Positions 1 to 41,627 of a stretch of 41,627 nt of DNA are shown here, piece after piece (positions within the stretch are counted from its first letter, which is position 1; each line of letters opens with the position of its first letter). The stretch comes from a virus. The stretch lies in the IMG/VR virus record IMGVR_UViG_3300048929_000272, positions 1 through 41,627 of that record; one strand, given 5' to 3'. The notes beneath the pieces were generated by a model. That model ran no database searches. It saw nothing but the letters and a program-made list of their open reading frames with translations, and was not told the origin of the DNA. A program made the translations under genes and the position numbers.

Positions 1-29
1 GGGTAGCCCCGGGATGTGGTCGCAGTCAT
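1..29 (-). CDS. fibre-like protein B1, 5' end only (cut by left edge)
   Basis: Only the first nine codons are inside the window: an ATG at 29-27 directly after the TAG stop of the upstream fibre gene, reading MTATTSRGY and continuing past the edge. An AGGAG ribosome site lies in the end of the upstream gene. The complete gene at 40779-41348 begins MTANTSRGYP after a near-identical upstream gene, so this is probably a second copy of that gene. Its full length (about 190 residues if like its partner) is inferred, since the rest is not visible. Confidence 0.7.
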
Positions 30-770
30 CTACAGGCTCCTCACGATCACGCTGTCCCACTTCACTGCCTGCGAGTCCTGGACCGTCGACCGCAGGGCGA
101 TGCGCATGAACCCGGTCACCGGTGCCGTAACGGTGCCGCCGAGGGTCGTGAACGGTGGCGCCTGGACGATGTCGTTCGCCGTCGCGATGACCGTGTCCAC
201 GGCGCTCGTCGTCGGATACAGGTTCGTGTCATTCGCGAACCACAGGCCGGCGATGGCCGCGTCTGCGGTCTGCGTGTCCGACGGCTGGTAGTCGCCCCCG
301 GCATACGCCGTTACCGCGAACTGCTGACCGCTGGTGACCTGGATGGGCTGGGAGTACAGGTACGACTGCGTACCGGGAGCGGAGCCCGTTGCGCTCGCTA
401 CCTGCGACCCGGCCGGCGCCGACGGGTCGTCCTGGACGGTGATGACAGTCGTGCCGGACAGGTCCGCCTGGACCCACAGGTCCGGGAACGAGCCCGGAGC
501 GGAGAGCTCGAACGACGGGTTGGCGGCGGCCAGGAGGTTTGGCCCGACGCCGGCGAGCGCCCCGAGGACCAGCCATGACCCGCCTTGCTGGAGGCAGGCG
601 ACGAGGTCTCCGGCAGCGAACGTCACGCCCTTGAGGTACGACGCGGAGAACGTCGTGCCGCCGACGCTGACGATCGCCTGTGCGGTCGTGAACGAGACGA
701 CCACACCGGTCCGCATCTGCGCGTACGGGCCGCCCTGCGCGGCGATGATGCCCGGGATGATGTTCGTCAT
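30..770 (-). CDS. minor tail / fibre-like protein A1
   Basis: A 246-residue protein. The ATG at 770 overlaps the upstream TGA (ATGA), which decides against longer in-frame starts. The N-terminal half (MTNIIPGIIAAQGGP, then a section with SVGGTTFSASYLKG and a Trp-Leu-Val-Leu-Gly strand) looks like a small beta-barrel of the kind found in actinophage minor tail proteins. The rest resembles a carbohydrate-binding-type beta-sandwich, from about residue 100 on (NPSFELSAPGSFPDLW) to the end (WDSVIVRSL). Such domains are common in host-binding appendages. The last 93 codons are almost identical to the gene cut by the right edge (41348-41627), so it has a close paralogue. The exact role in the virion is unknown. 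Confidence 0.75.
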   Translation of the reverse strand: MTNIIPGIIAAQGGPYAQMRTGVVVSFTTAQAIVSVGGTTFSASYLKGVTFAAGDLVACLQQGGSWLVLGALAGVGPNLLAAANPSFELSAPGSFPDLWVQADLSGTTVITVQDDPSAPAGSQVASATGSAPGTQSYLYSQPIQVTSGQQFAVTAYAGGDYQPSDTQTADAAIAGLWFANDTNLYPTTSAVDTVIATANDIVQAPPFTTLGGTVTAPVTGFMRIALRSTVQDSQAVKWDSVIVRSL

Positions 771-1351
771 GTGGCGATCATCCTCACGGCCCACATGTGC
801 GGCCTGAAGTCCCACGACGGGGCGCCGCCAGCCAGGTGCTTGATGTCCATCCGCAGCACGTCCTGTTCCGACAGGAACAGCGGGACGGCATTCAGCGCCG
901 CCAAGCGGCTGTTTCCGGCGCCGTAGTTGCCAGCCGGGGCCGACCACGACGACGCAGGCGTGCCGTTGACCGTGAGCCGCACCATAGGCTTCACGGCCGC
1001 CGTTGCCGAGGTGACGTACGCGTGGCAGCCAGCCAGATACCAGCCGGTCTTTTGCACCAGGATGCCGCCCTGGGTGCTGAGCGGAGTACCCGATCCCCAG
1101 TTCACGGTGAAGACCGCGGTGTCGAAGAACGGCGTCTCCAAGTTGTTCGTGCTCACCACCGGGAGGACGGCGATCGTGACGCGGGTGTTCGGCGGTCGGA
1201 CGAGCGCGTCGTCTGCCGCGGCCACGACGCGGGTGACTTCGGAGTCAATGGCCAGCGCCAGGTTCTGGATCTGGACGGCCTGTGAGGCGTCCTCGACCAG
1301 CGGCGGATCACACTCGGGATACGGGAATCCGTACGTGTCGGTCGTCTTCAC
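767..1351 (-). CDS. fibre-like protein C1
   Basis: A 194-residue protein starting with GTG at 1351, coupled to the upstream stop (GTGA). The N-terminal 35 residues (YGFPYPECDPPLVED, then QNLALAIDSEV) share a pattern with the proteins at 40779-41348 and 40171-40782: aromatic-Pro-Tyr/Phe-Pro, Asp, then a Leu-Ala-x-x-Ile-Asp helix. This suggests a common attachment module. The C-terminal part is beta-rich, with alternating hydrophobic strands (KTGWYLAGCHAYVTS, VRLTVNGTP, DVLRMDIKHL), like compact C1q/TNF-type or collar domains of phage fibres. It lies between the minor tail genes and A1, so a tail-tip or fibre role is inferred. No enzymatic motif is visible. Confidence 0.7.
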   Translation of the reverse strand: MKTTDTYGFPYPECDPPLVEDASQAVQIQNLALAIDSEVTRVVAAADDALVRPPNTRVTIAVLPVVSTNNLETPFFDTAVFTVNWGSGTPLSTQGGILVQKTGWYLAGCHAYVTSATAAVKPMVRLTVNGTPASSWSAPAGNYGAGNSRLAALNAVPLFLSEQDVLRMDIKHLAGGAPSWDFRPHMWAVRMIAT

Positions 1352-2427
1352 TGGTCCACCCCAGCTCTTCCGGTCACCTGCATGGCCTGCTTGTTGTCGA
1401 GCGGGTAGACGATCTGGTCGATGATCTGCACCCCACTCTGTCCGCGGTATCCGAACTCGACGGTGTCGCCGGGCTCCAGGCTCATGTCGGGAATCATGGT
1501 CACTCCCCATTGCGCCCGCAGCGCCGAGGACGCTGACAGCTGTGTCTGTGCAAGCGTCTGCGCCTGCGTTGTCGACAGGGGGGTCTGCACCTTGATGACC
1601 TGCGCCACCTTGCCGTACTTCCCGCCGAAGAACAGCGGGTTGGACGGGTCGGTCACGCGTGCGGGCACGCGTACGGGGTCGGTGCCGTCGGTGCGTTCGG
1701 AGACCACGACGATGCTGTTGAACGCCCCGTCGCGGGTGCGGGAGACGGTTGCCGAGGTGACCATGCCCCGCGGGCCATCGGTATACGTGGCGGCGATGGG
1801 CCCCGGGTTGTACGCGAAGCTGCGGACGACGAACGAACCGTCGCCAAGGCTGTACCAGCGGCCACCACGTGACTGGGCCAAGTCGTCGAGCGCCTGGCCA
1901 CGATCGGTGTCCCAGGTGAGTGCCGGCGTCGGGGCATCGGAAACGTCATCCGTACCGAACACAGCCTGCGGTACAGCCTCCAGGATCAGGTTGCGAATCT
2001 CAGTCAGCGTCTGCCCGGTCGTCGTCGTGCGTGGCTGCTCAAAGGGGTAGGCGATGACGTCGGCGGCGAGATCGAAGCAACCAAACTGGACCGACCCGTC
2101 AGGCTGGAGCTGGACTGTGTCCACGCGTCCGGTGAAGATCGGAAACGTCTCCTCCGTACCGTCGCCGTATGCGATGCCCGCGCTGATATGGACCACAGCC
2201 TCCTCCGGGGAGAGCACGTCGCTGGACGCGGTCGGGTACCACTCGTTCCCCAGCTGGAACGCCGCTGAACGAGTCACACGCTGGGACATTGAGGCCCGGA
2301 CCTCACCGCCGAACGGGCGCACGTCGGATGCGCGGACGTTGCCGTCGATGTCCGTGACGTCGATGCGGAAGACCCGCCTATGCGGGGTCGGGAGCACGTC
2401 CCGGTACAGCGGTGTGGAAGGGAGCAT
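1348..2427 (-). CDS. minor tail protein (DUF5047-like)
   Basis: A 359-residue protein. The ATG at 2427 overlaps the preceding stop (TGATG) and gives a start MLPSTPLYRDVL, followed by repeated beta-strand segments (RRVFRIDVTDIDGNV, GEVRASMSQRVTRSAAF, FTGRVDTVQLQPDGSVQF) typical of actinophage minor tail proteins of the DUF5047 type. These form baseplate or tail-tip structures distal to the tape measure. The C-terminal end (LEPGDTVEFGYRGQSG, then IVYPLDNKQAMQ) resembles tail-hub beta domains. Position after the tape measure and the next minor tail gene fits. The family name is from memory of the sequence pattern. Confidence 0.75.
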   Translation of the reverse strand: MLPSTPLYRDVLPTPHRRVFRIDVTDIDGNVRASDVRPFGGEVRASMSQRVTRSAAFQLGNEWYPTASSDVLSPEEAVVHISAGIAYGDGTEETFPIFTGRVDTVQLQPDGSVQFGCFDLAADVIAYPFEQPRTTTTGQTLTEIRNLILEAVPQAVFGTDDVSDAPTPALTWDTDRGQALDDLAQSRGGRWYSLGDGSFVVRSFAYNPGPIAATYTDGPRGMVTSATVSRTRDGAFNSIVVVSERTDGTDPVRVPARVTDPSNPLFFGGKYGKVAQVIKVQTPLSTTQAQTLAQTQLSASSALRAQWGVTMIPDMSLEPGDTVEFGYRGQSGVQIIDQIVYPLDNKQAMQVTGRAGVDQ

Positions 2428-3053
2428 CAGCTGACCGCCACCCACCACGCTCGGGCCGCCAGGGTGCGGGACGCCATCGTCACGGATGCAGGCAGCGTCG
2501 TCACCGTGCCGGCCGTGGCGTACCGGCCCGTGGCCGCCGTCAGACCGATGTTCAGGAGATCCGAACCGATCCCCAGAGAGGACCCGCGGGGCATCTGCGG
2601 CGGTGTGGTCCCGTTGCTGACGAACGCCACGTAGTAGTTGCCCGCCGCAACCGGCTGCGGTGCGGTCAGCGCCATCGTTTTCATGCCCGTGGACGCCCAT
2701 GCGGTCGTCTGGTCGGCGGTCTGCGACAGCAGCGTGCCCGACGAGTTGTAGAGGCCGGCCAAGTTCTGGGAGGCGGTCAGGCCCGATCCGGCTGTAGAGA
2801 TCGCGGCCACGATGTTCGTGATCGTCGTAGCGGTGCGGATGGGAAGCTTGACCATCTCCAGCAGGCCCGTGGTCAGTACCTGTGCGACCAAGTTGGTCGC
2901 CGGGTCGAACGTCCAGGCCTTCAGGGCGTGGTCGGCAGGGCGGGTCGCGTTGGCCGATTCGAGGGTGATGGTGCGGCCGTCCAGGTCCTGGATCTGGGCA
3001 TTGAGGGCAGCACCCCAAGGGGTAGTGCCGATAGGAATAGGGGTCAGCGGCAT
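2427..3053 (-). CDS. fibre-like virion protein
   Basis: A 208-residue protein. ATG at 3053 is preceded by GGAGG at good spacing and lies one base after the upstream stop. The N-terminus (MPLTPIPIGTTPWGAALNAQ followed by a short helix) looks like an attachment peptide. The remainder is a jelly-roll-like domain with the signature LAGLYNSSGTLL and VAAGNYYVAFVSNG, seen in many actinophage fibre proteins. The protein at 9502-10176 has a similar domain (FGLYASDGILPTT, LYYLVIGRQGG), so these two are probable paralogues in different parts of the structural cluster. A host-binding or decorative role is inferred. Confidence 0.7.
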   Translation of the reverse strand: MPLTPIPIGTTPWGAALNAQIQDLDGRTITLESANATRPADHALKAWTFDPATNLVAQVLTTGLLEMVKLPIRTATTITNIVAAISTAGSGLTASQNLAGLYNSSGTLLSQTADQTTAWASTGMKTMALTAPQPVAAGNYYVAFVSNGTTPPQMPRGSSLGIGSDLLNIGLTAATGRYATAGTVTTLPASVTMASRTLAARAWWVAVS

Positions 3054-3054
3054 G

Positions 3055-3978
3055 TCATCCTCCGTCGCCGTAAGGGCCGTCCCCGTAGGGACCGAATCCG
3101 TAGCCATCTCCGGTGGTTCCGGGACACACCGTCTCTCCGGTAGCGATCGCGCCCCACGTGTGCCCGGTAGCGGTGAGGTCGGCGAAGGTGGGATACGCGG
3201 CCTTCACCGCGCACCAGTTCGCGCACGCCGTGCCTTGCTGCCTGCCGAGAGGGGTGTCGACCACGACGTACGGGAAGTTCCAGGCCCGGACCGGGAACCG
3301 CTGGTCGATCCGATCCGTCAGGAACACCTCGGCTAGATCGCCAGGCTGGAACGCGAATTCCGTGCGCCCGTACACCGCAGGCGCCCGCAGGTACAACGGG
3401 CCACCCGCCGTGAACAGGTCGTACACAGCATCGATGGCGTCCAGGCTCTTGGTCAGGAACGTACCCGTGCCGCTGTGGTCCTTCCGCCGCGCGTACACGT
3501 CCGCCGGCCGCTCAGCGTCGAGCACGGGGAACAGCCCAGCATCCGAGGCGCGCAGTCGGTCTCCGAACCGGCCCCAGAGCAGCTCCGGGCCCGTCGGGTC
3601 GCAGGCGGCGGCCATCAGCCCCGTCGGGCTGCCGCAGAATGCGAACTCCAGGTCAGCCCACGGGCGCAGTGGGTCGGAGATGACGACGGTGCCAGGGTCG
3701 GCCAGGACGTACGGACCGAGGACCGTGGAGTTCGCCTCCACGCCGGTCGTGGCGTTGACCTGGCGCACCCGATACCAGACGTTGACGCCGAACGGCGCGG
3801 TGTTGTCGTAGAAGTAGCCTTCCGGAGGCGACGGGTCGGTGGGCCCGTTGATCAGGTCCATCGTCCCGATCCGCGTCCACGGGCCCGTGGATGACAGCCC
3901 GCGGTACACGTTCGCGGTGTAGTCGGCGGTAGCTCCGGACGTGATGACCGCATGCACGATGTTGTACGTGGTTGCCAT
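3055..3978 (-). CDS. minor tail protein with fibronectin-III-like N-terminus
   Basis: A 307-residue protein directly downstream of the tape measure gene (start ATG at 3978 overlaps its stop). The first 95 residues read like a fibronectin type III domain (TANVYRGLSSTGPWTRIG, then WYRVRQVNATTGVEAN). The middle section is a mixed domain with DLEFAFCGSPTGLM and AFQPGDLAEVFLTDR, probably the distal-tail or tail-tip fold usual for the gene after the tape measure. The C-terminus is a Gly/Tyr-rich tail (GYGFGPYGDGPYGDGG) that is likely flexible. Role as distal tail protein or baseplate component is inferred from position. Confidence 0.75.
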   Translation of the reverse strand: MATTYNIVHAVITSGATADYTANVYRGLSSTGPWTRIGTMDLINGPTDPSPPEGYFYDNTAPFGVNVWYRVRQVNATTGVEANSTVLGPYVLADPGTVVISDPLRPWADLEFAFCGSPTGLMAAACDPTGPELLWGRFGDRLRASDAGLFPVLDAERPADVYARRKDHSGTGTFLTKSLDAIDAVYDLFTAGGPLYLRAPAVYGRTEFAFQPGDLAEVFLTDRIDQRFPVRAWNFPYVVVDTPLGRQQGTACANWCAVKAAYPTFADLTATGHTWGAIATGETVCPGTTGDGYGFGPYGDGPYGDGG

Positions 3979-6755
3979 CAGATGCGGATTCCCATCGCGT
4001 AGGTCCGGGCCGTCTGGTTCTGGGCCGTCCGGAGGCGATCGTCGATGATCTGCTGGAACAGCTTGCCGTCGAGGAACACGTTCACCACGCTCGTTCCCTG
4101 GCCGGTCGCGCCTGGGATGTTCACGGTTCCGAGACCAGCCGATGTCGGCACGCGGATGCCACCGTTGACGGCCTCCGTGAGCTCCTTGACGGTCTTCTTC
4201 AGCGGCATGATGCGGGAGGCCATGCCGTTGATCAGGCCGTCCACGATGTCCTGCCCAATCGCGTGGGTGACGCGCGAGGGGGAGTGCGTGTCGAGCGCAT
4301 GCCTGATCGTCGACTCGATCGTGTCGGCGATGTTCTGGGCCGCGCTGATCAGGCTTCCTGCCTTCGACAGCAGACCACCCGTGAGGCCGTTGATGATGTC
4401 GACGCCGATCGAGAACATGCGGCCTGGGAGGTCGGCGAGCGCCTGACCGATCTGGTCCCGCAGGTCCCGGAACTTCTGCACCACCTCGTCCACCTTGCGC
4501 TGGACGGCCAGGACGAACTGAAGCTCCAGGTTCTGTACGAACTGCTGGACCGACGACAGGGCATTGACCAAGGCCTGATTGATCTTGTTCCGCAGTTCGA
4601 GGAAAGCCTTCCCCACCGCCTCGTTGAAGCTCTCCGAGAGGCTCTGAGACTTGAGAACCGCATCCCGGTAATCGCCATTAAGGAGATCGACAGCGATCTC
4701 AAGAGCCGGCGCCACGATCTCGTTGAGGACGAACGCCAGCCCCTTGAGGGCGACCTCAGCAAGGTTGACCAGGAGGTCAATGAGTGGCTGAAGCGGCGGG
4801 ATGAACTTCTCAACGAGCGCGATCGAGAAGTCGATGAATGCCTGAAGCAGAGGCGCCCCCTTCTCGATGACCCTCCCGATTGCTTCCCCGACTTGGACGA
4901 ACGAAGGCTGAAGCTGGAGAAGGATCTCGTTCAGCTTGGGGAACACCGTCTGGTACAGCGTCACGAAGGGCGTAAGGAACGCCTCAACAATTGGTCCGAT
5001 GGACTGGAGGATCGGCGCCAGGAACTGGCCGATCGTGTCGGCCACCGTTTTGACGAACGGCGCGACTGCCTCGAAGACCTTGCCGAAGGCGTCGAAGAGG
5101 GGGATCAGGATCGGCAGGATCGACGAGATCAGCGTCCCGAGAAGCGTGATCAGCGGCGTGAAGACCGGGATCAGCTTGCCGACGGCAGTGGCCAGCGATT
5201 CGAGGACCGGACCGAGAGCCGTGATGATCTCGCCGAGCGCGCCGCCGAGCGCCTGGACCAGCAGCTGAACCGGCTTGGCCAGTGCCTCCAGGATCGGCCC
5301 GAGGGCCTGAAGTGCCTGAGACAGCAGCGGAAGCACAGTGGCAGTAACGACCCTGGCCGTGTCCGACAACGCCTTCAGACCCTGCTGGAACCCCTTGGTT
5401 GCGGTGACATCCTCGAACGCCTGGGAGATCTGCTCCAGGATGTCGAACAGTCCGCGCCCGTTCTGCGAGATCCCGTTGATGATGTTGCGGAACCCCGACC
5501 CGAAGTTACCGAGCGCCCGGCCAAGCTGCGCAATCGTCGCCACAGCCTGATCGATCGACTTCTCCAGGGCCCCCGACTCGAACGCCCGCTGAAGCTTGGT
5601 CTGGACGTCCAGCGACACCTTGTCGACCGCCAGGGCAATCCGGTTCAGCGCCGGCGATGAGGCAGCGGCAAGGAAGCTGAAGGATCGCACCGCGCGGGCC
5701 GGTGCCTTCTCCAGGGTCTCTAGGGCCGTGTTCGCGCCCGTGAGGGCTTGCCCCAGAACTCCCTGCTTGCCCATCTGGGCCGCGGCCACGACAGCGTTGC
5801 GCGCCATGGCATTCAGCGAGTCTGCCGTCCGGTTCAATGCCGGGATGACGATGGGTCCGAGCGTGTCGCCCAACGTCTTCAGATCGGCGTCGAGACCTGC
5901 GAACACCCGGTTCTGGACACTCTGCTGCACGGCGGTCAGCTGCTCGCGCATGGCCTGGAGCTGTTTGACGAACTTCTGCGCGTTCGGCGCGAGCGCCTCG
6001 ATCTCCTTGGCCAGCGTCTCCGGCTTCACGCTCGGATCGAACGCGTCCTGGATCGCGTCGGAGACACCGACCATGGCCAGCTTGAGCGTGTTCGTCGCCA
6101 GCTGGATCGTCAGGATTCCGGACGTGGCGACGGCCGCGGCGGGGCCGACCTGTTTCACAGCGGCGGCCACCGCGGCAAGCGCGTTGACGGCCTGGCCGCC
6201 AGCCACCGTGAGACCCGCCAGAGACGCACCAAACAGGCCGAGCGACCGGCCGCCCCGCAGGTTCAGGTTCCTCGTCGAGCCCTCCAGGGCGTCGATCTGC
6301 TCCCGGAAGTGCCGGACACGCTCCTCGTCCAGCTCCACCTGAAGCTGAATCTCCTGGGATCGTTCGACGTCCTGCACGATGAACTGCACGTCGCGCGTGA
6401 TGTCCCGCAGAGAGTCCGCGAAATCCAGGGCAGCAGTGAGTTCGAGCGGATCAACACCGTTGTTCACGTCTCGGACGACGAGGTCCACGTCCTCGCGCAG
6501 GTTGGTGAGCGATTGCCGCAGGTCCAGTGCCGCGTCGACGTCGATCGTCGGATCGGTGCGGTCGACAGCGGCGATCGCCTGGTCGAGCTGGGCCGTCATC
6601 GTGTCGACTGCCTGCGCGACGCCCAGCGACGCCTGCACGTCGATCTCATCGGCGCCTGCTTCCAGGGCGTCGATGATGTGCGTCAGCTGCCGCTCCAGAT
6701 CCGGCAGCGCGCCAGCGGCGGTGACGACGAGGTCGACCTCTGCCTGATTAGCCAT
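3978..6755 (-). CDS. tail tape measure protein
   Basis: At 925 residues this is the largest gene in the window. It sets tail length and acts in DNA delivery. It begins MANQAEVDLVV at the ATG at 6755, right after the second chaperone-like gene; the longer open frame upstream is not phage-like. Residues 1-190 are helical with heptad character. Residues about 200-265 form hydrophobic segments (GLFGASLAGLTVAGG, AAVATSGILTIQLA). A long stretch of leucine- and isoleucine-rich helices with alternating Pro/Gly breaks follows. The C-terminal part carries the usual tape-measure end, HSPSRVTHAIGQDIVDGLIN. By the family rule of about 0.15 nm per residue the tail would be near 140 nm. Confidence 0.95.
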   Translation of the reverse strand: MANQAEVDLVVTAAGALPDLERQLTHIIDALEAGADEIDVQASLGVAQAVDTMTAQLDQAIAAVDRTDPTIDVDAALDLRQSLTNLREDVDLVVRDVNNGVDPLELTAALDFADSLRDITRDVQFIVQDVERSQEIQLQVELDEERVRHFREQIDALEGSTRNLNLRGGRSLGLFGASLAGLTVAGGQAVNALAAVAAAVKQVGPAAAVATSGILTIQLATNTLKLAMVGVSDAIQDAFDPSVKPETLAKEIEALAPNAQKFVKQLQAMREQLTAVQQSVQNRVFAGLDADLKTLGDTLGPIVIPALNRTADSLNAMARNAVVAAAQMGKQGVLGQALTGANTALETLEKAPARAVRSFSFLAAASSPALNRIALAVDKVSLDVQTKLQRAFESGALEKSIDQAVATIAQLGRALGNFGSGFRNIINGISQNGRGLFDILEQISQAFEDVTATKGFQQGLKALSDTARVVTATVLPLLSQALQALGPILEALAKPVQLLVQALGGALGEIITALGPVLESLATAVGKLIPVFTPLITLLGTLISSILPILIPLFDAFGKVFEAVAPFVKTVADTIGQFLAPILQSIGPIVEAFLTPFVTLYQTVFPKLNEILLQLQPSFVQVGEAIGRVIEKGAPLLQAFIDFSIALVEKFIPPLQPLIDLLVNLAEVALKGLAFVLNEIVAPALEIAVDLLNGDYRDAVLKSQSLSESFNEAVGKAFLELRNKINQALVNALSSVQQFVQNLELQFVLAVQRKVDEVVQKFRDLRDQIGQALADLPGRMFSIGVDIINGLTGGLLSKAGSLISAAQNIADTIESTIRHALDTHSPSRVTHAIGQDIVDGLINGMASRIMPLKKTVKELTEAVNGGIRVPTSAGLGTVNIPGATGQGTSVVNVFLDGKLFQQIIDDRLRTAQNQTARTYAMGIRI

Positions 6756-6757
6756 CC

Positions 6758-7279
6758 CTACCCTCCCATCCATCCGGCCAGGGCCTGGTTTACGGCCTCG
6801 GGGTCGTCGCCTCCGCTGTCCCCCCACGCGTCCTCGTAGCCCTTGGGCGGGAGGCCGAGTTGGAAGTCGAACCGCATGCGGTCCTGTTCGCTGGCGTTCT
6901 GCGTGCACAGGGCATAGGTGGCGGCGCACCATTCGTATGCGGAGCGCTGCCACGGGTCGACGCCGGCCAGGGTCAGACGGCCGAGTAGCTCGGGCTGGGT
7001 TGACATGCGGAGCAGCTGTTGGCCTTCCCACCAGCGGCGTCCGGTCACGGTCTCCAGCACGGTGTGTGCGGCTGAGACAACGTTGTCAGGTGTCACGATG
7101 CCGTCAATGATCATCCGGCCGACCGTGTCCCGGTCGGCATCCGACAGGAAGCGGATGACATCCATCTCCACACGCACGCTGGTCCATTCCGCTGCCGGAC
7201 GCCACGCCAAATCGAAGGCCTGGCCCCCGATCACTACCGGAACCGGCCCTCGCGCGAGAGGAGACAAATCACTCGGCAT
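6758..7279 (-). CDS. tail assembly chaperone-like protein, downstream member
   Basis: A 173-residue protein just upstream of the tape measure gene, overlapping the end of the preceding small gene by 11 bases. In siphoviruses this pair (lambda G and GT type) coats the tape measure during tail assembly, and the second is often made by ribosomal frameshifting. Here the downstream frame is +1 (or -2) relative to the upstream gene. It has its own plausible ATG with a sensible N-terminus (MPSDLSPLARGPVPVV), and no clear slippery site leads into it. The C-terminal half is acidic with a Gly/Asp-rich segment (AWGDSGGDDPEAVNQ). The chaperone role comes from position. Confidence 0.7.
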   Translation of the reverse strand: MPSDLSPLARGPVPVVIGGQAFDLAWRPAAEWTSVRVEMDVIRFLSDADRDTVGRMIIDGIVTPDNVVSAAHTVLETVTGRRWWEGQQLLRMSTQPELLGRLTLAGVDPWQRSAYEWCAATYALCTQNASEQDRMRFDFQLGLPPKGYEDAWGDSGGDDPEAVNQALAGWMGG

Positions 7280-7580
7280 CGGTAGCGGCGACCTGCTTTT
7301 CGTTGACCAGCTTCACGAACTCCTTCAGCGTTTCCATCAGGTGCTCGATGGTCACGTCGCCGTCGAGGAACCGCTGCATGATCTGCGCCCACACCGTGGG
7401 GCCGGCCGCCGAGGCCAGCCACTTCGTGATGGCCTCCATGGTGAGGAGGCCGCCGGCGCTCATGTGCTTGATGAGGACCATCCGCTTGAAGAGCTCGGCA
7501 TCGGGCTCGCCGAACTCGTACTCCTCGTCGGCGATCGTCAGCTTGTAAGTGGCGGTGTCGATCGTCTTGTCGTCGTCCAT
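7269..7580 (-). CDS. tail assembly chaperone-like protein, upstream member
   Basis: A 103-residue acidic, mostly helical protein starting MDDDKTIDTATYKLTIADEE. It contains two short beta-strands (YKLTIADEEYEFG) followed by helices (AELFKRMVLIKHMSAGG, MQRFLDGDVTIEHLMETL). Size, acidity and place directly before the tape-measure pair match the first tail assembly chaperone of actinophages. The start ATG at 7580 follows the connector gene by nine bases. A frameshifted longer product was considered; the sequence near the end (GTCAACGAAAAGCAG) has only a weak run of A residues. Confidence 0.75.
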   Translation of the reverse strand: MDDDKTIDTATYKLTIADEEYEFGEPDAELFKRMVLIKHMSAGGLLTMEAITKWLASAAGPTVWAQIMQRFLDGDVTIEHLMETLKEFVKLVNEKQVAATDAE

Positions 7581-7589
7581 AGCAATAGC

Positions 7590-7997
7590 CTATCGCTGGG
7601 TGATGCTGTAGCCGCGTGCGCGCGCGACATCGGCGAGGGCGCGGTCGAGGAACGGGCGTGCCCGGGTTCCCGGGTGGTGCACGATCCGGGCGAACACGGT
7701 CTTCCCGCCGGCCTTGAAGCGCAGGGCCTTCGCCTGCTTCGGCCGGATGATGTGCGGGCGGGTGCCGTCGTTCACCATCGTGGCGTAGTCGACGTCCGAG
7801 CCGACCGTCCAGCGCTGCCGAAGCCCGAACGTGGAACGGCGTTCCACCCGGATCGACGCCCGGAGGCGGCCCGTGTCCACGGGGGCCAGCACCTTCGCCC
7901 GCGCCACGACTTGCCGGGCAGCGATCTCGCCCTCACTCCGACTCGTCGCCCGAAACGTCCGGTTCAGCGCCGCCCGATCCAGCCGGATCCTCGCCAC
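7590..7997 (-). CDS. HK97 gp10-like head-tail connector
   Basis: A 135-residue basic protein with the clear family signature: Ala-x-Val-Leu-Ala-Pro-Val-Asp-Thr-Gly-Arg-Leu-Arg-Ala-Ser-Ile (residues about 34-49), then VGSDVDYATMVNDGTRPH, and the closing PGTRARPFLDRAL. The HK97 gp10/lambda Z-like family joins head and tail in siphoviruses. The start is GTG at 7997, which lies inside the end of the previous gene (65-base overlap). This is long, but the N-terminus gains a normal helix from it and no later start fits. A small gap separates it from the chaperone genes. Confidence 0.88.
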   Translation of the reverse strand: MARIRLDRAALNRTFRATSRSEGEIAARQVVARAKVLAPVDTGRLRASIRVERRSTFGLRQRWTVGSDVDYATMVNDGTRPHIIRPKQAKALRFKAGGKTVFARIVHHPGTRARPFLDRALADVARARGYSITQR

Positions 7998-8142
7998 CCT
8001 CGATCACCTCCATCAGCCCCAGCGTCACCCAGCCCAGCACCGGGCCTTCCAGGGGCCCTTCGTGCTCCTCGCCCTGGCGGAACCCATCGAAGCTTGTACG
8101 CACCCGCACGCGGGCCATCTTGGTCGTCTTCTTCGCGGCCAT
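7933..8142 (-). CDS. small head-tail region protein
   Basis: A 69-residue protein starting MAAKKTTKMARVRV, with one strand-turn-strand region (VRTSFDGFRQGEE, then GPVLGWVTLGLMEVIEG) followed by an acidic disordered tail. Small proteins with a basic start and a Gly-Trp-x-x-Leu-Gly-Leu core occur between connector genes of many actinophages; no function is established here. The ATG at 8142 overlaps the upstream stop by one base (TGATG). Its tail overlaps the start of the gp10-like gene by 65 bases. Confidence 0.75.
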   Translation of the reverse strand: MAAKKTTKMARVRVRTSFDGFRQGEEHEGPLEGPVLGWVTLGLMEVIEGGEDPAGSGGAEPDVSGDESE

Positions 8143-8657
8143 CAGCAGCACGCCTCCATCACGATGCTCACAGTGGTTTTGCCGCCGATGCAGTTCGCGT
8201 CGGGGCCAACAGGTTCGTACAGGCCGACCGCCACAGGGCCGATCCGCAGGCTGTCGGGATCGTCGAAGGCGCAGCAGATCGCGGCCTCCATGGCCTTCCA
8301 GTCGGCATCCAGTTTCATCGCGGACTCGTCCCACTGGGCGGCGGTGATGATCTCGTCAGCGGCTGGGGTGGGAACGCACCGGTAGACGCCGAGCTCCAGC
8401 GTGAGGAGCCGTTCGGACATGAAGCATCCGGAGGCGGCCATGCGGTCCGTGGTGTCGCGGATCCCGGAGATGCTGGCGATCCGCACGTAGCCGAGGCCCG
8501 TGCAGCACTCGTCCGTCATCGTCGACGCAAGCGGGATGACCTGCTCGCCGGCCCGCAGCATCACCCGGTCCGACGGCACCGGGTACGGATGCGGGGCCTG
8601 CAACTGGGTGTTCAGGCAGCCGAGGAGGATCTGCGCGAGCTCCATCGCCTTCGTCAC
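8142..8657 (-). CDS. tail terminator / head-tail stopper-like protein
   Basis: A 171-residue protein starting with GTG at 8657, coupled (GTGA) to the adaptor gene. It has an N-terminal helix (MELAQILLGCL), then a beta-rich domain (LLTLELGVYRCVPTP) and a helix (AMKLDADWKAMEAAICCAF), ending in a strand with two cysteines. In actinophage genomes such proteins sit between the adaptor and the gp10-like connector and are called stopper or tail terminator. The exact assignment is by position. It is rich in cysteine (10 of 171, four pairs adjacent or close), unusual for a virion protein and shared with the adaptor upstream. Confidence 0.6.
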   Translation of the reverse strand: MTKAMELAQILLGCLNTQLQAPHPYPVPSDRVMLRAGEQVIPLASTMTDECCTGLGYVRIASISGIRDTTDRMAASGCFMSERLLTLELGVYRCVPTPAADEIITAAQWDESAMKLDADWKAMEAAICCAFDDPDSLRIGPVAVGLYEPVGPDANCIGGKTTVSIVMEACC

Positions 8658-9490
8658 GAGAACCGCCCCCGGTACGTGTCCACCGAGGCCACACGCGACC
8701 GCTGGGCGCGGCGAGCCGGGTTAATCGACCTGATCCACAGATCCACGTTCGGCAGGCCTGTCAGGCCTTCCTCGGCGACTGTGGTGGGGTCGACAACCTC
8801 GATGTCCACGCCGTTGCGAGACAGGGAAGCCATCTGCTGCGGCAGCGCGCAGTCGGCGCCCACACAGGCCTTCGCGATCTCGCAGGCGAACTCGCCAGCG
8901 GCGATCTGCCCGGCCACGGGAAGCGGCCGGCCCGGCTGGTAGGTGATGACGAACGAACCGATCTCACCGGCGTTGACGTTCATGTCCTGGCACTGCGGCC
9001 AGCACTCGCCGTCCACGCGCACCAGTCGCGGGATCCCACGCCACGAGTCCAGCCGGTAGGCCGCCGGGTTGAGCTCGATCCCGTCAATAGCGACCGAAGT
9101 GACCGAAGCGACGGATGTCGGGAACGGGGTCTCGCAGCTTGCTGCGCAGGTGCAGCCGCCGGTGCAGCCGCAGTTCCGCCACACGCCGGCGTCGACGTAC
9201 GGGATCATCCACGGGCCACCACCAGCGGCCACGCCGGGCGTTCCGACCGGCCACGTCATGTACCCGGAGCCGCCCGTGCACTTCGGGCCGCACGGCCGGT
9301 AGTTCACGGCGCACTGCGCGAACTGCCTTCCGGTGAGGCCGTCGAGGATCGCGACAGCAAGCGTCGTGGCCCGCTGCTGCACCTCCGGGTCGTACGTCGC
9401 CCAGTCCGGGCAGCACGTGGTGTCGATGGGCCACTGGCACGGGCCGGGCGGATCGGCCGTGGCGCCGACGCCGAAGTCGATAACGGGCAT
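8654..9490 (-). CDS. cysteine-rich head-to-tail adaptor
   Basis: A 278-residue protein starting MPVIDFGVG at ATG 9490. The N-terminal half follows the actinophage adaptor pattern: a Pro-Cys-Gln-Trp-Pro-Ile-Asp stretch, Cys-Cys-Pro-Asp-Trp, then a helix ending LDGLTGRQFAQCAVNYRPC. It contains 16 cysteines, including a Cys-Gly-Cys/Cys-Thr-Cys cluster at residues about 100-120, followed by beta-strands (SVASVTSVAIDGIEL). The C-terminal helix region (GQIAAGEFACEIAKAC) resembles the HK97 gp6-type helical adaptor core. Adaptors dock under the portal and receive the tail. The cysteines could bind metal or form disulfides; this is not known. Confidence 0.75.
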   Translation of the reverse strand: MPVIDFGVGATADPPGPCQWPIDTTCCPDWATYDPEVQQRATTLAVAILDGLTGRQFAQCAVNYRPCGPKCTGGSGYMTWPVGTPGVAAGGGPWMIPYVDAGVWRNCGCTGGCTCAASCETPFPTSVASVTSVAIDGIELNPAAYRLDSWRGIPRLVRVDGECWPQCQDMNVNAGEIGSFVITYQPGRPLPVAGQIAAGEFACEIAKACVGADCALPQQMASLSRNGVDIEVVDPTTVAEEGLTGLPNVDLWIRSINPARRAQRSRVASVDTYRGRFS

Positions 9491-9501
9491 GATCGTCGTC
9501 C

Positions 9502-10176
9502 CTAGGTGAGCTGCACAGAGATAGCGGGGGCAGTGTCCAAGCCAGCGGGGGTTCCGAACGTGGCAGGCAGGCTGCCGCTGATCCCGGTCTGGATGTAGCT
9601 GTTCAGGGCCCCGGTGATCGTCGGTGTCGTCTCGGAGACGATCGGGTCCCACGTGACCCTGGTGGTAAGGCCCAAGTTCACGACGCCGCCCTGCCGGCCG
9701 ATGACCAGGTAGTAGAGGACCGGCCGGACGGCTGTGGACAGTCCGGTGATCGAGCGGATTCCCGTCACGCCGGCGCCGACGGTGCCGTAGTCGGCGACGA
9801 GCGTCGTCGGGAGGATGCCGTCGGAGGCGTACAGGCCGAAGCGGAGGTTTCCGCCGACGAGTGCCAGGGTCACGTTGGCTGCGACTGCGGTGATGGTGCA
9901 GGTGCGTCCAGGCCAGAACGGCAGCGCGAACATCTGGTTGACCGGGACGTTCGCTGTTCCGGTGGCGCCGTACGCAGGCAGCCCGTGCCATGCCGTGGAG
10001 CGGATGACGGGCAGGTTGCCCTCCGGGCCGACGGTGAGCGGCTGCCCCGACTGGCCGTCGGAGGCCTGCACGCGGTCTCCGACGGAGTCGTACCAGACTT
10101 CCCCCTCCGCCGGGGCGCTGGGCGCTGTCGTACGGCCCAACAGGCGGAGGAGGTGGGCCATGCGGTTGCTGGTCAC
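9502..10176 (-). CDS. fibre-like virion protein
   Basis: A 224-residue protein starting with GTG at 10176 (GTGA overlap). An ATG at codon 6 is an alternative. The N-terminus has the Pro-x-x-Gly-Glu-x-Trp-Tyr-Asp segment (APAEGEVWYDSVGDRVQASD) found at the start of many phage fibre proteins. The rest is a beta-sandwich with FGLYASDGILPTT and YYLVIGRQGG, similar to the protein at 2427-3053. It lies between the tail-tube gene and the head-tail adaptor, an unusual place for a fibre. Possible roles are a head or tail decoration, or a host-contact fibre. Confidence 0.65.
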   Translation of the reverse strand: MTSNRMAHLLRLLGRTTAPSAPAEGEVWYDSVGDRVQASDGQSGQPLTVGPEGNLPVIRSTAWHGLPAYGATGTANVPVNQMFALPFWPGRTCTITAVAANVTLALVGGNLRFGLYASDGILPTTLVADYGTVGAGVTGIRSITGLSTAVRPVLYYLVIGRQGGVVNLGLTTRVTWDPIVSETTPTITGALNSYIQTGISGSLPATFGTPAGLDTAPAISVQLT

Positions 10177-10523
10177 GGGACCGGGATCACCAGGACGCGG
10201 TACGAGTTCAGCGCGGGCGCCAGGCCGAAGCCAACCTGCACAGTGTTGGTGTCGACGCGGCGCACATCGACCATGACGTTGTGGTTGGTGGCCTTCTCGA
10301 AGACCTGCACCATGACGTCGAGGGTCGCGAAGTTGTGGACGACGTTGTAGGTGAGGGCGGCTCCGTCGCCAACGTCCTGCGCGAAGCCCTGCGCGGCCAC
10401 GGCAGCGACGGCTGCGGTGAGCTGGTTGACGTTGACCCCGTCAGTTCCGGCAACGCCGGGGGCCATCTCGGTGTTCTTGAAGCCGTTCAGATCGATGTCG
10501 TTGAAGAACTGCACTCCGGGCAC
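10173..10523 (-). CDS. small fibre-like protein with 'VxHN' beta domain
   Basis: A 116-residue protein. The GTG at 10523 is chosen because a GGAGG site lies five bases upstream and inside the end of the previous gene. It starts VPGVQFFNDIDLNGFKN, has an Ala-rich helix (VNQLTAAVAAVAAQGF), then a domain (TYNVVHNFATLDVMVQV, ending LNSYRVLVIPVP). The domain matches in pattern the C-terminal 55 residues of the protein at 10526-10993 (WVIAHGLNSKPAVITL to VAGVAYLRR). The two share a His-Asn/Gly hairpin, a strand after it and an Arg-x-Leu end. The function is unknown; a trimeric appendage end domain is plausible. Confidence 0.65.
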   Translation of the reverse strand: MPGVQFFNDIDLNGFKNTEMAPGVAGTDGVNVNQLTAAVAAVAAQGFAQDVGDGAALTYNVVHNFATLDVMVQVFEKATNHNVMVDVRRVDTNTVQVGFGLAPALNSYRVLVIPVP

Positions 10524-10525
10524 GG

Positions 10526-10993
10526 CTACCTCCGCAGGTAGGCGACGCCCGCCACGGGGGCGCCGAAAGTGATGGTGAGGTTGTCGTCGTCCTGATACGC
10601 CACGTCGCCGAAAATGATCTCGTCTGCCGTGCCCAGGGTGATTACGGCAGGCTTCGAGTTCAGGCCGTGCGCGATCACCCACGTCGTGGCTGGGGCTGTC
10701 TGCTCCCATCGGAACGTGCTGGGCCAGACGTGCGTGAGGTTCGGGTCGAGGTCGACGATCACGTAGAACGCCTGACCGTTGACGTACACCCAATAGTCGC
10801 CGTTCTCCACGAAGAACGTCAGGAACCCGGACGCGTCCGTCGGGAGCGGGTTCGGCAGGGGAATCGTGCCTGCCTGGTCCTGGAACAGTGCCGCGTGGAT
10901 GTTGGAGAATCGGGGGAAGACGTGCGCCATCTGCCCGACGGCGAGCGACTCGTCGGCGAACCAGTACCGCTCAGAGTACGGAGCGAGAGACAT
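10526..10993 (-). CDS. small fibre-like virion protein
   Basis: A 155-residue protein starting at ATG 10993 after an intergenic hairpin. Residues 1-95 contain a small beta-barrel (VFPRFSNIHAALFQDQAG, then TDASGFLTFFVENGDYWVYV), the Thr-Asp-Ala-x-Gly plus Gly-Asp-Tyr-Trp-Val pattern of carbohydrate-binding-like phage fibre domains. The C-terminal domain (WVIAHGLNSKPAVITLG to the end) is the one shared with the next gene. It is the first of three small fibre-like genes following the major tail protein. Confidence 0.65.
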   Translation of the reverse strand: MSLAPYSERYWFADESLAVGQMAHVFPRFSNIHAALFQDQAGTIPLPNPLPTDASGFLTFFVENGDYWVYVNGQAFYVIVDLDPNLTHVWPSTFRWEQTAPATTWVIAHGLNSKPAVITLGTADEIIFGDVAYQDDDNLTITFGAPVAGVAYLRR

Positions 10994-11014
10994 GAGCGTC
11001 CCTTACCTCGGTAG

Positions 11015-11048
11015 GGGGTCCTGGTCGGGAGCCGTCGACCAGGACCCC
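11015..11048 (-). terminator. hairpin after major tail protein gene
   Basis: A perfect 13-bp inverted repeat (ggggtcctggtcg at 11015-11027, cgaccaggacccc at 11036-11048) with an eight-base loop, starting seven bases after the stop of the gene at 11056. It has no T run on the leftward side, but many actinomycete terminators lack one. It may lower expression of the fibre genes relative to the abundant tail-tube protein. Confidence 0.7.
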
Positions 11049-11055
11049 AGCCCAG

Positions 11056-11763
11056 TTACGGAACCGGCAGTACCGTCGCGCCACACACGGCCGTCGGCAG
11101 CGGCGCCGACGTCGTGACAGACCGCAGCACCTCCGTGTCACCGATCGGCGTCGTCAGCGCCGTCAGCGTTGCCGGCGTCACAGCATCCCGCAGCACGTCG
11201 TCGTACGGGCCGACACCCCAGTTGCCGCCCACCACCGCACGCGCCGTCCACGTGGCCGTGATGCCGTCGTTCTGCGCCGGCAGCCACTCGCCCCACTGGG
11301 CGTCCTTCACCCATGGCAGCAGCCAGTACTGGTACTTCGTGTTCCCGGCCGGGTCGCAGGACTGGCCGGCGATCCCGGACCAGATCTCCAGGCCGAAATT
11401 CGCGCTGCCCGTGAGGTCGGTGTCGATGGACCAGCCGACCATGTTCGGGGTGGGCGTGGCGTTGTCGAGGACGAGCGGGTCGCCGGTGATCAGGGAGATC
11501 ATCGTCGGGTCCCACGTGCACACGTTCAGCGAGATGTCGATCCAGCGGAGCGACACGGCCGACCGGTCGGAGATGCACTCGTCGCCGTTGGCGTTGAGGA
11601 TCGAGATCTCCTGGGCGTCGGCGTAGTTCGGGGTGAACGTTCCCGTGACCAGGGCCTCAGCGGTCAGCGTCGAGTTCGGGCCGTTGACGACCGTGCCGCA
11701 CTCGTTCAGCTTCGTGATGCGCATCCTCTTGCCGCGCGACAGCTTGACGCATTCGACAGACAT
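11056..11763 (-). CDS. major tail (tube) protein
   Basis: A 235-residue protein. The N-terminus matches the actinophage tube-protein pattern: RITKLNECGTVVNGP, then a segment ending ISILNANGDECISD and RWIDISLNVCTWDPTMISL. A conserved Leu-Pro-Trp (LLPWVKDAQWGEW) follows later. Tube proteins stack as hexamers around the tape measure. The ATG at 11763 overlaps the previous TAA by one base. It is followed by a strong hairpin, as often for an abundant virion protein. It is oddly placed: it precedes the adaptor and stopper genes instead of lying next to the tail chaperones. Confidence 0.8.
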   Translation of the reverse strand: MSVECVKLSRGKRMRITKLNECGTVVNGPNSTLTAEALVTGTFTPNYADAQEISILNANGDECISDRSAVSLRWIDISLNVCTWDPTMISLITGDPLVLDNATPTPNMVGWSIDTDLTGSANFGLEIWSGIAGQSCDPAGNTKYQYWLLPWVKDAQWGEWLPAQNDGITATWTARAVVGGNWGVGPYDDVLRDAVTPATLTALTTPIGDTEVLRSVTTSAPLPTAVCGATVLPVP

Positions 11764-11978
11764 TACTGCTCCTCCTTCTTCGCGCGGCGCCGCGGCCGAG
11801 GGGTCGGCTCGGGCACGTTGTTGTACCGGTCGGCGACGTACGGGGCGACGAGGAACTCGGTCCCGCCACGCTGGGTCTGTACGTCAGCCGGATCGTCAGC
11901 GACCGCCAGGAGGGCAATCGCGGTCTTCTGGGTCCTGCCGGGCTCCGGGATCACGGTCACCCAATCAGCACGGCTCAT
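11763..11978 (-). CDS. small hypothetical protein
   Basis: A 71-residue protein. It begins MSRADWVTVIPEPG, includes a Ala/Leu-rich stretch (KTAIALLAVADDPADVQTQ) and ends with a basic tail (RPRRRAKKEEQ). The ATG at 11978 overlaps the stop of the head protein gene (ATGA), and the stop overlaps the start of the tube gene, so it is translationally coupled on both sides. No family is recognised. Its position between head and tail genes suggests a small virion or assembly protein, without direct evidence. Confidence 0.65.
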   Translation of the reverse strand: MSRADWVTVIPEPGRTQKTAIALLAVADDPADVQTQRGGTEFLVAPYVADRYNNVPEPTPRPRRRAKKEEQ

Positions 11979-12841
11979 GCCGGGAGGCTCACTGTCGAGA
12001 CGCCCGGAGCAGCCAGCGGGATCTGCACGGCGACCACGTCACCGCACACCCACGTGTGCAGGTACACGGTCTCGGCGAGCGCCTTCCACTGGTTCGCCTG
12101 CCGGTCCAGCGTCTGGATGGGATCCGGCTGCCGGACTTCCGTGGCCAGGATGTAGGTCTGCGGCGTGATGAACGCCCACGTGAACCCAGTCGCGGGAGCT
12201 ACTCCGGCGGGCCCGGTTACTCCGTATCCGGCGCCGAACGACAGGGCCGTGCCGAGCGGCGTCCGGTAGGTGCCGGCTCCGCCAGCGCGGGTCATCATCT
12301 GCGCGTAGGCGAGCGCGGCGTAGGCGGCAGTGTTGACGTGCAGGACGCCCGCATAGCCGTGGAGGTCCCAGAACGCCTGCTCCGCAGCCGCTACGGCCGC
12401 CCCGGCCCCGGGAGCGCCGGGAACGATGGTGGTGGCGCCTGCGGTCGTGAGGGCCGGTACGCCAGTGATGCCACTGCCGGTCCACATGGTGCTCTCGACG
12501 GCATGCTGGGCACCGGCGTTGTACCGCTTCTGTACACGGCGCCGCGCGTCGTCGGCGGACGTGCCGACCGTGCCGCACTGGTACGAGGCGTACAGCCAGT
12601 ACGGGTTGGCCTCAACGAACTCGACCCCCGTGTCATCGAACACCTTCTCGGCGTGCGGTGGGGCACAGGTGGGGTCGTACGTGAGGACGCCGACGCCGCA
12701 GTCCTCCGGATAGAACTGGACCCCGGAAGCCACATACCTGGGGTCGAGCTGCCCGCGTACAGCTGCATCGAACACGCCGTACCGGCGGCTGCCCGGTGCC
12801 GGGGTGGGGATCTCCGCTCCGCTCGGGATGATCACTGCCAT
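11975..12841 (-). CDS. virion structural protein (probable head protein)
   Basis: A 288-residue protein of unrecognised family. The ATG at 12841 is preceded by a full ribosome site, AAGGGAGGTGA, which rules out the longer TTG start. It begins MAVIIPSGAEIPTPAPGSRRYGVFD and contains helix and strand mixtures, with a helical segment (SADDARRRVQKRYNAGAQHA) and a Gly/Ala-rich loop (TTIVPGAPGAGAAVAAAEQ). The segment resembles the spine helix and loop region of HK97-fold proteins, but this is weak. It is the first gene after the capsid gene terminator. A second head protein, an accessory capsid subunit or a decoration protein are all possible. Confidence 0.6.
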   Translation of the reverse strand: MAVIIPSGAEIPTPAPGSRRYGVFDAAVRGQLDPRYVASGVQFYPEDCGVGVLTYDPTCAPPHAEKVFDDTGVEFVEANPYWLYASYQCGTVGTSADDARRRVQKRYNAGAQHAVESTMWTGSGITGVPALTTAGATTIVPGAPGAGAAVAAAEQAFWDLHGYAGVLHVNTAAYAALAYAQMMTRAGGAGTYRTPLGTALSFGAGYGVTGPAGVAPATGFTWAFITPQTYILATEVRQPDPIQTLDRQANQWKALAETVYLHTWVCGDVVAVQIPLAAPGVSTVSLPA

Positions 12842-12864
12842 GTCGTCACCTCCCTTCAATCAAA

Positions 12865-12901
12865 GGGCCGCCCGCCCGGACGACGGTTGAGCGGGCGGCC
12901 C
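12865..12901 (-). terminator. terminator after major capsid gene
   Basis: An 11-bp perfect inverted repeat (gggccgcccgc at 12865-12875, gcgggcggccc at 12891-12901), 15 bases of loop, followed on the leftward strand by TTTGATTG. It lies between the capsid stop and the ribosome site of the next gene. The capsid gene is thus followed by a probable partial terminator. Confidence 0.8.
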
Positions 12902-12916
12902 GGATCACGGGGTAGG

Positions 12917-14677
12917 TCACGCAGCCGGGACGGCGCACGACGTGTACTCCTGGCGCGCGGTCACACCGGACGGGCAGGCCTGGGCGGTGTACATCTTGAC
13001 CTCGCCGCACGGGTAGATGGGCGCGTAGCCCTCCTCCGTGAAGAGGGCCGTGAAGAGGTTCTGCTTCAGGTTCGTGGAGTCGTACACGTTGGTGAGCGTG
13101 ACGACGTCCTCGCGGAGCAGCACGATCGCGCCGGCCGGGTAGATCAGGAAGTTCACCGTGGACGGAAGGGCCTGGATCGGCGTGATCGGGGCGGTGATGT
13201 CACCGGGGCCCGTCGCAAGGCCGGACTGCGCGTCCTGCCAGTCACGGACGAACTGCGGGCGGATGTTCCGGACCGAGAACCAACGGGCGATCTCCGCCGT
13301 GGTCGCGGCCGCGAACGGGTCCGTGTGGTAGCCGTTCCGGCGCGAGATATCCGCACGCCACTGCGCGACGATCCACTGCGGCAGCACGATCTCCAGGACC
13401 CGGTTGAAGCCCATCCGCTCGCGGTACCGCATGTCGATCGCGGCGATGTCGACGGCCGCGAGGATCGACGCGACGGCCGACGTGTCCGGCGAGAAACCGG
13501 AAGCCGCGGCGCCCTGGCCGGGGATCACGACGGCCGCACCGGCCTGGGTGACGATCTGGGAGATGATGTCGCGGTTGATCTCCACCTCGTGCTTGAGGAG
13601 GAGGCCGTCGACGAGGTTGGACACGTTCTCCGGATAGCCGACGTCCTGGAGGAAGCTTCCGGTGATGCAGGTGGCGGCCACGTCCATGCGCCGCTCGGTG
13701 AACGTCGGGCACGGCAGCTCGGTGCAGTTCTTCGGGGTGTCCGCGATGACCTGCGCCTCGGTCAGCTTCGTGAAGCTGGTGAGGCCGGCGTCCATGATCT
13801 GGCGCCACAGGTAGTCCTTCGAGTACTGCACACCACCGCGAGGGGCGCCCATGGTGGGCAGGTCGATGAACCCGTCCCGCTCCCACAGGGAGCACAGGTC
13901 GTAGCGGATCTCCGACGGGGCGCACCAGCCAGCCGCAGCGGTGAGGCTGTTGGACTGGGTGACGCTGTTCTCCCAGGCCTTCATGAGGCTGCCGCCGTCG
14001 AGGCGCCGGGGGTCGCGGACTTCCTTGATGAGGCGGGCGTCGGTGTTGCGGTCGCCGGTGATGCGGTGCTCGCGCTCGCGGACGAACTGGCCGAGGGCGC
14101 GGTCGGCCTTAACGCCGGGGCTACCGGGGCGGGCGGTTCCGAACTGGCGGAACAGCTTCTGGCTGGCCTCGGTGAGGGCGTGGGAGTCGGTGTCCTCGCC
14201 GACGTTCTTGCCCATGACGCCAGCGGCGTCGGAGCTGAAGCGGAGGTACACCTTGTCGCGCCGGGGCTCGGCGGTCGGGGGCGTCTGGGGCATCACGGTC
14301 TGGGCGGCCATCTGGGAGACGGACGGGACCTGTGCGGGCGGCGTCTCCACGACGGGCTCCTCGGCCGGGGTCTCGACGGCTGGGGCCGGGATGACCTGTG
14401 CCGGGATGGTGAGCTCGGGCGCGTTGGAGAACGCGTCGCGGGCGGCCTGCGTGGCTTCGGCGCGGGTCTTCCGCTCGGCGATCGCGGCGGACAGCTCCTG
14501 GAGCTGCGTGGCGAGGCCGGAGAGCTCGTTCGGGTCGGCGTCCGTCTGGGCGGACAGCTCGGCTCCGGCAGTGCGGACGCGCCCGTACTCGGCGAGCAGC
14601 TGCTCGTCGGTGGCGTTGGTGATGTCGAAGGAGGCCGGCTCGTTGGGCTCGGGGGTCTCCGGGGTCTGCTCTGCCAT
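12917..14677 (-). CDS. major capsid protein with N-terminal scaffold-like domain
   Basis: A 586-residue HK97-fold capsid protein. Residues 1-130 are acidic and Ala/Pro/Glu-rich (MAEQTPETPEPNEPASFDI, ATQLQELSAAIAERKTRAE) with a helix, like the delta/scaffold domain that the prohead protease removes. Residues about 130-586 hold the capsid domain, with a mature N-arm region (RDKVYLRFSSDAAGVM), an E-loop/spine region and the domain end PCGEVKMYTAQACPSG. A strong GAAGGAGA site precedes ATG 14677. The gene order protease, small CxCG protein, capsid is usual in actinophages. Its length is greater than HK97 gp5 (385) because of the added N-terminal section. Confidence 0.9.
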   Translation of the reverse strand: MAEQTPETPEPNEPASFDITNATDEQLLAEYGRVRTAGAELSAQTDADPNELSGLATQLQELSAAIAERKTRAEATQAARDAFSNAPELTIPAQVIPAPAVETPAEEPVVETPPAQVPSVSQMAAQTVMPQTPPTAEPRRDKVYLRFSSDAAGVMGKNVGEDTDSHALTEASQKLFRQFGTARPGSPGVKADRALGQFVREREHRITGDRNTDARLIKEVRDPRRLDGGSLMKAWENSVTQSNSLTAAAGWCAPSEIRYDLCSLWERDGFIDLPTMGAPRGGVQYSKDYLWRQIMDAGLTSFTKLTEAQVIADTPKNCTELPCPTFTERRMDVAATCITGSFLQDVGYPENVSNLVDGLLLKHEVEINRDIISQIVTQAGAAVVIPGQGAAASGFSPDTSAVASILAAVDIAAIDMRYRERMGFNRVLEIVLPQWIVAQWRADISRRNGYHTDPFAAATTAEIARWFSVRNIRPQFVRDWQDAQSGLATGPGDITAPITPIQALPSTVNFLIYPAGAIVLLREDVVTLTNVYDSTNLKQNLFTALFTEEGYAPIYPCGEVKMYTAQACPSGVTARQEYTSCAVPAA

Positions 14678-14770
14678 GGCGGGTCTCCTTCCGGTCGGCA
14701 GAACGACAACAACTCGTCTGCGTCGACCGGCCCACCGCCAGCGTCGAAGCTGTGGTCAGGGTACCGCGAA

Positions 14771-14796
14771 CCGGGCGCCTTGTAATAGGCGCCCGG
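14771..14796 (-). terminator. hairpin before capsid gene
   Basis: A perfect 10-bp inverted repeat (ccgggcgcct, aggcgcccgg) with a six-base loop. It lies 13 bases after the stop of the small gene at 14809 and 94 bases before the capsid start. It may separate the packaging/protease transcript from the capsid gene. No clear promoter was found in the space that follows. Confidence 0.65.
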
Positions 14797-14808
14797 CTGC
14801 TCGGTGTG

Positions 14809-14979
14809 TTACGCCTTGCGGGCGACAGCCTGGTAGGTGCCGCCCTTCGGGGACTTGGCGAGAAGCTGCCGGACCTTCACCAGGCCGCCGTCCTCATGGG
14901 TGACGAAGTCCTCGCCGCCACCCCGATAGGTGACCTTGTAGTCGGTCAGGGTCTTCGCACCACCGCAGTTGCATCCCAT
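14809..14979 (-). CDS. small CxCG-containing protein of capsid module
   Basis: A 56-residue protein starting MGCNCGGAKTLTDYKVTY at ATG 14979, one base after the protease stop. The Cys-Asn-Cys-Gly start followed by strand segments (GGGEDFVTHEDGGLVKVRQ) is seen in a small protein found next to capsid genes in many actinophages; its role is unknown. Possibilities are a capsid-associated factor or a metal-binding accessory. It ends with a basic tail (TYQAVARKA). Confidence 0.75.
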   Translation of the reverse strand: MGCNCGGAKTLTDYKVTYRGGGEDFVTHEDGGLVKVRQLLAKSPKGGTYQAVARKA

Positions 14980-14980
14980 G

Positions 14981-16126
14981 TCAGTCCTCCGTCGTCGCTG
15001 CGGCCCACGCCCACCGGGCACGAGCCAGATCACCATCCGGAACCGTCAGTACGAACGACTCCGACGTCTTCGCCTCCTCCAGGCTCCCGGCTACGGGCGT
15101 GATGCCGAACGAGCCGATCAGGGCCCGCTGAGCGCCCGCCGCGAAGTGCACCCGCGCACGCGGCACCGGGAACCCGGGCGTGTTCACGCTGCACACGCCG
15201 ATCAGCTCCAGCGCGCCGCCCACACGTCGCCAGTCGCCGGAGACGGGCGACGACCGGAACACGTCCAGGGCCTCCGGTGTGGCGCCGGGGAGCAGCCAGC
15301 CGGCGACCCAGATGCCGTGCTCGTCCTCGCCTGCGACGACGCGGGCGACGGCTGCGCTGGGGTCGTCGTAGTGCTCCTGCGCGGCGCGGAAGGCGAGTTG
15401 GGCGTCGGCGTGCCGGGGTCCGGCTACGAGCGTCCCTACGGGCAGTACGGAGCCGTCCTGGGTGCGCTGCTCGGCCACGTGGAAGTACGTGTAGCCCGTG
15501 GGCGACGACGGCGGGGTGACGCAGCCGGGCATCCCGACGTGGCAGGTCGACCAGCCTGCGATGTGCCCGAAGACGCGGCCCGTGTCGGTGATGGTGAGCG
15601 GGGTGAGCTGGTCGACGTCCGGCCGCTGGAACCAGTCGGCCGGGGGCAGCTGTTCGGGCGCGGCCGATGCCCACATGGCGTCCATGAGGGCAGGTTCCGG
15701 CGCGCCTACAGGTTCGGCGGGGAGCGGGTCGAGGGTGATGGACACGTCCGCGAATGCCGGGATGCTGACCAGCGTCGCGCCCGCGATCCGCCACTGCGTG
15801 ATGATCAGCCGCTCGGCATCGTCCATCACGTACTCGATGTCGTCGAGGTCCACCGACGGGCCGACGACTCCGGCCTCCAGCTGCTCGGTGACCGAGTACG
15901 GGATGTCCTCCAGCATGCTGCCGGTGGCGGTGACCATGCCGTCCGCGATCCGCAGCGTCTCGATCCGCCCGACGACGCGGGAGCCGCCGTGGCCGTCGTC
16001 GGACAGCTCCTGCCACATCAGCGGCAACGGCAGGTCGCGGGACGAGCCGCCTGCCGGGTCGATGATGCGGCCGTCACCGGTGGGCACACCCAGCCGGGCC
16101 AGCACCGCACTCCATGTCCTAGCCAT
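14981..16126 (-). CDS. capsid maturation protease
   Basis: A 381-residue protein of the actinophage protease type. The N-terminal region (MWQELSDDGHGGSRVVGRIE, then a section with EAGVVGPSVDLDDIEY) resembles the beta-core of prohead proteases. The central part carries HVGMPGCVTPP and the typical segment VGTLVAGPRHADAQLAFRAA. The last 150 residues hold the GIWVAGWLLPG and GDWRRVGGALELIGVCSVN motifs. This protease cleaves the capsid scaffold domain. The usual catalytic serine or histidine could not be fixed by eye. Its start (ATG 16126) overlaps the small gene before it by eight bases. Confidence 0.8.
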   Translation of the reverse strand: MARTWSAVLARLGVPTGDGRIIDPAGGSSRDLPLPLMWQELSDDGHGGSRVVGRIETLRIADGMVTATGSMLEDIPYSVTEQLEAGVVGPSVDLDDIEYVMDDAERLIITQWRIAGATLVSIPAFADVSITLDPLPAEPVGAPEPALMDAMWASAAPEQLPPADWFQRPDVDQLTPLTITDTGRVFGHIAGWSTCHVGMPGCVTPPSSPTGYTYFHVAEQRTQDGSVLPVGTLVAGPRHADAQLAFRAAQEHYDDPSAAVARVVAGEDEHGIWVAGWLLPGATPEALDVFRSSPVSGDWRRVGGALELIGVCSVNTPGFPVPRARVHFAAGAQRALIGSFGITPVAGSLEEAKTSESFVLTVPDGDLARARWAWAAATTED

Positions 16127-16247
16127 CGGAGTCCTCCTCCAGTTCGGGGAACGCCAGGGACAGCGTCACCTCAGCGGGCCCGGTCTGTTCCACCTGGATG
16201 GGGATGAACCCTCCATCCATCTCCATCCATGCTGTGCTGTCGCTCAT
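16119..16247 (-). CDS. very small protein between MuF and protease
   Basis: A 42-residue open frame: ATG 16247 overlaps the MuF stop (ATGA), and its TAG ends eight bases inside the protease gene. It reads MSDSTAWMEMDGGFIPIQVE and ends with an acidic tail (ELEEDSDG). It fills a gap that would otherwise be uncoded, and the coupled start and stop argue for it being real. The function is unknown. Confidence 0.6.
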   Translation of the reverse strand: MSDSTAWMEMDGGFIPIQVEQTGPAEVTLSLAFPELEEDSDG

Positions 16248-17038
16248 GGGTCCTGCCTATCTGTCCAGTCGATCTCTTCGCCGAGTACCACCGGGATCAA
16301 GCTGCACCGGCAGTTGATGACCTCCCCAGCAGGGCCGCGAGGGTCACCGGGGTAGAGGAGCTGCGCAGAGCCGACCCGGAAGGGCTCACTGAGCAGCGTG
16401 CGCTGCTTGTCCGCCTCCCGATGCGTGTCCCGCGTCCTGGGGTCGGCCGTCGCGATCCACTGCTTGAACGGCGCCGGATCCCCCCTGCTTTCGGCATCCA
16501 GCTGCGCGCTGCGGTACACCCCGGCATTCACGGCCGCCAGCGTCTCCGTCCGGGCCACCGTCACCGCCCGGTTCGGCCACCGCTCCGACCCCGTTGCAGT
16601 CAGGACGGTGCTCACCCGAGCCGCGATATCCGGGATCGACTCCTGCTCCCGAATCCCCCGCTCCAACTCGGCAACGATCAGCCCGTACACCTCGTCCGGC
16701 AGGCGCACGAGCCGGTTGCCGGCCTCGTTCAGGTACGACGACACCCACGTGTCCGCCTCCGGTACCCCCTGCCGGCGCACACGGCGTGCTGCCCGATGCA
16801 GGATTCCGGACACGACCGGCATGACCTCGACGTCGACCTGCTCCGTCCAGAACCCGATGTGGTCAGAGACCCGGCCGGGATCGACCGTGTCGCCTCGAAC
16901 GACAGCAGGGCGGACGCGGTCGAGCCAGCGCGTCAGGGAACGGAACCATGTCCGTGCCACGCGCTGCTCGCCCTCGCGGATGAACGCCTCCGCTCTCAGG
17001 CGTTGGGGGAGCCCGTCATCGGGTGGCAACGTTGTCAC
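16244..17038 (-). CDS. MuF-like minor capsid protein
   Basis: A 264-residue protein with the phage Mu F (SPP1 gp7) C-terminal signature. The elements are a middle helix region, then ARTETLAAVNAGVYRSAQ, WIATADPRTRDTHREADKQ and finally the GEVINCRCSLIPV ending with Cys-Arg-Cys. These proteins bind the portal and are carried into the prohead. It starts with GTG at 17038, coupled to the portal stop (GTGA). The toxin or enzyme fusion some MuF proteins have is absent. It lies between portal and protease, as usual. Confidence 0.9.
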   Translation of the reverse strand: MTTLPPDDGLPQRLRAEAFIREGEQRVARTWFRSLTRWLDRVRPAVVRGDTVDPGRVSDHIGFWTEQVDVEVMPVVSGILHRAARRVRRQGVPEADTWVSSYLNEAGNRLVRLPDEVYGLIVAELERGIREQESIPDIAARVSTVLTATGSERWPNRAVTVARTETLAAVNAGVYRSAQLDAESRGDPAPFKQWIATADPRTRDTHREADKQRTLLSEPFRVGSAQLLYPGDPRGPAGEVINCRCSLIPVVLGEEIDWTDRQDP

Positions 17039-18879
17039 CGGTGAACCCCGGTCAACACCAGGGAGAGACGCTCACGCAGCCGCTCACGGTCGTGGAGTGC
17101 GCCCTCGTCCAGGAGCGCGCGGGTGTACTCGGTGAGCAGCATGTTGAACAGGCCGGGTGAGACGCCGAACGCGTCAGCCACGGGCTTGACGAACTGGAAG
17201 GAGCCATCCAGCAGTTCGCCCCGTCCTGCGGCCGCAATAACCGTGTGCAGCTCGTGCTTAGGCGTTGAGGAGAACTGCCCGCGGTTCTCGCGCGTGATCA
17301 GGCGGCCGCCCGCCCGCGACAGAGCGTCAAAAACGAGCAGCTCGGCCGCCGCCGTCAGCCCGTCCGGTACGCCGTCCGGCTGCGGTTCGTCGTTCTGCGT
17401 CGCCGGAAGCGCCCGCTGATCCGGCGACGGCGGCACCGGCGCCGTCTCGGCCGCCGACGCCTGCGCAGCAGCAAGCTCCGGCATCCCCAGTGTCTCCGCC
17501 ACACCCGGCTCCGACAGGATCGCAGGCGACGACGACACCCACTTCTCCAGCAGACGCCGTTCCCGCTCCGCCGCGTCGGGCATGGCGTCCAGCGGTACAC
17601 CGTTCTCCGCCAGCATGTACTCGTCGGAGATCAGGACCCGGTCGTACAGGTCCCGCAGGTTCTCGGTGTCGTCCGGGCGGGCCACAATGTTCGTGGTGTC
17701 CCACCCGATCTCATAGCGGGCCGCCTGGTCCGGGCTCATGCCCATCGCGACGAGCGCAGGCCGGTACCACTGCTCCGTCAGCGCATCCCCGAGCTCACGC
17801 AACAGCGGCTCGATGAAGATCTTGTAGGTGGATTCCTCGACCTGCCATGCCGACCAGTGGTTCGACTCGCCCTGCGTGCCGGCCGCCACGTCCTTCGGCA
17901 TGTCCAGCGTCGAAGCAAGCCGAGCGAGGGCCTTGTCGCGGAGGTCGTCCAGGCCCTGCACGAACTCGGTGGTCGGCGACACGAATGCCACCGCGCCACC
18001 GCTCGCGATCATCTCGGTAGGCGCGTTCAGCCCTAGCGGGACAATCGCCGCTGGCGTGCCGGGCTGCTGGACGGACGCCTCGGCAGCGGCAAGCACCTCG
18101 TCCATCAGGGCAAGCGCGGACGTCTCGTGGTCGCCTCGGGGGAAGTCGAGCTCATCGGCCAGCAGCATGATCGGGGCGAGCGCGATTCGGGAGTTGAGCT
18201 GGGCGGCGATGGTTTGGGAGCAGCGCTCGATCTCGTGGCAGATCGGCAGGGCCGGGCGTACGGCACTGTCGGCCTGGATGAAGTCGGCGGGGTGCGGGGA
18301 CCAGATCCGGAAGAGACGGCTGCCAGCGTCGAGGGGGACGTCGACGCCGAGCTTCGGGTCCCGGTACTCCCAGGACGCGTTCGCGCCGGTGCCCTTCGTC
18401 TTCACCTGCGACGGCGGCAGCACGATCCACTCATCCGGCTTTCCGGTACCACGGGGCCGGACGATGACCCAGGCCTCGCCAGGGACCTGCCAGCAAAGGG
18501 CGAGCACCTTCAGCAGCGTGGCCCGCTTGGCGGCTCCCCCGAGGACCAACGCTGCGGCCTGGATGGCTTTCGGGTTCTCCGAGGGGCCGGTGGGTTTGCC
18601 GGTGGCGGGGTCGAGCTCGGTGGCGTGGATGTCGGCCTGGGAGACGGCGTTCGCGATCCACACGAGCGGGCCGCGGAGCTCGCCGATGACGTCGTAGTAG
18701 TACCAGCCCTGCTTCTGCCAGTCCGAGTTGGCGTTCTGCTTCCGTGCCCGGTTGGCGATTGTCACGCCAGGCCCGGCCATCGGCATAGCCGCGGCCGTAA
18801 TGGTGCGGGGGGTAATGGAGGCGTCCGGCTGCTCGGGGAGCAGCGGGCCGTCCTTGGTACGCCTGCGGAAAATCGCCAT
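17035..18879 (-). CDS. portal protein
   Basis: A 614-residue protein with ATG 18879 overlapping the membrane-protein stop (TGATG). Recognisable features include the N-terminal region (RKQNANSDWQKQGWYYYDVI), a Trp-x-Ala-Asn-Ala-x-Ser-Gln helix (WIANAVSQADI), PGEAWVIV, and the section DMPKDVAAGTQGESNHWSAW. This last is typical of actinophage portals, where the stem region follows (DALTEQWYRPALVAMG). The last 170 residues form a Pro/Ala-rich linker and a helical tail. The dodecameric portal is the DNA gate of the head. It is longer than the HK97 portal (about 420) because of the C-terminal extension. Confidence 0.92.
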   Translation of the reverse strand: MAIFRRRTKDGPLLPEQPDASITPRTITAAAMPMAGPGVTIANRARKQNANSDWQKQGWYYYDVIGELRGPLVWIANAVSQADIHATELDPATGKPTGPSENPKAIQAAALVLGGAAKRATLLKVLALCWQVPGEAWVIVRPRGTGKPDEWIVLPPSQVKTKGTGANASWEYRDPKLGVDVPLDAGSRLFRIWSPHPADFIQADSAVRPALPICHEIERCSQTIAAQLNSRIALAPIMLLADELDFPRGDHETSALALMDEVLAAAEASVQQPGTPAAIVPLGLNAPTEMIASGGAVAFVSPTTEFVQGLDDLRDKALARLASTLDMPKDVAAGTQGESNHWSAWQVEESTYKIFIEPLLRELGDALTEQWYRPALVAMGMSPDQAARYEIGWDTTNIVARPDDTENLRDLYDRVLISDEYMLAENGVPLDAMPDAAERERRLLEKWVSSSPAILSEPGVAETLGMPELAAAQASAAETAPVPPSPDQRALPATQNDEPQPDGVPDGLTAAAELLVFDALSRAGGRLITRENRGQFSSTPKHELHTVIAAAGRGELLDGSFQFVKPVADAFGVSPGLFNMLLTEYTRALLDEGALHDRERLRERLSLVLTGVHR

Positions 18880-19187
18880 CAGTCCTCGCCCTCCCGGGAC
18901 GCCAGGTAGCCGGTCACGTACGAGAAGGCGAACGCGAGCGCCGGCGCCCACGCCCACTCCCACCAGCCCGCCCACGCCCCGCCCGAGGCGGCGAGGGTGC
19001 CGGTGTAGACGCTGACGCACCAGTCGCACACCACGAGGTAGGCGAGGAGCCCGTCCTCGGGGAGGGCGCGCAGGACGGCCCGGCGGGGCGCGGCGAGGAT
19101 GCGGTCGCGGGTGATGAGGCGGGTGACGCGGGCGGTAGCCAGCGCCATCACCACCACGATCAGAAGCGGATAGGTGTCCATTTCCAT
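18879..19187 (-). CDS. DUF1360-like membrane protein
   Basis: A 102-residue protein with an N-terminal hydrophobic helix (PLLIVVVMALATARVTRL), a basic section (DRILAAPRRAVLRALPED), the motif VVCDWCVSVYTG (Cys54, Cys57) and a C-terminal hydrophobic segment (APALAFAFSYVTGY). The Arg-Leu-x-x-Asp and Cys-x-x-Cys-Val-Ser pattern fits DUF1360, found in phages and Gram-positive bacteria, of unknown function. It is unusual to have it between terminase and portal. Start ATG 19187; an ATG two codons later is also possible. Confidence 0.72.
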   Translation of the reverse strand: MEMDTYPLLIVVVMALATARVTRLITRDRILAAPRRAVLRALPEDGLLAYLVVCDWCVSVYTGTLAASGGAWAGWWEWAWAPALAFAFSYVTGYLASREGED

Positions 19188-19191
19188 CCCA

Positions 19192-20631
19192 TCATGCCGC
19201 CTTACGGCGTGCTTTGAGTGCCGGATGCTGCCCGGGGACCCGCCCGGCGCGGCGTGCTGCGGTGTGCGGGTTGACGAGCTCGGTGCGTGTGCCGCGGTCT
19301 CGCTTCATCTGGTAGGTGATGGCGTGAACTTCGGCGTCGACCCGGTCCGGGCTGTTCGGGGACTCCTCGGGGATCCACGTCGTCAACTGGTCCTCCAGCT
19401 CGGGCAGGGAGCCGACGTGGTGGACGCGGCCCTGCTCGTACAGCATCGCCACAGGCTGGGCGCGGAGCTTCTTGCCCTTGGAGGCGTTGACGCGGCGGAT
19501 CGGCGGCGGAGTCGTCTCCCCGGGATGGAGGTCGCGCCAGACACGCTTCAGGACTTCCTCCAGCCAGTCCTTGGGCCCGTTGTCCTCGACGACGATGTAG
19601 GAGGCGCCGTGCTCCTCCAACAGCGCGTAAGCGGCCCTGGCGGCTTGGTCCGGGGTGCGTTTCGCGGAGGCGTCCGCGAGGACGTAGTGGTGCTGGTCCA
19701 CACCCCATCCGGTCACGACAAGGCCGGTCTCGTCACCTGCGCCGGTGCCTGCGGGGTCCATGCCGACGGCCATCGAGATCAGCTCCGGCACATCGGCCGG
19801 TGTCACCCGGCTCCGGTCGATCAGCGCACGGGCCACCAGGGCGCCCGGGAGGTCCTCAAGGACCTCGGCGTCCAGCTCCTGCCGGCCGAGCGTTGTGCCC
19901 TCGTATTTGGCGAGCACGGCCCGCTTGAACGTGTCGGCCAGGTTCGACAGGTTGTCGTATGTTGAGCCACGGACCACCGCGCTGCGTGGGTCCTTCAACA
20001 GCTGCTTGATCAGCGGCAGAGGCCGCGGGGTGGTCGTGATGCAGATGCGGGGATGGTCGCCGAGGCGCATGCCCATCTGCGCCATGTCCCACGCGTACTG
20101 GAGGTAACGCCAGGCTGCGAGTTCGTCGAACCATCCGTAGTGGTGCTGCGGTCCGCGCAGTCGGTCGGGTTCGTCGGCGGAGTAGCAGACCTGGATGGCA
20201 CCGTTGGGGTAGACGAGACGCCGCTTGGAGGGCTGGTAGTCGGGGCGAAACGTCGCGGGCGCGGAGGCGAGGATCCCGGACTCGCCCTCGACGAGGATGT
20301 CCCGGGTATCCGCCGCCGTCGGGCCGATGAGCGCCCCACGCTCGAGGTGGCGGGCCTGCTCGATAACCCACTCGGCGCCGGTGCGGGTCTTGCCCCAGCC
20401 GCGGCCAGCAAGCGCGAGCCACACGTCCCAGTCGTCCCCAGTCGGGGGGCGCTGCGCGGCGCGGGAGTGGCGGCCTGGACGCCCGGGATGGGGCTGCCCG
20501 TCGCAGTCGGGGATGTCGCACAGCCACGGGACCTTGCCTGCCTCGAGGTCGAGGACGCGCTTCTCTAGCCCCTCGTTGAACTCCTCGAGTTCAGCGGGGG
20601 AGAGACTTGCAAGGTCCGCCTCGGTGATCAC
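19192..20631 (-). CDS. terL: terminase large subunit
   Basis: A 479-residue packaging motor. The GTG start at 20631 overlaps the small-subunit stop (GTGA). The longer upstream open frame is basic and not protein-like. The Walker A loop is GRGWGKT (residues 76-82), Walker B ends FDE (Asp169, Glu170), and the motor's coupling motif is CITTTPRP (about 197-204). The nuclease domain has Asp292 in GMDPAGTGAGDETGL, Glu349/Asp350 (VVEDNGPKD) and Asp432 (DRVDAEVHA). It cuts and packages DNA with TerS at the portal. The length is normal for a phage terminase large subunit. Confidence 0.95.
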   Translation of the reverse strand: MITEADLASLSPAELEEFNEGLEKRVLDLEAGKVPWLCDIPDCDGQPHPGRPGRHSRAAQRPPTGDDWDVWLALAGRGWGKTRTGAEWVIEQARHLERGALIGPTAADTRDILVEGESGILASAPATFRPDYQPSKRRLVYPNGAIQVCYSADEPDRLRGPQHHYGWFDELAAWRYLQYAWDMAQMGMRLGDHPRICITTTPRPLPLIKQLLKDPRSAVVRGSTYDNLSNLADTFKRAVLAKYEGTTLGRQELDAEVLEDLPGALVARALIDRSRVTPADVPELISMAVGMDPAGTGAGDETGLVVTGWGVDQHHYVLADASAKRTPDQAARAAYALLEEHGASYIVVEDNGPKDWLEEVLKRVWRDLHPGETTPPPIRRVNASKGKKLRAQPVAMLYEQGRVHHVGSLPELEDQLTTWIPEESPNSPDRVDAEVHAITYQMKRDRGTRTELVNPHTAARRAGRVPGQHPALKARRKAA

Positions 20632-21107
20632 GGCTGGTTGGCCCTGTCGAGGCGGGCAAGGAGCTCCTTGGCCTTGTCGCGTGCGGCTGAGGTCTTGGGG
20701 TCGTCCTTCAGCCGGAAAGCGTGCTCCTCGAGACGAATCATGGCCAGAACAAACTGTGAGTAGTTCGCAGGAGGAATGGCACGGCCAAGTACGAACTCCT
20801 GAAGCATGGTGACGGCGTACCCGCGCATCTGGCCTGCCAGCTCGAGGTCTTCGTCTCGAGCGGATGCCATCTGGTCGGCAATGCCATCGGTCTCCCGGGT
20901 GGCGATGAACTGGTCGTGGGCGATGCTTCGGGCAACCCAGTCGTGGCGCTTGGAGAGTTCCTGAGCGGAGTCGCGGCTGATGCCGACGGCTTCGGCGGCC
21001 GCAGTGATGGTGCGGCGGGGGCCTTGGCGCAGGTAAGCCTGGAACGCGTCGTAGGCGCGCCCGCGTTCGGTCTCGCGGCGCACCCACGGGTACGGCTCGT
21101 CGGTCAT
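20628..21107 (-). CDS. terS: terminase small subunit
   Basis: A 159-residue protein starting [12 protein letters not shown] at ATG 21107, with GGAAGGAG upstream. The ATG overlaps the stop of the collagen-like gene (ATGA). A helix-turn-helix is visible ([20 protein letters not shown], then [11 protein letters not shown]), and the rest is helical with a basic end ([15 protein letters not shown]). It recognises the packaging site and feeds TerL. The direct coupling to the lysis-region gene upstream is notable, since the terminase usually begins the late operon. Confidence 0.88.
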
Positions 21108-21664
21108 GGCTGCTCCTTCCGGCATCCGAAGTAGGTCACGTTCTGGTAGTCGAAGGTGGTGCCGACGTAGCCGATAGGGCAGGCTTCGGCCGGTTCACCC
21201 TTGTCACCTTGGGGTCCGGTCGGTCCTGGCGCGCCACTCGGGCCGGGCGCCCCGCTCGGGCCGGGAGGGCCCGATGGTCCCGGCGCTCCCGACGGACCGA
21301 TTGCCCCGGGTGCTCCAGCAGGCCCCGCAACTCCAGGAGGGCCCGGCGAACCCGTCGGGCCCGGAGACCCAGAGGGACCAGACGGGCCAGGGGAACCGTC
21401 CACTCCTCGCGCGCCATCTCGTCCGTCCTTTCCGTCACGTCCGGGGATGCCTGGGGTGCCGTCCCTTCCGTCCTCGCCTGCCGGGCCAACGACCGGAGTT
21501 CCGCCTAGCTCACGTACTTGCCGGGCGAGCGCCGCCCGGTCCGCTTCCAGTCGGTCCACGCGATCGGATACGCCTCGTGCGTACGCCAGCCCTGCTCCCA
21601 TGGCCATGGCCAGGGCGAGCACGCAGCCCAGCCACGTCAGGTTCTTCCGAACGGTTCGCTTCAC
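21104..21664 (-). CDS. membrane-anchored collagen-like protein
   Basis: A 186-residue protein with GTG start at 21664 (GTGA overlap). Residues 1-30 hold an N-terminal membrane segment ([20 protein letters not shown]), followed by a short coiled-coil ([19 protein letters not shown]). From about 58 to 156 there are collagen-like Gly-X-Y triplets ([18 protein letters not shown] at the start), with about 30 triplets rich in Pro and Ala. The C-terminal part ([20 protein letters not shown]) holds two cysteines. Such repeats usually occur in phage tail fibres; a membrane-anchored form between endolysin and terminase is unusual. It may be a cell-surface or virion-associated trimer; the function is unknown. 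Confidence 0.75.
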
Positions 21665-21909
21665 GGCCGCACCCCCAAGGCGACTGCGGCCAGCACCACC
21701 AGCAGTGGCAGGGCGAACGCGGACACGATGAGCCGCACCCACGTCTGCCGGCTTTCCTCCAAGGCCGTTACGCGCCGCTCCAGCGCCTTTTCCCTCACGT
21801 CGTACATCTCCTTGGTGAGGTAGGAGACTTGCGCGTCGCGGATGGCGCGTACGTCGGATTGGACGTCGCGTAGCAGCTCGCCGAGTGTCGGCTCATCGAT
21901 CGGGCTCAC
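21661..21909 (-). CDS. coiled-coil membrane protein of lysis region (holin-like)
   Basis: An 82-residue protein starting with GTG at 21909, directly after the endolysin stop. Residues 1-55 are acidic and helical with a coiled-coil ([17 protein letters not shown]). Residues 58-80 form one transmembrane helix ([20 protein letters not shown]). This plan (cytosolic coiled coil and C-terminal anchor) is common in actinophage lysis cassettes and is often listed as holin-like or as a minor membrane protein. A true holin function is not shown; another candidate is at 39953-40174. Confidence 0.7.
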
Positions 21910-23028
21910 TCACAGGGCCCAGGACAAGCCCTGCACTCGGGCGTACTCCAGGATGGCCGTGTGGCCTTGGGCGGTGACCTCGATGGCGAGGCGGCTGTCG
22001 GCGGTGATGCGGCCGGTGAGGTTGATGGTGCGCTTGACGAGGCTGGAGCCGTCGCCGCGGCCGTCGACCTCGACAGCACCACCAGGAACGGGGGTGCCTC
22101 CGGCGGCCGGGATGTTGAGGGTGCGGACGGACAGGTAGTCGTCGCGGGCGAGGCCGCTGAACTCCAGGTCGACCTGGAGGGTGTAGGTGGCGCCCTGGAG
22201 GAACGTGGAGCCGCCGTCGCCGTGCTGCCCAGGGCCGTCGGACGGTTCGGACGTCCAGTAGATGGTGGTGGGGATCCCGTTGATGAGGTTGAGGTCTTCG
22301 GCGCGGGTGAGCCAGGTCAGGCGGGGGTCCACGGTGTCTCCGGCGGGGGTAGTGGGGGCGGGGGGCTTCGGGGTGGTGGTGCCGGGCGTCCAGGACGCGG
22401 GATGGGCGAGCCGGTCGGCGATCCGCTGGCGCAGGCCAGGCATGCTGACAACGTTGTCGGGCCCCTTGGGATCGTCCTTCCAATCCGACCACTCCTTGTG
22501 GCCAATCGTCGACTTGGCTGTCCACTTGTGTGCCCGGCACAGGGCCGCCGACACGCGGACCATCGCCTCGACCTGCACGGCGGGCCACGGGTCGCGGCCG
22601 TCGCCCTGGTTCTCGCACTCCCAGCCGTAGAAGTGCGCGTTGCCGTCGACGGCTCCGGCGCTGCCCTGGTGCTCGGTCGGGGCTGGCGGACGGACGCCGT
22701 ACGACTCGGCCTTGACCGCGGCGAGGACGTTCGGGTCGCCGCCGCCGGCGTGGTTGGCGCGGCCGTTGCCGACGAGGTGGACGGTGCCGTCACGCCGGAT
22801 GACGCCGTGACAGAGGGGGCCGGGGAGGTCGCTGAGGCCGTCGAAGCACATGGCGACGGCGGACATGGTCTTGGGGGTGACGGTGTGGTGGAGCATGGTG
22901 CCGTTCATGGCGCCCCAGGCGCCGCGGCTGTTGCGGTTGTTGGTGCGCCACCCGGGTACCTCGATGACCTTCACCCCCTCGGCGCGGAGGGCGGCTATCA
23001 GTTGGTCGGCGGTAAGCGGCGTAGCCAT
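21910..23028 (-). CDS. endolysin: N-acetylmuramoyl-L-alanine amidase
   Basis: A 372-residue protein. The N-terminal domain (residues about 20-190) is a zinc amidase of the Amidase_2/PGRP type: LHHTV with His47-His48, ANHAG (His93), HFYGWECEN, and STIGHKEW with His177 and Asp185 placed as in T7 lysozyme. It cleaves the bond between muramic acid and L-alanine. A Thr/Pro linker follows at about 215-235. The last 135 residues are a beta-rich domain (SGLARDDYLSVRTLNIPAA, then KRTINLTGRITADSRLAIEV) likely for wall binding. No signal peptide is present, so a holin is needed. ATG 23028 has AAAGGGG upstream. Confidence 0.9.
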   Translation of the reverse strand: MATPLTADQLIAALRAEGVKVIEVPGWRTNNRNSRGAWGAMNGTMLHHTVTPKTMSAVAMCFDGLSDLPGPLCHGVIRRDGTVHLVGNGRANHAGGGDPNVLAAVKAESYGVRPPAPTEHQGSAGAVDGNAHFYGWECENQGDGRDPWPAVQVEAMVRVSAALCRAHKWTAKSTIGHKEWSDWKDDPKGPDNVVSMPGLRQRIADRLAHPASWTPGTTTPKPPAPTTPAGDTVDPRLTWLTRAEDLNLINGIPTTIYWTSEPSDGPGQHGDGGSTFLQGATYTLQVDLEFSGLARDDYLSVRTLNIPAAGGTPVPGGAVEVDGRGDGSSLVKRTINLTGRITADSRLAIEVTAQGHTAILEYARVQGLSWAL

Positions 23029-23066
23029 ATGGAGCCCCTTTCATCGGCTGACCCCAGGATATGCAG

Positions 23067-23099
23067 AAGACCCCAGTCCGGGGGGTTGACTGGGGTCTT
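23067..23099 (-). terminator. terminator after DUF4352-like gene
   Basis: A 12-bp perfect inverted repeat (aagaccccagtc at 23067-23078, gactggggtctt at 23088-23099) with a nine-base loop. It lies between the stop at 23208 and the endolysin start and could work in either direction. It separates the DUF4352-like unit from the endolysin. Confidence 0.8.
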
Positions 23100-23207
23100 C
23101 GCGCGCCGCCCGCCTTAAGCCGCCATCACGGGTGTCGAGGTTTCCCACCGACAGACGAGTATCCGCACCGGTATCGAGTATGCACCCAAGTGCGGTCAGT
23201 CGGTGCG

Positions 23208-23792
23208 CTATCCGACGTTTCCGCGAATCCCGTCGCCGAACAGACCGTTCGTGTACGTCACGTACTTGGGGACGAACTTGCCCTTCCCGGTGATGACGCC
23301 GGTGATGTTCTCGCCGGGCGCGAGGTCGACGGTGGCGATCTGCTGGTCGTCAACACCGAGCTCGGCCGTGTGCTTCGTACCGCTGGTGTCGGTGATCGTG
23401 AAGTACAGGGGGTTGATGCTGGTCGGCGTCTCCCCGCCGTTGGTCACCGTGACCTTGACGCTCGTGTAGACGGTGGTGCCGTTGTGGAGCACGGACGGGC
23501 TGAACGTGGTGGCCTTCGCCGTCACGGTCACCGGGGCCTTCTCAACGGGCTGGGTGGTGGCCGGCGCCGTGGTGGGTGTGGTTGTGGCGCGGGGGCTGCC
23601 CGCGGGGCGCGGCTTGTCGCTGGCGTTGTCGCTGCTGGTGCTGAAGACGGCGACGATGATGCCGAGGAGGATGACCAGGCCGAGGATGCCTGCGCCGATG
23701 ATGGCGGCGATGGCGCAGCCGTTCATGCCCTTCTTCTGGGGCGGGGGCGGGCCCCAGGTGGGCTGGGGTGGGCCGTACTGCGGCTGGCTCAT
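23208..23792 (-). CDS. DUF4352-like membrane-anchored protein (moron candidate)
   Basis: A 194-residue protein. It begins MSQPQYGPPQPTWGPPPPQ, a proline-rich segment of the sort found in actinobacterial membrane proteins, then a transmembrane helix (IIGAGILGLVILLGIIVAVF, about 30-49). A Thr/Pro-rich linker follows and an extracellular immunoglobulin-like domain of DUF4352 type ends the protein (VYTSVKVTVTNGGETPTSI, then DLAPGENITGVITGKGKF). The start at 23792 is set by an AGGAG site; a second M-like start lies nine codons upstream. It is flanked by hairpins on both sides, so it may be its own transcription unit. Surface change of the lysogen or superinfection exclusion is inferred only. Confidence 0.75.
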   Translation of the reverse strand: MSQPQYGPPQPTWGPPPPQKKGMNGCAIAAIIGAGILGLVILLGIIVAVFSTSSDNASDKPRPAGSPRATTTPTTAPATTQPVEKAPVTVTAKATTFSPSVLHNGTTVYTSVKVTVTNGGETPTSINPLYFTITDTSGTKHTAELGVDDQQIATVDLAPGENITGVITGKGKFVPKYVTYTNGLFGDGIRGNVG

Positions 23793-23867
23793 GGTGGGCT
23801 CCTGGTGATGCTGTGACAATCAGGTGAACCTACCGTCCAGGGGCCGGGGTGGGGAGGGGCATGAGGA

Positions 23868-23901
23868 AGCCCCACCTCCCGACGTGTCAGGTGGTGGGGC
23901 T
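23868..23901 (-). terminator. terminator at end of membrane-protein island
   Basis: A nine-bp inverted repeat (agccccacc at 23868-23876, ggtggggct at 23893-23901) with a 16-base loop that can also pair partly. It lies 142 bases after the last gene of the island (stop at 24043) and upstream of the DUF4352-like gene. The 250 bases between 23793 and 24042 hold no convincing gene. Confidence 0.55.
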
Positions 23902-24042
23902 CTGGCTCACGCATCGACGTGGTCAGCGGTCTGCCAGCATCCAGGATCAGTGGATGTCCGGTCCGAGTAGCTGCGGGCAGCCATGCCGCAAAGCTCGGGT
24001 GTGATGGTCCTACGGTACGCGCGGGCACTGACAACAGTGGGG

Positions 24043-24177
24043 CTACTGCTTCTGCGGCGTGCCGGGGGTGGGTTTGTCGGCGGGTTTGACCCAGCCGCCT
24101 CGGCTGCTGCTGTACACGGTCTGGTGGCCCTTCAGGCGGGGGTCGTCGGGTGCGGGCTTGGGCTGGCGGAGTGCCAT
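24043..24177 (-). CDS. small basic hypothetical protein
   Basis: A 44-residue protein starting MALRQPKPAPDDPRLKGHQ with a good GAGGAGG site upstream of ATG 24177. The sequence is Pro- and Lys-rich with an aromatic turn (TVYSSSRGGWVKPADKP) and no recognised domain. It is the last gene of the leftward island, 11 bases after the previous stop. Confidence 0.6.
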   Translation of the reverse strand: MALRQPKPAPDDPRLKGHQTVYSSSRGGWVKPADKPTPGTPQKQ

Positions 24178-24188
24178 GGCGGGCCTCC

Positions 24189-24815
24189 TCAGGCCTTGAT
24201 GGTGTGGTGGCGGCGCTGGGTTTCGGCGGGGTCGTAGTACGTGGCTCCGTAGTCGCTGCGCTGTACACGCAACCCCTTCTCGGGCCCCTCTTCCGTCTCG
24301 TTGTTGGTGTTGGCGTTGGCAGCGTGACCTGCACAAACACAGCCGCCAGAAGGGGTGCCGCTCTCGGGGAGAGGGGCCGGGATGTCGCCGTGGTGGACGC
24401 CGGGCCCGTTACCGCCCGGGGTGCGTACCCCTCGCTTGACGGGGATGCCGGCCTCGTCGAGGAGTGCGCGGACTGCCTTCGTGTCGGGCAGCCCGGCGGC
24501 CTCCTGGAGCTGGGTCAGGCGGACGTGCTGGCCGCCCTCGCTGAGCTGCTGGAGGACGGCCACAATGTCGACGGGCTCCTGCTCGTCCGCATCGGTCTCG
24601 TCGGCGTTCTGGCGGCGCCCAGCGGCCCACGTACGGGCCCGCTGCACTCCCGCCGCAGTGATGAGCCCCGCCACGTAGTACCCGGTCTCAGGAACGGCGA
24701 CGGCGATCGTTCCGGCCGTGCCGATGGCGATGACGGCCAGGCAGCCGGCCGCAACGCGCTCCTTGCGCTGCTCCCCCGCGGCGGGCTGCTGGTCTTCGGT
24801 CTGCTGGGCGGTCAT
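24189..24815 (-). CDS. membrane protein with C-terminal winged-helix-like region
   Basis: A 208-residue protein. After an acidic N-terminus it has two hydrophobic segments (VAAGCLAVIAIGTAGTIAVA and TGYYVAGLITAAG) and a basic turn (QRARTWAAGRRQ). Then comes a cytosolic region with a helix-turn-helix-like stretch (RLTQLQEAAGLPDTKAVRAL, then LDEAGIPVKRGVRT). The C-terminal tail has a CVCAG cysteine pair. Small membrane proteins with this plan are common on actinomycete integrative elements and plasmids; function unknown. ATG 24815 overlaps the previous stop (TGATG). Co-transcribed with the two membrane-protein genes before it. Confidence 0.7.
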   Translation of the reverse strand: MTAQQTEDQQPAAGEQRKERVAAGCLAVIAIGTAGTIAVAVPETGYYVAGLITAAGVQRARTWAAGRRQNADETDADEQEPVDIVAVLQQLSEGGQHVRLTQLQEAAGLPDTKAVRALLDEAGIPVKRGVRTPGGNGPGVHHGDIPAPLPESGTPSGGCVCAGHAANANTNNETEEGPEKGLRVQRSDYGATYYDPAETQRRHHTIKA

Positions 24816-25321
24816 CAGAAGTAGCTCGTGAAGATGGCGCCAGCAGCGTTCGTGGCGGAGCCGAGGGGGATGGCCGCAATGCCTGCAACGGTGCCGGAGA
24901 GGGCGAGGAGGGCCCCGGCAAGAGCGCCGGCGGCGAGCTTGCCGCGTGGGATCTTCTTGCCGCCCCAGGCGAGGAGGCAGACGAAGACGACGGTGAGGAG
25001 GAACAGGATCACGTAGCCGCCGGGTTCGATGGCGATGGGGACGGCTCGGGTGACGTTGCGGTCGGTTCCTCCGACTCCCCAGACGAGGCCGACGTATCCG
25101 GCGAGGTTGCCTGCCCAGATGGCCAGCCAGGCGACGGCGCCGAGGGCGGAGACGGAGTTGTAGGCAGAGATGGCGGCGAGCATCCCGTAGAGGAGGGCAA
25201 AGACGAACGGGATCAGGGCAATCCAGCTCCGGCCTTCTTTGAGCCACCAGCGGACGACGAAGGCGGCGATGACGGCGAACCCAACGGCAATCCCGCCGAG
25301 GCTGATCACGGTGTACGGCAT
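24815..25321 (-). CDS. polytopic membrane protein
   Basis: A 168-residue protein with about five hydrophobic segments: VISLGGIAVGFAVIAAFVV, WIALIPFVFALLYGMLAAI, LGAVAWLAIWAGNLAGYVGL, YVILFLLTVVFVCLLAW and a last Ala/Gly-rich segment (AAGALAGALLALSGTVAGIA). No catalytic motif is visible. It is coupled on both sides (TGATG). It has a Lys/Arg turn (WGGKKIPRGK) after the fourth segment, consistent with cytosolic placement. No family is recognised; it resembles small membrane proteins found near Spd-type genes of actinomycete plasmids only in general plan. Confidence 0.7.
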   Translation of the reverse strand: MPYTVISLGGIAVGFAVIAAFVVRWWLKEGRSWIALIPFVFALLYGMLAAISAYNSVSALGAVAWLAIWAGNLAGYVGLVWGVGGTDRNVTRAVPIAIEPGGYVILFLLTVVFVCLLAWGGKKIPRGKLAAGALAGALLALSGTVAGIAAIPLGSATNAAGAIFTSYF

Positions 25322-26184
25322 CAGTTGTATCCCCCAGTCAGGCGGCGGGCTTTGCGGACGGCGGCGGCCACGGATTCCTTCTCGGCGCTCGGGAGGATCG
25401 CGAGAATCGCTCGGGTGGCATCTCGGTTATCGGGGTGGATCGCGACTTGCTCGCGGGCGAGATCGGCGATGCTCTTCTGCTCGCGATCGGTGTTCGTGCT
25501 GGTCGCGGGCGGGTCGGCGGGGATGCTGGTGAACAGGGAGCCGAGTTTGCTCGCGCCGGCGATCGGGGTCTGCTCGGGGGTGATCGGGGCGATCGCGATC
25601 GGTGTTCGGCGGCCGATCTCGGCTCGCATCTCCAGCCTGTCGAGGGTGATCTCGAAGTCGGCGCGGTCGCGGGCGGCGGTGATCCTGGCCTCCTGCCGGA
25701 TGCGCTCGATCACCGCGTTCGCTTCCTGCTGGACGAGGTCGCGCTGCGCCCCGTTGAGACGGGACTGGCGTTCGCCCTCGCGGATGACGTCGTTGATTTC
25801 GGCCTCCTGCTCGGCCGTGAGCGCGGCGGGGTCGCGCATGGCGAGGAGGGCGAACTGGGCGACGGTCTTGCCAACGAGGACAACGAACGGGCCGGCGATG
25901 GCCTGGCCGAGGTCGTGGGCGAGGGCGCCGTGGAGGACGAGGAGCGCGCCGACCATGAGGGCGATGGCCCAGCCCGCGATGGTGGCATAGCGGCCGCCGA
26001 GCCCGCGGTGTTCGGCCCACATGACGGTGATCCAGCCGATGTCGCCGGCGAGGGCGACGGAGAGGCCGAACCAGCCGCTGTTGATGAGGTCGGTGATGGC
26101 GTAGCCGGACCAGATGAGGGAGAGGCCGGCGAGGGCGTATGCGCCGTAGAGGATGGGGGGCGCGCTGGGCTGGCGCAGGTTCAT
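25321..26184 (-). CDS. membrane protein with cytosolic coiled coil (DUF2637/Spd-like plan)
   Basis: A 287-residue protein. Residues about 10-115 carry four hydrophobic segments (GAYALAGLSLIWSGYAI, LSVALAGDIGWITVMW, GWAIALMVGALLVLHGAL and AGPFVVLVGKTVAQFALLA). A long charged helix follows (EAEINDVIREGERQSRLNG, VIERIRQEARITAARDRADF), likely a cytosolic coiled coil. The end (REQVAIHPDNRDATRAIL then an Arg/Lys-rich helix) looks like a small DNA- or protein-binding unit. The four-segment-plus-helix layout recalls DUF2637/Spd membrane proteins from actinomycete plasmids and phages, but I cannot confirm the family. ATG 26184 overlaps the stop before it (ATGA). Confidence 0.7.
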   Translation of the reverse strand: MNLRQPSAPPILYGAYALAGLSLIWSGYAITDLINSGWFGLSVALAGDIGWITVMWAEHRGLGGRYATIAGWAIALMVGALLVLHGALAHDLGQAIAGPFVVLVGKTVAQFALLAMRDPAALTAEQEAEINDVIREGERQSRLNGAQRDLVQQEANAVIERIRQEARITAARDRADFEITLDRLEMRAEIGRRTPIAIAPITPEQTPIAGASKLGSLFTSIPADPPATSTNTDREQKSIADLAREQVAIHPDNRDATRAILAILPSAEKESVAAAVRKARRLTGGYN

Positions 26185-26336
26185 CGGTTCCTCTGCTTGT
26201 CCATCTCGGCGCGGATGGGGGCGGCGTTGGTGTAGTCGCGGGCGCAGTCGGCGTGGGTGGTGGGGGTGGCGAAGATGGGGTTGTCCCGCGGGGTGTAGTC
26301 GGGCTCGGGGGCGGGTTCGTAGGTGGGGGTGTCCAT
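26181..26336 (-). CDS. small hypothetical protein
   Basis: A 51-residue protein with an acidic, Pro-rich start (MDTPTYEPAPEPDYTPRDNP) and a short helix end (CARDYTNAAPIRAEMDKQRN). ATG 26336 and its stop both overlap the neighbouring genes by one to four bases, so it is translated in a coupled row. The function is unknown. Confidence 0.6.
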   Translation of the reverse strand: MDTPTYEPAPEPDYTPRDNPIFATPTTHADCARDYTNAAPIRAEMDKQRNR

Positions 26337-26644
26337 CAGGCGCTCCACGAGGTCTTGTGGAGCCAGAGGGCGTACTCGCCGCGGGTGACGGCCTTGCCGT
26401 CGACGAACGGCATGCGGCGGAGCAGCTGGCGTTCCAGCTCGACGGTTGCGTCGATGTCGTGGGGGTGGGTCGTGTTGGCGTAGTCGCGGGCGGCGGCGTG
26501 GCGCTGGTAGGCGTCCATGAGGCGGCCGGGCTCGGTGTGGGTGAGCTCGTGGGCGATGTGGCGGAGGCCGTCGCGGATGGAGGCGTCGAGACGGACGCGA
26601 CGCAGGGCTTCGTCGGCTTCGGGCTGGCTTGTACGCTCGGGCAT
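26336..26644 (-). CDS. first gene of membrane-protein island; helical hypothetical protein
   Basis: A 102-residue protein starting MPERTSQPEADEALRRVR at ATG 26644, with GGAGAAGG upstream. It is mainly helical and rich in Arg and His (IRDGLRHIAHELTHTEPG, YQRHAAARDYANTTHPHD), with an end section (AVTRGEYALWLHKTSW). The His-Glu-Leu-Thr-His string looks like a metalloprotease motif (HExxH) but lacks the rest of such a domain; the match is probably chance. It is the first gene after the divergent promoter at 26.75 kb. Confidence 0.65.
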   Translation of the reverse strand: MPERTSQPEADEALRRVRLDASIRDGLRHIAHELTHTEPGRLMDAYQRHAAARDYANTTHPHDIDATVELERQLLRRMPFVDGKAVTRGEYALWLHKTSWSA

Positions 26645-26675
26645 GGCCTTCTCCTGTCGTGTGCAGGGGTGGGCT

Positions 26676-26710
26676 GGCCCCGGTCGGGCTCTGACACACC
26701 GACCGGGGCC
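26676..26710 (-). promoter_or_regulatory. hairpin in leader of the leftward island transcript
   Basis: A perfect 12-bp inverted repeat (ggccccggtcgg at 26676-26687, ccgaccggggcc at 26699-26710) with an 11-base loop, lying between the leftward promoter and the first gene at 26644. It could be an attenuator or a partial terminator keeping the membrane genes low. There is no T run. Confidence 0.6.
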
Positions 26711-26735
26711 GTCTTGCATCAGCAGTGCTGACTGC

Positions 26736-26765
26736 TTGCTGCCAATGTATGGGAGCCCATACACT
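26736..26765 (+). promoter_or_regulatory. rightward promoter for regulator gene
   Basis: A -35 like TTGCTG at 26736-26741 and a -10 like TACACT at 26760-26765, 18 bases apart. The expected start is near 26772, ahead of the GTG at 26799. The -10 overlaps the 18-bp palindrome (26746-26763). Confidence 0.65.
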
Positions 26766-26773
26766 CGGCGCAA
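26744..26773 (-). promoter_or_regulatory. leftward promoter for membrane-protein island
   Basis: On the minus strand, a -35 like TTGCGC (26773-26768) and a -10 like TACATT (26749-26744) lie 18 bases apart. The two divergent promoters overlap almost entirely and share the palindromic operator, so one bound regulator could control both directions. Confidence 0.65.
26746..26763. promoter_or_regulatory. 18-bp palindromic operator
   Basis: TGTATGGG, two-base centre AG, CCCATACA: a perfect eight-bp inverted repeat. It covers the -10 of the rightward promoter and lies between the -35 and -10 of the leftward one. Palindromes like this bind dimeric helix-turn-helix regulators. The adjacent rightward gene (26799-27113) is the natural candidate to bind it. 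Confidence 0.75.
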
Positions 26774-26798
26774 GCGGCATGCCTAAGAAAGGGATGGC

Positions 26799-27113
26799 GT
26801 GACCGAGGAGCCGATCGAAGAGGAGGCGCAGCGCGTGTTCGATGCCCTTGATGCAGTCGAGGAGATGGGCGACCCCGTGGCGCGGGCGCGCGTGATTGGG
26901 CGCTTGCTCAAGGATCACGTGGGGCGCAACAAGCGGTTCACGGAGTACCGCCGGCAGGTTGTGCTGGAGATGCGGGCGCAGGATCCGCCGGTGCCTTATC
27001 GCCGAATCGCGGCCGAGCTGGGTGTGTCCCTGGGTACGGTGCAGGACATTGAGCGTGGGTCGGCTCGTTGGTCGTCTCGTAGGGATAAGGCGGATCCTCC
27101 AGCTTCCGAGTAG
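26799..27113 (+). CDS. helix-turn-helix regulator of the island
   Basis: A 104-residue protein on the plus strand, opposite to its neighbours. GTG start at 26799, with AAAGGGA nine bases upstream. Residues 1-60 are helical and acidic to basic (FDALDAVEEMGDPVARARVI, KRFTEYRRQVVLEMRAQ). Residues 67-87 form a helix-turn-helix (YRRIAAELGVSLGTVQDIER), and the tail is basic. Its own promoter overlaps the operator facing the membrane-protein genes, the standard layout for an autoregulated repressor. It ends just before a strong bidirectional terminator. A role as the island's switch is inferred. Confidence 0.8.
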   Translation: MTEEPIEEEAQRVFDALDAVEEMGDPVARARVIGRLLKDHVGRNKRFTEYRRQVVLEMRAQDPPVPYRRIAAELGVSLGTVQDIERGSARWSSRRDKADPPASE

Positions 27114-27116
27114 CGC

Positions 27117-27153
27117 AAAGCCCCCGTTCCGGTTGATTCCGGACGGGGGCTTT
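27117..27153. terminator. strong bidirectional terminator
   Basis: Stem AAAGCCCCCGT(T)CCGG / CCGGACGGGGGCTTT with one bulged base and a six-base loop, with A and T runs at the ends. It terminates the rightward regulator gene (stop at 27113) and, on the other strand, the leftward early operon (last stop at 27187). It thereby insulates the island from early transcription. Confidence 0.9.
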
Positions 27154-27186
27154 GTCGTGTCTGGGGGTTGTGCGGGGGTCTGTCGG

Positions 27187-27576
27187 TCAGCGGGGGTCGG
27201 GGTTGGTGTGGGCGTCAAGGGCGCGGAGGGTTGGGCACGGGTGCGGCTGGGGTGGGTTGTCGGTGCTGTCGTCGGCGTAGCCGGAGCAGTGGCCGCAGAT
27301 CGTCTGGCCGTCGTACTCAACGGGGCGGTGGAGGGCGCGGACGGCGTTGAGGGCGGCCTCGGCCCGTCCGGCGCGCTGCTGCTGTTCGTCGCGTTCGGTG
27401 GTCCGCTTGGCCTCGGTTGCTCGTGCGTCTTGGGCGAGGCGCTTCCACCAGGCCAGGTCGGCGTACAGCTGTCCGATGCCGTCGCGGAGCCGCTGGGCTT
27501 CGGCGCTGGTCAAGCCGCCGTGGTGTTCGGCGCGGTCGACGAGGTTGCGGAGGGGGTCCGTCGTCGGCTGGGTCAC
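27187..27576 (-). CDS. hypothetical early protein with C-terminal CxxC
   Basis: A 129-residue protein with GTG start at 27576 (GTGA overlap). It has a helical N-terminal two-thirds with a coiled-coil-like stretch (EAKRTTERDEQQQRAGRAEA) and a C-terminal segment TICGHCSGYADD with Cys-x-x-Cys, possibly a zinc knuckle, followed by a Pro/Cys end. Last gene of the leftward early operon. The function is unknown. Confidence 0.65.
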   Translation of the reverse strand: MTQPTTDPLRNLVDRAEHHGGLTSAEAQRLRDGIGQLYADLAWWKRLAQDARATEAKRTTERDEQQQRAGRAEAALNAVRALHRPVEYDGQTICGHCSGYADDSTDNPPQPHPCPTLRALDAHTNPDPR

Positions 27577-28034
27577 TGATCGCCCCTCTCCTGCTGGTAC
27601 CAAGCGCCGGGGGTGTACTTGTCGTCCCGGTGCGGCATGGCGATCGGGCCTCGGCGGAGGCTGTAGCCGATGACCTGGCCGGGCTGCATGTGCGGGTTGC
27701 CCTTCGACTCGTAGCCGCAGCTTCCACCGCAGGCGTCGCCTTCGTGGCGGCCGTGCTCGCATCGGTCGAGGTCGCCGATCAGTCCAGCCCAGGGGCAGGT
27801 GGCGTCCGTGTGCTCGGGGGCGGCGGCCGTCTGGTCGGTGCGTGCGAGGGCGTGCTCGATGCCCGCGATGGCGGCGGTGACCTTGGCGTGGAGCGGGGAG
27901 TAGAACACCTCGGCGGCGCAGTGCAGGGCGGCGTTGGCCTGGGCGTGGGCAGCAAGGTGGGACTGGGCGTCGATGAGAGCGGCGCGGGCTTTCTCCAACT
28001 CGCGGCGGAGGTCGGTGATGGTCTGCTGGGTCAC
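27573..28034 (-). CDS. hypothetical early protein, Cys/His-rich
   Basis: A 153-residue protein with GTG start at 28034 (GTGA). The N-terminal half is a helical coiled-coil (ITDLRRELEKARAALIDAQ). The C-terminal half holds several Cys and His (ATCPWAGLIGDLDRCEHGRH, DACGGSCGYES), possibly a zinc-binding unit. A short closing segment (MPHRDDKYTPGAWYQQE) follows. No family recognised. Confidence 0.65.
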   Translation of the reverse strand: MTQQTITDLRRELEKARAALIDAQSHLAAHAQANAALHCAAEVFYSPLHAKVTAAIAGIEHALARTDQTAAAPEHTDATCPWAGLIGDLDRCEHGRHEGDACGGSCGYESKGNPHMQPGQVIGYSLRRGPIAMPHRDDKYTPGAWYQQERGDQ

Positions 28035-28150
28035 AGGTACTCCCCGTGGGTCGGGACGGTGTCGACGGGCCGTTCGTCGGCCTGGTCGTCGGCGTGGGTG
28101 TAGGGGTGGCGGGGCGGGGCCGGCTTGCTGCCGGGCTCGGGCTGGGTCAT
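28031..28150 (-). CDS. very small hypothetical protein
   Basis: A 39-residue protein, MTQPEPGSKPAPPRHPYTHA and then an acidic end. ATG 28150 and its stop overlap both neighbours. It is polar, Pro-rich and probably unstructured. The coupling argues for translation, but the function is unknown. Confidence 0.5.
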   Translation of the reverse strand: MTQPEPGSKPAPPRHPYTHADDQADERPVDTVPTHGEYL

Positions 28151-28992
28151 CGGCTGGTCTCCTCGTCGGCCATGCGGTCGAGGCGGGCGGCGATCTCCTG
28201 GGCGCTGAAGCCGTCGCGGCTGAGCTGGCGGCCGAGCTCGGCGGCTTCGCGGAGGACGGCGGCGCGGGTGATGGCCGGCTGGGTGTCGGACAACCCGGCG
28301 GCGGGGGCGGGCAGGTCGCCGAGGCCCCAGCGGAGCGGGGTGGGGTCGTCGGTGGTGGTCGGGTCCGGCTCGTTGACGGGGATGAGGACGTCGCGTCCGC
28401 ACTCGTTCGGTCCAGGGCGTCCCCAGGCGCAGATACCTCCGCCGGGGAGGTCGTCAGCGGTGAGCGGAGTCATGCCAGACCAGCCGTTGCCGTGCTCACG
28501 GCAGAGGAGGACGTTGGGGCGGCAGTTGTCTCGGTACGCGATGACCTCGGGGTCATCAACGGTGGCCCTGCGTCGAGGGCTGGCGGCCTGCTCGTCCTCG
28601 ATGGTCGGGGGGTTGATGCGGAGGGCGTGCAGGACAGCGGCGAGGACGGTTCCGGGGTCGGCGTCCTCGGCTCCGGTGGCGCCTTCGATGGCGTGCCAAG
28701 CGCGGTCGTGCTCCAGCGGTGTGAGGGCGCGGGCGGTCGGGCCCGGCTGCTGTCCGGTCTGGCGGGCGGCGTCCCGGGTGTCGGCGTCAATGGCGTCCAG
28801 GACGGCGTTGACGGCGACCTGGCGGGCGGTGAAGGGCAGCCAGTGGCCGGAGTGGTTGATGGCGCTGCCGAGGGCGTTGAAGGCGAGTGCGTGGCGTCGG
28901 TCGGGGGCTTGGGTGTCCGGCTCGATCTTGTGGCCGAGGGCGATGCGGATCTCGCGCATCGTCATCGCGGGGCGGGCGGGCTGCTCGGTCAT
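28147..28992 (-). CDS. hypothetical early protein
   Basis: A 281-residue protein with ATG 28992, preceded by AGAAGGA. It contains helical regions (MTMREIRIALGHKIEPD, RQVAVNAVLDAIDADTRDA), a central section with CREHGNGWSGM and ICAWGRPGPNECGRD, and a C-terminal helix (RDGFSAQEIAARLDRMADE). The Cys and His residues may bind metal but no known motif is clear. The first of a row of coupled small genes after a 35-base gap. Confidence 0.65.
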   Translation of the reverse strand: MTEQPARPAMTMREIRIALGHKIEPDTQAPDRRHALAFNALGSAINHSGHWLPFTARQVAVNAVLDAIDADTRDAARQTGQQPGPTARALTPLEHDRAWHAIEGATGAEDADPGTVLAAVLHALRINPPTIEDEQAASPRRRATVDDPEVIAYRDNCRPNVLLCREHGNGWSGMTPLTADDLPGGGICAWGRPGPNECGRDVLIPVNEPDPTTTDDPTPLRWGLGDLPAPAAGLSDTQPAITRAAVLREAAELGRQLSRDGFSAQEIAARLDRMADEETSR

Positions 28993-29027
28993 GGCGTGTC
29001 CTTCTGGGTGTGTGGTGGCGGGACGGG

Positions 29028-29243
29028 TTAGGCGGGTGTGATGGTCCAGCCGCTGCTGGCGAGGTACATGCCGGCGCGGAGGGCGCGGTCGTGGTCGTTT
29101 TCGCCGAGGGTGGTGGCGTCTTGTTCGGCTGCTTCGAGTACGGCGATGGCGGCGAGGGGGATGGCGGTCTGCCCGGGGACGGGGTCCGGGGCCGGGGTGT
29201 CGAGGAGGGCGCGGGTGGCGGCCAGGCGCCCGGCCGGCGTCAC
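29028..29243 (-). CDS. small helical hypothetical protein
   Basis: A 71-residue protein, with GTG start at 29243 overlapping the previous stop (GTGA). It is Ala-rich and helical (RLAATRALLDTPAPDPVP, AIPLAAIAVLEAAEQDATT). The end (ALRAGMYLASSGWTITPA) resembles small actinophage early proteins. Function unknown. Confidence 0.6.
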   Translation of the reverse strand: MTPAGRLAATRALLDTPAPDPVPGQTAIPLAAIAVLEAAEQDATTLGENDHDRALRAGMYLASSGWTITPA

Positions 29244-29542
29244 GCGGCGGTCCACTGCTGGCCGCTGGCTGCCCGCTGTTCGGCCTCGGCGGCGATGTCG
29301 ATGAGGGCGGCGCGGATGGGGCTGGTGTTGATGGCGCCGTTCCACTCGAGCGGGGGAATGCGTCCGTTCCACGGGTCTTGGCCGAGGAGGCGGAGGCGGT
29401 CGACGAGGTCGGGGTGGCGGTAGACGAGGCGCTTCCGGTTGGCGTTGGCTGCGGCTTCGGTCTCGCGGGCCTGCTTCAGGAACTCGCCAAGGTCGCCTTG
29501 CTGGCGGAGGGCGGCGATGTCGCGGACGTCGACGTCGGTCAC
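29240..29542 (-). CDS. hypothetical early protein
   Basis: A 100-residue protein with GTG start at 29542 (GTGA). It starts VTDVDVRDIAALRQQGDLG and is helical and charged (FLKQARETEAAANANRKRL, DLVDRLRLLGQDPWNGRIPP), with a C-terminal helix (AALIDIAAEAEQRAAS). It lies next to the zinc-finger gene. Function unknown. Confidence 0.65.
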   Translation of the reverse strand: MTDVDVRDIAALRQQGDLGEFLKQARETEAAANANRKRLVYRHPDLVDRLRLLGQDPWNGRIPPLEWNGAINTSPIRAALIDIAAEAEQRAASGQQWTAA

Positions 29543-30273
29543 GACTGCTCCTTGGTGTTCGGGTACGGGTTCGCCTCCAGGAAGGCGCGGTTCAGCTCGG
29601 TTGCCTCGTCGGTGTTGCTGAGGTGGTTGGTGGAGAGGTGCTGGCGGGCGGTGCGTTCGTCGTCGGTGGTGAGGCGGATGGGTTCGCCGGCGGCTGCTCG
29701 GCGGCGGGCGGGGTGGGGTGCGCGGGGCTTGCGGCGCCAGGAGGACTTGCAGGGGCGGCCGATGGCTGCGTTGCAGTCGGGGCAGATGACGCCCAGGGGG
29801 CCCGTGGCGCGGCGTTCGACGGTCGGGCGGGGCTCGGTGCCGCCGGTGGCGTCTACGGCCTGCACGCTGCCGCTGAGGAGTTCGGCCATGCTGCGGTGCG
29901 GTCCGCCCTCGAGCATCGGCACCGTGGACGGCGCGGGCACGGCGCCGGACGCGACGGCCTCGAGCTGGCCGCGGTACCGGGCGAGGTACTCGAGCGGGGT
30001 CTCGTCGGGGTTGCCTTCGTAGGCGAAGTTCTCGAGGCGTTCGGCTCGGATCTTGGCGCGGAGGTCGCGGACGTGGTGCGGCATGATCCACAGCCGGGTG
30101 TCCGGGTCCTTCGGGGTGGTCGAGTAGTAGCGGACGACCGCGTCCTTGGCGTCCTGGTCGAACGGGATGTTCTTCAGGGCTGCGGACCAGGCCTGGGCGG
30201 CCAGTTCGGACGGCTGCCGGTTGTCGAACCCGCAGCAGATGGCCAGAAGCTGGGCGGCTTCGGAGACGTTCAC
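29539..30273 (-). CDS. zinc-finger protein, probable replication accessory
   Basis: A 244-residue protein following the initiator gene by eight bases, GTG start at 30273. Residues 1-110 are helical (SEAAQLLAICCGFDNRQPSE, then PHHVRDLRAKIRAERLENF). Residues about 163-190 hold the actinophage zinc finger pattern CPDCNAAIGRPCKSSWRRK then Pro-His-x-x-Arg-Arg-Arg. The N-terminal region recalls loader-type proteins that follow initiators in phage replication modules, but no ATP-binding motif is present. Helicase loading or another replication role is inferred from position. Confidence 0.7.
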   Translation of the reverse strand: MNVSEAAQLLAICCGFDNRQPSELAAQAWSAALKNIPFDQDAKDAVVRYYSTTPKDPDTRLWIMPHHVRDLRAKIRAERLENFAYEGNPDETPLEYLARYRGQLEAVASGAVPAPSTVPMLEGGPHRSMAELLSGSVQAVDATGGTEPRPTVERRATGPLGVICPDCNAAIGRPCKSSWRRKPRAPHPARRRAAAGEPIRLTTDDERTARQHLSTNHLSNTDEATELNRAFLEANPYPNTKEQS

Positions 30274-30281
30274 GTGTGGTC

Positions 30282-31241
30282 CTAGAGGTCGTTGGCGTAC
30301 TTGGCGCCGAGGGCGAGCCATCCGGCTGCCTTGGCGTCGGTGCCGGTGAGCTGGTGGACGGGGGCGAGGTCGGGTGTGCCGGGTGCGGCAGCGTCGGGGA
30401 GCTTGCGCCAGGCCGGCAGGAAGTAGCGGCCGGAGCGGGGCTGTACGCGGGCGCCTTGCCAGCTACCTCGGGCGGAGGTGACGAGGGCCGTGATGCCGCA
30501 GCGGGCGATGAGGGCTTCGATGAGGAACCACTCGTCGGGGCGGAGGTCCCAGCCGACGAAGAGCTGTGCGGCCTGGAGGGCGGTGACGAGGGGTTCGCAG
30601 TTGGCGGGGATGCGGGGGCGGTCGCCGATGTGCGTCAGAGATGCGCCGGGGGGCTGTCCCTCTGTCTTACTAACGTCTTCCTTCTCCTTCTCTGAAGGAG
30701 AAGGAAGGACGGGACGGGACGGGGCGCCGTTACTAACGGCGTTACGAATCTCGTTGGCCTGCGAAGATGACTGATTCTCGGGACCGGTTCGCTGCGCGTT
30801 CGTGTCGCCGTCGTGTCGCCGTCGTGCTTCCGTCGTGTCGCCGGAGGTCAAATCCGGGTTGGGCGTAACGGCGTTACGGTCAGCGTTACGCTTCGCCTCC
30901 CGTTCGGCTTTCTTCCGGTCGCGCCAGGCCTGCTGCCGAGCCGCGTTCGCTTCCCGCTCGGCCTTCACCTTGGCGCGGTCCGGGTTGTACTCGAGGTAGT
31001 CGTGGATGGCCCAGCCCGCCTCGACCCGGTCCCACAGGCCGGCCGCCTCGAGCTCTGCCGCCACGGTCTTCGGGCCGCGGACTCGAGCGATGAGGGGAAG
31101 TTCCTTCTCGAGGATGCGGCCTTCGGTGAGGTTCTCGGAGGACCAGCAGAGCGCGGAGACGTACAGCCGGAAGGCCCGGTCGGACAGCAGCGCGACCTTG
31201 CGGTGCGACGGGAAGCGGTCGTCGAGTCGGACCCACGGCAT
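30282..31241 (-). CDS. replication initiator protein, carries the origin
   Basis: A 319-residue protein, ATG 31241 with AGGAAGAAG upstream. The N-terminal winged-helix segment (MPWVRLDDRFPSHRKVALLS, then FRLYVSALCWSSENLTEGR) is the standard start of actinophage replication initiators. The charged helix at 90-120 (RDRKKAEREAKRNADRN) is followed by a low-complexity linker at 125-205. A C-terminal domain follows (LVTALQAAQLFVGWDLRP, RCGITALVTSARGSWQGARV). The linker DNA carries four 11-bp iterons and several palindromes, as in lambda O. The phage has no recognised helicase, primase or polymerase, so replication probably relies on host enzymes. Confidence 0.8.
   Translation of the reverse strand: MPWVRLDDRFPSHRKVALLSDRAFRLYVSALCWSSENLTEGRILEKELPLIARVRGPKTVAAELEAAGLWDRVEAGWAIHDYLEYNPDRAKVKAEREANAARQQAWRDRKKAEREAKRNADRNAVTPNPDLTSGDTTEARRRHDGDTNAQRTGPENQSSSQANEIRNAVSNGAPSRPVLPSPSEKEKEDVSKTEGQPPGASLTHIGDRPRIPANCEPLVTALQAAQLFVGWDLRPDEWFLIEALIARCGITALVTSARGSWQGARVQPRSGRYFLPAWRKLPDAAAPGTPDLAPVHQLTGTDAKAAGWLALGAKYANDL
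30677..30707. repeat. 14-bp inverted repeat next to iteron origin
   Basis: A perfect inverted repeat, CTTCCTTCTCCTTC (30677-30690) and GAAGGAGAAGGAAG (30694-30707), with a three-base loop. Purine and pyrimidine strands are strictly separated on each arm. It lies inside the initiator gene, 94 bases left of the iterons, and could form a cruciform or single-strand initiation hairpin. Confidence 0.75.
30728..30745. repeat. alternating CGTTA/TAACG repeats in origin (left cluster)
   Basis: CGTTA, C, TAACG, G, CGTTA and C in a row: overlapping small palindromes. A further cluster at 30865-30890 has GTAACG, G, CGTTAC and another CGTTAC. These repeats occur around the iterons and could be further initiator or host-protein sites. 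Confidence 0.65.
30801..30844. repeat. four 11-bp iterons, candidate replication origin
   Basis: Four direct repeats in tandem: CGTGTCGCCGT (30801), the same (30812), CGTGCTTCCGT (30823) and CGTGTCGCCGG (30834). The 11-bp period is not a multiple of three, so the protein coded here is not repetitive at that period, which points to selection on the DNA. A single helical turn spacing fits initiator binding on one face. They lie in the linker part of the initiator gene. Confidence 0.8.
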
Positions 31242-31278
31242 GTGCGGCTTCTTCCTGGAGTGCGGGAGGGTGGTTCGG

Positions 31279-31302
31279 GCCCGGGGCGCAACGGCCCCGG
31301 GC
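31279..31302 (-). terminator. hairpin between WhiB-like gene and initiator
   Basis: A nine-bp inverted repeat, GCCCGGGGC (31279) and GCCCCGGGC (31294), with a six-base loop. It starts 15 bases after the WhiB-like stop in a 76-base gap, one of the few in the early operon. It probably reduces read-through into the initiator. Confidence 0.65.
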
Positions 31303-31317
31303 GACAAGTCAGGCGGC

Positions 31318-31554
31318 TTAGGCGGCCTGGCGGCGGAGGCGGCGGCGTTCCTTCTCGGACAGGCCGCCCCACACGCCGAACCGCTCGTCGTTGTCGAGGG
31401 CGTACGTCAGGCACTGGACGCGGATCGGGCAGGCCACACAGGTCTGCTTCGCGTCGCGGGTCGAGCCGCCCTTCTCCGGGAAGAACAGCTCCGGATCGGT
31501 CTGCGAGCACAGGCCGTCGGCGAACCAGACCGGCGTCGGCAGGGCGCGGGTCAT
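31318..31554 (-). CDS. WhiB-family iron-sulfur regulator
   Basis: A 78-residue protein with the full Wbl pattern: four cysteines (Cys16, Cys39, Cys42, Cys48), with Cys-x-x-Cys-x5-Cys in VACPIRVQCL. GVWGG (residues 60-64) and the basic tail follow (LSEKERRRLRRQAA). Wbl proteins hold a 4Fe-4S cluster and bind the primary sigma factor; phage Wbl proteins can act on host promoters, as known for mycobacteriophage TM4. ATG 31554 overlaps the previous stop (ATGA). Confidence 0.95.
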   Translation of the reverse strand: MTRALPTPVWFADGLCSQTDPELFFPEKGGSTRDAKQTCVACPIRVQCLTYALDNDERFGVWGGLSEKERRRLRRQAA

Positions 31555-32411
31555 GCGGCCACCTTCTTCAGTTCGCGGAGGCGGGCGACCACGTAGTCCT
31601 TGCCGAGGCCGAGGCGTTCGGCGATCTCTTCCGGGCCGGCGCCGTAGGACGCCAGGTGGAGGATCTCGGCGGCGCGCAGGGCTCCCAGCTCGTGGAAGTT
31701 GAGCGGCTGCTCGGCGGTGGCCGGGTCGAAGTCGGGGTCGTCGATGTGGCCCATGTCCTCCCACCACAGCGGATCCGGCCAGCCGCGGCGCCGAGCCAGA
31801 GCCCGGGACTTCTGCGCACCCTCCAGAGAGACGCCGTGGTCCTCGGGCTTCTGGTCCTTCAGCTCCTCGTACGTAGCGGTGATCGAGTCAGCCGTCGACC
31901 GGAAGATGTACGGCTGATAGTTGATCCGGGTGATTCCGCGGGGGTCCATGCCGACGTACGTGGCCAGGGTGGCGAATGGCCAGCCGATTGCCACGAGCGC
32001 CTGCAACCGGCGGGCGCTGCCCGCGACCGGCAGCACCTTCCGCTGCATGCTGTCGGCGGTGAGCGCCAGGATCACCGTCGCCGTCTCGGGGCGGACCTGC
32101 TTCACCCGCCCGTTCGCGATACGGCTGACGTGCCCCTCGTGCAGTCCGGCCTGTACGCCGATCTGCCTGTAGGAGATGCCGGCGTTGTGCAGTTCGCGGA
32201 GGTGCTGGGTCGTCGGGGCGGCGTCGATGTACGGCTGCCATGTGCCGTACCCGCGGCGCCGGTAGACCTGCCGGGCGTACGTGTTCTTTACGGCACGGCA
32301 CTTGTCGCAGCGGCACTTCTTGGTGAAGACCCAGGTGGGGGAGCCGTGTCCGCGGTTGGTGCCCGCGGTCGGGAGGGTGGTCATCCCGACCGCGGGAGTC
32401 TCGGTGGTCAC
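31551..32411 (-). CDS. helix-turn-helix DNA-binding protein with CxC zinc site
   Basis: A 286-residue protein with GTG start at 32411 (GTGA). It has an N-terminal segment with KCRCDKCRAVKNTYARQ (possible zinc site), then a helix-turn-helix (SYRQIGVQAGLHEGHVSRIA) and two further helical regions. One ends with EEIAERLGLGKDYVVARLRE, a second helix-turn-helix. Proteins of this type with split HTH units are frequent in actinophage early regions; regulatory role inferred. It directly precedes the WhiB-like gene. Confidence 0.75.
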   Translation of the reverse strand: MTTETPAVGMTTLPTAGTNRGHGSPTWVFTKKCRCDKCRAVKNTYARQVYRRRGYGTWQPYIDAAPTTQHLRELHNAGISYRQIGVQAGLHEGHVSRIANGRVKQVRPETATVILALTADSMQRKVLPVAGSARRLQALVAIGWPFATLATYVGMDPRGITRINYQPYIFRSTADSITATYEELKDQKPEDHGVSLEGAQKSRALARRRGWPDPLWWEDMGHIDDPDFDPATAEQPLNFHELGALRAAEILHLASYGAGPEEIAERLGLGKDYVVARLRELKKVAA

Positions 32412-32677
32412 TTGGCACCGCCCACATACCGGACGTAGATCCGGTGCTCGCCGAACATCGTGCGCATCTCGGCCTCGAACCCGGCGCCGAACATGGTCCA
32501 TCCGGGCTTGCCATGGCGGACCGAGTAGGCGTCCTGGCGGGCCGAACCGGCGACCTTGCGCTGACCGAGGAGGGCCCAGTGTCCGGGCATCAGCTTCAGT
32601 GCCTCCGCGACCTCGGCTCGTGTCTCGTCGCTGAAGGGGACGAGCGGGGCGGTCTTCTCGAATCGGAGCGTGGTCAC
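32408..32677 (-). CDS. small hypothetical early protein
   Basis: An 89-residue protein with GTG start at 32677 (GTGA). A mixed alpha/beta protein (LRFEKTAPLVPFSDETRAE, then MFGEHRIYVRYVGGAK). It lies between the coiled-coil protein and the HTH protein. Function unknown. Confidence 0.65.
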   Translation of the reverse strand: MTTLRFEKTAPLVPFSDETRAEVAEALKLMPGHWALLGQRKVAGSARQDAYSVRHGKPGWTMFGAGFEAEMRTMFGEHRIYVRYVGGAK

Positions 32678-33084
32678 TTCGCGTCCTCCTTGGCGTCGAT
32701 GCCGAGCAGCTCGCGGGCGGCGGGCAGGAGCGGTTCGCCCTGGTAGCCGGTCGCGTCGAGGAGCTGGTCCGTGAGCCGCTTGATCTGGCGGCGGTAGGCG
32801 GCAGACTGGGCACGCTCGGCAGCCACGGCGCGGAGAAGACGGCCGATGCGGGACTCGTACCGGTCGGTGTGCATGCGGACCATGTACGACTTCAGCTGCT
32901 GACGCCGGACTTGCTCCTTGGACAGTGCCGCACGGGCGTCGGACAGTGCGTCCTCCGCGTGCCGCTGCTCGATCCGCGCTTCGCATGTCGCGGCCTCGGC
33001 CTCGTCGACGAGATGCCACACGCCCCGGACGGCCAGGTCGACGGCGGCCTGCGCGCGGCGGCAGGAGATGAAGGGGAGTCGCAT
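32674..33084 (-). CDS. coiled-coil hypothetical protein
   Basis: A 136-residue protein, helical throughout with Arg-rich heptads (CEARIEQRHAEDALSDARAA, RIGRLLRAVAAERAQSAAYR). A GTG at 33087 is one codon longer; ATG 33084 is chosen because TGATG couples it to the RecT-like gene. A basic N-terminus (MRLPFISCRRAQ). It follows the recombination genes; function unknown. Confidence 0.65.
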   Translation of the reverse strand: MRLPFISCRRAQAAVDLAVRGVWHLVDEAEAATCEARIEQRHAEDALSDARAALSKEQVRRQQLKSYMVRMHTDRYESRIGRLLRAVAAERAQSAAYRRQIKRLTDQLLDATGYQGEPLLPAARELLGIDAKEDAK

Positions 33085-33821
33085 CACGCCTCACCGCCCG
33101 GCTGTGCGGTGGCGGGCCAGTCGGTCGAACCGTCGACCTCTTCCCACTCGGTCTCGTCCTCGCGGGTCACCGTGTAGTCGGTGTCCACCGGCGCCGGGGC
33201 AATCGGCATGCTCGGGCCGGTGACTGCTGCGATGCTGAGCGGCGCGGCCTGCGGGATGACCTCGGCGTGGACGGTGCCCTCCAGCTCCTCCGCCACGTAC
33301 GGCATGCCGTGCAGCGCGTCGGAGGCGATCAGCCGGCAGACCTCGCCCGTGGCGCGGGCGATCAGCATGGTCTTGGGCTGCTTCTTCCACTGGTCCTTGT
33401 TCAGCAGGCCCAGCAGCCGGGCTCGGTCGAGGTCCCACTCGACCTCCTGCCAGGCTTCGGAGCCCTTCCGGCGGCCGCGCATCTTGCAGTACGTGGGGGT
33501 GGACTCGACGACCTCGACATCGTGGCCCTGTGCCTGGACGATTCCGCGCATGGCGTGGGCTCGGAGGGCGGGCTGTCCCTGGATGACGTCGATGCTCTTG
33601 AGGGACGTCATCGGCTGAAGGCCCAGCTCGTGTCCCGCGAGGACGACGGCGACGATCTCGTCGCGCTTCCCGCGGTAGGCGCCGGCGAGGGTGGTTCCGG
33701 CGATGGCCTGGGCGATGCCGGAGATGGCGGCGGCTTCGCGGGCCCAGGTCTCCAGTGACGAGCCGATCGGCTGGTTCGCGGGGACGGGCATGTTGGTGTC
33801 TCGGGTGGCGATTTCGGTCAC
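33084..33821 (-). CDS. RecT-like single-strand annealing protein
   Basis: A 245-residue protein with GTG start at 33821 (GTGA overlap with the exonuclease stop). The RecT pattern is recognised in AGHELGLQPMTSLKSIDVIQ, ALRAHAMRGIVQAQGHDV, then a Tyr-Cys-Lys-Met-Arg-Gly-Arg segment, and a helix with IARATGEVCRLIASDAL. The C-terminus is a Pro/Asp/Glu-rich tail (TREDETEWEEVDGSTDW). RecT proteins anneal strands for phage recombination and work with the exonuclease encoded just upstream. The typical RecT is a little longer. Confidence 0.8.
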   Translation of the reverse strand: MTEIATRDTNMPVPANQPIGSSLETWAREAAAISGIAQAIAGTTLAGAYRGKRDEIVAVVLAGHELGLQPMTSLKSIDVIQGQPALRAHAMRGIVQAQGHDVEVVESTPTYCKMRGRRKGSEAWQEVEWDLDRARLLGLLNKDQWKKQPKTMLIARATGEVCRLIASDALHGMPYVAEELEGTVHAEVIPQAAPLSIAAVTGPSMPIAPAPVDTDYTVTREDETEWEEVDGSTDWPATAQPGGEA

Positions 33822-34678
33822 TGGAGGTACTCCTCGGCCTGGCGGATGGTGTCCCAGGAGGGCATGCCGATCTGCGGGATTTTGGTGACGGTTCCGGTCC
33901 AGTCGGGCCAGATGCCGGTGGACTCGCATTCGGCGTAGATGCGCAGCGCGCGTTCGTTGCGGGCGCGGCCGATGTCGCGGTCCTGCTGGTGCAGTTCTCG
34001 CACGGTGATCAGGTAGGGGGCGGTCTTCGACTGGAAGACGAACACGAACCGGACCTGCTCCGGGGCGAGGACGGCGGTGATGCCGTCGATGTAGAACGCG
34101 TCCTGCTGGTGGTACGAGTAGTCCCGGATCGACCGCTGTACAGCCGCCGGGGACGCGTCCGCGCAGGACTTGTAGTCGACGGCGAGCGTCAGTCCCGGCA
34201 GCTGCTTCAGCCAGTCCGGCCGGACCCGGCAGCGGACATTGGTGGCCGGGTCGGTCCAGTACAAGGACTGCTCGGCAAGCCCCGTGCCCGGGGCCAGCAG
34301 CGGACCGGCCAGCGGGTGAGCACGTAGCGCCGCGGCCATGGCGTGGACCTGGTCCAGCTCCGCTTGCTTCAGCGGGATGCCGCCACGCTCACGGATCTCC
34401 GCAACCTGGGCCTTCGCGACCTTCGTGTCCCAGCGGGCGCCCTCGACGACCTCCAGGTCCGAACCCTCACCGAGGACCAACTTGTGCGCGGCGTGCCCCA
34501 GGTCGAACGTCTTCTTCGGCGCCGCCGGCTGGTCCTGCTCGTACTTGAACTGGGCCGGGCAGCCGGGGGCGAGGAGCGCGCGCAGGCCGGACGAAGAGAT
34601 TGACGAGCGGTCCGCGTGGTACACATCGGCCGGGACCCCGTCACGCATCTCTGGCGCGGTCAGAACGGCGGTGTCCAT
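33818..34678 (-). CDS. RecE-like PD-(D/E)xK exonuclease
   Basis: A 286-residue protein with ATG 34678. Motifs of the RecE/YqaJ-like nuclease fold are visible: FDLGHAAHKLVLG (Gly61-His62), Glu136 in AEQSLYW, RVRPDW with Asp155, and the core LAVDYKSCADA with Asp168 and Lys170. The enzyme resects double-stranded ends to yield 3' tails for the RecT-like partner. Its gene overlaps the small gene before it by 19 bases and the RecT-like gene after it by four. Length is that of the RecE C-terminal nuclease. Confidence 0.85.
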   Translation of the reverse strand: MDTAVLTAPEMRDGVPADVYHADRSSISSSGLRALLAPGCPAQFKYEQDQPAAPKKTFDLGHAAHKLVLGEGSDLEVVEGARWDTKVAKAQVAEIRERGGIPLKQAELDQVHAMAAALRAHPLAGPLLAPGTGLAEQSLYWTDPATNVRCRVRPDWLKQLPGLTLAVDYKSCADASPAAVQRSIRDYSYHQQDAFYIDGITAVLAPEQVRFVFVFQSKTAPYLITVRELHQQDRDIGRARNERALRIYAECESTGIWPDWTGTVTKIPQIGMPSWDTIRQAEEYLQ

Positions 34679-34839
34679 TCGGGACCCTCCATGCTCTCGT
34701 TGATGTGGTGTCGCCACTGGGTTCCGGACTCGGTCTCGTGCCAGTCCCGCCAGTCGTGCTCACGCGGGTCGAGGACACAGCGGCGGATGGTGTCCGTTGT
34801 GGGGCTGTACAGCGCCTCGGGGCACTGGGGTTCGCTCAC
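34660..34839 (-). CDS. small Cys/His/Trp-rich protein
   Basis: A 59-residue protein with GTG start at 34839 (GTGA overlap), ending 19 bases inside the exonuclease gene. It begins with Ser-Glu-Pro-Gln-Cys-Pro and has IRRCVLDPREHDWRDW, a Cys-His spacing seen in small actinophage zinc-like proteins. It fills the gap between two coupled genes. Function unknown. Confidence 0.65.
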   Translation of the reverse strand: MSEPQCPEALYSPTTDTIRRCVLDPREHDWRDWHETESGTQWRHHINESMEGPEWTPPF

Positions 34840-35084
34840 GAGGCGGCTCCGGTGTAGCGGGCGTAGAGGGCGGTGCCGTCGTCGACGAGCTCAGTCCGCG
34901 TCTCGTACGCCCCGGCGGGGGTGTAGTAGCGGAGGCGTTCGGCGGTTCGGATGTGCCGTGCGGTGGACTCGGCGGACTGGCGCGAGTTGTAGATGCCGAC
35001 TTCGATCCACATGCCGGGGTGGCGGCGGCAGTCGTCCGCACGCATGGCGTGGTTGGCGATCGGGCGCTTCTTCCAGTGGCTCAC
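34836..35084 (-). CDS. small hypothetical early protein
   Basis: An 82-residue protein with GTG start at 35084 (GTGA). It contains RHPGMWIEVGIYNSRQSAES and a closing Tyr/Ala region (GTALYARYTGAAS). A compact alpha/beta domain is plausible. Function unknown. Confidence 0.65.
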   Translation of the reverse strand: MSHWKKRPIANHAMRADDCRRHPGMWIEVGIYNSRQSAESTARHIRTAERLRYYTPAGAYETRTELVDDGTALYARYTGAAS

Positions 35085-35596
35085 AGCGCCTTCCCGTCAC
35101 GTGGGCCGGGGATCGGCAGGTCGCGGCCGAGGGCGTAGTTGTGGTGGTTCGGCCCGTCGTGCGGGTCCTCCACCTGACGGACCGGGACGGGCTTGTCCTC
35201 GGCGGGCCAGCCGACCGGCAGGCCGAGGAGGTGCGACAGCTGACGGCGGGCCTCGGCGTGACCAGTCCACCGGTAGTAGTCGTGGTCAGCGTTCGGGTTG
35301 CAGTTCCGCAGGTTGGTCACGTACTCCGCGCGCTGGGCGCAGAAGCCAGCCACCTTCTCGGCGGCGGTCCGCAGTTGGGCCACCTCACGCACCGCGTCGT
35401 CGAGGGCCTCGTTCGTCGCATGCCGCTCCGCACGCAGGCGGGTCACCTCGGCCAGCAGGACTGCCGAGTCGGTGAGTACCTGCTTCATCAGCTCGTACTC
35501 GTCGAGCGGCCAGTCGGCGAGCGCGGAGACCTTCACGGCTTCCGCCCGATGCGACTTGATCTCCGCGAGCTGTTGCTCGCTCATCGGGGCGCTCAT
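35081..35596 (-). CDS. hypothetical early protein, helical
   Basis: A 171-residue protein with ATG 35596, four bases into the previous stop (ATGA). The N-terminal region has helices (SEQQLAEIKSHRAEAVKVS) and a coiled-coil stretch (LLAEVTRLRAERHATNEALD). The C-terminal part has a Trp-Thr-Gly-His helix (YYRWTGHAEARRQLSHLLG) and a Pro/Asp-rich tail. No family recognised. Confidence 0.65.
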   Translation of the reverse strand: MSAPMSEQQLAEIKSHRAEAVKVSALADWPLDEYELMKQVLTDSAVLLAEVTRLRAERHATNEALDDAVREVAQLRTAAEKVAGFCAQRAEYVTNLRNCNPNADHDYYRWTGHAEARRQLSHLLGLPVGWPAEDKPVPVRQVEDPHDGPNHHNYALGRDLPIPGPRDGKAL

Positions 35597-35862
35597 GCGG
35601 CACCACCCAGCGTCCGAACCGGGGAGAACCACGCGCGGATCGCCGCCGGCGTCCACGGGTTCGACGCACCAGGGCCGCACTCCGCCGGGTCCTGCGGAGC
35701 GTCGCACACCATCTGCGGCTCACCCGACTCGGTCATGCCGACCTGCCGCCACACGTCGCCGTCGCGGTCCACCAGGACCAGCGCGACCGGCACGGGCGGA
35801 AGGGCAACGCGGACCGTACGCCGGTCACCCGAGGGGAAGTTCGTCGGTACAGTGATACTCAC
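35593..35862 (-). CDS. small hypothetical protein, first after xis
   Basis: An 89-residue protein. GTG at 35862 is selected since a GGAG site is six bases upstream; the longer TTG start is less likely. It has a beta-rich domain (RRTVRVALPPVPVALVLVDR), a Cys/Pro loop and a C-terminal WFSPVRTLGG. It is the first early gene after the excisionase-like gene and a hairpin. Function unknown. Confidence 0.65.
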   Translation of the reverse strand: MSITVPTNFPSGDRRTVRVALPPVPVALVLVDRDGDVWRQVGMTESGEPQMVCDAPQDPAECGPGASNPWTPAAIRAWFSPVRTLGGAA

Positions 35863-35886
35863 AATCCACTCCAATCAGTGGGTTGA

Positions 35887-35923
35887 GGGGCTGTTGCGGA
35901 CCGGCCAGGGTCCGGACGGCCCC
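35887..35923 (-). terminator. imperfect hairpin after xis-like gene
   Basis: An imperfect inverted repeat with outer arms GGGGCTG and CGGCCCC plus an inner GGACC/GGTCC pair, in the 77-base gap after the xis-like gene. It could be an attenuator between the switch genes and the rest of the early operon. There is no clean T run. Confidence 0.4.
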
Positions 35924-35939
35924 GTTTCGTTTGTGGGGG

Positions 35940-36158
35940 TCAGGCCGCGGCGCGCTGACCGAGGACGTCGGCGTCCTCCTGGGCCCGCAGCCAGCGCATG
36001 ACCTCGGCCCGGCGGTAAAGCACGTTCCGGCCACGCCGGAAGCCCTTCGGCCCGAGACCCCTGTGGCGCAGGATGTTCACCGCGTTCTCCGTCTTGTGAA
36101 GCAGAGCGGCGACGTCCTTGGTGGTCATCAGCGGCGAGTCATTGACCCTGTCGCTCAT
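35940..36158 (-). CDS. excisionase-like / MerR-type HTH protein
   Basis: A 72-residue protein starting MSDRVNDSPLMTTKDVAALL at ATG 36158. The pattern (MTTKDVAALLHKTENAVNIL, then RRAEVMRWLRAQED) is the winged HTH_17 fold of excisionases and small MerR-like proteins. Its gene overlaps the Cro-like gene by 20 bases and lies upstream of the early operon. Xis directs the integrase toward excision; a role as regulator is an alternative. Confidence 0.75.
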   Translation of the reverse strand: MSDRVNDSPLMTTKDVAALLHKTENAVNILRHRGLGPKGFRRGRNVLYRRAEVMRWLRAQEDADVLGQRAAA

Positions 36159-36369
36159 CGTTGGTCTCCGTTTGCTGTCGTTGGATGTCGGTGATGTGAC
36201 ATCCAAGGAGTTGGGCGATTCTGGCCATGACCTCCGGCTGAGGGCTTCGGAGGCCTCTCTCGATGCGGGAGAGGTAGCCATGGCTGATATGGGCGGCTTT
36301 GGCGAATCCGCGCAGGCCGTAGCCGCGTTCTTCGCGCTGCCGTCGGATTTCCGGTCCATCGGGCTGCAC
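36139..36369 (-). CDS. Cro-like / XRE HTH regulator, leaderless start
   Basis: A 76-residue protein. The HTH fold shows LRGFAKAAHISHGYLSRIER followed by a helix (EVMARIAQLLGC). GTG 36369 is chosen because a promoter (-35 TTGTTT, 17 bases, -10 TACTGT) ends about seven bases upstream, with no ribosome site between: the message would start at or next to the start codon, as known for lambda cI. It is the first gene of the leftward transcript that continues into xis, so a Cro-like role fits; a repressor role is also possible. Confidence 0.75.
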   Translation of the reverse strand: MQPDGPEIRRQREERGYGLRGFAKAAHISHGYLSRIERGLRSPQPEVMARIAQLLGCHITDIQRQQTETNDERQGQ

Positions 36370-36376
36370 AAGAAGG

Positions 36377-36405
36377 ACAGTAGTCGACGACAGCCAACGA
36401 AACAA
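36377..36405 (-). promoter_or_regulatory. leftward promoter of switch region
   Basis: On the minus strand, -35 TTGTTT (36405-36400) and -10 TACTGT (36382-36377) are 17 bases apart. The expected start is about 36370, next to the GTG. Two direct repeats flank or overlap the -35, giving a site for repressor control. Confidence 0.65.
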
Positions 36406-36422
36406 CCTGACAGTCAACGAAA
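36389..36422. promoter_or_regulatory. two 14-bp operator repeats
   Basis: GACAGCCAACGAAA (36389-36402) and GACAGTCAACGAAA (36409-36422), same direction, 20 bases apart, 13 of 14 bases identical. They overlap the leftward promoter. Either HTH protein could bind; autoregulation or immunity control is inferred. A separate tandem 10-bp repeat (tatcggtgcc) lies at 36531-36550 before the rightward gene. Confidence 0.65.
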
Positions 36423-36530
36423 GGTTGGGAAGGCCATCGGCAACCGCTTGCTCGACGCTTAAGTCAAGGCGTGGCCAAGGGGGCGGGATCCCGTCTCGCA
36501 CGGTCGTTGATCACCGTCTACTCTGTTGCC

Positions 36531-36550
36531 TATCGGTGCCTATCGGTGCC
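36531..36550. repeat. tandem 10-bp repeat before rightward regulator
   Basis: Two exact copies of tatcggtgcc in a row, between the divergent switch genes. A weak -10 like TACTCT is at 36519-36524, so the repeats would lie just downstream of it. They may be operator sites for the rightward transcript. Confidence 0.5.
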
Positions 36551-36598
36551 TGCAAGCGTCGGGCAGGACGCAACGGAGTGACAGAAGGAGAGGCGGCC

Positions 36599-37006
36599 AT
36601 GAACCGCGACCCCCAAGCGTGGGCACGGCTCGGCCAGGCCCTCGCCAGCGCACGCCGCGCACTCGGCCTCACCCAAGAAGAACTGGCCACGCAGGCCGGC
36701 GTGGGCCTCGGGAGCGTGAAGAACGCCGAAGCCGGCACCGTCCCGAAGGCGCGCATGCCGTACACCATCCCCGCCATTGCCAAGGCCCTCGGCTGGCCTG
36801 ACGGGGCGGTCGACGCCGTCCTCGACGGGGGTGCCCCGCCGGGAGGCTGGTCCGACGTCTCGGTTCAGAAGCAAGTCAGCGAACAGCAGCTTGAGGTCGA
36901 GCTTTCGCATGCCATGGTGCGCGCGGCAGGCACTGCCACCGGTACCGAGATCCAGGCCGCCACCAAGGCCGCGTTGGACGTTTTGCGGCAACACGGTCTG
37001 ATTTGA
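36599..37006 (+). CDS. XRE-family regulator, immunity repressor candidate
   Basis: A 135-residue protein on the plus strand, ATG 36599 with GAAGGAGAGG upstream. A clear HTH (LGLTQEELATQAGVGLGSVK, then NAEAG) is followed by a helical segment and a C-terminal helix region (VQKQVSEQQLEVELSHAMV). It diverges from the Cro-like gene and leads into the integrase transcript, the usual place of an immunity repressor. A protease-like domain as in lambda cI is absent. Repressor status is inferred. Confidence 0.75.
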   Translation: MNRDPQAWARLGQALASARRALGLTQEELATQAGVGLGSVKNAEAGTVPKARMPYTIPAIAKALGWPDGAVDAVLDGGAPPGGWSDVSVQKQVSEQQLEVELSHAMVRAAGTATGTEIQAATKAALDVLRQHGLI

Positions 37007-37051
37007 AGACGTTTGGCGTACAACCTTCAACAAATAGTGCATACAGATAGC

Positions 37052-37063
37052 GACCATGTGGTC
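37052..37063. promoter_or_regulatory. small palindrome before integrase transcript
   Basis: GACCA, TG, TGGTC: a five-bp inverted repeat with a two-base centre in an AT-richer stretch between the repressor candidate and the small gene. It may be a regulator site; no clear promoter could be assigned here. Confidence 0.35.
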
Positions 37064-37128
37064 ACACGGCATATGCTCCCGACAGCCGGAGTCCACCGCT
37101 CCGGGCTGCCTACGCACGGGGGTGCTCG

Positions 37129-37335
37129 ATGCCCGGATCCAGCCCAGTGATAGCCGCTAACCTCGGCACCAAGGTCGCCGCGTTCACCTGCCGAATCGAC
37201 GGCCGACCAGTCGCCGTCATCAACACCGAGGCCGCGCACAACCCCGAGCTCTACACCCAGGCCGGGTGCGCGCTCGTGGCCGCCGGCTTCGACGCCGGAA
37301 CCGCCTTGGGGGCACTGTATGGGGTACGTCGCTGA
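37129..37335 (+). CDS. small hypothetical protein upstream of integrase
   Basis: A 68-residue protein with ATG 37129 after a GGGGGTG site. It starts MPGSSPVIAANLGTKVAAFT and has a strand-helix pattern (RIDGRPVAVINTEAAHNPEL). Its stop overlaps the integrase start by 17 bases. Small genes in this spot are frequent in actinomycete integrative elements and phages; function unknown. Confidence 0.7.
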   Translation: MPGSSPVIAANLGTKVAAFTCRIDGRPVAVINTEAAHNPELYTQAGCALVAAGFDAGTALGALYGVRR

Positions 37336-38560
37336 CCGCTGGCACAAGACCAGGCCGAAGCCCGACGAGCTCGAATGCGGCGAGCACAAAGGGCTCGTCG
37401 CATCAAAGGCGCACGGCAAGGGCAAGCGCTGGCAGGCCCGCTACGACGACCCCAACGGGGGCGAGCGGACGTCACTCCACCGGACGAAGTCCGAGGCCGA
37501 AGCCGAGATCGTCAAGCAGGAAGCGGCCAAGCAGACCGGGTCATGGATTGATCCGAAAGCCGGTCGTGTTTCCGTTCGTGACTTCGCCCTGAAAACGTGG
37601 CTGCCCGCGCAGGGGGTCATCAACCGAACCCGCGACGAGTACAAGGCCACGCTCACCCGGTACCTCTTTCCCGAGTGGGGCGACCGGCCCATGCAGTCCA
37701 TCAAGCCATCCGAGGCGGCAGCGTGGCAGCGACTCCTCAGCTCCAAGTACGAGCTGTCCGGCGCCTCTCCCAACCGCATCGCCGGCATCGTGCGCAGCGT
37801 CTTCACCCTCGCCGTGGTCGACCGTGTCATCCCCATCTCGCCGTTCAAGGGCGTCAAGGCCCCGGCGATGGAGTACGCGCTGGTTGACCCTCCGGACGTG
37901 GCTGAGGTCGGCAAGCTCATCGCGAGTGCGTACAGCGAACGGTGGGCGGTGATGATCGAGGTTGCCGCATCGACCGGGCTCCGTTCAGGAGAGTTGCGTG
38001 GGTTGAGGATCGGGGACATCGACTTCCTCCGGCGCACCATTCGTATCGAGTTCCAGATCGTCGTGGAGAAGGGCAAGTCCCCGTACCTCGACGACGTGAA
38101 GACCAACGCCGGCCGTCGTGTCGTCCCGATCACGAAGAGAACTGCCGAGCTGCTCGCCGCGTACGTCAAGAAGTACCCGCCGCGGCAGGTCGACGGCATC
38201 ACGGGCCTGATCTTCACCACGCCGGAGGGCGGCCCGATCCGGTCGAGCACGATGAGCTATGCCCTGCGGAGCATCTGCCGGCTGGCCAAGGTGCGTGAGC
38301 GGCACTGGCATGAGATGCGGCACCACTATGCTTCGGTGCTGATCGCTGGCGGGGAGAACCCGAAGGTGGTGCAGAAGCGTCTGGGTCACAAGGACGTGAT
38401 GACGACGTTGCGGACGTACGCGCATCTGTTCGCCGATGCGGATGAGAAGACGCGGGATGTCCTGGAGGCGGCGTGGTCTCAGGCGGGATCTCCGGAGTCG
38501 GGCGGAAGGATTCCGGAACAGGCTGGCGTGGTGGTGGAGTTGTCGCAGGTCAGCGGCTAG
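37319..38560 (+). CDS. int: tyrosine-family site-specific integrase
   Basis: A 413-residue protein with ATG 37319. The N-terminal part has an AP2-like arm-binding region (RWQARYDDPNGGERTSLHRT), followed by the SAM-like core-binding domain (residues about 85-180). The catalytic residues are in order: Arg222 (STGLRSGELRGL), Lys261, His331 and Arg334 (HEMRHHYASV), His357 (RLGHKDVMTTL) and Tyr367. It mediates integration at a host site and, with an excisionase, excision. All catalytic residues are present, so it is probably active. Expressed rightwards with the repressor candidate. The host target is not identified. Confidence 0.95.
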   Translation: MGYVADRWHKTRPKPDELECGEHKGLVASKAHGKGKRWQARYDDPNGGERTSLHRTKSEAEAEIVKQEAAKQTGSWIDPKAGRVSVRDFALKTWLPAQGVINRTRDEYKATLTRYLFPEWGDRPMQSIKPSEAAAWQRLLSSKYELSGASPNRIAGIVRSVFTLAVVDRVIPISPFKGVKAPAMEYALVDPPDVAEVGKLIASAYSERWAVMIEVAASTGLRSGELRGLRIGDIDFLRRTIRIEFQIVVEKGKSPYLDDVKTNAGRRVVPITKRTAELLAAYVKKYPPRQVDGITGLIFTTPEGGPIRSSTMSYALRSICRLAKVRERHWHEMRHHYASVLIAGGENPKVVQKRLGHKDVMTTLRTYAHLFADADEKTRDVLEAAWSQAGSPESGGRIPEQAGVVVELSQVSG

Positions 38561-38600
38561 ATTGGCGAGATGCTTACCGAAGTGACAGCGCTTTGGGGCA

Positions 38601-38639
38601 GTTGCTGGTCAGGGGTCCGTATGGGTGCTGACCAGCAAC
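38601..38639. repeat. 12-bp inverted repeat downstream of integrase
   Basis: Perfect arms at 38601-38612 and 38628-38639 with a 15-base centre, 40 bases after the integrase stop. It could be the terminator of int or part of attP (a core with flanking integrase sites). There is no T run directly after it. Confidence 0.6.
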
Positions 38640-38718
38640 GGAACGTCTTTCATAGCCTTTCTTTGGTTGTCGTGACCCGTCGTGAACGTACGGAAGGATG
38701 CCGGAATCTGGGGTGCCA

Positions 38719-38740
38719 CCGGAACGCTTCCGGAACGCTT
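38719..38740. repeat. tandem 11-bp direct repeat in attP region
   Basis: ccggaacgctt occurs twice back to back at 38719-38729 and 38730-38740. One helical turn spacing suggests protein binding. Integrase arm sites are often short direct repeats like these. Confidence 0.5.
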
Positions 38741-38793
38741 CGGTACCTCTGACCGGCTGGAACTTCCGCATCGACGGGTACAGGGAAGGCCAC

Positions 38794-38824
38794 GGGCTCG
38801 ATCCTCAGCGAGAGGATCGAGCCC
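38794..38824. terminator. strong terminator in attP region
   Basis: A perfect 13-bp inverted repeat (38794-38806, 38812-38824) with a five-base loop and a tttcgt tail. It ends rightward transcription from int before the next gene. It also lies inside the longest open frame of the following gene, which supports the shorter start used there. Confidence 0.85.
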
Positions 38825-38898
38825 TTTCGTTGCGCACCAACGCAAAAGCGGCCACTTGGGTACTGACTGACAAGATCACGCACCCAACCTTTGGGGGC

Positions 38899-39156
38899 GT
38901 GCCGACACGAAGAGCCCCACTCCCCGTCTGGGTCCTAGACCAGCGCAGGGAGCTCGGGGAGAACATCGCCCGCTACCGCAAGGAAGCAGGCTTATCGCAA
39001 GACCAGCTAGCCGACCGCATCGGAAAGGAACGACGAAGCGTCCAGCGCTACGAACGAGGAGAACGAGACCCCAGTTTCTCCGACCTCGTTCTCATCGCCC
39101 ACGGCCTGGACGTCGCCCTCGAAACACTCGTGAAGATGCCCCCGGCCGGGAGATAG
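38899..39156 (+). CDS. XRE-family HTH protein with TTA codon, next to attP
   Basis: An 85-residue protein. GTG 38899 is preferred over a start 67 codons earlier because a strong terminator lies in that longer frame. The HTH is complete (ARYRKEAGLSQDQLADRIGK, then RRSVQRYERGERDP), with a following helix (DLVLIAHGLDVALETLVK). The codon for Leu in AGLSQ is TTA at 38992-38994. In Streptomyces TTA depends on the developmentally regulated bldA tRNA; it is rare in phage and host genes. Role as a second regulator of lysogeny is inferred; it could also be captured from a host. Confidence 0.75.
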   Translation: MPTRRAPLPVWVLDQRRELGENIARYRKEAGLSQDQLADRIGKERRSVQRYERGERDPSFSDLVLIAHGLDVALETLVKMPPAGR

Positions 39157-39168
39157 CCGGCCGGGGGC
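39138..39168 (+). terminator. terminator overlapping the stop of the attP-side HTH gene
   Basis: A perfect 12-bp GC inverted repeat (39138-39149, 39157-39168) with a seven-base loop that contains the TAG stop. Together with the convergent gene pair beyond, it blocks read-through from either side. Confidence 0.85.
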
Positions 39169-39217
39169 AGATGCCCTGCTCGTCCATGGCCCGCCGTGGG
39201 CACGGGCGAGCAGGAGT

Positions 39218-39397
39218 TCAGATGCGCCTGAGACGGCGCTGTAGCGGCGAGGTCGCGAGCCGCTCCTCTTTGGCTGCCGTGCAACCCGTGGCCGTTGGGT
39301 GCAGGTACACGGTCGGCTTCGCGCCCGACATCGCCTCTGGTGCGATCTCCCGGGCTTCCCCTTCGATGGGGTACCCACAGGACTGGCAGCGCTTCAC
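39218..39397 (-). CDS. small zinc-ribbon protein
   Basis: A 59-residue protein with GTG start at 39397 (GTGA). It begins KRCQSCGYPIEGEAREIAPE, a Cys-x-x-Cys ribbon half, with one more Cys in ATGCTAAKEERL. Proteins with this Cys-x-x-Cys-Gly-x-Pro-Ile-Glu-Gly-Glu pattern are frequent on actinomycete mobile elements and phages; function unknown. It forms a two-gene leftward unit with the gene upstream. Confidence 0.75.
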   Translation of the reverse strand: MKRCQSCGYPIEGEAREIAPEAMSGAKPTVYLHPTATGCTAAKEERLATSPLQRRLRRI

Positions 39398-39567
39398 CGG
39401 AAGGCCCCCGTCCTGTGGCAGGGGCAGAAGCACCAGCGAGGGATGACCTCTTCCCCATCGGCCACCACAGGCCCGGGGAAGCACACTCGGTGCCCGTAAT
39501 CGAGCTTGCAGTAGCCCGAGGTCTTGATGCCTGTACTCGCCTGAGGCGGCGGGGTAGCGTGAGCCAT
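39394..39567 (-). CDS. small Cys/His protein
   Basis: A 57-residue protein with ATG 39567 and GGGAGG upstream. It has a polar start (MAHATPPPQASTGIKTSG) and Cys/His residues (YCKLDYGHRVC, then RWCFCPCHR), likely a zinc ribbon. It is coupled to the zinc-ribbon gene after it. Function unknown; small metal proteins near attP are often regulatory. Confidence 0.7.
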   Translation of the reverse strand: MAHATPPPQASTGIKTSGYCKLDYGHRVCFPGPVVADGEEVIPRWCFCPCHRTGAFR

Positions 39568-39606
39568 GACGAGACCTCCCGAGGGTGTCGTCCGTACCCC
39601 CGGACC

Positions 39607-39684
39607 GGTCGCACGGTCGCGGGGGTCTGTCATACCCCAGTGTGGTCTACCGGGGTCTACCGCACCATACTGCGGTCGCACGGT
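39607..39684. promoter_or_regulatory. operator region of GntR-type gene
   Basis: The 144-base space between the two divergent genes holds several repeats. GGTCGCACGGT occurs twice (39607-39617, 39674-39684). GGTCTACCG occurs twice with a 10-base period (39644, 39654). ACCGCA at 39659 pairs with TGCGGT at 39671. Such an arrangement fits binding of the adjacent GntR-type protein, with control of both divergent genes. No convincing promoter was fixed. Confidence 0.6.
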
Positions 39685-39711
39685 GTATCGCAGCTACCTA
39701 GCGTCATCCGA

Positions 39712-39972
39712 ATGAGTACCGATCTTGACCGCACCCGCCCTGTATGGCGGCAGATCGCCGCGGTGATTGAAACACGCATCGCCGACGGGACGTACCCCGT
39801 CGGCAGTCGCGTCCCATCTGTCGTTGAGCTGTCCGCAGAGTTCGGGGTCGCAGCGTCCACTGCACAAAAGGTCATGGCCCATCTGAAAATGGAAGGCCAT
39901 GTCCGTACCGAGGTTGGCCTCGGCACGTTCGTGTCCCGGCTACCCGAGGCGCCTACTTCCGCGGGTCAGTGA
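39712..39972 (+). CDS. GntR-type regulator lacking effector domain
   Basis: An 86-residue protein with ATG 39712; no ribosome site is visible, so the transcript may be leaderless. It holds only the GntR winged helix: WRQIAAVIETRIADGTYPVG, then SVVELSAEFGVAASTAQKVM and HLKMEGHVRTEVGLGTFV. The C-terminal effector domain of full-length GntR proteins is missing. The closest parallel is Kor-type repressors of actinomycete plasmids. It lies between the attP side and the late holin, with a repeat-rich upstream region. Its target is unknown. Confidence 0.85.
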   Translation: MSTDLDRTRPVWRQIAAVIETRIADGTYPVGSRVPSVVELSAEFGVAASTAQKVMAHLKMEGHVRTEVGLGTFVSRLPEAPTSAGQ

Positions 39973-40174
39973 ATCCCGCGGTCGCCGGGCTTCCCTTGTA
40001 GCGGGCCGCTATGCCGGCCAGCAGGGTGAGGACGGAGAAGGACGCGGCGAGCGACAGGCTGTCGGCCCACGGCCACTGTCTGACGTCGAAGCCCTGCTGG
40101 GGGAGCTGGGCCAGCAGGCCGAACGCGAAAGCGGCGCCGACCCGCTCGGAAAGATCACGAAGGTATGTGGTCAT
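39953..40174 (-). CDS. r1t-type holin
   Basis: A 73-residue protein with two hydrophobic segments (VGAAFAFGLLAQL and SLSLAASFSVLTLLAGIAAR) separated by a turn (PQQGFDVRQWPWAD), and a short basic end. The spacing RDLSERV, turn, then SVLTLLAGIA and GSP fits the r1t-type actinophage holin family (about 70-90 residues). A holin opens the membrane for the endolysin, which lies far away at 21.9-23.0 kb. ATG 40174 overlaps the stop of the gene before it. Stop overlaps the convergent GntR-type gene by 20 bases. Confidence 0.75.
   Translation of the reverse strand: MTTYLRDLSERVGAAFAFGLLAQLPQQGFDVRQWPWADSLSLAASFSVLTLLAGIAARYKGSPATAGFTDPRK
39959..39981. terminator. bidirectional terminator between convergent genes
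   Basis: A seven-bp inverted repeat (CCGCGGG at 39959, CCCGCGG at 39975) with a nine-base loop. It covers the stop codons of both the GntR-type gene and the holin gene, so it can end both transcripts. Confidence 0.75.
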
Positions 40175-40782
40175 GTCTGGGTCATCCTCAGGAGTAGGAG
40201 CGAGCGGCGGCCGAAGGTGACCACCGCGTTACCGGACGAACGCCGGGCGATGCCGCGCAGGCCCACCCGGTCACCGCCGTTCAGGAGCACGCCCGCGGAC
40301 GCATCCAGGAGGTGTGTCGGGTCGCCGGACGTGGACGTGTCGTGGGTTGACGAGCGGCACTGCTGCGGCGCCGCTGACCCGTTGATCAGGATTTCGCAGC
40401 CGAGTTCGTCGACGTTGTTTCCGGGCGGTGTCGACGGGATCTGCACGTTCCCGAAGATGAACCAGAACCCGGGCAGGTTCACGGTCAGCGACGTCGTGGA
40501 CGCATCCGTGAGCGGCAGGACGGCCGGGTCCGGGAAGAAGTCCGGATAGTTGACGTTGAAGTCCAGGGTCTGCCAGGTGAACGTTCCCAGCGTCGCTGTA
40601 CCGGGGATCACGTTCGGCACGGTCCCGAGGGCCTGCGCCATGTACCGCGGCCGGCCCTGGGCCTCCAGCGTTGCGAGCGTCGTGTCCACGCCCTCGGCCA
40701 GGCCTTGGAGGTAGAACGGCACGTCGGCCGGATCGGCAGGCTGGGCGTATGGGAAGGTGAAGTTCGGGGTGACGCCGGTCAT
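40171..40782 (-). CDS. fibre-like protein C2
   Basis: A 203-residue protein with ATG 40782 (ATGA). Its N-terminal 35 residues (FTFPYAQPADPADVPFYLQ, then LAEGVDTTL) follow the same pattern as the proteins at 767-1351 and 40779-41348. The remainder is a beta-rich domain (LDFNVNYPDFFPDPAVLPL, GFWFIFGNVQIPS, NGGDRVGLRGIARRS). A role as tail fibre or tail-tip decoration is likely. It is the last fibre gene before the holin. Confidence 0.7.
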   Translation of the reverse strand: MTGVTPNFTFPYAQPADPADVPFYLQGLAEGVDTTLATLEAQGRPRYMAQALGTVPNVIPGTATLGTFTWQTLDFNVNYPDFFPDPAVLPLTDASTTSLTVNLPGFWFIFGNVQIPSTPPGNNVDELGCEILINGSAAPQQCRSSTHDTSTSGDPTHLLDASAGVLLNGGDRVGLRGIARRSSGNAVVTFGRRSLLLLRMTQT

Positions 40783-41348
40783 GCCGAGATCCTCGTAACC
40801 GTGAGCTGGGCGATCGACACGTTCAGGGATGCGCCGTGGTTGTGGCGGGCCACGAGTGTGATCGTCTCGGGTACGGCAGTGACGCGGTGCAGCGTGGTGA
40901 TCGACACCGACGTGTCCTTGTCGTTGTCGAGGTCCCGGGACGAGCCACCCGGGTTCAGCGTCACGCCGCCGGATGACGTCAGCACGAGCGCGAGCGCGCC
41001 CGTGGCGGAGGTGTCGGGCTGGGCGTTGGCCGATCCGGAGATTAGGTACGTGCCGGTCGTCTGGATGACGACGTTCGTCGCCGAACCGGCCAGGTTGATC
41101 ATGCCGTTGTTGTCGTAGTTCTCGGTCGTATACGAGAGCGCGACATCCGTGTTGTTCGCGATCGCTTGTGTACCCGCCGGCCGGGAGGCCCGCGCCGACG
41201 GCTCATCCAGCGCGAGAACGATCGGGTCCCGCAGGTTCGTGTCCAGGTCCGTATCGATCGCCGTGGCGAGCGCCTGATCCTGGGCAGGGAAGTCAGCCGC
41301 ATCCGGATACTTTGGGAAGGGATAGCCCCTCGAGGTGTTCGCGGTCAT
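40779..41348 (-). CDS. fibre-like protein B2
   Basis: A 189-residue protein, with ATG 41348 chosen as it overlaps the upstream stop (TGATG) and has AAGGAG before it. N-terminus MTANTSRGYPFPKYPDAADF then QALATAIDTDLD carries the shared attachment pattern. The remainder is a beta-sandwich (VVIQTTGTYLISGSANAQPD, then SVSITTLHRVTAVPETITLV) of the compact fibre type. The gene cut by the left edge begins almost the same way (MTATTSRGYP), so there are probably two copies. Confidence 0.75.
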   Translation of the reverse strand: MTANTSRGYPFPKYPDAADFPAQDQALATAIDTDLDTNLRDPIVLALDEPSARASRPAGTQAIANNTDVALSYTTENYDNNGMINLAGSATNVVIQTTGTYLISGSANAQPDTSATGALALVLTSSGGVTLNPGGSSRDLDNDKDTSVSITTLHRVTAVPETITLVARHNHGASLNVSIAQLTVTRISA

Positions 41349-41627
41349 CACAGGCTCCTTACGATCACGCTGTCCCACTTCACTGCCTGCGAGTCCTGCA
41401 CCGTTGACCGCAGGGCGATCCGCATGAACCCGGTCACCGGTGCCGTGACGGTGCCGCCGAGGGTCGTGAACGGTGGCGCCTGGACGATGTCGTTCGCCGC
41501 CGCGATGACCGTGTCCACGGCGCTCGTCGTCGGATACAGGTTCGTGTCATTCGCGAACCACAGGCCGGCGATGGCCGCGTCTGCGGTCTGCGTGTCCGAC
41601 GGCTGGTAGTCGCCCCCGGCATACGCC
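41348..41627 (-). CDS. fibre-like protein A2, 3' end only (cut by right edge)
   Basis: The last 93 codons (280 bases) of a gene whose start lies beyond the edge, ending in TGA at 41350-41348. By eye it differs from 30-308 at about seven bases, and only one coding change was found (Thr to Ala); the last 125 bases in the window appear identical. It is therefore a close copy of the fibre protein A1. The following gene is also like the one following A1. Confidence 0.8.
   Translation of the reverse strand, partial: AYAGGDYQPSDTQTADAAIAGLWFANDTNLYPTTSAVDTVIAAANDIVQAPPFTTLGGTVTAPVTGFMRIALRSTVQDSQAVKWDSVIVRSL

Follow-up and report, generated by a model that had tools for sequence, protein, structure and literature searches.

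The gene cluster at 24043-27153 of the Streptomyces virus IMGVR_UViG_3300048929_000272 (41,627 nt, analyzed in full and referred to here as the window) raises the question of what a separately regulated set of membrane proteins does for a phage.

Composition and recurrence of the cassette

The cassette consists of six leftward genes (24043-26644) and a divergent rightward regulator gene (26799-27113). These are the counts given in a first-pass annotation of the sequence, and all of the open reading frames named there are present, with favorable codon scores and with start and stop codons that overlap between genes. From right to left, the leftward genes encode S102, a small soluble protein of 102 aa (26336-26644) whose family is present in 15 of 25 cassettes; S51, of 51 aa (26181-26336; 6 of 25); M287, a 287-aa membrane protein of the SpdB family (25321-26184); M168, a multi-pass membrane protein of 168 aa (24815-25321; 13 of 25); M208, a putative membrane-anchored winged-HTH protein of 208 aa (24189-24815; 23 of 25); and S44, a 44-aa protein with the motif YxxSRGGW (24043-24177; 11 of 25). 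The gene for endolysin lies directly downstream of the cassette in the lineage of this virus, which also encodes an integrase.

Strong hairpins were found at both ends of the cassette, one bidirectional and likely to terminate transcription between the cassette and the early operon (27117-27153; −35.5 kcal/mol, z −7.4) and the other a likely terminator 3′ of the leftward genes, on their strand (23868-23901; −32.3 kcal/mol, z −5.5). The earlier description of a bidirectional terminator and a downstream hairpin holds as far as the hairpins are concerned, but their T runs are short and neither exceeded the threshold of the terminator scan. The leader of the leftward operon contains a third strong hairpin (26676-26710, leftward strand; leader fold z −4.0), which had no match in Rfam; most relatives have a similar G+C hairpin in their upstream regions.

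The cassette recurs, with its gene order kept, in Streptomyces viral contigs and prophages, in phage TurkishDelight (gp91-gp101) and in one phage-plasmid, pSITFR-21c, which also carries ParB and capsid genes. Because gene order and families are seen again in unrelated loci, the arrangement goes beyond chance. We conclude from these sequence comparisons that the cassette is real and conserved, and that it is not unique to this virus. The TurkishDelight version, annotated solely as membrane or hypothetical proteins, shares the divergent HTH gene (gp91), the small proteins, a symmetric operator and homologues of M287 (gp97) and M208 (gp100); it is, however, diverged, and another multi-pass protein replaces M168. 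When single proteins were searched against public phages by tblastn, M208 and the HTH regulator matched TurkishDelight only, and M287 and M168 had no match. Two further viral contigs (L007 and L009), which also carry a phage capsid or terminase gene, have the same HTH-regulated operon with an SpdB homologue; two genes further along, it encodes a TraB-like FtsK/SpoIIIE protein whose C terminus bears an HTH.

The regulator and its putative operator

The 104-aa regulator encoded at 26799-27113 showed weak matches to HTH_23, Trp_repressor and Sigma70_r4. Its family (A1) is conserved, with the signature VSLGTVQDIERG in 14 aligned members, and at almost every locus retrieved with this family the regulator gene points away from the cassette. 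The intergenic region contains a putative operator, TGTATGGG-AG-CCCATACA (26746-26763). What had been called a perfect 18-bp palindrome is in fact a pair of perfect 8-bp arms around a non-palindromic 2-bp center (AG), and symmetry of this kind is by itself only mildly improbable (shuffles: P about 0.014). Of 29 non-redundant loci, 23 keep the sequence in front of the regulator gene, compared with a mean of 1.8 and a maximum of 7 in shuffled controls, and many operator variants among the relatives retain the symmetry. In the window, the operator occurs once. We consider its conservation across these loci, rather than symmetry alone, to be the decisive sequence evidence that it is real.

The operator overlaps two putative promoters, a rightward one (TTGCTG-18-TACACT, 26736-26765) and its leftward mirror (TTGCGC-18-TACATT, 26744-26773). 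Both were read by eye; in a consensus scan for sigma-70 promoters and T-tailed terminators, none reached the thresholds of the tool, and the first-pass claim of overlapping divergent promoters thus went unconfirmed by the scan. The 104-aa HTH protein would bind the operator and shut both overlapping promoters, and the cassette would therefore be autoregulated, apart from the phage repressor. Taken together, the conserved module, the cassette-specific conserved operator and the flanking hairpins back the proposal that this is a self-contained, separately regulated membrane-protein cassette. The first-pass observations were therefore confirmed in part, for the genes if not for the exact palindrome, and the interpretation was likewise supported in part.

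Membrane proteins of the cassette and their plasmid counterparts

Streptomyces conjugative plasmids spread through the mycelium using Spd proteins, whose function is only partly understood; SpdB2 of pSVH1 has reportedly been shown to be an oligomeric membrane protein that binds double-stranded DNA. The first-pass annotation had remarked in passing that the membrane proteins resemble Spd proteins in plan, and for one of them, M287, the likeness can be raised to homology. A profile of 16 viral or phage-plasmid proteins of the M287 family, compared with pIJ101-type SpdB by hhalign, gave a match across all four membrane helices (probability 97.5%, E 5.9e-12), with probabilities of 0.1% and 0.5% for other cassette proteins used as negative controls. 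An HMM from which pIJ101 sequences had been left out also detected pIJ101 SpdB, at 28 bits, and BLAST aligned M287 with a protein of the pCQ4 tra operon at 34% identity over 204 aa. On this evidence, M287 and SpdB, with which the conjugative plasmid pIJ101 spreads, are homologous. The AlphaFold model of M287 (pLDDT 77) contains four membrane helices, a helix of 70 residues and, at the C terminus, a domain of three helices, in agreement with the four hydrophobic segments and long coiled coil predicted earlier. HTH families were matched in at least three relatives. No family named the SpdB-type membrane domain when the cassette and plasmid SpdB proteins were searched against Pfam and NCBIfam and the viral SpdB relatives against Pfam. 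Among 199 Streptomyces genomes that were sampled, 40 contained relatives of the SpdB-type protein. SpdB is not a constant part of the cassette, since its slot is filled by a soluble HTH protein at two loci (L010 and L112) and by a different four-TM protein at two others (L109 and L114).

The resemblance to plasmids extends to gene context. Like M287, pIJ101 SpdB (291 aa), which has relatives annotated 'protein spdB', contains the homologous four-helix membrane domain followed by an extended region and a C-terminal domain, and its gene is surrounded by small-protein genes with a divergent regulator nearby. In contrast, pIJ101 has an adjoining TraB and a GntR-type regulator, whereas the phage cassette lacks TraB, has an unrelated HTH regulator and adds two other membrane proteins. 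In the tra operons of the Streptomyces phage-plasmids pCQ4 and pSAM1, a direct BLAST homologue of M287 is preceded by small ORFs and faces a divergent regulator; its gene lies directly upstream of traA-traB in pCQ4, with a terminase further on, and is similarly placed in pSAM1, followed by a transfer ATPase. However, neither operon contains a homologue of M168, M208 or the HTH family, and the regulator HMM did not match the GntR proteins of the two plasmids, which places the cassette regulator in a different HTH family. No TraB-like ATPase or Walker A motif was found among the called proteins of the window, and TRS octamers of the GACCCGGA type numbered three, scattered, versus 4.3 expected, a count to be read with the caution that TRS sequences may differ between elements.

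M168 matched phrog_16379 (E 5e-14) and was modeled with six helices at moderate confidence (pLDDT 69), which refines the earlier count of about five segments; the fold had no match in the PDB. M208 matched phrog_34550 (E 4e-21). Its N-terminal region is hydrophobic and it matched HTH_IclR weakly (E 9e-4, below the cut-off), in keeping with the earlier report of hydrophobic segments and a winged-helix-like tail. No plasmid relative was detected for M168 or M208, the constant members of the cassette. The idea that M208 is a relic of the TraB C-terminal winged helix was rejected after a negative profile comparison. Membrane helices with a C-terminal HTH-like domain are also a feature of phiC31 gp25 and of DUF2637-type actinophage proteins, but the Foldseek match to gp25 combined a probability of 1.0 with a weak E-value (0.012) and no comparable cassette surrounds that gene; phiC31 gp21-gp28 and gp32, considered as the same cassette, did not match the cassette HMMs.

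Possible roles of the cassette

From the homology of M287 and the conservation of both cassette and operator, we infer a role in handling DNA. The best explanation, which we put forward tentatively, is that this mobile phage cassette encodes an SpdB-type, DNA-handling membrane complex together with a divergent repressor that controls it, and that this complex moves or holds phage DNA in the mycelium. M287 and M208 would hold DNA at the membrane through their putative cytosolic DNA-binding domains, with M168 as the membrane partner, and the complex would help to move or hold DNA, from the phage or from an excised prophage, across the septa that divide the multicellular host. Because this phage has no FtsK/TraB pump, the complex would use one supplied by the host or a plasmid.

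The SpdB homology, the tra context in pCQ4 and pSAM1, the TraB-like neighbors in L007 and L009, and the conserved, single-copy operator argue for this explanation, whereas the lack of TraB here, the chance-level TRS count, the variable SpdB slot and the lack of detected plasmid relatives of M168 and M208 argue against it. It is possible, if rather doubtful, that temperate Streptomyces phages encode a dedicated machine for spreading DNA within the mycelium, one that they share with conjugative plasmids or derived from them and that gives non-lytic, virion-free passage through septa into neighboring compartments; M168 and M208 would then be new parts of it.

We think it unlikely that the complex instead tethers phage DNA to membrane or nucleoid for inheritance by hyphal branches and spores, without active spreading between compartments. 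Such anchoring would fit several observations: M287 and M208 join putative cytosolic DNA-binding domains to membrane segments; a soluble HTH protein can occupy the SpdB slot; the cassette occurs in pSITFR-21c, which also has ParB and capsid genes; and spdB2 stabilizes plasmid SLP2, according to work cited in PMC4170104. However, an integrated prophage, as the integrase implies, would need no partition, and the homologues in pCQ4 and L007/L009 accompany a TraB pump, which favors transfer. Separately regulated membrane proteins between flanking hairpins would also suit a lysogen-expressed moron that keeps out conjugative plasmids or the DNA of incoming phages, the SpdB homologue serving as a decoy, but exclusion of this kind needs no DNA-binding C-terminal domain and no known exclusion family was matched in Pfam, PHROGs or NCBIfam; we judge it quite unlikely. 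Lysogen fitness, also a candidate in the first-pass annotation, was neither favored nor contradicted by the results. It is very improbable that these are holin-like accessories of the lysis region read with the late genes, despite the endolysin gene directly downstream. Against it, the cassette has a regulator and an operator of its own, both conserved, is separated from the late genes by a hairpin and encodes putative cytosolic DNA-binding domains; M287 matches SpdB and not holins; and the parts of TurkishDelight and pSITFR-21c that were examined carry no annotated endolysin. In addition, the cassette proteins, which the first-pass annotation had allowed might prove to be ordinary lysis or tail genes, had no significant match to lysis or tail families in Pfam, PHROGs or NCBIfam.

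A review (PMC5133688) asks whether membranous compartments restrict how far phage infection spreads. With a true homologue of SpdB in a phage cassette that is conserved and self-regulated, this question becomes directly testable. Some viral contigs have kept the SpdB homologue next to a TraB-type pump, which joins phages, phage-plasmids and conjugative plasmids in one evolutionary set. The cassette also gives a first lead for M168 and M208, unannotated protein families that are carried by many prophages.

Setting and conservation of the cassette

The window is an entire IMG/VR virus record (41,627 bases), to which Streptomyces prophages and Streptomyces-like viral contigs are most closely related by cassette and terminase. 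The cassette is flanked by the early operon, which runs leftward between roughly 36.1 and 27.2 kb, and an Amidase_2 endolysin gene (21910-23028); the terminase and downstream late genes are also leftward, and an HTH gene and a tyrosine integrase gene are rightward at 36.6-38.6 kb. Past the integrase, ∼1.4 kb (38561-39952) has no called gene and is possibly the attachment-site region. Every cassette ORF listed in the first-pass annotation exists at the coordinates given there.

Using M287, the 287-aa membrane protein (25321-26184), and the divergent HTH regulator (26799-27113) as queries, we retrieved viral contigs and prophage regions from named Streptomyces genomes, as well as the phage TurkishDelight and the plasmid pSITFR-21c. 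When genes were called and HMMs iterated, the fetched loci showed a single recurring layout: a divergent HTH gene followed by one or more small proteins, a four-TM protein, often a short two-TM protein, a multi-pass protein, a protein with TM and winged-HTH parts, and a tiny protein. Among 25 non-redundant cassettes, a set partly picked with the same queries so that the counts describe the set and not natural frequencies, we found the membrane protein M208 (24189-24815) in 23, M287 and the HTH regulator in 17 each, the membrane protein M168 (24815-25321) in 13, and the small proteins S102 (26336-26644), S44 (24043-24177) and S51 (26181-26336) in 15, 11 and 6, respectively. Most loci of sufficient reach whose terminase is related to that of this virus have the cassette or a variant ahead of the endolysin, with parts exchanged. 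Some cassettes carry the S102 family twice (L005:3088-3342, L026:1692-2605). Plasmid pSITFR-21c (L019, L097), typed as non-mobilizable, looks like a phage-plasmid with the cassette, because it has genes for a major capsid protein, a minor head protein and ParB.

M287 and the plasmid spread protein SpdB

Judged by profile comparison, M287 is a relative of SpdB, the spread protein of conjugative plasmid pIJ101. An HMM of phage-type M287 members, built without pIJ101, gave pIJ101 SpdB a score of 28 bits (an E of about 1e-4 at a database size of one million sequences), higher than that of several positional equivalents from other cassettes. Profile-profile alignment of M287 and SpdB gave a probability of 97.5% (E 5.9e-12) over 135 columns covering all four membrane helices, and controls against M168 and M208 gave 0.1% and 0.5%. 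D48, W51, E58, G71, H85 and K106 are invariant in the joint alignment. A second and stronger line of homology runs through phage-plasmids: tblastn identified direct M287 homologues on Streptomyces plasmids of at least 85 kb. In the phage-plasmid pCQ4, traA and traB come next after the homologue (34% identity over 204 aa), and a terminase gene lies beyond them. One SpdB-family homologue (L023:7773-9146, with an identical copy in L012) contains a T5orf172/MUG113 (GIY-YIG-like) domain between its membrane part and C-terminal domain.

The AlphaFold model of M287 (19 input sequences, mean pLDDT 77) predicts helices at 10-34, 38-59, 64-88 and 92-117 and then a longer one of 70 residues (124-193); a linker modelled with low confidence leads to a C-terminal three-helix domain (239-283) modelled with confidence. 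Pfam HTH matches occur in at least three M287 relatives, in the C-terminal region where located. Foldseek against viral models returned phiC31 gp25 and DUF2637 proteins with high probability and weak E-values, a likeness that we take to suggest common architecture only.

Two IMG/VR contigs, those from which loci L007 and L009 come, encode a member of the cassette HTH family, an M287 homologue and, two genes on, an FtsK/SpoIIIE protein with a C-terminal HTH (L007:9175-11130, L009:7465-9396) that matches the HMM of pIJ101-type TraB, the FtsK-type DNA pump (E 3e-9 and 9e-14, respectively). Both also encode phage capsid or terminase, and their gene content suggests a fuller transfer operon within phage-like contigs. 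In the PMC literature, within the limits of that library, no paper was found that describes Spd proteins as encoded by phages. SpdB-type DNA-spread proteins were already known, and what is new is their placement, together with new partners, in a phage cassette that is self-regulated.

A possible role in DNA handling

In Streptomyces plasmids, three to six spd genes are needed for pock formation, and the membrane protein SpdB2, from pSVH1, is oligomeric, binds double-stranded DNA and has TraB as an interaction partner (PMC4170104). According to PMC5133688, Spd proteins and TraB assemble together in vegetative septa. On the most parsimonious interpretation, the cassette proteins may form a membrane complex that holds phage DNA or passes it on, and that would draw on the pump of the host or of a resident plasmid. 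However, no TraB was found among the called proteins of the virus itself, in some cassettes a soluble HTH protein or a different, unrelated-looking four-TM protein occupies the SpdB slot (L010:3726-4142, L112:4959-5477, L109:5038-5787, L114:4635-5462), and no plasmid relative of M168 or M208 was detected. The cassette may instead be a tether for inheritance or an exclusion system.

Operator, putative promoters and hairpins

The operator (26746-26763), previously described as a perfect 18-bp palindrome, instead consists of 8-bp arms flanking an AG centre, and has no second copy in the window, even allowing three mismatches. Dyads whose arms are 7 bp or longer were found in 23 of 29 non-redundant upstream regions (mean 1.8, maximum 7, in 200 shuffles). 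Because the arms change together across relatives (TGTATGGG/CCCATACA, GTATGCCA/TGGCATAC, GTATGGCA/TGCCATAC, TTACGGGA/TCCCGTAA, GTAGGGG/CCCCTAC), there is good sequence evidence that the dyad is under selection as a protein-binding site. By eye, two mirror-image putative promoters cross the operator (TTGCTG-18-TACACT and TTGCGC-18-TACATT). Since they mirror each other, we infer that a protein on the operator would mask the −10 elements of both; neither promoter reached threshold in a consensus scan.

Two strong hairpins, at 23868-23901 and 27117-27153, flank the cassette, and another, G+C-rich, lies at 26676-26710 within the leftward operon's leader. Most relatives have a counterpart of the leader hairpin at the same place, often followed by CTTTG. 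The cassette switch itself appears exchangeable, because a different protein of 74-90 aa (MVSFRELARRLV...) replaces the divergent regulator at L003:4070-4303, L005:2240-2464, L006:7114-7347 and L112:4245-4517.
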